In this document: positions 1 through 53,526 of the stretch, one piece after another
How the letters are laid out: every line of letters begins with the position of its first letter
Numbering within the stretch: position 1 is the first letter of the stretch
DNA from: an uncultured Saccharospirillaceae bacterium
GTDB taxonomy: Bacteria > Bacteroidota > Bacteroidia > Flavobacteriales_D > CAJJDF01
Assembly: GCA_950054195.1 (NCBI GenBank)
Contig: CATLPG010000018.1
Location: 1-53,526, forward strand
DNA length: 53,526 nt
Direction of reading: 5' to 3'
Notes under the pieces: generated by a model
Database searches by the model: none
The model's input: the letters and a program-made list of their open reading frames with translations, nothing else
What the model was told of the DNA's origin: nothing
Program-made: the position numbers and the translations under genes

Positions 1-1522
1 GGTAATAACCATCAGCAGTTGTTTTAATGTATTCACTTCTTAAACCAGCAGTTATGCTTAATCTATTGGTTAAATAAATCATGTTTTCTCCAAATAAAGC
101 TAAATTCCAACTCGGAAATTGATAATCGGAGCCTTCTAATGAATCAGGGTTTAAGTAGTAAAAGTCCGGACCGCTTAGATCATTCGCTAAACCTTGTTGT
201 TTTACAGTATTTCCTCTGTAAACTCGGATACCCAATATGCTTAGGTTGAGTTTGTCTTTTACAGTATAACGTTGTAGCCACTTGGTTTCATTACCGAAGT
301 TTTGGTACTTATCTAAAAGGTAATCACGCTCTTGTAAAGGATCTATCCGTGTAATATTACCTAAAAAGCCTAAAGCCTTTCTGTTAGCAAATAAGCTAAA
401 GAATTTGGTTTGAAACTCACGGTTAGGAGAAGGTTTGTAAAAAAGAGTAGCACTTGGTAAATTCCATGCTACAGAAAACCAGTTTCGATCTCTTATGGAA
501 GTAGATGGATCATTTTCAAACATGGCATCGGTTAAACCACCTGGTTGTTTAGTTAAATAGTAAAAATGGGTGTACTCAACATTTAAAAGTAAGCGTCTGG
601 CTAATTGTAGTTCTCCTTGAAAATAAGCGTTTTTCGAGTTGAATGCACTGTTAGGTTTCCAATCATTGCCTTTTTTGTAACTACCATAAGCATAAAAATT
701 CCCTTTTCCGTTTCTACCGTAAATGGAATTGTAAGTATTTAAAAATTGATACGATCCATAGGTGTGGTAGCCTTGATAACCAATTCTTTTGAAGTTGATA
801 GGAGCTTTTTTCTTGATGTAGTTAATCATTCCACCGAATTGTGTGCCATATTGCAAAGCACCAGCTCCCCGAACAGATTCAATGCGTTCAATAGATTCTC
901 CAGGAGGAACATAATAAGCATCAGGATAGCCGAGTGCATCAGCACTAATATCATATCCGTTTTGACGGATGTTTAAGTTTGATGATCGCTCAGGACTTAG
1001 TCCTCTTACTCCAATTTCTGTACCTAAGCCTGCGGATGATGTTTCAATATAATTTAATCCAGATACATTCCCATAAATTTGTCTGGAATTATTGGTAGCT
1101 AAATTCGCTTTTGATTGATCTAATTGAATACGTTCAGATTTTTTACCGTGGTAAAAGAACATTTTTTCCACTTTTCTTAAGAAAGTTGGAGCTAATTCTT
1201 TGTCATCTTTCTTATCAGAAATGATAGAAGCTTTTAACTCAACGTGTCTAGGTAGCAAGTAAATAGTTTTATTAGTTGAAACAGAGACCTGCTGTGAAAA
1301 ATAATCGGGGTGACTTATTAATAGTAGTTCTTCTTGATTAGAAGAGAAGCAACTGATGCCGTCTTTATTGGAGATGTAATCCTTTTTTGTAGATAGTATA
1401 AAAATATCTACATACTCAACAGAAGAACTGTCTTTCGAAGATTTGATAGTAACACAAACCTCTTGAGCGATTAATTGCTGGATGCAACAACTAACTAGAA
1501 GTATGAACTTAATACTTTTCAA
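1..1522 (-). CDS. TonB-dependent outer-membrane receptor (3' part beyond window edge)
   Basis: Outer-membrane active-transport receptor, probably for a ferric chelate. I translated it from the reverse strand: it is open from a TTG at 1520-1522 to the window edge, about 507 codons. The N-terminus (MKSIKFILLVSCCIQQLIAQ) is a clean signal peptide. A short carboxypeptidase-regulatory-like beta domain follows, then a plug with the typical GTEIGVRGLSPE, ERIESVRGAGALQYG and FGGMINYI segments, then aromatic beta-barrel strands. There is no ATG nearby, and the TTG start overlaps the stop of the upstream HTTM gene by 14 bases, which suggests translational coupling. Neighbours (imelysin-like and DUF4856 lipoproteins, Fur-like sites) point to iron uptake. 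The plug resembles FecA-type receptors; the exact substrate is inferred, not shown. Confidence 0.9.
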   Translation of the reverse strand, partial: MKSIKFILLVSCCIQQLIAQEVCVTIKSSKDSSSVEYVDIFILSTKKDYISNKDGISCFSSNQEELLLISHPDYFSQQVSVSTNKTIYLLPRHVELKASIISDKKDDKELAPTFLRKVEKMFFYHGKKSERIQLDQSKANLATNNSRQIYGNVSGLNYIETSSAGLGTEIGVRGLSPERSSNLNIRQNGYDISADALGYPDAYYVPPGESIERIESVRGAGALQYGTQFGGMINYIKKKAPINFKRIGYQGYHTYGSYQFLNTYNSIYGRNGKGNFYAYGSYKKGNDWKPNSAFNSKNAYFQGELQLARRLLLNVEYTHFYYLTKQPGGLTDAMFENDPSTSIRDRNWFSVAWNLPSATLFYKPSPNREFQTKFFSLFANRKALGFLGNITRIDPLQERDYLLDKYQNFGNETKWLQRYTVKDKLNLSILGIRVYRGNTVKQQGLANDLSGPDFYYLNPDSLEGSDYQFPSWNLALFGENMIYLTNRLSITAGLRSEYIKTTADGYY

Positions 1523-2825
1523 GCCAATCGATCGGTTTTAAAGAGTTTTCAATTTCGGTCAAATTTACATCTTCTTTCACATATCGTTGGCTTCCTTTAC
1601 CATTTAATGATACAAAAGAGAATGCCGTAACTTTGGGAGATGGATTTTTAGTGCTTTTATACAGGCTACTTAGGTAATGTGCATATTGTAAAATGAAATC
1701 AGGCTGAGTCGCCATCATTTTTTCTTGAATAGGTGTTAAGTAATCAGCGTTATTTATGATGATGTATTGGTTATCATTTTTAGGATAAACTTTAAACTGA
1801 GCGTAACCAGCCTTTTCCATAAGCATCACTCGCCAAGAAAAGCGATACCCTTGCTCTGTCCAAAATAAGTTGTTTGGATAAAGTAGATGCCTAAAAGGGA
1901 AGATTAGTTGAAATCCAAAAAACACGATTAAAAAAGAACGAACAATAACTCTTACTGATTTTCCAATCGTTATCTGTTGCTCGTCTTTATTCCGAGCTAT
2001 TTTCCAAATACGTTCGTGAAGCTCAATAGAGAAAAAGATGGTTGTAGATAAAATCATCACAAAAGGAAAAATTCCAATGGGGAATAACCAAGATGTAAAT
2101 CCATGAAAGAAAATAACTAAGAGGTAAGCAATTCTACGAGTTTTTTTAATCAAGAGTAAAAAGGGGATAGAAAGATCAAAAATAGCTCCTCCCCAGCTAA
2201 AAGCATAAGCTAACCAATTATCATCCATAAAAGAGCCTATTAATGGCAAATGGGTGTGAGCAGCCAACCAAATTTTCAAAGGTTGAGCTTCTATAAGCCA
2301 ATGGTAATTGAGTTTTGCTATTCCGGCATAAAAATAAACGATACTAAGCATCAACATGATGCTCCAAATATGCCAATTAAACACGTGTGTTTTTCTCTTG
2401 GTAAGTCCTAAATAGACATCCAACGATCGATTTCGATTAGCTGGCAAAAAAATAAGTAGAAAGCTTACTAAACTCACGAAATAATAATGATTTAAATAAA
2501 AGGTAGCATCAATGAGTTCAATATAGGTGAAGAGTAAAAAAAAAGTTACACAGGCCCATCGATAAAGAAAACCTAAAGAAATTGCTAAAGCAGCAAAAGC
2601 TGTAACAATAAATATAGCATAAAGCAGCGTAGGGGAGGGGACTGTTACCCAGCTAAAGCCGTAAAATTTAAAATGGAAGTTAGGGTTAATATAATTTTCT
2701 TCAATCCATCCATTCAACCAAAAACGAAGGGTGCTAAAAAACATCATTGCTCCAAACAATACGCGAAACGTAATGAGTGGAGCAATTGAAGTGGGTTGAA
2801 ATATTTTATTCCAAAGTTGATGCAT
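1509..2825 (-). CDS. HTTM-domain membrane protein (vitamin K-dependent gamma-carboxylase-like)
   Basis: Multi-pass inner-membrane protein of 438 residues with several hydrophobic helices between about residues 20 and 320, then a soluble C-terminal part. Family features include an HYY segment, a YFYAGIAKLNYHWL segment with the conserved lysine region, and FFHGFTSWLFPIGIFPF. These match the HTTM (horizontally transferred transmembrane) family, which is related to vitamin K-dependent gamma-glutamyl carboxylase. It lies 5 bases after the imelysin-like gene, and its 3' end overlaps the TonB receptor start. Homologues in such Bacteroidota clusters travel with imelysin and TonB receptors, which suggests a role in iron or haem uptake or in modifying a partner lipoprotein. 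No enzymatic activity can be claimed from sequence alone. Confidence 0.8.
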   Translation of the reverse strand: MHQLWNKIFQPTSIAPLITFRVLFGAMMFFSTLRFWLNGWIEENYINPNFHFKFYGFSWVTVPSPTLLYAIFIVTAFAALAISLGFLYRWACVTFFLLFTYIELIDATFYLNHYYFVSLVSFLLIFLPANRNRSLDVYLGLTKRKTHVFNWHIWSIMLMLSIVYFYAGIAKLNYHWLIEAQPLKIWLAAHTHLPLIGSFMDDNWLAYAFSWGGAIFDLSIPFLLLIKKTRRIAYLLVIFFHGFTSWLFPIGIFPFVMILSTTIFFSIELHERIWKIARNKDEQQITIGKSVRVIVRSFLIVFFGFQLIFPFRHLLYPNNLFWTEQGYRFSWRVMLMEKAGYAQFKVYPKNDNQYIIINNADYLTPIQEKMMATQPDFILQYAHYLSSLYKSTKNPSPKVTAFSFVSLNGKGSQRYVKEDVNLTEIENSLKPIDWLEKY

Positions 2826-2830
2826 GGCTC

Positions 2831-3979
2831 TTAATCACCATCATTGTCTTGGTAAGTAATTAAAATAGATAAAGCGCTAGTTAAGTCTAACTTTAGTAAA
2901 ACAACTAACTTTTGCATTTCATCATAGAGCTCTTGAACTTTCGATTGGTTATTTAATACCTCTACATCAATACTTGCTTGTAAAGCATCTATTTTTGTAA
3001 TTACAGATGAAAATTGAGTGTTAATTTTATTAGAAAGTAACTCACTACCGTGTTTAGCCTCTAGATGATCTAAATAGTCATCAAAGCCAATGCCAGATTC
3101 AGAACCATTTCCATTAATGTAGTTTTGTAAACCAGTTACCGATGTTTTTAAAAGCACTAACGAGTGTTGACTATAGATTGCTTCAGCTTTCCCAGGGATT
3201 GGTATACCTAGGCTTCTAACTCCTAATGGAATACCAACTTTACCATCTCTGATGTACTTTTCATAATCCATGTTTAAGGCATTAACCATTAGTCCAATCG
3301 AACTTCCAACATCAGTACCATTTGCAGCTAAAAAGGTCGTTTTATAACTGCTATTCCACTGGTTAGCGACTAGCTCTACTTGCTGGTTAGCATTAGCAAC
3401 AACATCCTTAAGGTATTGCAATCTATTAGCCCCAATAGCATTGTCGTTAAAATAATCAACTAAGAGATTAACGTTATTATGAAATAATAAATAGTCAACT
3501 GCTGGAAATCCAATAGCAACCAAATTGCTAGCAGCCCCTAAATTGTATGAGCCACTTGTAATATTGGATTTAATAACTAAGGTGTCGCAAGGATAGGTAT
3601 TGATGCTACCTTTTAAAGCGATACTTTCAGCCGGTCCAAAATCAAACGAACTGCAAAGTTGCCATGTTTGGTAAGCACTTTTAAAACTAATTTGTGCTTC
3701 AATAAGGTCATTTGCACTTACAGGTTGACTTAAAGCTTGAATTTGTTGATTAAAATTGGAGACTATGAATTTTAAAGAATCATAACGAGGAATAATAACA
3801 TTGTTGGCGATATTCTCAAGCAAGATGCTTTTGTTGAATTCAGCCTTAGTAATATCATCATTTTTTTTATCCTTTTTACATGACGAAAGCAATAATAAGT
3901 TTAACGTTACCAAACAAAAAAGACTACTGTTCAAAAGTTTAAAATTGCTAACTCTTGTTTTATGAATTAGGTTCATCAT
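2831..3979 (-). CDS. imelysin-like predicted lipoprotein (COG3489 type)
   Basis: Secreted lipoprotein of 382 residues. A hydrophobic stretch at about 17-33 ends in the lipobox LSSC (Cys34). The rest is helical and matches imelysin-like proteins, for example the SAYQTWQLCSSFDFGPAES and GFPAVDYLLF segments. Imelysins carry a GxHxxE signature; here the equivalent is G157-F-P159-A-V-D162, so the His and Glu are replaced. It sits second in the iron-type operon, between a DUF4856 lipoprotein and the HTTM gene. Imelysin-family proteins are linked to iron uptake and are probably iron or ligand binders rather than peptidases. Start choice: the first of two tandem ATGs was used; the second differs by one residue. 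Confidence 0.85.
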   Translation of the reverse strand: MMNLIHKTRVSNFKLLNSSLFCLVTLNLLLLSSCKKDKKNDDITKAEFNKSILLENIANNVIIPRYDSLKFIVSNFNQQIQALSQPVSANDLIEAQISFKSAYQTWQLCSSFDFGPAESIALKGSINTYPCDTLVIKSNITSGSYNLGAASNLVAIGFPAVDYLLFHNNVNLLVDYFNDNAIGANRLQYLKDVVANANQQVELVANQWNSSYKTTFLAANGTDVGSSIGLMVNALNMDYEKYIRDGKVGIPLGVRSLGIPIPGKAEAIYSQHSLVLLKTSVTGLQNYINGNGSESGIGFDDYLDHLEAKHGSELLSNKINTQFSSVITKIDALQASIDVEVLNNQSKVQELYDEMQKLVVLLKLDLTSALSILITYQDNDGD

Positions 3980-4056
3980 GTATAATAAAATTTACACTTA
4001 AGACTGTTATGAGTTTCTATTTAGAAATCACAGCCTCCAAAATTAAAAAATAAAAA

Positions 4057-5193
4057 TTATAAACTTGTTTTAACTGCGTCTAACTCGTAGGTAGAACTTA
4101 AAAGGTCTATAGCGTTATTAATGTCAGCTACAGTAATGCTTACAAAGTCAGGTATACTTGTAGGACCAGCAGTAGTTTCTAAATATCCCATAGTTGTTGA
4201 TAAATCAGTAGTTGATATTTTTTTATCACTGTTGTAAGCCAAAGAGAAAATAAATCCATAAGCTTCAGAAAGTGCATGACATCTCAATGCGTCATCTGCA
4301 AAATTAGCTTTTGCACTATTTAAATAATGGATAGCTGTAGTAACTAAAATCATTTCATATTCTTTTCTTACTTGAACAGCTGCTTCGTCTCTCATGGTGT
4401 AATCATTTGTTGAAATACCATATCTTCCTTTAATAAACTGGTTCATTACTTTAGTAGAGGTATTTAAGCCTACAGCATCCCCTTTTGTTGAGTATTTACC
4501 ATGAAATCTTCCACCACTATTGTTTGTTGAAGAGAAATCCGTAGGAACTCCCCAATAACCGAACGCTTCATCCCAATGATGTTCCATATCCGTTCCTTGA
4601 ACTGGATCAGAAGTAGTGTTATCTACAGCGTTACCAATTTTACTATCTCTTGTATATGTTTCAGCAATTTGATAATAAAACACGGCTCCCATAAGACCTT
4701 TTTCTACTATTTGAGTATACTCAGCACCATATTCATCTAAAAAATATTTTTTAGTACCACTAGTAGCTACACCTGCGTTTCCAGCACTCCAGGTATTTCC
4801 AGCATTAGCACTTATTTGCCCTTGTCTTTTTAAAAGATACTCAAAGTAAGCTACATCTTTAGCGCCAACATTATTATAGCACTTATTCTTAAGTTGCTTA
4901 GTAGAAGCATTTAGATTAGCATCACTAAATGGACTGTTTGTATTAGCAAACATATTAAGCAATACAGTAGAATCAACTTGATTACCATCGTTTGCCTTTT
5001 TCATTTCTGCAGAAAGCTCGGTTAACATATCCAAGCGATCTGTTTGTCCACTATAATCAGCTGGGCTAAAATTATAAGTAGTTGGCATTTGATTTTGTGG
5101 CGTAGTGTCCTCAGGAGTGGTTGGCTCCTCTTTTTTCTTACATGCAGTAGCAAATAATCCTATTGCTAGTGCAGATACAAATACTTTTTTCAT
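4057..5193 (-). CDS. DUF4856 lipoprotein
   Basis: Lipoprotein of 378 residues. The signal peptide ends in the lipobox FATAC with lipidated Cys18, followed by a charged, proline-rich linker (KKKEEPTTPEDTTPQNQ). The mature part fits the DUF4856 family: a conserved central HHWDEAFGYWGVP segment and a later RDEAAVQVRKEYEM helix. DUF4856 genes in Bacteroidota commonly adjoin imelysin and TonB-receptor genes, as here. It is the first gene of the operon, 77 bases before the imelysin-like gene, and is directly preceded by a promoter flanked by two Fur-like repeats. Molecular function is unknown; surface or periplasmic iron/haem capture is inferred from context only. Confidence 0.85.
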   Translation of the reverse strand: MKKVFVSALAIGLFATACKKKEEPTTPEDTTPQNQMPTTYNFSPADYSGQTDRLDMLTELSAEMKKANDGNQVDSTVLLNMFANTNSPFSDANLNASTKQLKNKCYNNVGAKDVAYFEYLLKRQGQISANAGNTWSAGNAGVATSGTKKYFLDEYGAEYTQIVEKGLMGAVFYYQIAETYTRDSKIGNAVDNTTSDPVQGTDMEHHWDEAFGYWGVPTDFSSTNNSGGRFHGKYSTKGDAVGLNTSTKVMNQFIKGRYGISTNDYTMRDEAAVQVRKEYEMILVTTAIHYLNSAKANFADDALRCHALSEAYGFIFSLAYNSDKKISTTDLSTTMGYLETTAGPTSIPDFVSITVADINNAIDLLSSTYELDAVKTSL

Positions 5194-5196
5194 AAG

Positions 5197-5219
5197 TTAT
5201 TTAGAATGGTTTTAAATAA
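5197..5219. promoter_or_regulatory. Fur-like inverted repeat, proximal
   Basis: Left arm TTATTTAGAAT, one central base, right arm GTTTTAAATAA. The arms are complementary at 9 of 11 positions (11-1-11 layout). It lies 4 bases upstream of the DUF4856 start codon and downstream of the -7 element, where a bound repressor would block transcription. Assignment to Fur is inferred from the layout and from the iron-type operon it precedes. Confidence 0.5.
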
Positions 5220-5227
5220 TGATGAGT

Positions 5228-5235
5228 CAAATGTA
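5228..5235 (-). promoter_or_regulatory. -7 element of the iron-type operon promoter
   Basis: On the minus strand the sequence is TACATTTG, a perfect match to the Bacteroidota -7 consensus TAnnTTTG, 34 bases upstream of the DUF4856 start codon. No clear TTG is seen at the expected -33 position, which is instead covered by the distal Fur-like repeat. This could mean a weak basal promoter. Confidence 0.6.
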
Positions 5236-5239
5236 ATTC

Positions 5240-5262
5240 TTATTTAGAATAAATAAAAATAA
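5240..5262. promoter_or_regulatory. Fur-like inverted repeat, distal
   Basis: The half-site TTATTTAGAAT is identical to that of the proximal repeat, followed by a weaker right half AATAAAAATAA (8 of 11 positions complementary). It covers the region upstream of the -7 element where the -33 element would lie. Two copies of one 11-base half-site flanking a single promoter are unlikely by chance even in AT-rich DNA. Confidence 0.45.
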
Positions 5263-5392
5263 GAAAATTATTAATTATGTTTTTGTCTTAAAATCAACCT
5301 GTTAAATTGTGATTATGTAAGATTTTTTTGTTTTAATTATAATTATTGGTTGATTAAATGTCCTATACTCAATATTTATTATCTTAGTTTAA

Positions 5393-6316
5393 ATGAAGCT
5401 TTCTAAAGAACATATTGCTCAATTCGGAAACCTTGAGTTGCTGGCTAAACAAGTAGTAGAAGGTTTTATTACGGGATTACACAAAAGTCCTTTCCACGGA
5501 TTTTCGGTAGAGTTTGCAGAGCATCGTTTATATAACAAAGGAGAATCTACGCGACATATTGATTGGAAATTATACGCTCGTACAGAAAAACTATTTGTTA
5601 AAAGGTATGAAGAGGAAACAAACTTAAGGTGTCAAATACTACTAGACACTTCTTCTTCGATGTTATTTCCATTAGATGAGGGAAGGCTAAATAAACTTGA
5701 GTTTTCAATTTTAGCTGCAGCTTCTTTGATAGAATTGCTTAAAAAACAAAGAGATGCTTTTGGTTTATCTTTATTTACAGATAAGTTACAAATGGAAACA
5801 CCAGCAAAAACAAGTGTTTCACATCAACGATTTATTTATCATGAATTAGATAAATTACTTGATAAGTCAAATCAAGAACAGGGAAAAGAAACCAATGTTA
5901 TTGAGAGTATCCATCATTTCGCAGAAAAGATTCATAAACGCTCAATGGTTATCATCTTTACCGATATGTTTGATAATAACTTGCATGAAAACGAAGAAGC
6001 ATTTTCAGCATTACAGCATCTTCGACACAAAAAGCATGATGTTATTTTATTCCATGTAAGCGATAAGAAAAAGGAAATAGAGTTAACTTTTGATAATAAA
6101 CCTTATGTTTTCGTTGATTTAGAAACGGGGGAAGAATTAAAGCTAAATCCATCTCAGGTGAAAGAAAAATATAAAGAAATTACTAAGTCCCAACGAGAGA
6201 TGGTGAAATTAAAATGTGGACAGTTTGCTATTGATTATGTGGATGTTGATATACAAGATGGGGTTCATAAAGTCCTTCAGCAGTATTTAATTAAGAGAAA
6301 TAAGCTCGTCAAATAG
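5393..6316 (+). CDS. DUF58 domain protein, von Willebrand A-like fold
   Basis: Cytoplasmic protein of 307 residues. The N-terminal half carries the DUF58 hallmark (FAEHRLYNKGESTRHIDWKL, then YARTEKLFVKRYEEE). The C-terminal half is a vWA-like domain with a MIDAS-type D85-T-S87-S-S89 motif, so it probably binds a divalent metal. DUF58 proteins usually work with MoxR AAA+ ATPases and Bat proteins in assembly or stress functions. Here no moxR or bat gene is adjacent: the neighbours are the divergent iron-type operon and tRNA-Asp. It is transcribed divergently from the DUF4856 gene, with about 200 bases between. The assignment to the family is firm, but the cellular role is unknown. Confidence 0.9.
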   Translation: MKLSKEHIAQFGNLELLAKQVVEGFITGLHKSPFHGFSVEFAEHRLYNKGESTRHIDWKLYARTEKLFVKRYEEETNLRCQILLDTSSSMLFPLDEGRLNKLEFSILAAASLIELLKKQRDAFGLSLFTDKLQMETPAKTSVSHQRFIYHELDKLLDKSNQEQGKETNVIESIHHFAEKIHKRSMVIIFTDMFDNNLHENEEAFSALQHLRHKKHDVILFHVSDKKKEIELTFDNKPYVFVDLETGEELKLNPSQVKEKYKEITKSQREMVKLKCGQFAIDYVDVDIQDGVHKVLQQYLIKRNKLVK

Positions 6317-6338
6317 TAATATTTTATTGAAATAAATT

Positions 6339-6367
6339 TTGAGAAACGAAATTATGTATTAATTTTG
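6339..6367 (+). promoter_or_regulatory. promoter of tRNA-Asp
   Basis: TTG at 6339-6341, an 18-base spacer, and TAATTTTG at 6360-6367 match the Bacteroidota -33/-7 promoter (TTG and TAnnTTTG). The mature tRNA begins 29 bases after the -7 element, leaving a short 5' leader for RNase P to remove. Confidence 0.75.
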
Positions 6368-6396
6368 TCGTGCTGTTGAAATAACGGCAACCAGTA

Positions 6397-6470
6397 GGTC
6401 TGGTAGTTCAGCTGGTTAGAATACATGCCTGTCACGCATGGGGTCGCGGGTTCGAGTCCCGTCCAGACCG
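6397..6470 (+). tRNA. tRNA-Asp (anticodon GTC)
   Basis: A 74-base cloverleaf folds by eye. The acceptor arms GGTCTGG and CCAGACC pair fully with discriminator G. The D stem is GTTC/GAAT, the anticodon stem CATGC/GCATG with loop CTGTCAC (GTC at 6431-6433), the variable loop has five bases, and the T arm is GCGGG-TTCGAGT-CCCGT. The 3' CCA is not encoded and must be added by the CCA enzyme. Confidence 0.97.
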
Positions 6471-6474
6471 CTTT

Positions 6475-6503
6475 AAAAAGCCTCTCTTTTGAGAGGCTTT
6501 TTT
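6475..6503 (+). terminator. intrinsic terminator of tRNA-Asp
   Basis: Stem AAAAAGCCTCTC / GAGAGGCTTTTT with a TTTT loop, ending in a run of T. It starts 4 bases after the tRNA. The hairpin recurs almost unchanged at 14135-14161. Confidence 0.9.
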
Positions 6504-6533
6504 AGTTTAAAGCCATTCTGATAAAATTCAAAA

Positions 6534-9392
6534 TTGAAAAAAGCTTTTTTATTTTTATTTTTTTTGCTGCTACTTGCTAGCCTCGTAGGTCAAACTCCAA
6601 ATTATGTTAAAGTAGGAGAAAAAGAGTTTGAGGGGAAAGATATTTATTCCTTATATCAAAAGAAAGGCTTATTATATGTAGCGACCAATAAAGGGGTGTA
6701 TAAGCAACATCTAAATACTTTTAATAAATTACCTTCTAATTCTAATATCCAATCTTTTTTTGATATAAAAGAAGATAACTACGGTAGAATATTTTGCAAA
6801 TCCTTAGAAGGGGAGATTTATGAAATTAAAAACGATTCACTAGAACTTTTTTATAAGCTTAAAGACACTTACTTTACGAATTTATTTTATTTCTTTTTTG
6901 ATAAAAAAAACAGATTAATTATTTCAGGAGATAGTATCATTAGAGTTGGGCCAAAGGGAGAAGAAAATTTATTAAATAATTTAGTCACCGATTATACTAA
7001 ACACACAAGTATTTATTATTCACATCGAACGATTAATGACCAACTATTTTTTTCTAGTGCAGTAGATGATCGGTTTGCTTTTTTATATGAAGATGGTCAA
7101 TTGAAAAAAATTGCCTTTGAATTTACCGAAGGTTTTAGAGGAGACATGTTTTTGTATCAACAAAATGGTTCATCTTATATATTTAATCAATCAGGAGATT
7201 ATTATTCACCAACGGGTAGTCATCTTGAAACTAGAATGGAGAAGAACAGTAGTTTTTTTACACTAAAAATGGGAGAGTTACTCGTAACTAGTGAGGTTGG
7301 AGGAGTTAAAATTTATACGTTATCAAAAGACACCTTAAGGCTTTCACATCAATTTTTGCAGAATGAATTTATTTCTTTTGTCTATCAAGACAGAAGCGGG
7401 AGTTTATATTTAGGAACTTTTGGAGATGGAATTTATATTATTCCTTATTACAAGCAGCAAAATATAACATTCGAAGAAACGATTACTGGTCTAACCAAAA
7501 ACAGAGCCCAAAATCCAGTAATATCTACAAACACAAAACAAATTTTTGAATTTTCAGATAATCAACCGAAGGTTATAGCTGTAAATGAAAAAAAAGTAGA
7601 GAATTTAGGTTTCAGTAATATTCCATATGGGAATAGCTTTCAGCAAAGACAAAATTTAATTTATTCGAGTGACTCTTTAAATTTTGGAGCTCTTAAGCAT
7701 ACTTATTTAGCTAATGATAGTTTAATGCTAATAGCTACTAACATAGCTGTTTTAGCGTTACAACCTAAATTTGAACCTCCACTAAAAAACTTTAAACCCT
7801 TTACACAAAACGATAAATACAAACTAAGTAAATATAAAATACCAGATCGTTATTATAAAGTCGCTTATGATAAAAAGAATGAAACAATTTTAGCGGTTAC
7901 TCAAAAAGGTGTTTTAAACTTATTATCGAAAAAACTTTATTTTGTAGAAGGAAGACCGGTTAAAGCTTTCGATATAGAATATTATAATAACCAGTTAATT
8001 TTTTATTTAAGCGAAAAAATAATTTTTGTTAAAGATAAAAAGGTACTTGATAGTTTAACTAGTAAAGACGGTCTAATTGATGGAGATGTTATAAAGTTAC
8101 TAGTAAAAGATGATTTTCTTCATATCCTTACCAATAATGGGTTTCAATCATATGATTTAGCAACTAATAAGTTTTACAACCTAACTAAATCTAAAGGTAA
8201 AGGAGATGAAACAATTTCTTATTTTGAGTTGATTAGCGATGTTTTTTGGTTTTCAACAAAACACGATTTGTATAATGTACCTTTTGATTTGCTAATAAAT
8301 AAAGAAGAGGTAGAATTTAACGTTGAGCGTTTACTTGTTAATGATATATCTGTTGATAATACAAACAATATATACGCTAACAATCAATCTAATTTTCGAT
8401 TTTTTGTTTCCTGTGATGATCTTTTAAAAAGGCAAGATGCTTACTTTAACTACCAACTTAAAGGATTTGATAAGAATGTAAGGAAAATATCAGCACTCAA
8501 TAATGAAATAGCTTATGAGTACTTACCACCAGGAAGGTACCAATTTAACTTATGGTTAACTTACAATAACACATCTTCAAAGTCCTATACCTATAACTTC
8601 AACATATTGAAACCCTTTTACCAACGGTGGTGGTTTTACACGATCATTATTTTGTTACTTGTATTATTATTTTATAGTGTTGCTAAATACAGAATAAACC
8701 AAATAAATAAGAAGAATAAAGAAAGACTAGAAAAGGAGATTTTATCAAAAAACTTATTGGACAGTGAATTAAAAGCTCTGCGTTCACAAATGAACCCCCA
8801 TTTTTTGTTCAACTCACTTAATTCGATACAAAATTTGGTTTTGAAGCAAGATGTTGACTTATCTTATGACTATATCACCATGTTTTCTGAGCTTGTTCGA
8901 AGTACTCTTAATTATTCTGAGCAAGAATTTATTCCTATTGAAAAGGAACTTAGATTTTTGAAAGTGTACCTAGATTTGGAAAAACTCAGATTTAAGGACG
9001 ATTTTGAGTATGAAATCAATTGTTCTGACTCAAAAAGTATTCAAATCCCTTCAATACTCATTCAACCGTTTATAGAAAATTCTCTAAAACATGGTTTGCT
9101 ACATAAAAAAGGTAAGAAAAGAATCGATATCACATTTCAGCTTACGGATGAACTCATTTGTACGATTAGAGATAATGGGATCGGTAGGGAGGCCTCAACA
9201 AAATTTAACCAATCTAATAATGAGGAACACCAATCATTTTCAATGAGTGCAATTGATAAAAGATTAACTATTTTAAGTGAGCAGTATAACGATGTTTTCA
9301 ACTACAACGTTCATGATCTATACGAGGGTGATAACCCCATAGGTACAGAAATCGTTTTAAACCTTCCTTTTAAGAAAAATAATGTCCATTAA
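6534..9392 (+). CDS. LytS-type sensor histidine kinase with extracytoplasmic propeller
   Basis: Membrane sensor kinase of 952 residues. It has an N-terminal signal peptide (MKKAFLFLFFLLLLASLVGQ), a long extracytoplasmic region with two-component-regulator propeller-type repeats to about residue 600, and a Y_Y_Y-like beta domain at about 625-690 (YEYLPPGRYQFNLWL). One membrane helix follows at about 698-717, then a coiled linker and a His_kinase (LytS/YehU) domain with phospho-acceptor His756 in RSQMNPHFLFNSLNSIQ. The ATP-binding N box lies near 846-853 (IENSLKHG) and a DNGIG G box follows. The start is TTG at 6534, chosen because it gives a complete signal peptide. The LytTR regulator 65 bases downstream is the evident partner. 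The stimulus is unknown, perhaps a glycan or cell-surface signal. Confidence 0.92.
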   Translation: MKKAFLFLFFLLLLASLVGQTPNYVKVGEKEFEGKDIYSLYQKKGLLYVATNKGVYKQHLNTFNKLPSNSNIQSFFDIKEDNYGRIFCKSLEGEIYEIKNDSLELFYKLKDTYFTNLFYFFFDKKNRLIISGDSIIRVGPKGEENLLNNLVTDYTKHTSIYYSHRTINDQLFFSSAVDDRFAFLYEDGQLKKIAFEFTEGFRGDMFLYQQNGSSYIFNQSGDYYSPTGSHLETRMEKNSSFFTLKMGELLVTSEVGGVKIYTLSKDTLRLSHQFLQNEFISFVYQDRSGSLYLGTFGDGIYIIPYYKQQNITFEETITGLTKNRAQNPVISTNTKQIFEFSDNQPKVIAVNEKKVENLGFSNIPYGNSFQQRQNLIYSSDSLNFGALKHTYLANDSLMLIATNIAVLALQPKFEPPLKNFKPFTQNDKYKLSKYKIPDRYYKVAYDKKNETILAVTQKGVLNLLSKKLYFVEGRPVKAFDIEYYNNQLIFYLSEKIIFVKDKKVLDSLTSKDGLIDGDVIKLLVKDDFLHILTNNGFQSYDLATNKFYNLTKSKGKGDETISYFELISDVFWFSTKHDLYNVPFDLLINKEEVEFNVERLLVNDISVDNTNNIYANNQSNFRFFVSCDDLLKRQDAYFNYQLKGFDKNVRKISALNNEIAYEYLPPGRYQFNLWLTYNNTSSKSYTYNFNILKPFYQRWWFYTIIILLLVLLFYSVAKYRINQINKKNKERLEKEILSKNLLDSELKALRSQMNPHFLFNSLNSIQNLVLKQDVDLSYDYITMFSELVRSTLNYSEQEFIPIEKELRFLKVYLDLEKLRFKDDFEYEINCSDSKSIQIPSILIQPFIENSLKHGLLHKKGKKRIDITFQLTDELICTIRDNGIGREASTKFNQSNNEEHQSFSMSAIDKRLTILSEQYNDVFNYNVHDLYEGDNPIGTEIVLNLPFKKNNVH

Positions 9393-9417
9393 TTAATTCA
9401 GAGATTCCATTAGTTAA
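9385..9417 (+). promoter_or_regulatory. tandem LytTR-type sites before the response-regulator gene
   Basis: Direct repeats TCCATTAATTAA (9385-9396) and TCCATTAGTTAA (9406-9417) differ at one base. They start exactly 21 bases apart, two helical turns, which is the spacing of LytTR-family binding sites. The first copy covers the kinase stop codon. TCCATTAGT fits the published LytTR pattern [TA][AC][CA]GTTN[AG][TG] except for A in place of G. This suggests that the regulator controls its own gene. Confidence 0.6.
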
Positions 9418-9457
9418 CTTTATGTAGTAACAAGTAAGTAAGATTTTACATTTACAT

Positions 9458-10216
9458 ATGTCTATAAAAACAGTAATCGTTGATGATGAACTTGATGCCG
9501 TTGAGGTGATGAGTATGCTTTTATCCAAATCAACAAAAGAAACTGAGATTGTTGGAGTAGCATCTAGCGTTAGGGAAGCAGTTGAAGTTATTAATCAAAC
9601 ACAACCTGATGTCGTCTTTTTAGATGTTGAAATGCCAGAACTTCCTGGTTATGAGTTGATCCAATTCTTCGAAGAAGTAGAGTTTGATATTGTATTTGTA
9701 ACAGCTTACGACCAGTATGCAATAAAAGCTTTCGAAATCAATGCGATAGATTATCTTTTAAAGCCAATTAACAGAGGCAAGCTGGATCAAACACTAGAAA
9801 AAGTAACAGATACAATAAAATTAAAGCAGCAGTACCACAAGTATAAAAAGCTGATTGAAAGTCTTTCATCTAACCAAGAGGTGAAAATTACGCTAAATGA
9901 AGTAGGTAAAAAACGGGTAGTAAATCTGGATTCAATAATAGCAGTAGAAGCAGAAGGGACTTATTCAAAAGTATATACACTAGAAAATGAAAAACCTATT
10001 CTTGTTAGTAAAAATATAGGAGCATTTGAAAGCTATTTTCCAAGCAATAACTTGTTTTTTCGTTCGCACAAATCTTGGTATATCAACAAAAACCATATTC
10101 TTTCTTATGCTAAAACAAAAGGGGTTATTGAACTTTCCAATCACGTCACAGCTAAATTATCCAAATACAAAAAAGGGGAATTAGAAGCTTTTACCAATAA
10201 AAAAATAAAGAAATAA
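9458..10216 (+). CDS. LytTR-family response regulator
   Basis: Cytoplasmic transcription factor of 252 residues. The N-terminal receiver domain (about 1-120) has the acidic pocket VDDE at 8-11 and phospho-acceptor Asp56 in FLDVEMPELPG, the switch Thr in FVTAYDQYA, and the conserved Lys in YLLKPI. The C-terminal LytTR DNA-binding domain (about 145-245) includes the IIAVEAEGTYSKVY and FRSHKSWYINKNHI segments. The linked LytS-type kinase upstream is its expected phosphodonor. LytTR regulators bind pairs of direct repeats about 21 bases apart. Such pairs occur before this gene and before the next two genes, so the four genes probably form one signalling module. Confidence 0.95.
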   Translation: MSIKTVIVDDELDAVEVMSMLLSKSTKETEIVGVASSVREAVEVINQTQPDVVFLDVEMPELPGYELIQFFEEVEFDIVFVTAYDQYAIKAFEINAIDYLLKPINRGKLDQTLEKVTDTIKLKQQYHKYKKLIESLSSNQEVKITLNEVGKKRVVNLDSIIAVEAEGTYSKVYTLENEKPILVSKNIGAFESYFPSNNLFFRSHKSWYINKNHILSYAKTKGVIELSNHVTAKLSKYKKGELEAFTNKKIKK

Positions 10217-10310
10217 GAAAGTCAAAAGAATAATTACTTTTAAAGGTTTCCATTTAATACTAGAATAACCACGTAATGGCGATCAAAACTCAGTATTTAC
10301 TAATTACAAT

Positions 10311-10364
10311 ATCAATAGTTAAATTTTTTTGTCCATTAGTTTATCGTTTTAGCTCATTCATTCA
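10311..10364 (+). promoter_or_regulatory. LytTR-type repeat array before the 442-residue secreted protein
   Basis: The central copy TCCATTAGTTTA (10332-10343) has weaker copies exactly 21 bases to either side: ATCAATAGTTAA at 10311-10322 (8 of 12 matches) and CTCATTCATTCA at 10353-10364 (7 of 12). The array ends 57 bases before the start codon. The phase shared with the repeats at 9385 and 11810 is the main evidence. Confidence 0.5.
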
Positions 10365-10420
10365 TATAATTTGTCTGATGCTTTACGCTAGACTTTCTTT
10401 AGAGAAATTAAAATACACTT

Positions 10421-11749
10421 ATGAATATTAAAAGTATCTTACTCGTATCCGTAACCATGTTTTTTGCTGTACAGCCAGCAAATGCCCAAAAGTGGAAAGA
10501 AAAGCTTAAGGCTGCAAAGGAAAAAATGAATGCTTCTCTGGATGGGGGAGCAAGCAATAATAAAGATTATAGCTCAGATTATGAAGGTGTTGTGTTTGAG
10601 GATATGATGACTTATGTCGATGCATGGGACGGTAAAAAAAATGTTAAACATAGTTTTTGGAGCTCAAAAGACAATAAATACTACAGAAAAGATCCTGTGA
10701 ACATAATTGTTAAGAAAGATGGAGACTCTTATCAACAATTCGCAATAGATAATAGAAAATTTGGACCAATAAAAAATGACGACTCAGATAAAGTGATCGG
10801 CTTTAAAGGAATAACATCTGGCAGGAAATTGTATTTAAATGAGAATACAATAGTTACGTATGCTACGAATGATGAAGGAAAAATTTTCATAGCTTCTGTA
10901 TTGGGAGAAAAACAGCCAATGAGTAAACTAGTTGCTGAGATTGAAGCGTATCAAAAGTATACTTCAACAATTATTAATAAAGATGTAGCTTCTGCAAATG
11001 CAGAAAGAAAGAGAATAGCGGAGGAAAAGGCAGCCGATAGAAAGGCAAAGTATGGCTTACACGACAAGGATATCAAGTCAGCGAAGGTTATTATTAAGCT
11101 ACCTAAAGAAAACGGCAACTTTATGTCTGTAAATTTTGATATTGAAACAACACTTACGGATGGAACGGTCATAACAACAGCTAACCAAGGATTTTATGAG
11201 GATTATGAAATAAATAAAAATTATAAGACTGATTTCAATGGAAATTTGGAGTCTGGATTTATAAAAGGAGATGCTGTAGAAGTATCAATAGTATCTAAGC
11301 ACAACAATAATATTAAAGCAAATGCAAGTGAAGCATTAAGTTATAACAAAGGACCCGTGTTTTATTTGTACGGAAGAGGATGGAGCGGTTCTGCAGGCGA
11401 AGATGGAGAGGATGTGGAAATAGAAATAAAGCAAGAAAAGCATGGTGTAACTGGAAAGCCAGTGTTAAGGGTTAAATTAACTAGTACAGCTGATCGTGCT
11501 AAATTAAAAGAGTTTTCTTTAGAACCAACAGCAAGCATGGTAGTGAAAACTTATGGAGGTAAAGGAGGCAAAGCAGATGGTAGACCCTATGATGGAGGTG
11601 ATGGAGGTGATATTATCGTTTATAAAGATCCAAGTGTACAGTCATTTAGGATAAAATATGACGTTAAAGGAGGGGCACCAGGTGGTATTTCTGCAAATTA
11701 TGGTAGAGACGGTGAATATCGTGAAGTAAAACAAAAGGTATCTTTTTAG
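10421..11749 (+). CDS. secreted protein of unknown function with glycine-rich C-terminus
   Basis: 442 residues, not recognised. A signal peptide is clear (MNIKSILLVSVTMFFAVQPA then NAQ). The mature start is a lysine-rich amphipathic helix. The middle is mixed, with a charged helix near 195-215 (ERKRIAEEKAADRKAKYG). The end is rich in glycine: YGRGWSGSAGEDGEDVEIEI, then YGGKGGKADGRPYDGGDGGD near 378-397, and a further GGAPGGISANYGRDG. No lipobox and no T9SS tail are visible. A LytTR-type repeat array lies upstream and a strong terminator downstream, so it forms a single-gene unit. It is probably a target of the adjacent LytS/LytTR pair, exported to the periplasm or outer membrane. Confidence 0.85.
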   Translation: MNIKSILLVSVTMFFAVQPANAQKWKEKLKAAKEKMNASLDGGASNNKDYSSDYEGVVFEDMMTYVDAWDGKKNVKHSFWSSKDNKYYRKDPVNIIVKKDGDSYQQFAIDNRKFGPIKNDDSDKVIGFKGITSGRKLYLNENTIVTYATNDEGKIFIASVLGEKQPMSKLVAEIEAYQKYTSTIINKDVASANAERKRIAEEKAADRKAKYGLHDKDIKSAKVIIKLPKENGNFMSVNFDIETTLTDGTVITTANQGFYEDYEINKNYKTDFNGNLESGFIKGDAVEVSIVSKHNNNIKANASEALSYNKGPVFYLYGRGWSGSAGEDGEDVEIEIKQEKHGVTGKPVLRVKLTSTADRAKLKEFSLEPTASMVVKTYGGKGGKADGRPYDGGDGGDIIVYKDPSVQSFRIKYDVKGGAPGGISANYGRDGEYREVKQKVSF

Positions 11750-11776
11750 TACGATCAATATTTTCGTGCTTTATAA

Positions 11777-11806
11777 GCCACTAATTAACCAATTAGTGGC
11801 TTTTTT
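11777..11806 (+). terminator. intrinsic terminator after the 442-residue gene
   Basis: Perfect 10-base stem GCCACTAATT / AATTAGTGGC with loop AACC, followed by six T, 27 bases after the stop codon. Confidence 0.92.
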
Positions 11807-11809
11807 ATG

Positions 11810-11842
11810 TCCATTAGTTCCCTTAATTGTACCATTGGTCTA
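11810..11842 (+). promoter_or_regulatory. tandem LytTR-type sites before the LamG/beta-helix gene
   Basis: TCCATTAGTTCC at 11810-11821 and ACCATTGGTCTA at 11831-11842 start exactly 21 bases apart and share 8 of 12 bases, including CATT. A -7-like TACTTTTA follows at 11872-11879. The site begins 4 bases after the preceding terminator and 95 bases before the start codon. Confidence 0.55.
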
Positions 11843-11904
11843 TTAGATTAATAAACACACATTTTCTATCCTACTTTTAGTTCGAATTAATAAAATTTTA
11901 ATAA

Positions 11905-14091
11905 ATGAAAAAAGTATTACTTTCTGCGGCATTGCTTTGCGGATTATCCTCTATTTCAAATGCTCAAGTCTCTAATGGCTTACTAGCTCACTATCGTTTT
12001 GACGGAAATGTAAATGACTCATATAACAGTAATGATGGATCTTTGGTTGGTACAACTGTAAGCTATGTTACCGACAGGCATGGGAACATAAATAGCTGTA
12101 TCTCATTTAATTCAAACGCATATGTGAACTTACCTACTGGATTAAGTGATAGTCCAGAAAGATCAATCTCTCTTTGGTTTATTACTTCAGAGCCAGGAGG
12201 TTTGATAGGTCATAACGATGGACCAGGAACTTATGCGCCCATCTTATATATTGGAGAAGATGAAAGGTTGCATGGAAAATATTGGGATGGTAGCCAAGGA
12301 AGTGTAAGCCAAACGAACTATGTTTTAACAGACTCCTTATGGCATCATGTAGTGATAACTGGAGATAACAGTGGTCAAAAATTATATTTAGATAATCAAT
12401 TAATAGGTACTACTACAGTGCCTATATCTACTGATGCTTTTCCAAATACTAATATTGGCATAGTGGATGCAACGAACTGGCCATCGCCTCCTTCAAATAA
12501 TAATATTAAAGGGGCTATTGATGATGTTAGATTATATGATACTGTGATAGACCCAACAACGATTGATTTAATTCAAAATACTCCCGCTTGGACACCTCCT
12601 GCTTATCCATATGCTTCTAACATTGTATACGTAAATCCAAACGCTACAGGAAATAATAACGGAGCCTCATGGGCAGACGCCTTTACAGATCCACAAGATG
12701 CTTTCTTTAGCACGGTAGATGGTAACGAGGTTTGGATTGCTCAAGGAGAGTATAAAAGAAATACAACCGATAGATTTGTAACCTTTGGATGGTTAACTGA
12801 TTCCATAAAAGTATATGGTGGTTTTTCTGGTAATGGAACAGAAACATCAATTAATGAGAGGGATTGGGATTTATATCCAACAATTTTTAGTGGAGATATA
12901 GGTTTAGTAGGTGATACTAGTGATAACTCTTATACTGTTTTTTCAGGACCGTTTGGCTCTTCTTCTGATGTTATAAATTATTCTTATATCGATGGAATTA
13001 AAATAACAGGTGGTTCTGCAGATGGCGGTAATTATCCTAATTTTGAATCCGTAGGAGGAGGAATAGATGTTAATGATTATGTTACACACGTTGTATTAAA
13101 TAATATTGAGTTTTACGATAATTATGCTATCCAAGGAGGTGCTATGTCATTTGTTAATGAGGCAGGACCTAGTGATATGAGAATTGAACTAAACAATATC
13201 ATAGCTCACGATAACTCAGGTAGATCTTCGGTAGTTGGTCACTTTAGAGCATTTAGTGGAAGACAAATAGATTTAACTATTACAAACTCCCTTTTTCATA
13301 ATAATTATGCTTTGAATTCCCTAAATGGTCAAACTCAAGATTTTGGAACTGTGTTATTTGTTGGTGCTAACAGTACAAACTTTGATTTTAAGTTTATCAA
13401 TAATACAGTTGCTAACAACAGTTATGGTGATCAACATGACTCATGGGGAGTATTAAGATGTTACAATCTAAACTCAACAACATCAATGGTAGCTCAAAAT
13501 AATATTTTTTATGGTAATGGTAATGGAAATGGAGTAAATAGTATAATGGATATCACTGATATGGGGGCTAGTTTAACCAAGCGTCCTTTTGATAATGTAA
13601 CCCTAAGAAATAATATACTTGAAAATGGACATAATATTGATTCAGCAATAGATATAAATAACTCTACAAATGATCCGTTATTTAATGATCCGTCTAATGA
13701 TGATTTTAGCTTGTCAGCGGGTTCACCTGCTATAGATTCTGGCTCATTAGTTGGCGTACAGTCTTGGGTGCCGATAGTTGATATATTAGGGAACGATAGA
13801 GTGTCAGGAAATGCAGTTGATAGAGGAGCTTATGAATATGGTTCGCAAGTTTCAAGTATAGAAATTACAACCAAATCAGACATCGTTTTATATCCAAACC
13901 CAGCCGTTGAGGCATTTTCAATTAAAGCTGATCAACCAATCAACCGAGTGAATATTTATTCAACTACAGGTCAGTTAGTAATATCAGAAACGAAATCAAA
14001 CATATCAATTGAAAGCTTAAATACTGGCTTATATCACGTAGAGATAGTAACAGGTCAAAAAACAACAATCAAAAAGCTTGTAAAAAATTAA
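11905..14091 (+). CDS. secreted LamG + beta-helix protein with T9SS sorting tail
   Basis: Exported surface or extracellular protein of 728 residues. It has a signal peptide (MKKVLLSAALLCGLSSISNA) and a concanavalin/LamG-type sugar-binding fold at about 25-220 (HYRFDGNVNDSYNSNDG; RSISLWF; LWHHVVIT; AIDDVRLYD). From about 240 to 640 it resembles a right-handed beta-helix of the pectin-lyase type (YVNPNATGNNNGASWADAF, many N-rich turns, AGSPAIDSG, GNDRVSG, DRGAYEYG). The C-terminal T9SS type A sorting domain begins at about 655 (YPNPAVEAFSIKAD ... GLYHVEIVTGQ). The domains suggest binding to or degrading polysaccharide, but no catalytic residues could be identified. LytTR-type repeats upstream tie it to the adjacent two-component system. 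Confidence 0.92.
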   Translation: MKKVLLSAALLCGLSSISNAQVSNGLLAHYRFDGNVNDSYNSNDGSLVGTTVSYVTDRHGNINSCISFNSNAYVNLPTGLSDSPERSISLWFITSEPGGLIGHNDGPGTYAPILYIGEDERLHGKYWDGSQGSVSQTNYVLTDSLWHHVVITGDNSGQKLYLDNQLIGTTTVPISTDAFPNTNIGIVDATNWPSPPSNNNIKGAIDDVRLYDTVIDPTTIDLIQNTPAWTPPAYPYASNIVYVNPNATGNNNGASWADAFTDPQDAFFSTVDGNEVWIAQGEYKRNTTDRFVTFGWLTDSIKVYGGFSGNGTETSINERDWDLYPTIFSGDIGLVGDTSDNSYTVFSGPFGSSSDVINYSYIDGIKITGGSADGGNYPNFESVGGGIDVNDYVTHVVLNNIEFYDNYAIQGGAMSFVNEAGPSDMRIELNNIIAHDNSGRSSVVGHFRAFSGRQIDLTITNSLFHNNYALNSLNGQTQDFGTVLFVGANSTNFDFKFINNTVANNSYGDQHDSWGVLRCYNLNSTTSMVAQNNIFYGNGNGNGVNSIMDITDMGASLTKRPFDNVTLRNNILENGHNIDSAIDINNSTNDPLFNDPSNDDFSLSAGSPAIDSGSLVGVQSWVPIVDILGNDRVSGNAVDRGAYEYGSQVSSIEITTKSDIVLYPNPAVEAFSIKADQPINRVNIYSTTGQLVISETKSNISIESLNTGLYHVEIVTGQKTTIKKLVKN

Positions 14092-14134
14092 TTTGTTTTA
14101 GATCAAGTAGTTTACTTGTCTATTTTGATTGATT

Positions 14135-14161
14135 AAAGCCTCTCATTTGAGAGGCTTTTTT
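14135..14161 (+). terminator. intrinsic terminator after the LamG/beta-helix gene (possibly bidirectional)
   Basis: Stem AAAGCCTCTC / GAGAGGCTTT with loop ATTT and a T run. The T run touches the stop codon of the convergent DUF1361 gene, so the hairpin could serve both strands, although the minus-strand T tract is weak. It is nearly the same as the tRNA-Asp terminator. Confidence 0.85.
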
Positions 14162-14801
14162 AGTTTGATACAGTTTCTTTATTTATGGTTAAATGATAAC
14201 TATAATACACCGATCCAATCAACAACCCAAATAAAAGTGTAAAACCTCCAGCTTCAAATAACATCTTTTTAGATTGAAAAATATGGACAATATCAACAAA
14301 TAGTCCTTTAGGGTTTGTAACTATATCCCAACTGTTCCACCGTAGTATTCTGCCTAAGTAGATGCCAAATCCTGAAAGTAAAATGAGGTTAATTAGAATA
14401 ACATTACTAATTAACCTATTAAAAAATTGATGTAATACTTGGTGCACTTTCTTTAGGGAAAGAGTAGCTAGCATAAAACCAGCGACAGAAAACATAGTTA
14501 ATAAGCTTAAATCAATCCAAAAAGTAGGCGATGTTCTATGAGGAAGATGAACAAAATCTGTGATAAGGTATGGGGCATTAGGAAAAAAGGCCAGCCATAT
14601 TCCTCCATAGGCCAATAGCTTCCATTTAGATTTGGAAACATCCATTTTAAGAGAAATACCATAGGGTATAAAAGCCAAGAATAAATTCCATATCAAAAAG
14701 ATATATGTTATTCTTCCAGTGTGTTGTACTCTAAATCCTAATAAGATAATACAAATGACAGATAAGATTAAAATAGCAATTGTTTGCTTTGATTTATTCA
14801 T
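14160..14801 (-). CDS. DUF1361 membrane protein
   Basis: Inner-membrane protein of 213 residues with about six hydrophobic helices. Family marks are WLAFFPNAPYLITDFVHLPH and GFGIYLGRILRWNSWD, which fit DUF1361 closely. It is the last gene of a minus-strand set running from the Coq4-like gene at 17377, and starts 12 bases after the 39-residue membrane protein. No function is known for DUF1361. Its place here suggests it works with the DUF4173 protein and the other membrane proteins of this cluster. Confidence 0.85.
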   Translation of the reverse strand: MNKSKQTIAILILSVICIILLGFRVQHTGRITYIFLIWNLFLAFIPYGISLKMDVSKSKWKLLAYGGIWLAFFPNAPYLITDFVHLPHRTSPTFWIDLSLLTMFSVAGFMLATLSLKKVHQVLHQFFNRLISNVILINLILLSGFGIYLGRILRWNSWDIVTNPKGLFVDIVHIFQSKKMLFEAGGFTLLFGLLIGSVYYSYHLTINKETVSN

Positions 14802-14813
14802 TTAGGTTAAGTT

Positions 14814-14933
14814 TTAATTAATAGCTGAAAAGTCATGAGGCAGTGTAAGAACAAACATGATTAGAAAGTAAAAAAAACATACTAGTATAGTTCCGATTGC
14901 AATAAGTATAATACGTTTGACTTCTTTATTCAT
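14814..14933 (-). CDS. 39-residue single-span membrane protein
   Basis: Small protein read from an ATG at 14931-14933 to a TAA at 14814-14816. It has a basic N-terminus (MNKEVKR), one hydrophobic helix at about residues 8-31 and a short polar tail (PHDFSAIN). Its start codon lies inside the end of the upstream DUF4173 gene: ATGAATAA is shared, an 8-base overlap in a different frame, the arrangement of translationally coupled genes. It also fills the space between the DUF4173 and DUF1361 genes exactly, leaving 12 bases. The positively charged N-terminus predicts a cytoplasmic N-terminus. Function is unknown; a small subunit or regulator of a neighbouring membrane protein is a reasonable guess. 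Confidence 0.65.
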   Translation of the reverse strand: MNKEVKRIILIAIGTILVCFFYFLIMFVLTLPHDFSAIN

Positions 14934-16311
14934 AATGGTTGAAAATACTTTCGTTTGTCTTTAAATAAGTCAACGTGTAAGAAGGCCATTGTATATTGTC
15001 TTTCGCTAAAAAGAGTCGGGTTTTACGCCTGTTGTAACGTTCTAATGTTTTGTTGTTTGGTAATTCTTCTTCTAGAGCTAGAAGTTTAGGTATTGTTCGG
15101 TCACTAAATGAAAATAAATACCTCCAATCTGGCTCTATACCTTTAGCTAGTGCAGCATGTACATTGTAGTCAATAATATAATTTTCCCAGTCAATCGGAC
15201 TTAAACAAGCTATGCAAACGATAAAACTAATAGTTAGTCTATTGAAATAATACCAGTTAGTTTTGTTTTTGGAAATTTTGATTATCGTAAATGCTAATCC
15301 GATTAAACACAAACCTAAATAAACATACACGCCAATTCGTTTTAAGGTAAGGTCGTACTCACTGATGTATAACCAATTTTTGTATACACAAATACCTACT
15401 AAAACAATGTTTTGTGCAATCCAACCGTAGGTAAGCATATCCATCCACTTTCTATTTTCACCAAGTAATTCTCGTTTGTAATTAAAGAGCAGGACAATAG
15501 ATATCGCTAAAATGATGGAAAGAATAAGCATGTTGATTGCTGAGTGAAGCATACGGCTATAAGAGGCATCTATTTCTTTTTGAGTCAGGCTATAAATGTC
15601 TAGTACATTGGATAGTAATAGAATTATATTCAAAGAACCTAATAAGAATAAGCCAGCAGTAACTAAATGACTATTTGTTTTTTCATTAGTGATACTTATA
15701 GTTTCACTAAGTTTATTAGCATCATTTGTCTCTTCAAGCCACTTTAATTCTACATTATAAATTAATCCATATAGCCAAATGATAACATCTACATTAAACA
15801 ATATCCATTGAATAGAAATAAATGATAAGTCAATGGATGCTATAAAGTCAGCAAAGAGTTTATTTGAAAAAGCATACATAGCTACAAAAAGCATGATTAC
15901 TGGTATCGTGGTTATTACAATCCAATACTTTTTTAGAAGCGTATTAATTTTAGGTGTTCCATTATCTTTAAAAAATAAAATTGGAGCCAAAATGAAGGAT
16001 AAAAACTGATGCAATAATCCCGATAATAGTTGATAGTTTTGATACATTAATGTCCCTTGTAAAATAATAAGAGTAACGAGATAAATACTGAGGCTATAGC
16101 CATCTCCATAAAAAGCAATGCAAATACTTGAAAGAGTAGTAGCTCCTAACAATATATAAGAGGAAGTTTTTAGATTATCCCTTTGAGAAACTAATAAATA
16201 GATCAAATAGACCAAGTGGAAGAGAAGAAAGTTAACTCCAATACCTTGCTTGTAAAACACAATATTACTAAGGACTAATAAAATGGAAAAAAAGATGTTT
16301 TTTGTTTTCAT
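14926..16311 (-). CDS. DUF4173 (DUF4153-like) membrane protein
   Basis: Inner-membrane protein of 461 residues with about a dozen hydrophobic segments and a soluble tail. The pattern fits DUF4173: a PVIMLFVAMYAFSNKLFADF segment, a helix with NMLILSIILAISIVLLFNYKRE, a tail with NYIIDYNVHAALAKG, and an SFSDRTIPKLLALEEELP region. It overlaps the upstream 203-residue gene by 4 bases (ATGA) and the downstream 39-residue gene by 8 bases, so it is in the middle of a tightly packed operon. The DUF4153/DUF4173 group has no settled function. Confidence 0.75.
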   Translation of the reverse strand: MKTKNIFFSILLVLSNIVFYKQGIGVNFLLFHLVYLIYLLVSQRDNLKTSSYILLGATTLSSICIAFYGDGYSLSIYLVTLIILQGTLMYQNYQLLSGLLHQFLSFILAPILFFKDNGTPKINTLLKKYWIVITTIPVIMLFVAMYAFSNKLFADFIASIDLSFISIQWILFNVDVIIWLYGLIYNVELKWLEETNDANKLSETISITNEKTNSHLVTAGLFLLGSLNIILLLSNVLDIYSLTQKEIDASYSRMLHSAINMLILSIILAISIVLLFNYKRELLGENRKWMDMLTYGWIAQNIVLVGICVYKNWLYISEYDLTLKRIGVYVYLGLCLIGLAFTIIKISKNKTNWYYFNRLTISFIVCIACLSPIDWENYIIDYNVHAALAKGIEPDWRYLFSFSDRTIPKLLALEEELPNNKTLERYNRRKTRLFLAKDNIQWPSYTLTYLKTNESIFNHYE

Positions 16312-16919
16312 AGCGTAGGTTTTAAATTGATAATGTTTAAGCTGATTTCGGTACTACTAATTATTTTATAGACTAAGAAAGCTTCAAAGATTATTACAAA
16401 TGATACTATCACATTTAATACAAAATAAAGGATGGTTTTATCCTGATAGTACTTTAAATAAAAGACTAAAAGGAATAGCAAAAAGGGACCATTAATGAAG
16501 AATAAGAGAAAAGGTAAATTTATAATGACTAGAATATTAATTATCATTCCTATGATAATAAAGTTCTTTTGAAGATGATAAATGATACCTATTGAATGCT
16601 CGATATTCGAGGTAATGATTGAGAAGAAGACAAGCAAATACAATAGTATCATTATCTCTTCATGAACAAAGACTTTTCCATATATGCCGAACACAAAAAA
16701 TAGTGTTGTGAGTTGAAGCACTATTGTTTCTAAAAAATAATAAGATTCTTTAGATGAACGGTCATAGCTGTAAAGCCCCGCTAATATCAATGATAGTATT
16801 GGTAAAGTAACTAGAAATATAATGCCAAAAGGGATAATTAATAAAATCCAAAATCTATCAAAAAATAGAAAGATAGATAAGGATAATAATAGGTTAACTA
16901 TTATATAAACAGCCTTCAT
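16308..16919 (-). CDS. hydrophobic membrane protein of unknown function
   Basis: 203 residues, not recognised. It is almost entirely hydrophobic, with about six or seven predicted membrane helices separated by very short loops (for example DRSSKESYY and YYQDKTI). No catalytic or ligand-binding motif is visible. It overlaps the Coq4-like gene upstream by 4 bases (ATGA) and the DUF4173 gene downstream by 4 bases, so it should be co-translated with both. Its constant company suggests a membrane complex encoded by this operon. Confidence 0.8.
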   Translation of the reverse strand: MKAVYIIVNLLLSLSIFLFFDRFWILLIIPFGIIFLVTLPILSLILAGLYSYDRSSKESYYFLETIVLQLTTLFFVFGIYGKVFVHEEIMILLYLLVFFSIITSNIEHSIGIIYHLQKNFIIIGMIINILVIINLPFLLFFINGPFLLFLLVFYLKYYQDKTILYFVLNVIVSFVIIFEAFLVYKIISSTEISLNIINLKPTL

Positions 16920-17377
16920 AACTCCTGAATATTATATTGATCAATCAAATCGTTCGTATTTATATGAAGCATATTCTCATAAGAGAGGTGATGAAAGGGG
17001 AGTGCTAACCTTCCTTTTCTGTACGAGCGAATAAATAGTGGCAGCTTATTAATAAAACCTATGCTAGAGATCAATACAAAAATTTGATAAACACTGAGCT
17101 TTCCGTTACCCAATAAATAGTATTGCAGAGCAACTTCATTTTTCACCTCTGTATTGGTTGAGGTAAGTACATGCATGATATCGTGACGCTCAAATTTTGG
17201 AAGAATGTCCAGTTCATTATCAAGTAAAAAGGAATAATAAGCATGCCCTAATTGATCATCTTTAAATACACTCAAATCACTCTTGGTAATATTCCAAGCT
17301 CTTTTCTTTCGCTTAAAATAGCGTCTATACAATCCTTCGGATGCAAAAAATAGTATTTTATAAAATTTATTCCTCAT
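16916..17377 (-). CDS. Coq4-family protein
   Basis: 153 residues. The central HDIMH (His65-Asp66-His69), eleven residues, then Glu81, is exactly the HDxxH-x11-E metal-binding motif of Coq4. The C-terminal segment (YRKGRLALPFHHLSYENML ... DQYNI) also follows the Coq4 pattern of a G-R element and a final helix. In eukaryotes and proteobacteria Coq4 acts in ubiquinone synthesis as a membrane-bound, zinc- and lipid-binding protein. Flavobacteria use menaquinone, so this copy probably has another role, perhaps binding an isoprenoid or other lipid. It is the first gene of a five-gene operon otherwise made of membrane proteins, with a palindromic operator-like site 10 bases upstream. Family call strong, function open. 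Confidence 0.75.
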   Translation of the reverse strand: MRNKFYKILFFASEGLYRRYFKRKKRAWNITKSDLSVFKDDQLGHAYYSFLLDNELDILPKFERHDIMHVLTSTNTEVKNEVALQYYLLGNGKLSVYQIFVLISSIGFINKLPLFIRSYRKGRLALPFHHLSYENMLHINTNDLIDQYNIQEL

Positions 17378-17387
17378 AATTCAAATA

Positions 17388-17404
17388 ACTTTGAAATTCA
17401 AAGT
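17388..17404. promoter_or_regulatory. palindromic operator-like site upstream of the Coq4-like operon
   Basis: Perfect palindrome ACTTTGAA-A-TTCAAAGT (8-1-8), containing ACTTTG-N5-CAAAGT. It lies 10 bases before the start codon of the Coq4-like gene and overlaps its likely -7 element (TTACTTTG on the minus strand, 17400-17407, one mismatch to TAnnTTTG). The same 6-5-6 layout is found at 18350-18366. It is a candidate binding site for the winged-helix regulator encoded next door. Confidence 0.5.
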
Positions 17405-17422
17405 AAATAGATCAAAAAAATA

Positions 17423-17716
17423 TTATATCCCTTTGATAAGCTTTTCTAATGCATTAATGTGTTCTTCAAAAGCTTCCTTTCCTTTTTTCGTACAAGCATA
17501 ACTGGTGTTCGGTTTTTTACCAATAAATGCTTTCCTAACAGTTACAAACTCTTTCTTTTCTAGTGCACTGATATGACTAGCCAAATTTCCGTCTGTTACA
17601 CCTAACAACTCTTTCATTTCTTTATAATCCACCCAATCGTTTACCACAAGCACCGACATGATACCAAGGCGAACCCTGCTTTCAAAAGCTTTATTTATTT
17701 GGTCAATCTTTCCCAC
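17423..17716 (-). CDS. small winged-helix transcriptional regulator
   Basis: Cytoplasmic DNA-binding protein of 97 residues made of a single winged-helix domain. An N-terminal helix (INKAFESRVRLGIMSVL) is followed by the helix-turn-helix DYKEMKELLGVTDGNLASHI, with recognition helix DGNLASHISALEKK, and a wing (VTVRKAFIGKKPNTSYACT). This fits the HTH_34/ArsR-MarR-like group common in Bacteroidota, which has no separate sensor domain. It starts 8 bases after the 205-residue membrane protein gene, so the two are co-transcribed. Two copies of one palindrome at the promoters of this pair and of the Coq4-like operon make autoregulation and control of the neighbours likely (inferred). Confidence 0.9.
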   Translation of the reverse strand: MGKIDQINKAFESRVRLGIMSVLVVNDWVDYKEMKELLGVTDGNLASHISALEKKEFVTVRKAFIGKKPNTSYACTKKGKEAFEEHINALEKLIKGI

Positions 17717-17724
17717 ACGTAAAG

Positions 17725-18342
17725 TTAACGTATTCGCTCGTATTTAAAATAAATGTAAATTCCGTAAACAATATGCATCAACCCAAAACCAATCGCCCAA
17801 TAAACAATACCGTAACCTAAATCAAACAGACTTAATAGTCCAATACACGATTGAACAATACCCAATCCCTTGATCTCTTTGAGAGTGTAGTGGCTTGCAT
17901 TAATCAAGGCTAATCCATAAAAGAGTAGAGTAGCGGCAGGGATTAATATATAATATCTGTGATAAATAAGTCCTAAAACAACAATTCCTCCAATAGCTAG
18001 AGGTATAGCCATGTTAATTATCATCTTCTTTGCTGTTTTATTCCAAAAAGGAAATTGCTGTTTTTTAGCTTTTCGTTTGCTTAAAACATAAGCAGTAGCT
18101 AAAGAGAGTAATAGAACTCCAAGAGGAATAGCAAACATTTGCTTAATAATATCTTTAGTTATTCTAATATGACCATTGTAAGCTATAAAATGATCTTGAA
18201 CAATAAAATAGGCTAATATTGCTCCAATAATAGCATATAGTCCAATGAAAATTCCTGATAACCCCGAAAGCGACATAAATTTTGTCGAGCCTTCCATCAT
18301 TTTTCTGATGTGGGTGATGTCTTGATGATGTTTATTGCTCAT
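17725..18342 (-). CDS. membrane protein paired with the winged-helix regulator
   Basis: 205 residues from the chosen start; not a named family to me. A short polar N-terminus (MSNKHHQDITHIRKMMEGST) is followed by about six membrane helices with short basic loops (SKRKAKKQQFPFWNKTAKK). An upstream in-frame ATG at 18429 was rejected because a good promoter with its -7 at 18361-18368 lies between it and 18342. The downstream winged-helix gene is 8 bases away. Membrane protein plus small HTH regulator pairs of this kind are frequent in Bacteroidota. The membrane protein may sense envelope state or modulate the regulator, but this is inference. Confidence 0.8.
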   Translation of the reverse strand: MSNKHHQDITHIRKMMEGSTKFMSLSGLSGIFIGLYAIIGAILAYFIVQDHFIAYNGHIRITKDIIKQMFAIPLGVLLLSLATAYVLSKRKAKKQQFPFWNKTAKKMIINMAIPLAIGGIVVLGLIYHRYYILIPAATLLFYGLALINASHYTLKEIKGLGIVQSCIGLLSLFDLGYGIVYWAIGFGLMHIVYGIYIYFKYERIR

Positions 18343-18348
18343 AAAAAG

Positions 18349-18390
18349 AACTTTGTTTTTCAAAGTTATTAAATTAACGTAACCTTCCAA
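18349..18390 (-). promoter_or_regulatory. promoter with overlapping palindromic operator
   Basis: On the minus strand TTG (18388-18390), a 19-base spacer and TAACTTTG (18361-18368) form a full consensus Bacteroidota promoter for the membrane protein/regulator pair. An inverted repeat with 7-base arms (AACTTTG, five T, CAAAGTT; 18349-18367) overlaps the -7 element and the expected start site. This matches the palindrome at 17388-17404 in sequence and position. The leader would be only about 12 bases. Confidence 0.7.
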
Positions 18391-18527
18391 ATAATATTTT
18401 AATCGTTTAAGTTTTTTTAAGAACTGCATTTCAACGTAAAAAAAATGCAGTTCACAGCATTATCTTTTAGCAGATGTGTGGTATTTCAATATATCATATA
18501 TATTTATGGTATAAATATTGCAGTGTT

Positions 18528-20141
18528 ATGAAAAAAATAATTTTCTTATTTAGTTGTATAGTGTCAATTGGAATAGTGTCAATTGGATATAGTCAAAATG
18601 TAGGTGTTGGTACAACCACTCCTTCTACTTTTTTTCATGTTAAACCACCTGTTACTGTTGTTGATCCAGTTAGGATAGAAGGTTTAGCCAATGGTTTGGA
18701 TTCAAATTTTGTTGTCGTTGATGCGAATGGTGTTTTAAGATTACGACCAGCTAGCACATTACCAAGTGGTAGTGGTGGAGGAAATAATATTTCTTTTCAA
18801 GTCAATGGATCTAATCTAGAAATAACGGATAATGGAGGAACGTTAACTGTACCACTTTCTTCTTTGCAAACAGGAGGTTCAGGAAACGATTTAGATACTG
18901 TTGTAGGTAATGAGTATAATACTACTTTCCAAGTAAACGGAGCAAACCTAGAAATCATAGATGGTGGTGGAACATTATCTGTACCGTTATCTTCATTAGG
19001 AGCAGGAGGTAGTAGTTGGGATTTACTAGGAAATGCTGGAACAAACCCTGCGACAAATTTTTTAGGAACGACTGACAATAATGATGTAGTTGTTAGAGCA
19101 AATAATACGGAAGTCTTAAGAGTTTCAACAGCTGGTGAGCTATTAGTTGGAACTACAACCACAGGAGGTGCAAATATTGTTACGAGAGCAACAGGAACAA
19201 CTGGAGGTGTATTTATTGTTCATGATGGAAATGCACCAGCTTTTCAGGCAGTTAATACTGGGGTAGGAACAGACCCACCAATTACTGCGGTTACAGCTTC
19301 TTTTTCTCCAGCTATCGATGGAAGAAATACACAGTCAAATGGTAATGGTATTGCAACAGCTACAAGCGGAGTAACACCATTATTATCAACTACTGGTAGT
19401 GGAGGAGCGTTTACAGGTTATCATGGAGCACTTGGAGCGTCTGTAAATGTGCTGGAGGGTGTTGGTATTATAGGATCTGGTAACGGACAAGTTACTTACA
19501 CATTACCTCTAAACGATGGGGCTGGAGGAGCTTTTACAGGGCAAAAGTATGGAATACTAGCTAGGGCAACAAACCCAACGGGTTTAAGTACTGGTGTATA
19601 TGGTATTGGTAATCAATGGGGAGTTTTTGCAGGAGGTAATTCTGGTGCAACTGGAACCAAGTCTTTTGTAATTGATCACCCACTTGATCCAGATAATAAA
19701 ATATTGAAACACTACTCTATGGAATCGCCAGAGGTATTGAACTTTTATAGAGGAAATGCTGTGTTAGATGCTAATGGAGAAGCAGTAGTTGAGCTGCCAA
19801 ACTATTTTACTGCACTAAATAAAGACTTTTCTTATCAATTAACTGCTATAGGTTCTGCTAGTAACGCTTTCATAAAAACAGAAGTTAACCAAAATGGACA
19901 ATTTGTTATTGCAGGTGGTCAACCCGGACAAAAAATTTCTTGGAATGTGTATGGACAAAGAAACGACAAGGCTGTTCAAGCTAACCCATTTAGTACAGTA
20001 GTAGAGTACGACAAACCTCAAGAAAAGAAAGGTAAGTATCTCTCTCCAGAAGCTTATGGACAATCATGGGAAGATGCATATTTCCCACTAAAAGAAGAAA
20101 CGGGTGTTCGAGCTGATTATCAAGTGAAGGATAAAAAGTAG
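18528..20141 (+). CDS. secreted fibre-like protein with two internal repeats
   Basis: 537 residues from ATG 18528. An upstream in-frame ATG at 18474 was rejected because only the later one gives a signal peptide (MKKIIFLFSCIVSIGIVSIG). The mature part starts QNVGVGTTTPSTFFHV, typical of trimeric, tail-fibre-like proteins. Two 28-residue repeats (at 90 and 134) and glycine/threonine-rich stretches follow. The C-terminal portion (GTKSFVIDHPLDPDNKILKH, then ESPEVLNFYRGNAVLD, YFTALNKDFSYQLTAIG, KISWNVYGQR) is a conserved end domain seen on many Bacteroidota and phage-fibre-like proteins. No T9SS tail. Likely a surface adhesin or fibre; the partner is unknown. Confidence 0.85.
   Translation: MKKIIFLFSCIVSIGIVSIGYSQNVGVGTTTPSTFFHVKPPVTVVDPVRIEGLANGLDSNFVVVDANGVLRLRPASTLPSGSGGGNNISFQVNGSNLEITDNGGTLTVPLSSLQTGGSGNDLDTVVGNEYNTTFQVNGANLEIIDGGGTLSVPLSSLGAGGSSWDLLGNAGTNPATNFLGTTDNNDVVVRANNTEVLRVSTAGELLVGTTTTGGANIVTRATGTTGGVFIVHDGNAPAFQAVNTGVGTDPPITAVTASFSPAIDGRNTQSNGNGIATATSGVTPLLSTTGSGGAFTGYHGALGASVNVLEGVGIIGSGNGQVTYTLPLNDGAGGAFTGQKYGILARATNPTGLSTGVYGIGNQWGVFAGGNSGATGTKSFVIDHPLDPDNKILKHYSMESPEVLNFYRGNAVLDANGEAVVELPNYFTALNKDFSYQLTAIGSASNAFIKTEVNQNGQFVIAGGQPGQKISWNVYGQRNDKAVQANPFSTVVEYDKPQEKKGKYLSPEAYGQSWEDAYFPLKEETGVRADYQVKDKK
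18795..19010 (+). repeat. 44-residue-period internal repeat in the fibre-like protein
   Basis: Copies begin at 18795 and 18927, 132 bases (44 codons) apart, each about 84 bases. Both encode FQVNG-NLEI-DGG-TL-VPLSSL-GG with few changes (first-copy Ser/Asn/Thr become Ala/Gly/Ser). The DNA has drifted, mostly at third positions, so this is an old duplication of a structural unit. Confidence 0.85.
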
Positions 20142-20146
20142 TAAGT

Positions 20147-21481
20147 CTAAAGCTTCACAATTTTTTGCTGATGAATTTTTCCATCTGACAAAAATAGTGT
20201 TACAAAATAAGTTCCAGAGATCAACTCAGTTAATTGGATTGAATGCTCACTGCTTGATAAAACAACCTTGCCAGTAACATCCATAAGTTGTATGGTTTGA
20301 ACAGCTGTTGTTGATTTTATTGTTAATTCGTTGGAAGTTGGATTAGGATAAATGCTTATGTTAGTCTCGTTAAGATTATTCATACTAGTTGATTGGTTAC
20401 AACTTGTAGCGCACCAGTTTCTTGTATTTAATTCACATTTAATGGTTTCATAGGCTAGTTTATTTGTTCCATTTCCAGGATACGTTCTAATACCTAGCGT
20501 TCTTAAATACTCATAAAAAGCAGTGTCTGAGATGCCATAATAGGGAACAAGTGCGGCAACTTCAGCATGACTCCAATCATTTGTTTTAAAAATAGTCAAA
20601 TACTTAATGTTTGATTGATATGTGTCCCATGCGTCAAACACATTTTCGTAAAACTGCGCTTGCAAAGCTTCACTGCTATTACAAACATCACTAGAGGAAT
20701 ACCCACATTCAGCAAAGTAAATAGGTTGATTGGTATCGGGATAAGCAGTAACCAACTCTTGAAAATCTGTAAATACAGCTGAAGGTGGCTTCATGGTGAA
20801 ATTACTTTCCAAAGGGTAGTAAGTAGTTGATACGATATCAGTTTTATTATTTACGATTTTACAAAGGTTTGAAAGGTAAGGATCAACTAAACTGTGATGT
20901 GTTAATGTAACCCCTATGTTTAAATCTTCTCCATGTAAGGCAAAATACTTTTGTTTAGCATAGACGCGAATAGAATCAATAAAAATACTATAATCTACAT
21001 ATTGCAAACTATCAATTCCCCAGTAAACGTCAGTTTCATTTCCGATTGTTAATGCGGATAATTTTAAATTGGGAAGATGAGAAAAAACCGTATCTAGTGC
21101 TCTTTTAAAGTATGAAATCATCAGTGGATCCGAAAAATTAACGGTATCTAATCCATTGGGCAACGTTCTGGAAACAGTATTTATCGTTGCCATTTGAAGT
21201 TCAACTTCTAAATTATACGCAGGGTAATAAAAATCAATTAGATCTAGAAATCCAGTAATAAAGCTTTGGTTAAAATTGCCAGTGTCACTTTCTAGATCGT
21301 TCCATGTAAAAAACAAATGAACAGATTCCATGCAAGCATCAATGGCATAAAGTAAAGAAGAGTCATAGTTGCCATTTTCTGCCAAATCGACTTGGTAGGC
21401 TAATGTTCGATTCCCTTTAGACTGCTGACCGTAAACAGTTATCGAAAATAAAAAGGATAGAAGTAGAATATAATTTTTCAT
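20147..21481 (-). CDS. secreted TIM-barrel glycoside-hydrolase-like protein with T9SS tail
   Basis: 444 residues from ATG 21479-21481 (a second ATG 15 bases upstream is possible). It has a signal peptide (MKNYILLLSFLFSITVYG) and then a catalytic-looking domain of about 350 residues. Glu149 in LTIGNETD follows Asn as in clan GH-A acid/base residues. Glu258 in PIYFAECGYSS is placed like a GH-A nucleophile near the end of a strand. A long Asn/Ser linker precedes a T9SS type A sorting domain (YPNPTSNELTIKS ... SGTYFVTLFLSDG). Overall it resembles distant GH53- or GH5-like hydrolases, but the exact family and substrate are not certain. It ends 5 bases from the convergent fibre-like gene and lies 53 bases after tolC with no visible terminator, so it may be read from the efflux operon or its own promoter. 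Confidence 0.8.
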   Translation of the reverse strand: MKNYILLLSFLFSITVYGQQSKGNRTLAYQVDLAENGNYDSSLLYAIDACMESVHLFFTWNDLESDTGNFNQSFITGFLDLIDFYYPAYNLEVELQMATINTVSRTLPNGLDTVNFSDPLMISYFKRALDTVFSHLPNLKLSALTIGNETDVYWGIDSLQYVDYSIFIDSIRVYAKQKYFALHGEDLNIGVTLTHHSLVDPYLSNLCKIVNNKTDIVSTTYYPLESNFTMKPPSAVFTDFQELVTAYPDTNQPIYFAECGYSSSDVCNSSEALQAQFYENVFDAWDTYQSNIKYLTIFKTNDWSHAEVAALVPYYGISDTAFYEYLRTLGIRTYPGNGTNKLAYETIKCELNTRNWCATSCNQSTSMNNLNETNISIYPNPTSNELTIKSTTAVQTIQLMDVTGKVVLSSSEHSIQLTELISGTYFVTLFLSDGKIHQQKIVKL

Positions 21482-21534
21482 GGATATGATTTTCAACCAT
21501 TTTTACGAAAATTATTTTAGTTTGTTGCAGAAAA

Positions 21535-22851
21535 TTACTCCTGAATTAAGCCTCCTGTGATTCTGGTAAGCTCTGTGTTTACGTCAATTAATTCATAGGT
21601 CGCTTCTAATGAAGCAATACCCGTATTTAAAAATGCAAGCTGTAAATCACGGTAATCAAAAGAGTTGATAATTCCTGCCTTAAAGCGTTCTTCAGCCAAA
21701 GATAGATTTACTCTTGCGTTATTAAAGATGTCTCTAGAAAGCTTTAAGATTTGTTTTCTTGCCTCAAATAACTGGTATTGAGTGTTTAGTTGGGTTGTTA
21801 AGTTTACTTTAGCATCTTCTATGTTCAAATTAGAAATCTCTTCTTGGATTTTTGTGTTTTGAATTTGAGTTTTAACTTTTCCACCGTTAAATAGGTTATA
21901 GCTTAAAGAAAAGTTCGCATAATAGTTAATGTTTAAACCATTTTGAGCAGGAAAATCTGCAATTTTAAAACGACTATTTGTTGCATTAGCTCCAAGTGAA
22001 AAATCAAATACAGGATATAAATTAGATCGAGCAATTTTTAGTTCTTGCTTCATAATCGCCAAATTGATGTATTGGTTTCTAATGTTTGTGTTGTTGGTTA
22101 ACATCTTTGTTTTTAAATCAGCTAAATCATAGGATTGGGATTCAAAACGTAGTTTATCTGTTAACTTAATTTCAGTATTCTCATCAACAAGCATGAGTTG
22201 CTTTAGACTTCTTAACGCATTTTCATAAGCTAATTCTTGTAATAAGTAGTTCGATGAGTCGGTTAAAAAAGCATTTTTAAACTGTAACGTTTCAAAACTA
22301 GTAGATGTTCCGATGTTTTTACTTAATTCATAATACTCATATCGATCAAAAGATAAACTCATTACTTCTCCAATTAAAGTAAGTTTATCCTTCTGTAGCA
22401 AAGCATTGTAATAAGCCAATGTAATTGCTTGTATAGTGTTTTCAACTACCATTGCTTCATTCCCTTTAGATTGCTCTTTTAGTTGTGCTAATTTTTCTTT
22501 GTTAGCCATGACAGCAAAACCATTAAATAAGGTCCAATTTAATTGAACACCTCCCTGTACCGAATTAGAGATGAGTAATTCCTGAATAAAAGAAGTAGGG
22601 TTTTGACTTTGATCTGAGATATTATTGTTTTGTGCAATGCTCACACCAATAGAAGGATATCTACCTGCCATTCCCCAATTATCATTATTCTCTGCTATTT
22701 CTGTTTGCTTTTTTACAATTTGAATTTGATAATTATTAGCTAAACCTAATTCAATACATTGCGATAGCGTTAACTGCTTTTGACTATTTCCTGTTGAGGA
22801 AAGCAGTAACAAAATAGATACAGTGAAAATATATGCTAAAATCTTCTTCAT
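21535..22851 (-). CDS. TolC-family outer-membrane efflux protein
   Basis: Outer-membrane channel of a tripartite pump. It has 438 residues from ATG 22849-22851, giving a standard signal peptide (MKKILAYIFTVSILLLLSS). In-frame ATGs at 22863 (overlapping the pump's stop codon) and 22872 are alternatives. The body shows the two-fold TolC pattern: LTLSQCIELGLANNYQIQIV at the start, long alpha-helical hairpins, and the second-half copy with ARVNLSLAEERFKAGIINSFDYRDLQLAFLN (split across the hairpin turn). It is the last gene of the adaptor-pump-channel operon, 4 bases after the pump gene. Confidence 0.92.
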   Translation of the reverse strand: MKKILAYIFTVSILLLLSSTGNSQKQLTLSQCIELGLANNYQIQIVKKQTEIAENNDNWGMAGRYPSIGVSIAQNNNISDQSQNPTSFIQELLISNSVQGGVQLNWTLFNGFAVMANKEKLAQLKEQSKGNEAMVVENTIQAITLAYYNALLQKDKLTLIGEVMSLSFDRYEYYELSKNIGTSTSFETLQFKNAFLTDSSNYLLQELAYENALRSLKQLMLVDENTEIKLTDKLRFESQSYDLADLKTKMLTNNTNIRNQYINLAIMKQELKIARSNLYPVFDFSLGANATNSRFKIADFPAQNGLNINYYANFSLSYNLFNGGKVKTQIQNTKIQEEISNLNIEDAKVNLTTQLNTQYQLFEARKQILKLSRDIFNNARVNLSLAEERFKAGIINSFDYRDLQLAFLNTGIASLEATYELIDVNTELTRITGGLIQE

Positions 22852-22855
22852 AGGA

Positions 22856-25800
22856 TTAATCATTAAATTCATTTAGTCGTCTAATGGTTCTTTGTGTTGG
22901 CTCTGATTCTGTAGCAGACATTCGTTTGCCTCGCCATAAGTAAATGAATATTCTTCTTAAATCATTAACAAAGCATATAAGAGGAGGGAAGAATACTAAA
23001 ATAAAGAATGTACCAAATAATACTCCATAAGCAATGGCAATAGCCATTGGTTTTAAAAAGGCTGCTTGAAAACTACCTTCAAGTATTAATGGGTATAATC
23101 CTGCAACAGTAGTGATGGATGTTAAAATAATCGGTCTAAATCGTGCTTTACCAGCATAAATGGCAGCGTCTTGTACTTCCCATCCTAATTTAATTTGTCG
23201 ATTATAGGTATCTAATAGCACTACAGCATCGTTAATTAAGATTCCAAGTAAAGCAATAAATCCCCAAGCACTTAACATACTCACTTGATTGTCTTCAATA
23301 CCATGTCCAAGCACACCACTTGCAAAACCAACAGGAACAACTAGTAATATCATTAAAGCCTGAGAAAAAGAGCCAAAGTTCAGGGATAATATTACCATAA
23401 TGATGATAATGGCTAAAATAAACATAACCATCATAGATTTACCCGATTTTTCTGCTCTTTCAGCTTGTCCTTTAAATTTGAAGGTTACTTCAGGATATTG
23501 AGCTGTATACTTTTGAACGATTTCGTTATTAATTTTACTTGTTAACTCGGTAGTAGAAGCTTTTGGATCTACTTGATCTGCATAAACGAAAATATTATTA
23601 ACTCCGTTGATATGTTTTATCGCTACGATTCCTCTTTCGATAGTTAAGTTAGCTAAAGTCGATAATGGATACTTGTTTCCTTGTAAATCTTGAATTTTTA
23701 AATTCTTTAACTGATCTAAACTTTCTCTGCTTTCCATGGGAAAACGAACCCAAACTTTTACTTCATCAACACCAACAATAAGTCGCTGTGCTTCTTGTCC
23801 ATAAAAAGCTTGTCTAATTTGATTGGATAAACTCAAATGAGTAAAGCCTAATAGTTTTGCTTGGTCTGTTAGCTCAAGATAAATTTCACGCTTACCAACA
23901 CCTTGATTGTCCCTAACTTCTTTTAGTTCGGGCATTTCTTTCATTTCTGCTTTTATTTTGTCGGTAACTTCTCTTAGTTTATCCGTATACTTTGACGTTA
24001 AAGACAATTGGATTGGAAAACCCCATCTATTTTCTCCAGAAACAATAAGTTTTTCAGGAATGGATTTTTTTTCTCCAAGCTTTTCACGAATGGCATTCGC
24101 TAGTTCATTACTAGAAATGGACTTACCTTCCATATCTAGCATAATATCGATTTTCCCTGCATGACCACCAGCTTCTCCTAAACTTTCAGTAAAACCAATA
24201 CCAACAAAACAATTTGTTATTAATGTGTCGCCAGTTTTATCAATAAATTCTTGATTAACTTCCCAAATGTCTTGCTCACAAGCTTTCAAAAAGGCTTCTG
24301 TTTTCATTTCACGTTCACCAGGTTTAAAGGCAACTTCTAAATTTAATTTATCAAAAGGTATGTTAGGGAAGAAGGTACTTTTGATATAGCCAGTAGCAAA
24401 TAAACCCATTATGATAATGATGAATATCAAAGGAATGTAAGTCCACCCCCAAAAACGCTTAACAATTTTGGTTAGTTGTTTACCGTACCAATCAGTAACT
24501 TTCGTAATACCTTTATTTATTTTATCTCTCGTTTTTTTGTACCATCCAACTTTGCTTTCACTAAGCATTGATTTATGTGCTAAGTGGGAGGGGAGAATTA
24601 AAAAAGCTTCAATTAGTGAGAACAATAAACAGGCGACTACCGCAAAAGCCATTTCCTCCATCATTTCCATTTCACCACCAACAAATAAAAGCACACCAAA
24701 AGCAACAACTGTTGTAAGTACTGATGTAAATACGGAAGGTAACACTTCCATTGTACCATCGAGTGCTGCTTGATAGGAGGTTTTTCCTCGTTCGAAATGG
24801 GCATAAATATTTTCGGCTATTACAATACCATCATCAACTAAAATTCCTATTACTAAGATCATCCCAAACAATGAAATCATATTGATTGTCATGCCATAAA
24901 GCATTCCAATAGCAATCATGCCTAACATAGAAAAAGGAATTCCAAAAGCAACCCATGCCGATAAACGTAAGCTCAAAAAGAATCCTAAGGTTACCAGTAC
25001 TAAAAACAATCCAACGATACCATTTTTACCTAGCAAAGCAATTCGCTCATTTAGCATATCGGTAAATTGAAAGGTGATTTCTAGTTGATGTCCTTTTGCT
25101 TTGTTTTTTCGATTAAATTCTGAAACGTAATTTTCGACTCCTTTTGAAATAGTAGCTAAATCTTCTTCGGGAAGCTTAGAAACATTAAATGTCATCATCC
25201 GCTTTCCTTTTGAAGTAATCTTAAAAGGTGTTTCGGAGAATTTCATGCTTACATCAGCAATTTGACCTAAAATGATTTTTTGTCCATCCGGAAGTGATCG
25301 AACAACTATTTGCTTGATTTTTTCTGCTTCGTTTTCCCGTGCGTTGGACCTAATAGTAAATTCTTCGGTTGGAGTTTTAATAGTACCTGCTGATAGATCT
25401 AAATTGTTTGCTTGTATGGCATTAGAAATTTCATTAATGCTGATGTTATACTTGTTTAATTCACTTTCCTTTACTTCTACAACAATTTCTAAATCTGGTA
25501 GTCCGTTTACAGTAACCTGTGATAATCCCTCAATATCCCTAAAATCATATTCTACATCATCTGCAAGTTTTTTTAGTTCGAATAAGTCATTAGGACCGCT
25601 TAAAGATACAACAGCAACCATGGAAGACATTCCTCTGGTTTTTTGTTTTGTAACAATTGGTTTTTCAGCTCCAGCAGGATAGGAGTTGATGGAGGATACA
25701 GCACTTTCAACTTCTTGTTTTAGTTCTTCTAAATCGGTTTCAGTATAAGCTGTAACTGTAATTGAAGAGGTGTTTTCTGATGAGGTAGACTCAATCTCTT

Positions 25801-26035
25801 CAATTCCATTTAATCCTTTTAATGCTTGTTCAATTTTAATGGTAATACCTTCTTCCATTTCCTGTGGAGATGCACCAGGATAAAAGGTATTAACAAACAC
25901 TTTTCTTGGAGTAGTCTCTGGAAAAAAGGAGTGGGGCATAATAAATAAACTAATCAGCCCAAATAACCCCGTTAACACAATAATTGCGTTAGACCATATA
26001 GGGTTTTGTATAAAAAATGCAACTACTTTTCTCAT
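22856..26035 (-). CDS. RND-family efflux transporter, AcrB/HAE1 type
   Basis: Inner-membrane proton-driven exporter of 1059 residues, the usual length for the family. It has the N-terminal cytoplasmic helix and first membrane span (IWSNAIIVLTGLFGLISLFI), two large periplasmic domains, and two blocks of membrane helices. The proton-relay Asp pair is in ILVIGILVDDGIVIAENI, with the pseudo-symmetrical counterpart LLGILINDAVVLLDTY. The ATTVAGLYPL-type segment near the end also fits. It lies 3 bases after the adaptor gene and precedes tolC. Substrate cannot be read from sequence; the lack of CusA/CzcA-type metal residues and the HAE1-like profile suggest organic compounds or lipids. Confidence 0.95.
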   Translation of the reverse strand: MRKVVAFFIQNPIWSNAIIVLTGLFGLISLFIMPHSFFPETTPRKVFVNTFYPGASPQEMEEGITIKIEQALKGLNGIEEIESTSSENTSSITVTAYTETDLEELKQEVESAVSSINSYPAGAEKPIVTKQKTRGMSSMVAVVSLSGPNDLFELKKLADDVEYDFRDIEGLSQVTVNGLPDLEIVVEVKESELNKYNISINEISNAIQANNLDLSAGTIKTPTEEFTIRSNARENEAEKIKQIVVRSLPDGQKIILGQIADVSMKFSETPFKITSKGKRMMTFNVSKLPEEDLATISKGVENYVSEFNRKNKAKGHQLEITFQFTDMLNERIALLGKNGIVGLFLVLVTLGFFLSLRLSAWVAFGIPFSMLGMIAIGMLYGMTINMISLFGMILVIGILVDDGIVIAENIYAHFERGKTSYQAALDGTMEVLPSVFTSVLTTVVAFGVLLFVGGEMEMMEEMAFAVVACLLFSLIEAFLILPSHLAHKSMLSESKVGWYKKTRDKINKGITKVTDWYGKQLTKIVKRFWGWTYIPLIFIIIIMGLFATGYIKSTFFPNIPFDKLNLEVAFKPGEREMKTEAFLKACEQDIWEVNQEFIDKTGDTLITNCFVGIGFTESLGEAGGHAGKIDIMLDMEGKSISSNELANAIREKLGEKKSIPEKLIVSGENRWGFPIQLSLTSKYTDKLREVTDKIKAEMKEMPELKEVRDNQGVGKREIYLELTDQAKLLGFTHLSLSNQIRQAFYGQEAQRLIVGVDEVKVWVRFPMESRESLDQLKNLKIQDLQGNKYPLSTLANLTIERGIVAIKHINGVNNIFVYADQVDPKASTTELTSKINNEIVQKYTAQYPEVTFKFKGQAERAEKSGKSMMVMFILAIIIIMVILSLNFGSFSQALMILLVVPVGFASGVLGHGIEDNQVSMLSAWGFIALLGILINDAVVLLDTYNRQIKLGWEVQDAAIYAGKARFRPIILTSITTVAGLYPLILEGSFQAAFLKPMAIAIAYGVLFGTFFILVFFPPLICFVNDLRRIFIYLWRGKRMSATESEPTQRTIRRLNEFND

Positions 26036-26038
26036 AAA

Positions 26039-27169
26039 TTAGTTCTTTATGAAAACGGGTGAAACTTTAATACTATCACTCACATTCGTGTATGTTTCCA
26101 TGATAATCACATCATCATTAGAAACTCCAGAAACTATCGCGTGTGTATTGTCAGACGATAAAATGTTCACTTGTTTTGGAATGGCCAAGCTATCAGTTAA
26201 CAAATGAATAGTTGAATTTTTAATTACATCTAAAGGTAATTTAATTGCATCTGGATGTTTAAAGGCATCAAAACTAGCCTCTAAATACATTCCATTTAAT
26301 AAACCTTCTGAATTATTAACCGTTACATAAACTGGAATCGATTGCGTATTCGGGTTGATAAACTTCCCCATACGATTAACCCTTCCGGTGTATTTTTCTC
26401 CAGTGCTTTTATTAACTAATTGAGCAGTTTGACCAACTTTTATTGTTTTACTTTCTTCTTTTGATAGCGGAACTTCAATTTCTAAAACTCCTTGTTTGAT
26501 CAAATCAACTAATGGACTTCCAGGGTTTACAATCATACCTACATCAGCATAAGAGTTTGTTATGGTCCCACTAAATGGAGCATAATGTATATATTTAGTG
26601 AGTCGCTCTTCCATACCCCTTATGGTATAGTATTCAGTAAGTATTCCTTTGGAAGCGATAAATGTTTTTTCCTTAGTTGTACTAAAAGAAGGAATTTCAG
26701 GTAATGCTTTATCAGGATCAATAGAAGCATAGTAATCATTCCATTTTGAAAAACTAGAAGAATAATCGAGTTGAACATCTGGTAAAATACTAGCTATTTG
26801 AGTCATAAAAGCACTTTTTCGAGCTTTAATAGATAAAATATACTCTTGTGCGTCTATTTTAAATAGAATTTGTCCTGCCGAAACTTGCGTTCCTTTTTTT
26901 AGATTACCAGAAATAATCTTCCCTTGGACTTCACTACTTATTTTAATTATGGTGTTACTTGAAACACGACCTTCTCCTCGAATAATTGTTTGTATTTCTG
27001 CTGGAGATATTTTTGAGACTCTAACTTTTTGGATTTTAGGCGCATTGTCATTGTTTGTTTTTGGTTTTAGTTGTTGTCCGCCAAAAACAAGAACAAGTAC
27101 CCATATTATCACACCTGTAATAAATACCGATAGGATAAAACCTAAAATGACTAAAATTTTTCGAATCAT
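26039..27169 (-). CDS. periplasmic adaptor (membrane-fusion) protein of RND pump
   Basis: 376 residues from ATG 27167-27169. A start ten codons earlier was rejected because it would lie in a REP-like palindrome and spoil the membrane anchor. The anchor helix (IRKILVILGFILSVFITGVI) is at 2-21, followed by the barrel-sandwich half-motifs (VSSNTIIKISSEVQGKIISG, GTQVSAGQILFKIDAQEY), a helical hairpin, the second lipoyl half (YAPFSGTITNSYADVGMIVN), and a beta-barrel domain (IEVPLSKEESKTIKVGQ). It links the RND pump to TolC. It is the first gene of the operon, with 3 bases to the pump gene. Confidence 0.93.
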   Translation of the reverse strand: MIRKILVILGFILSVFITGVIIWVLVLVFGGQQLKPKTNNDNAPKIQKVRVSKISPAEIQTIIRGEGRVSSNTIIKISSEVQGKIISGNLKKGTQVSAGQILFKIDAQEYILSIKARKSAFMTQIASILPDVQLDYSSSFSKWNDYYASIDPDKALPEIPSFSTTKEKTFIASKGILTEYYTIRGMEERLTKYIHYAPFSGTITNSYADVGMIVNPGSPLVDLIKQGVLEIEVPLSKEESKTIKVGQTAQLVNKSTGEKYTGRVNRMGKFINPNTQSIPVYVTVNNSEGLLNGMYLEASFDAFKHPDAIKLPLDVIKNSTIHLLTDSLAIPKQVNILSSDNTHAIVSGVSNDDVIIMETYTNVSDSIKVSPVFIKN

Positions 27170-27183
27170 AATAAAAAAAATTG

Positions 27184-27227
27184 TCACTTCGAGTGTCACG
27201 CTTTTTGCGTGATGTATCGAGAAGTGA
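27184..27227. repeat. REP-like nested palindrome in the efflux operon leader
   Basis: Outer arms TCACTTC (27184-27190) and GAAGTGA (27221-27227), each flanked inside by GAG/CGA-type bases. They enclose a second perfect stem TCACGC (27196-27201) / GCGTGA (27207-27212) with loop TTTTT. TCACTTCGAG...TCGAGAAGTGA-type units occur as interspersed repeats in many Flavobacteriia (from memory). It lies 14 bases upstream of the adaptor start codon, in the likely 5' leader. The rest of 27170-27418 is AT-rich, and I saw no convincing promoter or gene there. Confidence 0.6.
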
Positions 27228-27418
27228 GTTTTGAATTTATATTTAACTTTAAATAAATAGGTTTACTCGTTTTTTAATAGACTCGCCCTAATTATCTAAT
27301 TAAAAATAGTTGTTTTAAACAGATATTTATTACCAAATAATGTTAAACGGTATTTTTTTTTGATGAAAGGGATTTTCGTTTTAATATTGACAAAAATCAG
27401 TTAAACTGATATTATTGG

Positions 27419-27913
27419 ATGTTAAAAGAAAACCTCATAGTATTTACAGGTCCTGAATGCTCAGGAAAAACAACTTGGAGCACGTGGTATGCAAACAAAA
27501 TTGGAGCAAAATGGGTGCCTGAATACGCAAGGGAGTACCTTAACAAACTTAATAGAGACTATGTAAAAGCAGATCTTTTAGAAATAGCTAAAGGACAATA
27601 TAATCTTATTCAAGATGCTATAGAAAATAATGGAAGAGTAGTAGCAGATACTGATCTACTTACGATAAAAATTTGGAGTGAAGTAAAATATGGGGAAGTT
27701 GATCAAGAAATCATTGATTTATGGCAAAAACAAATTCCTCAGCGATACATTTTAACTTACCCAGATATTACTTGGAAATATGATCCGTTAAGGGAGAGTC
27801 CTAATGATAGGGAAGGGTTATTTAAAATTTATCATGAAATGATTAACCACTACAATTTCCAAATTTTAGAAGGGGAAAAACGTAACCGTGAAGAAATTTT
27901 AAATGCTTTATAA
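27419..27913 (+). CDS. NadR/Ttd14-like P-loop kinase
   Basis: Cytoplasmic ATP-binding protein of 164 residues. The Walker A is near the N-terminus (FTGPECSGKTTWS). A PEYAREYL segment follows, then a Walker B-like VVADTDLLTIKIW, and a later LRESPNDREGLF. This pattern is that of the ribosylnicotinamide-kinase domain of NadR and the related AAA_28 family. The nucleotidyltransferase half of NadR is absent, so it would act as a kinase only, possibly on nicotinamide riboside. No pnuC transporter gene is in view. It ends 6 bases inside the convergent E1 dehydrogenase gene, tail to tail. Confidence 0.7.
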   Translation: MLKENLIVFTGPECSGKTTWSTWYANKIGAKWVPEYAREYLNKLNRDYVKADLLEIAKGQYNLIQDAIENNGRVVADTDLLTIKIWSEVKYGEVDQEIIDLWQKQIPQRYILTYPDITWKYDPLRESPNDREGLFKIYHEMINHYNFQILEGEKRNREEILNAL

Positions 27914-30328
27914 AGCAGGATACTCCCTAGGTCGATACTCATGCATCATCCCATAAGCAGTTTCTATAATATCCTCAATGTTAGGTTTTGAAAAGTAATC
28001 GCCATCAGTTCCATATGCTGGTCTGTGCTCCTTAGCTGCTAAGGTAACTGGTGCTGCATCTAATAGTTCAAACCCACCTTGTTTAACTAAAATCTCATCT
28101 AACATAAAACCAGAAGCTCCTCCAGGAACGTCTTCATCAACAATTAATAACTTGTTAGTTTTAGCCAGAGAATCTTTTATTAAATGATTTATATCAAATG
28201 GAAGCAAAGTTTGGACATCTATAAGTTCTACACTTATCCCTAAAGCTTCTAATTCTTGGGCAGCTGTTGCACATAAGTTAAATGTAGATCCATAGGATAC
28301 TAAGGTAATATCACTTCCTTCTTTAGTTACTTCAGGTATTCCTAAAGGGATAGTAAACTCGCCTAAATTAGTAGGTTTTTGTTCTTTTGTTCGGTAGCCA
28401 TTAAGTGGCTCCACAACAAGTGCTGGATCGTCCCCTTTGATTAATGTATTATACATTCCAGCTGCTTGTGTCATGTTTCTAGGCACACAAATATGCATTC
28501 CTCTAAGCGAGTGAATAATCATTCCCATAGGCGAACCACTGTGCCATATACCTTCCAAACGGTGACCTCTGGTTCTAACAATTAGCGGAGCTTTTTGAGT
28601 TCCCTTTGTTCGATAACGTAAAGTTGCTAGATCATCACTCATAATTTGGATGGCATAAAGCAAGTAATCCAAATATTGTATTTCAGCGATAGGTTTTAAG
28701 CCCCTTAGTGCTAACCCAATACCTTGACCAACAATAGTGGCTTCTCTGATGCCTGTATCTGTTACTCGAAGTTTTCCAAATTTTTCTTGCATGCCTTCCA
28801 TGCTTTGATTAACTCCTCCAATAAACCCTGTATCTTCACCAAAAGTGACTATTCGAGGATCATTTTCAAATAACTTTTCAAAATTGTCTCGTAGTATAAT
28901 TCGACCATCAACCTCTTCATTATCATTATAACTCGGAGCGATGTAAGTTGAATTATTTGAAGTTTTTGCTATTAAATGAGAACTGTAGCGTTCATTGTTT
29001 TCATCTTGTTTGGCTGATAACCAAATGGAAACCTCTTTTTTAACCGCAAGGTTTTCTGTAATTGTATACCTAAATCCTTTTTTAACGATTGAATAGATAT
29101 CTTTTCTCTGAGGTTCAGTCAAAGCAGATAATTCATTAATTAAAGGCTTTATAAAAACTCCATTAGTTGATTCTTCAGCTAGCTGACCTAATAACTGGAT
29201 AGCTTCTTCTTGTTCTTTTTTTATAGGTGTAATAAAATCAGACCAAGCCTCTTTTTTAGCATCTCTAGCTGTTTTCTTTGCTTGCTTTTCAATATTAGCT
29301 AACTCTTCTTCTGTAGCGAGCTCTTTACCGTATTCTTTTTTATATCCTAAAATCCATTTTCTAAACTGAGCAATCCCATCATATTCTTTTTCCCATTCTA
29401 ATCGCTCTTTGGATTTGTATCGCTCATGCGAGCCAGAAGTAGAATGTCCTTGAGGTTGAGTTACTTCTTCAACATGAATAAGAACAGGTGTATGATGTTT
29501 TCTAGCATAATTAGTTGCATCAAGATAAGTTTGACAAAGTCCAGGGTAATCCCATCCTTTTACTTTATATATTTTGTAGCCAGATTTCTCTTCAGTTTCT
29601 TCGAAACCTTTTAATATTTCTGAAATACTTTCTTTAGTAGTTTGGTATTTTTTAGGTACTGATATCCCATGGCCATCATCCCAAACAGACATCACCATTG
29701 GTACCTGTAAAACCCCAGCAGCATTTATTGTTTCAAAAAATAGTCCTTCGGAAGTAGAAGCGTCTCCAATAGTACCAAAAGCTACCTCATTTCCTTTGTT
29801 TGAGAAACTTGTTAAATCGTGTAAATCAGTATTTTTTCTATAAAGTTTTGAGGCTAATGCCAATCCTAATAATCGAGGCATTTGTGATGCGGTTGGAGAG
29901 GCATCAGCACTAGAATTTTTTCTGTCCATTAAATTTTTCCACGAACCATCTTTGTTAATAGTATGTGTACTAAAATGACCCCCCATTTGCCTCCCTCCTG
30001 AAAAAGGCTCGTTTTCTTGATTTGTATCAGCATACAATCCAGAAAAAAATTGTTTAGGAGATAATTCTCCTATAGCCATCATTATCGTTTGATCCCTGTA
30101 ATAACCACTTCTAAAGTCTCCATTTTTAAATTGTTTAGCTAAAGCAATTTGAGGAATTTCTTTTCCATCTCCGAAAATTCCAAATTTTGCTTTACCAGTT
30201 AAAACCTCTCTACGACCTAGTAAAGATAACTCTCTACTCGTGCAAGCTAACTCAAAATCTGCTAAAACTTCTTGCTGGAAGTCCTTAAAAGAAACTTCAC
30301 TTGTAACTTTTTCTGTGGCTGTTTCCAT
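27908..30328 (-). CDS. 2-oxoacid dehydrogenase E1, fused alpha and beta subunits
   Basis: Thiamine-diphosphate enzyme of 806 residues that decarboxylates a 2-oxoacid, most likely branched-chain (2-oxoisovalerate), and passes the acyl group to lipoyl-E2. The alpha part is about 1-400: GGRQMGGHFSTH, ASPTASQMPRLLGLALASKL, and the ThDP-binding IGDASTSEG with downstream Asn in ETINAAGV. The beta part is about 470-806: TFGEDTGFIGGVNQSMEGMQ, DTGIREATIVGQGIGLALRG, VPRNMTQAAGMYNTLI and ELIDVQTLLPFD. In many bacteria these are two genes; the fused form is frequent in Bacteroidota. E2 and E3 genes are not in the window. Confidence 0.9.
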   Translation of the reverse strand: METATEKVTSEVSFKDFQQEVLADFELACTSRELSLLGRREVLTGKAKFGIFGDGKEIPQIALAKQFKNGDFRSGYYRDQTIMMAIGELSPKQFFSGLYADTNQENEPFSGGRQMGGHFSTHTINKDGSWKNLMDRKNSSADASPTASQMPRLLGLALASKLYRKNTDLHDLTSFSNKGNEVAFGTIGDASTSEGLFFETINAAGVLQVPMVMSVWDDGHGISVPKKYQTTKESISEILKGFEETEEKSGYKIYKVKGWDYPGLCQTYLDATNYARKHHTPVLIHVEEVTQPQGHSTSGSHERYKSKERLEWEKEYDGIAQFRKWILGYKKEYGKELATEEELANIEKQAKKTARDAKKEAWSDFITPIKKEQEEAIQLLGQLAEESTNGVFIKPLINELSALTEPQRKDIYSIVKKGFRYTITENLAVKKEVSIWLSAKQDENNERYSSHLIAKTSNNSTYIAPSYNDNEEVDGRIILRDNFEKLFENDPRIVTFGEDTGFIGGVNQSMEGMQEKFGKLRVTDTGIREATIVGQGIGLALRGLKPIAEIQYLDYLLYAIQIMSDDLATLRYRTKGTQKAPLIVRTRGHRLEGIWHSGSPMGMIIHSLRGMHICVPRNMTQAAGMYNTLIKGDDPALVVEPLNGYRTKEQKPTNLGEFTIPLGIPEVTKEGSDITLVSYGSTFNLCATAAQELEALGISVELIDVQTLLPFDINHLIKDSLAKTNKLLIVDEDVPGGASGFMLDEILVKQGGFELLDAAPVTLAAKEHRPAYGTDGDYFSKPNIEDIIETAYGMMHEYRPREYPAL

Positions 30329-30354
30329 AGATAAACAAATGATTATTGATGATT

Positions 30355-30362
30355 CAAAGATA
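30355..30362 (-). promoter_or_regulatory. -7 element of the E1 dehydrogenase gene
   Basis: TATCTTTG on the minus strand, a perfect match to TAnnTTTG, 26 bases before the start codon. No clear -33 TTG. Confidence 0.55.
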
Positions 30363-30533
30363 GGATAAAATTAGCATTTCTCTTAAGTACTGTAAGGATC
30401 GATTTTTAACAGTGGTAACTTCCTACGCCAGAGATTGTAAAAGTGTTTCCTTTAACCAATTGAAAATTTTATGATTAAGATAGGGTTGTTAAAAAAAATA
30501 TAACGCTAACAATAACTTACAGCTTATTAAAAA

Positions 30534-30541
30534 TATCTTTG
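30534..30541 (+). promoter_or_regulatory. -7 element of purK-purE-ftsB-like operon
   Basis: TATCTTTG, a perfect match to TAnnTTTG, ending 17 bases before the purK start. No TTG at the ideal distance. The rest of 30329-30558 is divergent-promoter DNA with no other feature seen. Confidence 0.55.
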
Positions 30542-30558
30542 TCATATAATCAAAGCAA

Positions 30559-31692
30559 ATGAACCCCAATAATATTAAAATAGGAATACTAGGAGGAGGT
30601 CAACTTGGAAGAATGATTATCCAAGAAACAATTAATTACGACCTATCGATTGATGTTCTTGATCCAAATAGTGAGTGCTCATCGGCTAAAATATGTAATA
30701 ATTTCACAAAAGGTGATTTTAACAAATACGAAGATGTATTAAGTTTTGGTAAAGATTTAGATATTGTTACAATAGAGATAGAACATGTAAACACAGAGGC
30801 TCTTTATGAACTTCAACGTAGAGGTGTAAAAGTCTATCCTCAACCAAATGTTATAGAGCTAATAAAAGATAAAGGAACTCAAAAAGAGTTTTATCAAAAA
30901 AATAATATACCAACTGCACCCTTTGAGTTTATCGATAAAGATAAATTAGAGCATAAAAGTTTTCCTGTTGTAGCTAAGACGAGAAAAGGAGGTTATGATG
31001 GTAAAGGAGTTAAAATAATCAATGATTTAAAAGATCTAAAGAGTGATTTTTTTAAGAATGACTTTTTTATTGAAGAGCAAATAGATTTTGTAAAAGAGCT
31101 TTCAGTAATAGTGGCGAGAAATGAAAGTGGAGAAGTCAAAACGTACGATACTGTTGAACAAGAATTCAATCATGAAGCAAATCTTGTTGAGTTTTTATTT
31201 TCACCAGCAAATATTTCAGAATCTGTAAATGAAAAATGTCAAGAAATTGCTAAAAAGATTATAACTTCTTTAGAAATGGTTGGTTTATTGGCAGTAGAAC
31301 TTTTCCTGACTAAGGAGGGAGATGTATTGGTTAATGAAGTCGCTCCACGTCCTCATAATAGTGGTCATCATACAATTGAAGTATGCGAAACTTCTCAGTT
31401 TGAACAACATATGCGGAGCATTCTAAATTGGCCATTAGGTAATACAAACCAATCTAGTGTAGGGCTAATGGTTAATTTGTTAGGAGAAAAAAATAATAAA
31501 GGACCAGTATCATATCAAGGATTAGAGCAACTCATCAAAAAAAAGAATATTTTTGTTCATCTCTACGGTAAAAAAGAAACGAAACCTTTTAGAAAAATGG
31601 GGCACGCAACTATAATCTCAAAAGATTTAAATACTGCAAGAGAAAAAGCAAATTGGGTAAAGGAAACACTTAAAGTAGTAAGTAATGGGTAA
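30559..31692 (+). CDS. purK: N5-carboxyaminoimidazole ribonucleotide synthase
   Basis: Purine synthesis: carboxylates AIR to N5-CAIR using ATP and bicarbonate. 377 residues, normal length. An N-terminal nucleotide-binding start ([16 protein letters not shown]) is followed by an ATP-grasp domain with [18 protein letters not shown] and the metal-binding end [18 protein letters not shown]. The stop overlaps the purE start by 8 bases (ATGGGTAA), the standard purK-purE pairing in coupled form, so product and next enzyme are made together. Confidence 0.96.
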
Positions 31693-32164
31693 AGTTGGAA
31701 TTATCATGGGGTCAAAATCGGATTTGCCTGTCATGCAAGAAGCTGCCGATATTTTAACAGAGTTAAAAGTTGAATATGAGTTAACGATTGTATCTGCTCA
31801 TCGAACTCCTATTAGAATGGTCGAATACGCCCAAAATGCAAAGCAAAATGGGATTGATGTAATCATAGCAGGGGCAGGAGGAGCTGCACATTTACCTGGG
31901 ATGACTGCTAGTTTAACTACTCTACCTGTTATTGGTGTTCCTGTTAAATCAAGCAACTCAATTGATGGATGGGATTCTGTTCTGTCAATTCTGCAAATGC
32001 CAGGAGGAGTTCCTGTAGCAACCGTTGCACTTAATGGAGCAAAAAATGCTGGTATATTAGCTGCTCAAATAATTGCTCTAAATAATAACACAATAGCTGA
32101 AAATTTAGTAAACTACAAAGAACAGCTTAAAACGAAAGTTCTAGATTCTATTAAAACATTATAA
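31685..32164 (+). CDS. purE: N5-CAIR mutase
   Basis: Converts N5-CAIR to CAIR, the step after PurK. 159 residues. Class I PurE signatures are present: [14 protein letters not shown] at the start, SAHRTPIRM with the catalytic His, [14 protein letters not shown], and the [20 protein letters not shown] loop. It overlaps purK by 8 bases and is followed 6 bases later by the ftsB-like gene. Confidence 0.97.
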
Positions 32165-32170
32165 ACTACG

Positions 32171-32485
32171 TTGAGTAAACTTAAAAAATATAGCATTCTT
32201 GTTTGGAAACGAATAAAGAACAAATGGATTCTAGCTTTTCTAGTGCTGTTTGTTTGGATACTATTTTTTGAAGATGTTAACCTAATCGCCCTTGTTAAAA
32301 CCCAAAACAAAATTAATCAACTAGAAAAAGATTGGGCTTATACTGAGCAACGAATCAAAGATGTAAAAGAAAAAAAAGAACTTATATTAAATGATGTGGA
32401 GAAGTATGCTCGTGAAACATATTGGATGAAAAAAGACAATGAAGAAATCTTTATCTTTCCTAAAGATAATAAAGAAGACAAATAG
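32171..32485 (+). CDS. FtsB/DivIC-family septum formation initiator
   Basis: Divisome protein of 104 residues. It has a cytoplasmic basic tail (KLKKYSILVWKRIKNK), one membrane helix at about 19-36 (WILAFLVLFVWILFFED), a coiled coil at about 44-75, and a C-terminal ARETYWMKKDNEEIFIFP segment typical of Bacteroidota FtsB/DivIC proteins. The start codon is TTG at 32171, 6 bases after purE; no in-frame ATG precedes the membrane helix. It is expected to pair with FtsL/FtsQ-type partners at the septum. Confidence 0.88.
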   Translation: MSKLKKYSILVWKRIKNKWILAFLVLFVWILFFEDVNLIALVKTQNKINQLEKDWAYTEQRIKDVKEKKELILNDVEKYARETYWMKKDNEEIFIFPKDNKEDK

Positions 32486-32619
32486 AAAAGTATTCCTCTT
32501 TTTTGTGCCTAACTATAGAGCTTTAAAATTTTTTTTTAACGTAAATATTTGTTATTTAGTTAGATAAGTGGTTTGGCTCAAAAAAAAGACAATAATCTTA
32601 AAAAACAATACTAAAAGGG

Positions 32620-32649
32620 TTGGTTTATTTAAAAAAAACTGTAAATTTG
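32620..32649 (+). promoter_or_regulatory. promoter of the str-S10-spc-alpha ribosomal cluster
   Basis: TTG (32620-32622), a 19-base spacer and TAAATTTG (32642-32649) followed by GCACC match the strong Bacteroidota promoter exactly. The leader to rpsL would be about 27 bases, with no room for a structured L4-type attenuator. The rest of 32486-32682 is AT-rich, with no other feature seen. Confidence 0.85.
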
Positions 32650-32682
32650 CACCCCATTATAGTGTAAAGAAATAAGGAAAAT

Positions 32683-33057
32683 ATGCCTACAATACAGCAA
32701 TTAGTAAGAAAAGGAAGAACATCTAAAGTGAAGGTGAGTAAGTCACAGGCTTTAACTTCTTGTCCACAGAGAAGAGGGGTTTGCGTGAGAGTTTACACAG
32801 CTACGCCTAAGAAACCAAACTCAGCAATGAGAAAGGTTGCAAGGGTTAGATTAACTAACGGAAAAGAGGTGAATGCCTACATCGGAGGAGAAGGACATAA
32901 CTTACAAGAACACAGTATCGTGTTAGTTAGAGGAGGAAGAGTGAAAGACTTACCAGGTGTTAGATACCACATCGTTAGAGGAGCTTTAGATACAGCAGGA
33001 GTAGAAGGAAGAACACAAAGAAGATCTAAATACGGGGCGAAAAGACCTAAGAAATAA
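32683..33057 (+). CDS. rpsL: 30S ribosomal protein S12
   Basis: Decoding-centre protein of the small subunit, 124 residues. Signatures are [11 protein letters not shown] at the start, [20 protein letters not shown] and [17 protein letters not shown]. The PKKPNSA loop keeps the lysine whose change gives streptomycin resistance, so this copy looks wild-type. It is the first gene of the cluster, with 24 bases to rpsG. Confidence 0.99.
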
Positions 33058-33081
33058 TCAATTTAAGAGATAGATTAAAAG

Positions 33082-33552
33082 ATGAGAAGAAGAAAAGCAA
33101 AACAGCATCGAATACTACCTGATCCACGTTTCGAAAACGTTAGGGTTACTAAGTTTGTTAATAACCTTATGATGCACGGTAAAAAAGAATTAGCGTTTGA
33201 TATTTTTTACAATGCAATGGATATTGTAGAGCAAAAACTTGAAGAAGAAGATGCCTTAACAGTTTTTAATAAAGCACTGGATAATGTAACGCCTCCAGTT
33301 GAAGTTAGAAGTAGAAGAGTAGGTGGTGCAACTTACCAGATTCCTGCCCCTGTCAGAGATGCAAGAAAAGAATCTTTAGCGATGAAATGGTTGATTGGTT
33401 TTGCTAGAAAAAGAAATGATAACTCTATGGCACAAAAACTTTCAGCTGAAATCATCGCAGCTTTTAAAGAAGAAGGTGGAGCTTACAAGAAAAAAGAAGA
33501 TACATTAAGAATGGCTGAGGCAAACAAAGCATTCTCTCACTTTAGATTTTAA
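33082..33552 (+). CDS. rpsG: 30S ribosomal protein S7
   Basis: Head-assembly protein of the small subunit that contacts 16S rRNA and the E site; 156 residues. Recognised by [50 protein letters not shown] and [13 protein letters not shown] at the end. Twelve bases separate it from fusA. In E. coli S7 represses its own operon; no such site was visible here. Confidence 0.99.
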
Positions 33553-33564
33553 TAAATAATAATA

Positions 33565-35670
33565 ATGGCAAAAAGAGATTTAACATTCACCAGAAACATT
33601 GGAATTGCTGCTCATATTGATGCGGGTAAAACCACTACCACTGAGCGTATTCTTTATTATACTGGAATGACGCACAAGATAGGGGAGGTTCATGATGGTG
33701 CTGCTACAATGGACTGGATGGAGCAAGAGCAAGAAAGAGGTATTACTATTACTTCTGCTGCAACTAAAACATTCTGGCCTTTTGAAAATGATAAGTACCA
33801 AATTAACATTATTGATACTCCTGGTCACGTTGATTTCACTGTAGAGGTAGAGCGTTCATTAAGAGTATTAGATGGTGTTGTTGCTCTTTTTAGTGCTGTT
33901 GATGGTGTTGAGCCGCAATCTGAAACTGTTTGGAGACAAGCAGATAAATATAGAGTTCCAAGATTAGGTTTCGTTAATAAAATGGACCGTCAAGGAGCTA
34001 ATTTCTTAAATGTGTGTACGCAAGTTAAAGAAATGTTAGGGGGAAATCCTGTTCCATTACAAATTCCAATTGGAGATGAAGATAACTTTAGAGGAGTTGT
34101 TGATTTAATTTCAATGAAAGGAATCGTATGGAATGAAGAAGATAAAGGGATGACTTTTGAAGAAGTTGAAATACCAGCTGATCTTCAAGATCAAGTTTCT
34201 GAATACAGAGCGAAGTTAATCGAATCTGTAGCTGAATATGATGAAGCTTTATTAGAGAAATTTTTCGAAGATGAAAATTCAATCACCGAAGATGAAGTAA
34301 TTGAAGCTTTAAGAAAAGCGACAATTGATATGTCAATCATACCAATGATGTGTGGTTCAGCGTTTAAGAATAAAGGTGTTCAAGCTATGCTTGATGCGGT
34401 GGTTAGATTCTTACCGTCTCCTTTAGATGTTGAAGCTATTGAAGGTTTTAATCCTGATACAGAAGAAGCTGATTCAAGAAAGCCAAGTGTAGAAGAACCA
34501 TTTTCAGCTTTAGCATTTAAAATTGCTACAGATCCTTTCGTAGGTAGATTATGTTTCATTAGAGCATACTCTGGTAAACTAGACGCTGGTTCTTATGTGA
34601 AAAATACTAGATCAGGAAATAAAGAAAGAATTTCTAGAATTTACCAAATGCATTCAAATAAGCAGAATCCTGTTGATGCGTTGGAGGCTGGAGATATAGG
34701 TGCAGTTGTAGGATTTAAAGATATCAGAACTGGGGATACGCTTTGTGATGAAAAACATCCAATCGTACTTGAGTCTATGTCTTTCCCAGAACCAGTAATA
34801 GGTATAGCTATTGAGCCTAAAACACAAGGTGATTTAGATAAATTAGGAGTTGGTTTAGGTAAATTAGCTGAGGAGGATCCAACGTTCGTAGTTAGAACGG
34901 ATCATGATACAGGTCAAACTGTAATTTCAGGAATGGGAGAGCTACACTTAGATATCTTAATCGATCGTTTAAAAAGAGAGTTTAAAGTAGAGGTTAATCA
35001 AGGAGAACCACAGGTATCTTACAAAGAAGCTATCAGAGGTTCTGTTGATCATAGAGAGGTTTACAAAAAGCAGTCTGGTGGACGTGGTAAGTTTGCCGAT
35101 ATAGTTGTTACTGTTGAGCCTAGAGATGATGAAAAAGAAGGGTTAGAATTTATCAATGTAATTAAGGGTGGTAACATTCCTAAAGAATTTATTCCATCTG
35201 TCGAAAAAGGTTTCAAAGAAGCAATGAAAAACGGTGTAATGGCTGGTTTCCCTGTTGATTCGTTAAAAGTTACATTAAAAGATGGTTCTTTCCACGCAGT
35301 GGATTCTGACCAATTATCATTTGAATTGGCAGCGAAGATGGCATTTAAAGCAGCTTGTAAGCAAGCTAAGCCGGTAATTCTTGAGCCAATCATGAAATTA
35401 GAAGTGATTACTCCTGAGGTTAACATGGGTGATATCGTTGGTGACCTTAACAGAAGAAGAGGTCAAGTAGAAGGTATGGACGATAGAAATGGAGCAAAAG
35501 TTGTTAAGGCTAAAGTTCCATTATCTGAAATGTTTGGGTATGTTACTCAATTAAGAACATTATCGTCTGGTAGAGCAACTTCAACAATGGAGTTCTCACA
35601 TTACCAAGATACACCAAGCAACGTATCTGAAGCTGTTTTAGCTAAAGTTAAAGGAGAAATAGAAGCTTAA
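33565..35670 (+). CDS. fusA: elongation factor G
   Basis: Translocation GTPase of 701 residues. G1 is [20 protein letters not shown]2 is in the [11 protein letters not shown] switch, G3 DTPGHVDFT, and G4 NKMDRQGAN. Domain IV and V marks are [34 protein letters not shown] and [12 protein letters not shown]. It is a full-length canonical EF-G1 with the switch residues intact. Unlike in E. coli, tuf does not follow; rpsJ comes 18 bases later, the usual Bacteroidota order. Confidence 0.99.
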
Positions 35671-35688
35671 TATTATAGAGGAATTGAG

Positions 35689-36003
35689 ATGAGTCAGAAA
35701 ATTAGATTAAAATTAAAGTCGTACGATCACAACATGGTAGATAAATCTGCCGAGAAGATTATTAAAACTGTTAAAGCTACAGGTGCAGTAGTTAGTGGAC
35801 CAGTTCCATTACCAACTCACAGAAGAATTTATACAGTGTTGAGATCACCGCATGTAAATAAAAAGTCAAGAGAACAATTTCAATTGGATTCTTATGTAAG
35901 ATTGCTTGATATTTATAGCAATTCTAACGTAACTAAAACAATTGATGCGTTGATGAAATTAGAATTGCCAAGTGCAATTAAAGTTGATATTAAAGTTTTA
36001 TAA
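35689..36003 (+). CDS. rpsJ: 30S ribosomal protein S10
   Basis: 104 residues, within a few residues of the usual length. Signatures: [40 protein letters not shown] and the NKKSREQF loop. First gene of the S10 segment; 10 bases to rplC. Also the NusE subunit in antitermination. Confidence 0.99.
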
Positions 36004-36013
36004 TTAGATAATT

Positions 36014-36637
36014 ATGGCAACTGGATTAATAGGGAAGAAAAGAGGGATGACAAGCATCTTTGATGAAAATGGTAAGGCTTTGCCTTGTACTGTAATCGAA
36101 GTTGGTCCATGTTATGTAACTCAAGTAAAAACTGAAAAAACAGATGGATACAATGCTGTTCAAGTAGGTTTTGGTGAAAAGAAAGAAAATAGAACAACTC
36201 AACCTTTACAGGGTCACTTCAAAAAAGCTGGAGTTTCTCCAAAGAGAAAATTAGTGGAATTTTCACACTTTGCTAAAGAGATTAAAGCTGGTGATGAAAT
36301 CACTGCTGCTGATGTTTTTGCTGAAGGTGAGTTTGTAGATGTTATCGGTACATCAAAAGGTAAAGGTTTTCAAGGTGTTGTTAAAAGACACGGATTTGGA
36401 GGAGTTGGTCAACAAACGCATGGTCAGCACAACAGACTAAGAGCGCCTGGATCTATCGGTGCAGCATCTTATCCTGCAAGAGTATTCAAAGGAATGAGAA
36501 TGGCTGGTCAAACTGGTAATGAAAGAGTGAAAGTTCAAAACCTACGTGTATTAAAAGTTTTAGAAGACAAAAACTTAGTTCTTGTTAAAGGAGCTGTACC
36601 TGGGTTCAATGGAAATACAGTAATCATCGAGAAGTAA
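36014..36637 (+). CDS. rplC: 50S ribosomal protein L3
   Basis: 207 residues. Assembly-initiating 23S rRNA-binding protein near the peptidyl transferase centre. Signatures: [17 protein letters not shown], the central loop [18 protein letters not shown] with the methylatable Gln region, [20 protein letters not shown], and GAVPGFNG at the end. 8 bases to rplD. Confidence 0.99.
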
Positions 36638-36645
36638 GAAGTATT

Positions 36646-37269
36646 ATGAAAGTTCATAACATAGAAGGAAAGGAAACATCAAAAAAAGTTGATCTAAATG
36701 ATTCAATTTTCGGAATTGAACCAAACGATCACTGTATTTATTTAGATGTTAAGTGGTACTTAGCTAATAAAAGACAAGGTACACACAAATCAAAAGAAAG
36801 AGCTGAAATCGCAGGTAGTACTAAAAAGATTAAAAAGCAAAAAGGTACTGGTACTGCTAGGGCAGGTAGCATTAAAAACCCATTATTTAGAGGAGGAGGT
36901 ACAGTTTTTGGACCATCACCAAGAAATTATGGTTTTAAGCTAAACAAAAAAGTAAGAAAATTAGCTAGAAGAAGTGCTTTAGCTTATAAAGCTAAAAATG
37001 ATTCTCTAATCGTTTTAGAAGATTTTGACTTTGAAGCGCCTAAAACAAATGAATTTGAAAGTATTCTTAAAAATTTAGGGATTGTTTCAGAAAAATCACT
37101 ATTTTTGTTGCCCGCTAGAAACAGCAATGTTGAAAAATCTGCGAAAAACATTCCTAACACACAGGTAATGTTAGCAAACACTTTCAGCAGCTATGAGATT
37201 TTAAGAGCGAAGAAATTAGTAGTAACCGAATCTGCTTTAAAAGAGCTAGATAGTTATTTAGATAAGTAA
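36646..37269 (+). CDS. rplD: 50S ribosomal protein L4
   Basis: 207 residues. Exit-tunnel protein with an extended loop. Signatures: IYLDVKWYLANKRQGTHKSK, KKQKGTGTARAGSIKNPLFRGGG and PSPRNYGFKLNKKVRKLA. In E. coli L4 regulates the S10 operon, but no leader structure for that was found here. One base from rplW. Confidence 0.98.
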   Translation: MKVHNIEGKETSKKVDLNDSIFGIEPNDHCIYLDVKWYLANKRQGTHKSKERAEIAGSTKKIKKQKGTGTARAGSIKNPLFRGGGTVFGPSPRNYGFKLNKKVRKLARRSALAYKAKNDSLIVLEDFDFEAPKTNEFESILKNLGIVSEKSLFLLPARNSNVEKSAKNIPNTQVMLANTFSSYEILRAKKLVVTESALKELDSYLDK

Positions 37270-37270
37270 G

Positions 37271-37567
37271 ATGATTGAGATTTTAAAAAAACCAGTAGTA
37301 ACCGAGAAATCGGAAAAACTTATTGAAACAAATAACACCTATACGTTTGAGGTAGATCCAAAAGCTACAAAGACTGATATCAAGGAGGCTATAGAGTCTC
37401 TTTATGATGTTAAAGTTGATAAGATTAATACCATCAAAGGTGGTGGGGGTAAGAAAAGCATGAGGTATACTAACCAAGGTGTGATTTACCAAAAGAGAAA
37501 AATATATAAAAAAGCGTTAGTTACATTGGCTGACGGTGATGAAATAGATTTCTATAGCAATATTTAA
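37271..37567 (+). CDS. rplW: 50S ribosomal protein L23
   Basis: 98 residues. Tunnel-exit protein that docks trigger factor and SRP. Signatures: [13 protein letters not shown] at the start, [19 protein letters not shown], and the [19 protein letters not shown] arm. Two bases before rplB, so coupled translation is likely. Confidence 0.98.
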
Positions 37568-37569
37568 TT

Positions 37570-38394
37570 ATGGGAGTAAGGAAGTTAAAGCCAACTACGC
37601 CAGGGCAAAGACATAAAGTAGCTAGTGACTTCTCTGAGATTACTGCAAGTAAACCAGAGAAATCTTTATTAGCTCCTTTAAAGAAATCTGGAGGTAGAAA
37701 CAATCAAGGTAGAATGACCATGAGATACAGAGGAGGTGGTCATAAGAGAAGATACCGTATCATTGATTTCAAAAGAAATAAATTTGGTGTTAGAGCTGAA
37801 GTTTTAACAATCGAGTATGATCCAAATAGATCTGCTAGAATTGCTTTAGTTAAATACACTGATGGTGAAAAAAGATACATCGTTGCACCTGCTGGGTTAA
37901 AAGTAGGGCAAACAATAGCTTCTGGAAAAGGTGTTGAACCAAACGTAGGTAATGCTTTATATCTTTCTGAAATACCATTTGGATCTATTATCCATAATAT
38001 TGAATTAGAGCCAGGAAAGGGAGCTGTTCTTGCAAGAAGTGCAGGATCTTATGCTCAATTAAATGCTAGAGAAGGTAAATACGCTGTTATTAAGCTTCCC
38101 TCAGGTGAAACAAGAATGATTTTACAAACTTGTTTAGCTACAATTGGAGCAGTTTCCAATGGTACACATAACCTAGAAAGATCAGGAAAAGCTGGTAGAA
38201 CTAGATGGTTAGGAAGAAGACCTAGAGTTAGAGGTGTTGCTATGAACCCAGTTGATCACCCAATGGGAGGAGGTGAAGGTAAGTCTTCAGGAGGTCACCC
38301 AAGAAGTAGAAACGGGATGCCTGCTAAAGGTTATAAGACAAGAAGTAGAACAAAAGCTTCAAACAGACTAATCATTGAAAGAAGGAAAAAATAA
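37570..38394 (+). CDS. rplB: 50S ribosomal protein L2
   Basis: 274 residues, full length. Core large-subunit protein near the peptidyl transferase centre. Signatures: [31 protein letters not shown]-like segment, [19 protein letters not shown], and the invariant [13 protein letters not shown] with its essential histidine. 2 bases to rpsS. Confidence 0.99.
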
Positions 38395-38396
38395 TT

Positions 38397-38669
38397 ATGA
38401 GTAGGTCATTAAAAAAACCACCTTTTGTATATTATAAATTACAAAACAAGGTAGATAAGTTAAAAGAGAGTGGAAGAAAAGACGTAATTAAAACATGGTC
38501 TAGAGCTAGTACAATTACTCCAGATTTTGTTGGTGTTACTTTCGCTGTTCATAATGGAAATAAATTTATACCTGTATTCGTAACTGAAAACATGGTGGGG
38601 CACAAACTTGGAGAGTTTGCACCTACTAGAAACTTTAGAGGTCACGGAGGAAAAAAAGGTAAGAAATAA
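38397..38669 (+). CDS. rpsS: 30S ribosomal protein S19
   Basis: 90 residues. Head protein that contacts the A-site tRNA through its tail. Signatures: [46 protein letters not shown] and [19 protein letters not shown]. 12 bases to rplV. Confidence 0.99.
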
Positions 38670-38681
38670 TTGAATTAGATC

Positions 38682-39068
38682 ATGGGTGCAAGAAAAAGAC
38701 TTTCAGCAGAAAGAATTAAAGAGGAAAGGAGAAACATCGCCTTGGCAAAATTGAATAATTGTCCATTACCTCCAAGAAAAATGAGGTTAGTGGCGGATAT
38801 GATTAGAGGTGTAGAAGTATCTAAAGCTTTAGTACAATTAAAGCATAATCCAAAATTAGCTTCTAACTACATTGAGAAATTATTATTATCTGCTGTAGCT
38901 AATTGGCAAAATAAAAATGAAGGAGAAGATCCAGAAGGATTATTTGTAAGAGAAATATTTGTAACTCCTGGGCCAACATTAAAAAGAATTAAAGCTGCAC
39001 CTCAAGGTAGAGCACACAGAATTAGAAAAAGATCTAATCACGTTACACTAACAGTAGACAAGATTTAA
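38682..39068 (+). CDS. rplV: 50S ribosomal protein L22
   Basis: 128 residues. Exit-tunnel protein with a long hairpin. Signatures: [32 protein letters not shown] and the terminal hairpin [20 protein letters not shown]. It has a slightly longer N-terminus than E. coli, as usual in the phylum. 2 bases to rpsC. Confidence 0.98.
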
Positions 39069-39070
39069 GC

Positions 39071-39763
39071 ATGGGACAAAAAACAAATCCAATAGGAAAT
39101 AGATTAGGATTCATCAAAGGATGGGACTCAAACTGGTACGGAGGAAATGATTATGTTGCAAAGATTGGAGAAGATGATAAAATCAGAACATACATCGGTG
39201 CTCGTTTAAGAAAAGCAAGTGTAGCGAAAGTTGTTATTGAAAGAACGTTAAAATTTGTTACTGTAACAATACATACTGCAAGACCTGGTGTAATTATCGG
39301 TAAAGGTGGAGCAGAAGTTGATAAGCTTAAAGAAGAGTTAAAAAAATTAACTGGTAGTGAAATTCAAATCAACATATTTGAAGTTAAAAGACCAGAATTA
39401 GATGCAAGATTAGTGGCAGATGGAATTGCGAGACAAGTTGAGGCTCGTATTTCTTACAGAAGAGCTACTAAAATGGCTATTGCTTCAACCATGAGAATGG
39501 GAGCAGAGGGGATTAAAGTTAAAGTGAGTGGACGTTTGAATGGAGCTGAAATGGCAAGAAGCGAATTATATAAAGAAGGTAGAACTCCTTTACATACATT
39601 CAGAGCAGATATTGATTATGCTGTAGCTGAAGCACATACTACTTACGGAAGAATCGGTATAAAAGTATGGATTTGTAAAGGTGAAGTTTACGGTAAAAGA
39701 GATCTTTCTCCTAACTTCGTTAAAGGAGGGAAATCTGATAAAAGAAGGGCTAAGAGAAAATAA
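39071..39763 (+). CDS. rpsC: 30S ribosomal protein S3
   Basis: 230 residues. mRNA-entry protein with a type II KH domain ([20 protein letters not shown]) and C-terminal domain ([35 protein letters not shown]). The basic tail ends [10 protein letters not shown]. 9 bases to rplP. Confidence 0.99.
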
Positions 39764-39772
39764 TATTTAGTT

Positions 39773-40189
39773 ATGTTACAACCAAAAAGAGTAAGGAGAC
39801 GTAATTGGCATAAAGGTCGTATGAAAGGGTTGGCTCACAGAGGGAGTCAAGTAACTTTCGGGTCATTTGGTTTAAAAACGTTGGAACAAGGATGGATTAC
39901 TTCTCGTCAAATTGAAGCAGCTCGTATTGCTGTTACAAGATACATGAAAAGAGAAGGTAAAGTATGGATCAGAATATTTCCTGATAAACCAGTAACATCT
40001 AAACCTGCTGAAGTAAGGATGGGTAAAGGTAAAGGTTCTTTAAGTCACTATGTGGCTCCTGTTAAACCAGGTAGAATCATGTTTGAGTGTGAAGGTGTAA
40101 GTGAAGAAATTGCTAGAGAAGCAATGAGACTAGCCGCTCAAAAATTACCTGTGAAAACTAAATTTGTTGTAAGAAGAGATTACGTATAA
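39773..40189 (+). CDS. rplP: 50S ribosomal protein L16
   Basis: 138 residues. Positions A-site tRNA. Signatures: [58 protein letters not shown] and [19 protein letters not shown]. The RMGKGKG loop with the hydroxylatable arginine region is intact. 12 bases to rpmC. Confidence 0.99.
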
Positions 40190-40201
40190 TAGTAGAGAGT
40201 T

Positions 40202-40399
40202 ATGACGAATGCTGAAATCAAAGAATTAACAACTAAGGAGTTGTTAGGTACGTTGGAAGAAAAAAAGACTACCTTGGTTAGAATGAAATTAAACCACAAA
40301 GTGTCTGATATCGAAAATCCAATGATAATTAGAAGTACTAGAAGAGAAATAGCTCGTATTAAAACGGAGCTTACTGCTCGTAAAAAGGCAGATAAATAA
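40202..40399 (+). CDS. rpmC: 50S ribosomal protein L29
   Basis: 65 residues, two-helix hairpin protein at the tunnel exit. Signatures: [20 protein letters not shown] and [20 protein letters not shown]. 8 bases to rpsQ. Confidence 0.97.
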
Positions 40400-40407
40400 T
40401 TGGTGTA

Positions 40408-40662
40408 ATGGAAAGAAATTTACGTAAGGAAAGAATAGGAATAGTTGCAAGCAACAAGATGGAGAAATCTATTTCTGTTTTAGTAGAGAGAAAAATGAAG
40501 CACCCTATGTATGGGAAATTCGTTAATAAATCTCGTAAGTTTATTGCTCACGATGAAAAAAATGAGTGTAACGAAGGAGATTTAGTAAAAATTATGGAAA
40601 CAAGACCAATCAGCAAGAACAAATGCTGGAGACTTGTTGAAATCTTAGAAAGAGCAAAATAA
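40408..40662 (+). CDS. rpsQ: 30S ribosomal protein S17
   Basis: 84 residues, OB-fold 16S rRNA binder. Signatures: [60 protein letters not shown]. 6 bases to rplN. Confidence 0.98.
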
Positions 40663-40668
40663 TTTGTT

Positions 40669-41037
40669 ATGGTACAGCAAGAGTCTAGATTAAGAGTAGC
40701 TGATAACAGCGGAGCTAAAGAAGTTTTATGTATCCGTGTATTAGGAGGAACAAAAAGAAGATATGCTTCTGTAGGTGATCAAATAGTAGTTTCTGTAAAA
40801 GATGCTACACCTAATGGGAACATAAAGAAAGGAACGGTTTCTAAGGCAGTTGTAGTTAGAACAAAGAAAGAAATCAGAAGACCTGATGGTTCTTACATCA
40901 GATTTGATGATAACGCAGCAGTTTTATTGAATGCAACAGGTGAGATGAGAGGAACTCGTATTTTTGGCCCAGTTGCTAGAGAATTAAGAGATAAACAATA
41001 CATGAAGGTTGTTTCTTTAGCACCAGAAGTATTATAA
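40669..41037 (+). CDS. rplN: 50S ribosomal protein L14
   Basis: 122 residues, exact family length. Inter-subunit bridge protein. Signatures: [40 protein letters not shown] and [23 protein letters not shown]. 13 bases to rplX. Confidence 0.99.
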
Positions 41038-41050
41038 TATTTATAAAGAG

Positions 41051-41419
41051 ATGTTAGGAAGAAAGTTACATATCAAAGTAGGCGATAAAGTATTTATTAC
41101 TACAGGTATTAATAAGGGGAAAAAAGCTGAAGTTATTTCTATCAACAGAAAGTCTGAAAGAGTAACCGTTAGAGGCCTTGAAGGTGAATCTCTTGCTGGA
41201 ATAAAAAAGCATGTTAAGCCAAACGCTGACAGAGAAAACCCTGAAGGAGGTATCATTGAAAAGGATCCAACAATCCATATTTCAAACTTGATGCACATTG
41301 ATCCAAAATCTGGAGAACCTACTAGAATTGGAACAAAAAGAGTAGAAGCTACAGTTTCTGGTAAAACTAAAACATTGCCAGTTAGATTCGCAGTTAAGTC
41401 TAAAGAAGATATAGATTAA
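41051..41419 (+). CDS. rplX: 50S ribosomal protein L24
   Basis: 122 residues. Assembly initiator with a KOW motif ([20 protein letters not shown]). Then [20 protein letters not shown] and the [20 protein letters not shown] segment. 2 bases to rplE. Confidence 0.98.
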
Positions 41420-41421
41420 AG

Positions 41422-41970
41422 ATGGAATATAAACCAAGATTAAGACAAGAGTATTCAGATAGAATTGTAAGTGAATTAAAAAATAAATTCAATTACAAAA
41501 ATGTGATGGAAATCCCAAAGCTTACAAAAATTTGTTTAAGCCAAGGATTAGGTAGTGCTGTAGCTGATAAAAAATTAGTTGAGTACGCTGTTAACGAAAT
41601 GACTATCATTTCAGGGCAAAAAGCAATTGCTACACATTCTAAGAAAGATATCTCTAACTTTAAATTAAGAAAAGGGATGCCTATTGGTGCCAAAGTTACT
41701 CTTAGAGGAGACAGAATGTATGAGTTTTTAGATCGTTTAGTATCTATTTCTTTGCCTAGAACAAGAGACTTTAGAGGAATTAATGCTAAAGGCTTTGATG
41801 GTAGAGGTAACTATACAATGGGTATTAAAGAACAAATTATTTTCCCTGAAATTGATATAGATAAAGTAAAATCTATAAATGGAATGGATATAACTTTTGT
41901 TACTACTGCTAGAACAGATGAAGAAGCAAAAGAATTATTAACGCAATTTGGAATTCCATTTAAAAAATAA
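41422..41970 (+). CDS. rplE: 50S ribosomal protein L5
   Basis: 182 residues. Binds 5S rRNA and contacts P-site tRNA. Signatures: [40 protein letters not shown]-like region, [40 protein letters not shown], and [13 protein letters not shown]. 3 bases to rpsN. Confidence 0.99.
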
Positions 41971-41973
41971 ATT

Positions 41974-42243
41974 ATGGCAAAAGAATCAATGAAAGCGCGT
42001 GAGCGTAAAAGACAAAAATTGGTTGAACAATATGCTGAGAGAAGAAAAGCATTATTAGAGGCTGGTGACTATGAAGGGTTACAAAAATTGCCAAAAAATG
42101 CGTCTCCTGTGAGGTTACATAATAGATGTCAGTTAACTGGAAGACCAAGAGGTTACATGAGACAATTTGGAATCTCAAGGGTAACGTTTAGAGAAATGGC
42201 AGTAGAAGGTAAAATTCCAGGTGTTAAAAAAGCAAGCTGGTAA
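41974..42243 (+). CDS. rpsN: 30S ribosomal protein S14 (zinc-free type)
   Basis: 89 residues, the longer form without the CxxC zinc ribbon: only one Cys is present, in [20 protein letters not shown]. The end [23 protein letters not shown] is standard. It lies between rplE and rpsH, the normal spc order; 11 bases to rpsH. Confidence 0.98.
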
Positions 42244-42254
42244 AAAAAAGAGTT

Positions 42255-42653
42255 ATGACTACAGATCCAATAGCAGATTATTTAACAAGAGTTCGTAACG
42301 CAGTTATGGCTAAGCATAGAGTGGTAGAGATACCTGCTTCTAAGTTAAAGCTTGCGATTACAAAAATATTATTTGAAAAAGGGTATATCTTAAACTATAA
42401 GTTTGAAGAAGATTCTAAACAAGGAATTATTAAAATAGCTTTAAAATACAATAAGCTTAATAATAAGCCTGCTTTCGCTAAATTAATTAGAGTAAGTAGA
42501 CCAGGTTTAAGAAAATATACTGATGTTGAAAACTTACCACGTGTACTTAATGGCTTAGGAATAGCTATTATTTCTACTTCTAAAGGTGTAATCACTGATA
42601 AAGAAGCAAAAAAAATGAACGTTGGTGGTGAGGTATTGTGTTATGTTTATTAA
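42255..42653 (+). CDS. rpsH: 30S ribosomal protein S8
   Basis: 132 residues. Primary 16S rRNA binder. Signatures: [19 protein letters not shown], the [20 protein letters not shown] segment and the [19 protein letters not shown] end. In E. coli S8 represses the spc operon; no mimic site was identified here. 9 bases to rplF. Confidence 0.98.
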
Positions 42654-42662
42654 TTTTGCAAA

Positions 42663-43214
42663 ATGTCTAGAATAGGAAAAGCACCCATAGAGTTAGCAAA
42701 CGGAGTAACATTAGATGTTAAAGATAATGTGGTTACTGTAAAAGGTAAGCATGGAGAATTAACACAATCTATTGACTCTAGAATTGCTGTAGAGGTAGAA
42801 GGAACAACGGTAAACCTTACAAGATCAAACGAAGATAAAGAGTCTAAAGCTTTACATGGTTTGTATCGTTCATTAATTAATAACATGGTTATCGGTGTAG
42901 CCGAAGGGTACACTATCCAGCAAGAATTAGTTGGTGTAGGTTACAGAGCTAATGTAAAAGGTGATTTACTTGAATTAGCTTTAGGATACTCTCATCCGAT
43001 TATTATGCAGATTCCTAAGGAAGTTAAGGTAACTGCTGATACCGTTAAAGGTCAACCACCTTTGGTAACATTGTTTTCACATGATAAACAATTAGTTGGC
43101 CAAGTTGCTGCTAAAATTAGATCATTCAGAAAACCTGAACCATACAAAGGAAAAGGTATTAAGTTTAAAGGTGAATTATTAAGAAGAAAAGCGGGTAAAA
43201 CTGCATCTAAATAA
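42663..43214 (+). CDS. rplF: 50S ribosomal protein L6
   Basis: 183 residues, two L6 folds. Signatures: MSRIGKAPIELANGV, VTVKGKHGELTQS, LHGLYRSLINNMVIGVAEGY and the C-terminal PEPYKGKGIKFKGELLRRKA. Near the factor-binding site. 8 bases to rplR. Confidence 0.98.
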   Translation: MSRIGKAPIELANGVTLDVKDNVVTVKGKHGELTQSIDSRIAVEVEGTTVNLTRSNEDKESKALHGLYRSLINNMVIGVAEGYTIQQELVGVGYRANVKGDLLELALGYSHPIIMQIPKEVKVTADTVKGQPPLVTLFSHDKQLVGQVAAKIRSFRKPEPYKGKGIKFKGELLRRKAGKTASK

Positions 43215-43222
43215 ATATTCTA

Positions 43223-43573
43223 ATGGGTTTAAGTAAGTTAGAGAAAAGAGAAAGAATTAAAAGAAGAGTAAGAAAAAATATCTTTGGAACGTCTGATAAA
43301 CCAAGATTATCAGTTTTCAGAAGTAACAAAGAGTTTTATGCTCAACTTATTGATGATGAAAAAGGACATACAATCGTTTCTGCGACATCACATGTGAAAA
43401 ATTTCCCAGCAGGTTCTAAGTCAGAAAAGGCAACTGAAGTTGGTAAAATTTTGGCTAAGAAGGCAACTGAAGCAGGTGTTGATACTGTTGTTTTTGATAG
43501 AAATGGTTATATATACCACGGAAGAGTAAAGGCTTTTGCTGAAGGTGCAAGAGAAGGTGGTTTAAAATTTTAA
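43223..43573 (+). CDS. rplR: 50S ribosomal protein L18
   Basis: 116 residues. 5S rRNA-binding protein. Signatures: ERIKRRVRKNIFGTSDKPRL, SVFRSNKEFYAQLIDDEKG, VFDRNGYIYHGRVKAFAEGA and REGGLKF at the end. 14 bases to rpsE. Confidence 0.99.
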   Translation: MGLSKLEKRERIKRRVRKNIFGTSDKPRLSVFRSNKEFYAQLIDDEKGHTIVSATSHVKNFPAGSKSEKATEVGKILAKKATEAGVDTVVFDRNGYIYHGRVKAFAEGAREGGLKF

Positions 43574-43587
43574 GAAGTTAGAACGTA

Positions 43588-44097
43588 ATGAGTAAGCAAT
43601 TAAGAACAGCTGGCGACATCGAATTAAAAGATAAAGTTGTTGCTATTAATAGAGTAACCAAGGTAACTAAAGGGGGAAGACATTTTAGTTTTTCAGCAAT
43701 AGTAGTAGTTGGTGACGAGAATGGTATCGTAGGTGAAGGTCTAGGTAAGGCTAATGAAGTTACAGAAGCTATTACTAAAGCAATTGATAAAGCAAAAAAG
43801 AACCTAGTAAAGGTTCCATTGCATAAAGGTACTATTCCTCATGAGCAAGTAGCTAAGTACGGTGGAGCAAAAGTATTAATCAAGCCTGCAAGTACTGGTA
43901 CAGGAGTTATTGCTGGAGGTGCGATGAGAGCAGTTCTTGATAGTGTAGGAGTACATGATGTATTAGCAAAATCTCAAGGTAGTTCTAACCCACATAACTT
44001 GGTTAAAGCTACTATTAAAGCACTAAGTGGTTTAAGAAGTGCTAATGATATTGCTAGACAAAGAGGCGTATCTTTAGATGTTGTTTTTAACGGATAA
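43588..44097 (+). CDS. rpsE: 30S ribosomal protein S5
   Basis: 169 residues. Accuracy-related protein at the mRNA entry site. Signatures: [60 protein letters not shown] and [15 protein letters not shown]. 12 bases to rpmD. Confidence 0.99.
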
Positions 44098-44109
44098 TTG
44101 TTAGAAGAG

Positions 44110-44286
44110 ATGAGTAAGATTAGAATTAAGCAAGTAAGAAGCGTTATCGGGCGTCCAAAGAAACAAAAGGATACGATAAAAGCTTTAGGATTTAAGAGAA
44201 ATCAGCAGATTATTGAAAAGGAATCTAATCCGCAGGTTTTAGGTATGATTAAAAAAGTTTCTCACTTAGTAGAAGTGTTAGATTAA
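44110..44286 (+). CDS. rpmD: 50S ribosomal protein L30
   Basis: 58 residues from ATG 44110, the normal length. An in-frame TTG directly after the rpsE stop would add four residues (MLEE) and was rejected. The sequence before ATG is AGAAGAG, a weak ribosome-binding-like stretch. Signatures: IRIKQVRSVIGRPKKQKDTI and ALGFKRNQQIIEK. 7 bases to rplO. Confidence 0.96.
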   Translation: MSKIRIKQVRSVIGRPKKQKDTIKALGFKRNQQIIEKESNPQVLGMIKKVSHLVEVLD

Positions 44287-44293
44287 TAATATT

Positions 44294-44743
44294 ATGGAAT
44301 TACATTCATTAACACCAGCAAAAGGTTCTAACAAGAGTAAAAAAGTTAGAATAGGTAGAGGAGAAGGTACTGGAAAAGGTGGTACTGCTACAAGAGGTCA
44401 CAAAGGAGCAAAGTCTCGTTCAGGATACTCAAAAAAGATTGGATTTGAAGGAGGTCAAATGCCTTTACAAAGAAGAGTTCCTAAATTTGGGTTCACTAAT
44501 CCTAACTCTAAAGTGTATAGCGCAATCAACCTTGATACATTACAAGCGTTAGCTGAAAAATTAGATCTTACAGAAATAACAAGAGAAGATTTTACATCTA
44601 ATGGATTAGCTTCTAAAAAAGACCTAGTTAAAGTTTTAGGTAGAGGCGAGTTGAAAGCAAAATTAAAAGTAACAGCAGATGCATTTTCAGCTTCAGCTAA
44701 AGAAGCTATTGAAAAAGTAGGCGGAGAAGCTGTAACATTATAA
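44294..44743 (+). CDS. rplO: 50S ribosomal protein L15
   Basis: 149 residues. Signatures: LHSLTPAKGSNKSKKVRIGR, GKGGTATRGHKGAKSRSGY and GFEGGQMPLQRRVPKFGF, with the C-terminal KVTADAFSASAKEAIEKVGG. Binds 23S rRNA during late assembly. 6 bases to secY. Confidence 0.99.
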   Translation: MELHSLTPAKGSNKSKKVRIGRGEGTGKGGTATRGHKGAKSRSGYSKKIGFEGGQMPLQRRVPKFGFTNPNSKVYSAINLDTLQALAEKLDLTEITREDFTSNGLASKKDLVKVLGRGELKAKLKVTADAFSASAKEAIEKVGGEAVTL

Positions 44744-44749
44744 AATTAA

Positions 44750-46078
44750 ATGAAAGGATTAATAGAGAAAATAAAGCAGATTTGGAGTATTGATGAGCTT
44801 AGAAAAAGGATCATCCTTACTCTTACGCTTATTTTGGTATATAGGATTGGTTCTTATGTTGTACTACCAGGTATAGATCCAAGTGAGCTGAAACCAGCTG
44901 GAGGTTTATTAGGTTTACTTAATATCTTTGTAGGAGGTGCATTTTCTAGAGGATCGATAATGGCTCTTGGTATTATGCCTTATATTTCTGCATCTATTAT
45001 TATGCAGTTAATGGGGATAGCTGTTCCTGCTATTCAAAAAATGCAGCAAGAAGGTGAAAGCGGTAGAAAACGTGTTAATCAAATTACACGTGTTTTAACT
45101 ATTGCAATTTGTGCTGTCCAAGCACCAGCTTTCATGGCTCAGGTGCCAGCAGAAGCACTTCCTGCTAACCCTTCTGGATTATGGTGGATATCTACTGTAA
45201 CTCTATTAATTACCGGTACCATGTTTGCTATGTGGTTAGGTGAAAAAATTACAGATAAAGGTATAGGTAACGGTATCTCTATCCTTATTATGATTGGTAT
45301 TATTGCTGGTCTTCCAGGTGCTTTTGGACAAGAAGTTGTAGAAAGAATGAAAAGTGGAGGATTTGTGATATTATTAATAGAAATGGTTTTCTTAGTAGTT
45401 GTAACAATGTTAGCAATTTTACTAGTTCAAGGAACAAGAAGAATTCCAATTCAATCAACTAAACGTGTGGTTGGAGCAAGAGGAAGTCGTCAAATGGTTG
45501 AAGGTGGAGCTAGAAGCTATATTCCTTTGAAAGTTAATTCAGCTGGTGTAATGCCAATCATTTTTGCTCAAGCATTGATGTTCTTGCCATTATTCTTGTT
45601 TCCTAACAATACATCTCTTGCAAATATTAATGGATTTTTGTATAACTTTATTTTTGCTGTATTAATCATTGTATTTACGTACTTTTATACTGCAATAACA
45701 GTAAATCCTAACCGAATAGCTGAGGATTTGAATAGGAGTGGTAGTTTTATACCAGGTGTAAAGCCGGGTGCAAGTACTGCTAACTTTATTGATACTTTGC
45801 TATCTAGAATAACATTGCCAGGTAGTATTTTCCTTGCTTTAATAGCAATTTTGCCTGTGTTTGCTTATCAAGCAAACATTAACCAGCAATTTGCTTTATT
45901 TTATGGGGGTACTTCTTTATTAATTTTGGTAGGTGTTATGTTAGATACTTTGCAGCAAATTGAAACACATTTATTAAACCGTCAATATGATGGTTTAATG
46001 AAGACTGGTAAAATTAAAGGCAGAAGCGGAGCAGGTACGGCTTTTGCTAGTAGTGGTAATAATGCTAGTTCCTTTTAA
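44750..46078 (+). CDS. secY: preprotein translocase channel subunit SecY
   Basis: 442 residues, ten membrane helices. Forms the SecYEG pore that exports the many signal-peptide proteins of this window. Signatures: RIILTLTLILVYRIGSYVVL (helix 1), PGIDPSELKP, GIMPYISASIIMQLMGIA (plug region and helix 2), GIGNGISILIMIGIIAGLP, YIPLKVNSAGVMPIIFAQAL and NPNRIAEDLNRSGSFIPGVK. Standard location at the end of the spc segment; 7 bases to map. Confidence 0.99.
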   Translation: MKGLIEKIKQIWSIDELRKRIILTLTLILVYRIGSYVVLPGIDPSELKPAGGLLGLLNIFVGGAFSRGSIMALGIMPYISASIIMQLMGIAVPAIQKMQQEGESGRKRVNQITRVLTIAICAVQAPAFMAQVPAEALPANPSGLWWISTVTLLITGTMFAMWLGEKITDKGIGNGISILIMIGIIAGLPGAFGQEVVERMKSGGFVILLIEMVFLVVVTMLAILLVQGTRRIPIQSTKRVVGARGSRQMVEGGARSYIPLKVNSAGVMPIIFAQALMFLPLFLFPNNTSLANINGFLYNFIFAVLIIVFTYFYTAITVNPNRIAEDLNRSGSFIPGVKPGASTANFIDTLLSRITLPGSIFLALIAILPVFAYQANINQQFALFYGGTSLLILVGVMLDTLQQIETHLLNRQYDGLMKTGKIKGRSGAGTAFASSGNNASSF

Positions 46079-46085
46079 GTAATTA

Positions 46086-46862
46086 ATGGGAGTTATATAT
46101 AAAACGGAAGAGGAGATTGAATTATTGAGAGAAAGTTCTTTGCTTGTTGGTAAAACTTTAGCTGAAGTAGCTAAGATTTTAAAACCTGGAGTAACAACAC
46201 TTCAGATGGATGCAATTGCAGAGGAGTTCATTAGAGATCATGGGGCTAAACCTACCTTTAAAGGATATGATGGTTTTCCTGGTTCACTGTGTACTTCTGT
46301 TAATGAAGTTGTTGTTCATGGAATTCCAGATAACAAACCTCTAGAAAATGGAGATATTGTATCTGTCGACTGTGGAGTGTTTATGAATGGTTTTAATGGA
46401 GATTCTGCTTATACCTTTAAGGTTGGTGAAGTAAGTAATCAAGTAAATCAGCTACTAGAAGTAACAAAAGAATCTTTGAACAAAGCAATTGAGCAATGTG
46501 TAGAAGGAAATAGGGTTGGAGATATTGGCAGTGCTGTTCAAACTTATGCAGAGTCTTATGGTTATGGAATCGTAAGAGAACTAGTAGGTCATGGCTTAGG
46601 GAAAGATTTACATGAAGCTCCAGAAGTACCAAATTATGGTAAAGCTGGAAGAGGGTTAAAGTTAAAAAATGGCTTAGTAATAGCTATTGAACCGATGGTT
46701 ACAATGGGCGACAGAAGAATCAAGCAGTTGCGAGATGGTTGGTCAATTGTTACCTTTGATGGTTTACCAGCGGCACATTTTGAACATGATGTAGCAATTA
46801 TTAATGGTAGAACAGAAGTTTTATCTACCTTTAAGTATATTGAAGAAGTATTAAATAATTAA
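46086..46862 (+). CDS. map: type I methionine aminopeptidase
   Basis: Removes the initiator Met from new proteins. 258 residues, typical short type I form without an N-terminal extension. The metal-binding residues are visible in SVDCGVFMNGFNGDSAYTF (two Asp), GHGLGKDLHEAPEVPNYG (His), AIEPMVTMG (Glu) and the final HDVAI region. The substrate-pocket His is in EVVVHGIPDNKPL. 7 bases after secY and 7 before infA. Confidence 0.97.
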   Translation: MGVIYKTEEEIELLRESSLLVGKTLAEVAKILKPGVTTLQMDAIAEEFIRDHGAKPTFKGYDGFPGSLCTSVNEVVVHGIPDNKPLENGDIVSVDCGVFMNGFNGDSAYTFKVGEVSNQVNQLLEVTKESLNKAIEQCVEGNRVGDIGSAVQTYAESYGYGIVRELVGHGLGKDLHEAPEVPNYGKAGRGLKLKNGLVIAIEPMVTMGDRRIKQLRDGWSIVTFDGLPAAHFEHDVAIINGRTEVLSTFKYIEEVLNN

Positions 46863-46869
46863 AAATTAA

Positions 46870-47085
46870 ATGGTAAAACAAGCAGCGATAGAGCAAGATG
46901 GAGTTGTGACAGAAGCGTTATCAAATGCAAAGTTTCGTGTTGAACTAGAAAATGGGCATGTTATTACAGCTCATATTTCAGGGAAAATGAGACAATTTTA
47001 CATAAAAATATTACCAGGAGATAAGGTAAGAGTTGCAATGTCTCCATATGATTTAACACAAGGAAGAATTAACTTAAGATACTAA
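46870..47085 (+). CDS. infA: translation initiation factor IF-1
   Basis: 71 residues, one OB-fold. Signatures: [40 protein letters not shown] and the end [13 protein letters not shown]. Binds the 30S A site during initiation. 12 bases to rpmJ. Confidence 0.99.
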
Positions 47086-47097
47086 TTTAGAATTATA

Positions 47098-47214
47098 ATG
47101 AAAACTAGAGCATCTGTGAAGAAAAGATCTGCTGAATGCAAGATCGTGAGAAGAAAGGGGCGTTTGTACGTTATTAATAAGAAAAACCCTAAGTTTAAAC
47201 AAAGACAAGGATAA
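47098..47214 (+). CDS. rpmJ: 50S ribosomal protein L36 (partly zinc-ligand-free)
   Basis: 38 residues, read directly from ATG 47098 to TAA 47212-47214. Signatures: [20 protein letters not shown] and the end [11 protein letters not shown]. The zinc ligands of the usual form (three Cys and one His) are mostly replaced: only one Cys remains (SAEC), so this is the C-minus type. It lies 12 bases after infA and 3 before rpsM, the standard position. Confidence 0.98.
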
Positions 47215-47217
47215 TAT

Positions 47218-47595
47218 ATGGCAAGGATTGCAGGAATAGATTTACCTAAAAATAAGAGAGGAGTTATTGGTTTAACTTACATCTTTGGTATTGGTAAAAG
47301 TACGGCTAAAGAAGTATTGAAGAAAGCCGATGTTAGTGAAGATATTAAAGTTCAAGATTGGACTGATGATCAATTAGGTCGTATTCGTTCACTAATTAAT
47401 GACGAAATTAAAGTAGAAGGTGCTTTAAGATCTGAAATTCAATTAAACATTAAGCGTTTAATGGATATCGGATGTTACAGAGGTATTCGTCATAGAGCAG
47501 GACTTCCGTTAAGAGGACAAAGAACTAAGAACAATTCTAGAACAAGAAAGGGTAGAAGAAAAACTGTTGCTAACAAAAAGAAAGCAACTAAATAA
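47218..47595 (+). CDS. rpsM: 30S ribosomal protein S13
   Basis: 125 residues. Head protein bridging to the large subunit. Signatures: [53 protein letters not shown] and [13 protein letters not shown]. First gene of the alpha segment; 8 bases to rpsK. Confidence 0.99.
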
Positions 47596-47603
47596 TTAGG
47601 TAG

Positions 47604-47990
47604 ATGGCAAAGTCAAACGTTAAAAGAAAAAAGAACGTTAAAATTGAAGCTCAAGGTCAAGCGCATATTCAAGCTAGCTTCAATAACATTATTATCTCGC
47701 TTACCAATAATACTGGTCAAGTTATTAGCTGGTCTTCTGCGGGGAAAATGGGATTCAGAGGTTCTAAAAAGAACACACCTTATGCAGCTCAAATGGCAGC
47801 AGAAGATTGTGCAAAAGAAGCTTTTGAATTTGGTTTAAGGAAAGTGAAAGTTTTTGTTAAAGGTCCAGGATCTGGAAGAGAGTCTGCAATTAGAGCAATC
47901 CACAATACAGGTATCACAGTTACTGAAATAGTTGATGTAACTCCTATGCCACATAATGGTTGTAGACCACCTAAAAGAAGAAGAGTATAA
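47604..47990 (+). CDS. rpsK: 30S ribosomal protein S11
   Basis: 128 residues. Platform protein. Signatures: [55 protein letters not shown] and [18 protein letters not shown]. 27 bases to rpsD. Confidence 0.99.
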
Positions 47991-48017
47991 TTTAAAGGAT
48001 ATTAAGAAGAAGTAGTT

Positions 48018-48623
48018 ATGGCAAGATATACAGGCCCAAAATCGAAAGTAGCGAGAAGGTTTAGAGATCCAATTTTTGGTCCAGATAAAGCTTTAGAGAG
48101 AAGAAGCTACGGACCAGGTCAACATGGACCAAATAAAAGAAGACCTAAGCAGTCGGAATACGGTATCCAATTAATGGAGAAGCAAAAAGCTAAGTATACT
48201 TATGGTATATTAGAAAGACAATTTAGTAACCTTTTCAAAAAAGCAACAGCTGCGAAAGGTATTACTGGTGAAGTTTTGCTTCAATATTGTGAAAGAAGAT
48301 TAGACAACGTGGTTTATCGTTTAGGAATTTCTCCAACAAGAAGAGGTGCTAGACAATTAGTTTCTCACAAGCATATAACAGTTAACGGACAATTAGTTAA
48401 CATTCCTTCCTATTCTTTAAAAGAAGGTGATGTTATTTCTGTTAGAGAGAAATCAAAATCACTTTCAGCAATATCTAGTTCAGTAGTTAATAATTCTAAA
48501 TCATATGATTGGTTAGATTGGGATGCTTCAACTTTAACAGGTAAATTTGTTGCAATTCCAGAAAGAACTCAAATTCCTGAAAATATTAAGGAGCAATTAA
48601 TCGTAGAATTATACTCTAAATAA
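48018..48623 (+). CDS. rpsD: 30S ribosomal protein S4
   Basis: 201 residues. Primary 16S rRNA binder with an S4 domain. Signatures: [59 protein letters not shown] and the S4-domain core [20 protein letters not shown], with [11 protein letters not shown]. No zinc-binding Cys cluster at the N-terminus. 25 bases to rpoA. Confidence 0.99.
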
Positions 48624-48648
48624 TCATTTATATAACAAAAAGCTAAGC

Positions 48649-49638
48649 ATGGCAATTTTAGATTTTCAAAAACCTGATAAGGTAATAATGCTAGAGTCTG
48701 ATGAGCACGTTGGAAACTTCGAGTTCAGACCATTAGAACCTGGGTACGGAATCACAGTAGGTAACGCATTAAGAAGAATTTTACTTTCTTCTTTAGAGGG
48801 GTTCGCAATCACTTCTATTCATATTGAAGGGGTTGATCACGAGTTTTCTTCTATTGATGGTGTTGTTGAAGATGTTACTGATATAATCTTAAATTTAAAA
48901 CAAGTTCGTTTTAAAAGACAAATTGAGGATACTGACGAAGAAAAAGTAAACTTTACAATTTCTGGTCAAACTAAATTCACTGCAGGAGATATAGGTAAAG
49001 CAACTTCAGCTTTCCAAGTATTAAATACTGACCTTGTAATTTGTGAGTTAGATAAAAACGTTAAGTTAAATATTGAGCTTACAATTAACAAAGGGAGAGG
49101 ATATGTTCCTGCTGAGGAAAATAAAAATGACAATGCGAAAGTTGGAACAATTTTTATTGATTCTATCTATACTCCAATTAAGAATGTTAAGTATTCGATT
49201 GAGGATTACAGAGTTGAGCAAAGAACAGATTATGAAAAATTAGTTCTTGAAATTCAAACGGATGGTTCAATCGATCCAAAGAGCTCTTTAAAGGAAGCAG
49301 CAAAAATTTTAATTCATCATTTCATGTTATTCTCTGATGAGAAAATAACATTAGATATTGACAATAAAAAAGAAGAAGAAGAATTTGATGAAACTTCTTT
49401 ACATATGCGTCAATTATTGAAAAAGAGATTAGTAGATATGGATTTATCTGTTAGAGCATTAAATTGCTTAAAGTCTGCTGATGTAGAAACTCTTGGTGAA
49501 TTAGTATCTTATAATAAAAGTGATTTATTAAAGTTTAGAAACTTTGGTAAGAAGTCTCTAACTGAGTTAGAAGAATTAGTAGAGTCAAAAGGGTTAACTT
49601 TTGGAATGGATGTTTCAAAGTATAACCTTGACAAATAG
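48649..49638 (+). CDS. rpoA: RNA polymerase alpha subunit
   Basis: 329 residues. The N-terminal domain for assembly ([46 protein letters not shown]) runs to about 230. A flexible acidic linker ([12 protein letters not shown]) follows, then the C-terminal helix-hairpin-helix domain ([36 protein letters not shown]). The linker and C-terminal domain are complete, so activator contacts should be normal. 24 bases to rplQ. Confidence 0.99.
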
Positions 49639-49662
49639 TCGTAAAAAGCGAATTAAGACAAG

Positions 49663-50415
49663 ATGAGACACGGGAAGAAATTTAGAAGTTTAAGTAGAAC
49701 TAAGAGCCACAGAAAAGCTCTTTTAGGGAACTTAGCAGCAGAGTTAATTAAGCATAAAAGAATTAAAACTACGCTTGCTAAAGGTAAAGAGTTGAGAAAA
49801 TATGTTGAGCCAATTTTAACAAGAGCTAAGCATGATACTACTCACTCTAGACGTATGGCTTACAAATATTTATTGAATAACGAACAAGCTAAAGGTTTAG
49901 TTAAAGAATTATTCGCTGAAATAGGGCCAAAGATTGCTGACAGACCAGGTGGATACACAAGAATCATTAAGTTGCCACCACGTGTTGGTGATAATGCAGA
50001 TATGTGCTACATTGAGTTAGTTGATTATAACGAGCTATTATTAGCAGATGCTGGAACAGCTAAGAAGAAAACAAGAAGAAGTAGAAGAGGTGGTGGAAGT
50101 AAAACAACTTCTAGTGCTCCTAAAGCAACTACTGAGGCTGATGATTTAAAGAAAATTGAAGGTGTAGGTCCCAAAACAGCAGAAGCATTAACTGCTGCTG
50201 GACTTGGAACTTTTGCTGCTATAGCTGCTGCAAGTGCTGATGATATCAGAAAGGTATTAGATCAGGCTGAAGGTAACTTTGGAGCATTCGATCCTGCTAC
50301 ATGGCCAGAACAAGCGAAACTTGCTTCAGAAGGTAAGTGGGATGAGCTTAAGAAGTGGCAAGATGAGTTAGATGGTGGTATGCCAGCTAAAGATTCAAAT
50401 TCTGAAGAAGAATAA
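49663..50415 (+). CDS. rplQ: 50S ribosomal protein L17 with C-terminal helix-hairpin-helix extension
   Basis: 250 residues, about twice the usual bacterial length. Residues 1-128 are ordinary L17 ([60 protein letters not shown]). A basic, Ser/Thr-rich linker follows ([18 protein letters not shown]). Residues 160-200 look like a helix-hairpin-helix unit ([20 protein letters not shown]), then an acidic segment with [20 protein letters not shown] and an acidic end. Extensions of this kind are known on some Bacteroidota L17 and L21 proteins (from memory). The function of the tail is unknown. A terminator follows 22 bases later and ends the ribosomal cluster. Confidence 0.95.
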
Positions 50416-50437
50416 AAAGATGTTATTATCTTTTCAT

Positions 50438-50473
50438 AAAAGAGGATGTTTTGTTAAAGCATCCTCTTTTTTT
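50438..50473 (+). terminator. intrinsic terminator of the ribosomal cluster
   Basis: Stem AAAAGAGGATG (50438-50448) pairs with CATCCTCTTTT (50460-50470), with an 11-base loop and a continuing T run. It is the only clear terminator between rpsL and carA. Confidence 0.9.
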
Positions 50474-50512
50474 ATTTAGTAATTTTCGTAAACAAAAAAT
50501 AAATACCACTTC

Positions 50513-52898
<2,386 letters not shown>

Positions 52899-52918
52899 TA
52901 GCCAATAAATATTCAAGG

Positions 52919-52957
52919 AAAGAGACTGACTTTTGAAAAGAGTTCAGTCTCTTTTTT
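52919..52957 (+). terminator. intrinsic terminator after eno
   Basis: 11-base stem AAAGAGACTGA (52919-52929) / TCAGTCTCTTT (52944-52954) followed by more T, starting 20 bases after the eno stop. It separates carA-eno from ftsY. Confidence 0.9.
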
Positions 52958-52985
52958 TACCTTTATATAATAGATAAAGAATACA

Positions 52986-53526
52986 ATGGTCTTTAAAAAA
53001 TTATTTAGTCGAGAGAAAAAAGAAACACTCGACAAAGGGTTAGAAAAAACAAAACAAAATGTTTTTTCAAAAATCTCAAGAGCAGTAGCAGGTAAAGCTA
53101 CTGTTGATATTGACGTGCTTGATGATTTAGAGGAAGCTTTAGTAACCTCTGATGTTGGTTTAGCTACTACGATTAAAATTATTGAACGAATAGAGGAGAG
53201 AGTAGCTAAAGACAAGTATATTAATACTTCTGAGTTAAATACCATTCTTCAAGAAGAAATAGCAGGTTTATTAGCTGAAAGCGACACAGACAATAGTTTA
53301 GGATTCAGTGTACCTAAAAGAGCGGATGGTAACCCATACGTAGTTATGGTTGTTGGTGTTAATGGTGTAGGAAAAACGACTACTATTGGAAAGTTAGCTC
53401 ATCAATTTAAGCAAGCTGGTTTAAGTGTAACACTAGGAGCAGCAGATACCTTTAGAGCAGCAGCTGTTGACCAATTAAAAATATGGTCTGAAAGGGTAGG
53501 AGTACCTATTGTTGAACAAGGAATGA
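52986..53526 (+). CDS. ftsY: signal recognition particle receptor FtsY (5' part)
   Basis: Opens at ATG 52986 and runs off the window after 180 codons. The short charged N-terminus ([20 protein letters not shown]) has no long acidic A domain. The N domain of the NG unit follows ([20 protein letters not shown]), then the GTPase P-loop [18 protein letters not shown] and the [18 protein letters not shown] motif that distinguishes FtsY from Ffh. It targets ribosomes with membrane proteins to SecYEG. It starts 29 bases after the eno terminator. Confidence 0.97.

Follow-up and report, generated by a model that had tools for sequence, protein, structure and literature searches.

LytTR proteins are already known to act on direct repeats placed two helical turns apart upstream of a promoter and to activate their own expression (PMC4847170, PMC6193735, PMC11347149). 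A LytTR operator is defined as two direct repeats of 9-11 nt with 11-13 nt between them (PMC4847170). In Escherichia coli, the YpdA/YpdB system combines a LytS-type kinase with a regulator of receiver (REC)-LytTR architecture, and the promoter of yhjX, a target of YpdB, carries two direct repeats (GGCATTTCAT) that lie 21 bp apart from start to start, as counted from the printed oligonucleotide (PMC4847170). LytTR Regulatory Systems (LRS), such as HdrRM and BrsRM, employ LytTR proteins with positive autoregulation that act on direct repeats immediately preceding the promoter (PMC6193735). LRS-like operons of Bacteroides, a predicted case, feature 11-bp repeats 11 bp apart that are followed by a -7 element, TATCTTTG (PMC6193735). 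In the CoxC and RcoM systems, the direct repeats number three and are spaced by two helical turns (PMC11347149).

The 53,526-nucleotide stretch of DNA analyzed here (hereafter the window) contains a locus that shares traits with these systems: a LytS-type kinase and a REC-LytTR regulator as in YpdA/YpdB, direct repeats just upstream of predicted promoters together with putative positive autoregulation as in LRS, and a triple repeat (10311, 10332 and 10353) as in CoxC and RcoM. The repeats are very probably operators of the neighboring LytTR regulator, which would thereby activate its own gene and two genes for exported proteins. The initial annotation had likewise read the locus as a kinase/regulator pair controlling its own regulator gene and two secreted proteins, and comparison with related sequences supports this reading.

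The sensor histidine kinase is encoded on the + strand at 6534..9392 with a TTG start, and matches PF06580 (5e-25), PF07495 and PF07494. Its layout comprises a signal peptide (recognized by eye), a Reg_prop beta-propeller, a Y_Y_Y domain, a membrane anchor and a LytS-type His_kinase domain, and relatives match it over almost the whole length at 38% (G035, Crocinitomix algicola) and 33% (G059). This LytS-like partner adjoins the response regulator gene (9458..10216, + strand), a gene order kept in most relatives. The regulator is of the LytTR type by its domains, a receiver (PF00072, 3e-20) followed by a LytTR DNA-binding domain (PF04397, 2e-10), and its closest relatives are found in G140 (56%), a genome from another family of the order, and G035 (53%).

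The next gene (10421..11749, + strand) encodes a secreted-looking protein of 442 aa. Profile searches against Pfam and NCBIfam returned no match for it and no type IX C-terminal sorting domain, and its signal peptide was recognized only by eye; the AlphaFold model, built on an alignment of two sequences, is poor (mean pLDDT 44). Homologs occur in G035 (63%) and G140 (48%), and those in most other genomes lie near a match of the regulator search. An intrinsic terminator is located 3' of this gene (11775..11802, + strand; fold z -4.7), and since it separates the second gene from the third, the latter should need its own promoter. This third gene (11905..14091, + strand) encodes a LamG/choice-of-anchor Q protein (PF13385, NF041518) that had been annotated as type IX-exported, an assignment confirmed by its C-terminal sorting domain (PF18962, 1e-11; TIGR04183, 1e-10). 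Sorting-domain matches of this type number 87 in the genome.

All seven repeats described in the initial annotation were found again at their positions, with start-to-start spacing of exactly 21 bp within each group, and its remark that TCCATTAGT is one base off the general LytTR pattern is true. Spacing of this kind equals a 9-nt repeat plus 12 nt, which falls within the definition of a LytTR operator. When the window was scanned on both strands for pairs with at most three total mismatches to TCCATTAGTT at spacings of 12-33, spacing 21 yielded four pairs on the + strand, all within the cluster, and every other spacing yielded none or one per strand; the claim that the other intergenic regions of the window hold no such pair was thus borne out. 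The three intergenic regions of the cluster contain one, one and two of these pairs, and none of 2000 dinucleotide shuffles per region contained any.

All of the predicted half-sites are on the + strand. Those before the regulator gene lie at 9385..9396, overlapping the kinase stop codon, and at 9406..9417, the latter placed by its sequence and by the family motif described below; with that motif, learned without the window, 9385/9406 is the top + strand pair of the window at a spacing of 20 or 21 bp. A minus-strand pair at 24115 scores higher (19.1 versus 17.8) and was dropped, as it lies inside an AcrB-like gene. Upstream of the secreted-protein gene, half-sites are predicted at 10332..10343 (89 bp before the ATG) and 10353..10364, preceded by an extra copy at 10311..10322 that may serve as a third site. 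The copy at 10353 (CTCATTCATTCA) is weak by sequence and fits by position, its distance to the promoter element matching that of the family, and the working pair is probably 10332/10353. The LamG gene is preceded by half-sites at 11810..11821 and 11831..11842, both predicted from sequence matches. A further match 21 bp upstream of 11810 (CCAATTAGTG, at 11789) was discarded as the right arm of the terminator hairpin (11775-11802).

Relatives of the regulator were taken from the same order, giving 59 regions before regulators and 49 before the genes that follow. A first look found little of the window's own word TCCATTAGTT in distant relatives; since half-sites differ between loci, the comparison turned to a count of spacings that needs no model and to a fitted motif. 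In the model-free count, which recorded 10-mer self-matches of at least 8/10 at each spacing from 12 to 45, the regions before regulators peaked at spacing 21 (14/59) and those before the next genes at spacings 21 (14/49) and 20 (10/49), with mostly one to four regions at other spacings. Fitting a shared tandem motif with the window left out gave n[TA][CA][CT][AG]TT[CG][AC]T[AG]AAn, roughly CYRTTNNTRAA. Motif pairs scoring at least 16 were found in 26 regions at spacing 20 and 15 at spacing 21, with 0-3 elsewhere. These counts are partly circular, as the fit allowed spacings of 19-23 and the same data served to find the promoter offset; the safeguards are the model-free count and the absence of pairs at 19, 22 and 23. 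The 41 observed pairs compare with a mean of 0.06 in shuffled regions, and the sites are spread over 24 genomes that represent 14 genera and 4 families of the order.

A spacing of 20 bp is as common in the family as one of 21 bp. Pairs scoring at least 17 in the relative loci fall in coding sequence in only 4 of 57 cases, though coding sequence makes up 89% of the bases. The median distance from site to start codon is 75 for regulators and 91 for next genes, and the corresponding distances in the window are 73, 89 (from 10332) and 95. The motif fits the window sites; by itself, it would have missed the second and third of them, whose half-site scores sum to about 9 and 10. A site at threshold is present in 26 of the 59 relative loci, and the others show different motifs or none. 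In Crocinitomix algicola (G035), the closest ortholog of the secreted-protein gene follows the regulator and is preceded by a repeat pair, with no pair found before the regulator itself and no LamG gene following. G001, the only other searched genome of the genus, yielded no relative of the 442-aa protein, which makes the module patchy in its occurrence.

Promoters of Bacteroidota carry a -7 element of the form TAnnTTTG, and transcription from such promoters starts a few bases past this element. With at least five of the six fixed bases required and offsets counted from the start of the second half-site, 30 of 42 sites have a -7 element precisely at +41, no other tested offset accounts for more than 2 of 42, and 41 of 42 have one at +41 or +42 (40 was also tried). 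Loci whose repeats fall outside the fitted motif also show -7-like elements, mostly at 36-42. No enrichment of TTG near -33 was detected among the 42 sites. A generic sigma-70 scan, which assumes the wrong promoter type for this organism, yielded no excess of promoter-like sites over shuffles. In the window, predicted -7 elements on the + strand lie at +41 from the second half-site before the regulator (TACATTTA, 5/6 bases; 9447..9454) and before the LamG gene (TACTTTTA, 5/6; 11872..11879), and a weak -7-like element (TTTCTTTA, 4/6; 10394..10401) occupies the same offset from 10353.

Such a fixed offset of the -7 element, combined with the missing -33 enrichment, indicates that these promoters are likely regulator-dependent and suggests that the activator sits where RNA polymerase misses its -33 contact. 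The start codon of the regulator is also close to this element. Its ATG is located at +52 from the second half-site in the window, and an in-frame ATG or GTG lies between +49 and +57, following the -7 element within 9 bp, in 20 of 24 regulator loci, compared with 0 of 18 next genes. A start codon so near the promoter element predicts that the regulator mRNA is leaderless or almost so and that the cargo mRNAs carry leaders.

A role of the same sites as repressor operators, freed when the kinase is active, is unlikely. It has a precedent in the LytTR protein CoxC, which has three direct repeats and represses from an operator overlapping the -35 region (PMC11347149), but most LytTR regulators are described as activators bound upstream of -35 (PMC11347149). 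The half-sites studied here lie upstream of the -33 place, where the 42 promoters show no TTG enrichment, an arrangement that fits a needed activator better.

Control by the adjacent regulator accords with the distribution of the sites. Across the 3.27-Mb genome, the pattern YCCATTAGTT-N12-CCATTAGT matches with at most one mismatch only at 9385 and 11810, and 34 matches with at most three mismatches compare with 9 for the reversed pattern. Thirty places outside the cluster were checked, namely 29 matches of this pattern and one of another 21-bp pattern; coding sequence contains or overlaps 29 of them, and the remaining one (C34:861) is intergenic. Since the matches outside the cluster are nearly all coding, the regulon, as far as this pattern reveals it, appears to be local. 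Both of the checks proposed in the initial annotation, a genome-wide search and a comparison of orthologous upstream regions, turned out in its favor: the sites are nearly unique to the cluster, and repeats recur in relatives at the same places.

A regulator encoded elsewhere might instead bind the repeats, leaving the nearby LytTR gene a bystander. The genome does encode nine other LytTR proteins, and a check of their genes for 21-bp repeats revealed one clear case, a regulator on contig C2 with a perfect 21-bp repeat of different sequence upstream. Several lines of evidence nevertheless render the bystander reading quite improbable. The intergenic matches in the genome all lie in this cluster except one. 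Half-sites of the regulator gene resemble those of the next gene more closely within a locus than between loci (9.01 versus 8.09 matches; permutation p = 0.00025, 17 loci). The sites also track the neighborhood and clade of the regulator: G140 and G035 group with the window in a tree of the regulators, and the half-sites of these three end in GTTAA or GTTTA. Chance repeats, for which the AT-rich intergenic DNA (G+C 34%) and the frequency of TTAATTAA-like words might speak, are rendered very unlikely, with a probability close to negligible, by the empty shuffles and by the conservation of spacing, position and promoter phasing in relatives.

With the repeats read as operators of the adjacent regulator, the genes behind them become its putative targets. 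In G140, the regulator, the secreted protein and a third gene each lie behind 21-bp repeats, and these three are the only exact genome-wide matches to a 21-bp pattern in this assembly, which is 57% complete. The third protein of G140 is a leucine-rich repeat (LRR) type IX protein that shares mainly the sorting domain with the LamG protein of the window; its site lacks a 5/6 -7 element at +41, the best being 4/6 at +42. The exported cargo has thus been swapped in this one relative while the sites stayed. Among the putative targets, 18 of 19 are secreted-looking by a crude rule, compared with 56 of 148 neighbors (Fisher p = 1.4e-6). A type IX sorting domain is present in 12 of 22 proteins of the target set, which includes both window proteins, and is absent from the lists for 40 neighbors, which name 25 families and would miss some single matches. 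Intergenic pattern matches elsewhere in other genomes lie mainly before genes with signal peptides. The module appears to be a kind widespread in the order, with cargo that differs between relatives.

A mechanism can be proposed from these features. An external signal would be sensed by the periplasmic beta-propeller of the kinase, which would then phosphorylate the regulator. Two regulator molecules may bind next to each other on the same face of the DNA, at half-sites two helical turns apart, the second of which starts 41-42 bp upstream of the predicted Bacteroidota -7 element. A -33 TTG is missing from these promoters, so the bound regulator probably replaces this element and activates transcription. 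From a promoter at the end of the kinase gene, it would drive its own gene through an almost leaderless mRNA, creating positive feedback, and would likewise drive the secreted-protein gene and, beyond the terminator, the type IX-exported LamG gene. The broader proposition, slightly favored on present evidence, is that Reg_prop kinase/LytTR pairs form a family across Flavobacteriales in which each pair is devoted to switching exported proteins and has a half-site of its own, a rigid activator-to--7 geometry without -33, a regulator transcript that is leaderless and self-activating, and cargo genes that can be exchanged.

Both two-component pairs and type IX-exported proteins are numerous in Bacteroidota, and a readable site at a fixed distance from the promoter would make the exported targets of a sensor predictable from sequence. 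The predicted sensor-cargo link is directly testable in genetically tractable flavobacteria, and the leaderless mRNA predicted for the regulator is a detail that was unexpected and is easily checked. The open literature searched, outside which most subscription papers fall, contained no report of a Reg_prop-type kinase/LytTR pair driving exported cargo, of a fixed repeat-to--7 distance without -33 or of a leaderless LytTR regulator mRNA.

Each of the known systems differs from the locus in several respects. Unlike the window, YpdA/YpdB has a single transporter target, another half-site and a sigma-70 promoter, and has neither a Reg_prop sensor nor adjoining exported-protein cargo. LRS regulators are partnered by a membrane inhibitor rather than a kinase and have other targets, and those of the LRS-like operons in Bacteroides possess transmembrane segments and a listed -33-like element. 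Membership in the LRS, defined by a regulator without a kinase and by a membrane inhibitor, was considered and set aside, as the regulator of the window has a receiver domain and a kinase partner. CoxC and RcoM are one-component gas sensors without secreted cargo, and CoxC represses. Judged from sequence comparison, the repeats would constitute a genuine operator set; its kind is known, and its promoter geometry and exchangeable cargo set it apart as a variant.

The module formed by the Reg_prop kinase, the REC–LytTR regulator and the secreted-looking protein of 442 residues is patchily spread, through loss or transfer. It is present in members of other families, though the other genome of the same genus (G001) lacks the secreted protein (window 10421-11749, plus strand) and its closest relative of the regulator is 40% identical. 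In G251 (contig C78, L211), sites precede two secreted genes near the regulator, one of which, judged by eye, begins like a LamG protein and ends in what resembles a sorting domain.

Another LytTR regulator is encoded in the window's own genome (C2:47426; L186, G000:C2:44000-52000), and about 115 bp upstream of its start lies a perfect direct repeat, TACCGTTAACTCAA, with copies 21 bp apart. Within the window, a second type IX-sorted protein (20147-21496, minus strand) adjoins an RND efflux operon, and no 21-bp pair of the window's motif was seen before its gene. Elsewhere in the window, a relative of vitamin K-dependent gamma-carboxylase, combining HTTM and lumenal domains, sits beside two proteins, one imelysin-like and the other with DUF4856 (1509-2825 and 2831-3979, both minus strand).

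Matches to the family pattern, the tandem half-site motif of related kinase/LytTR loci, are located about 80-95 bp upstream of signal-peptide genes in L196, L198, L200, L201, L202, L208, L238 and L241. Most of these matches lie far away from the regulators listed for the genome concerned, and the regulons there may therefore exceed one locus.
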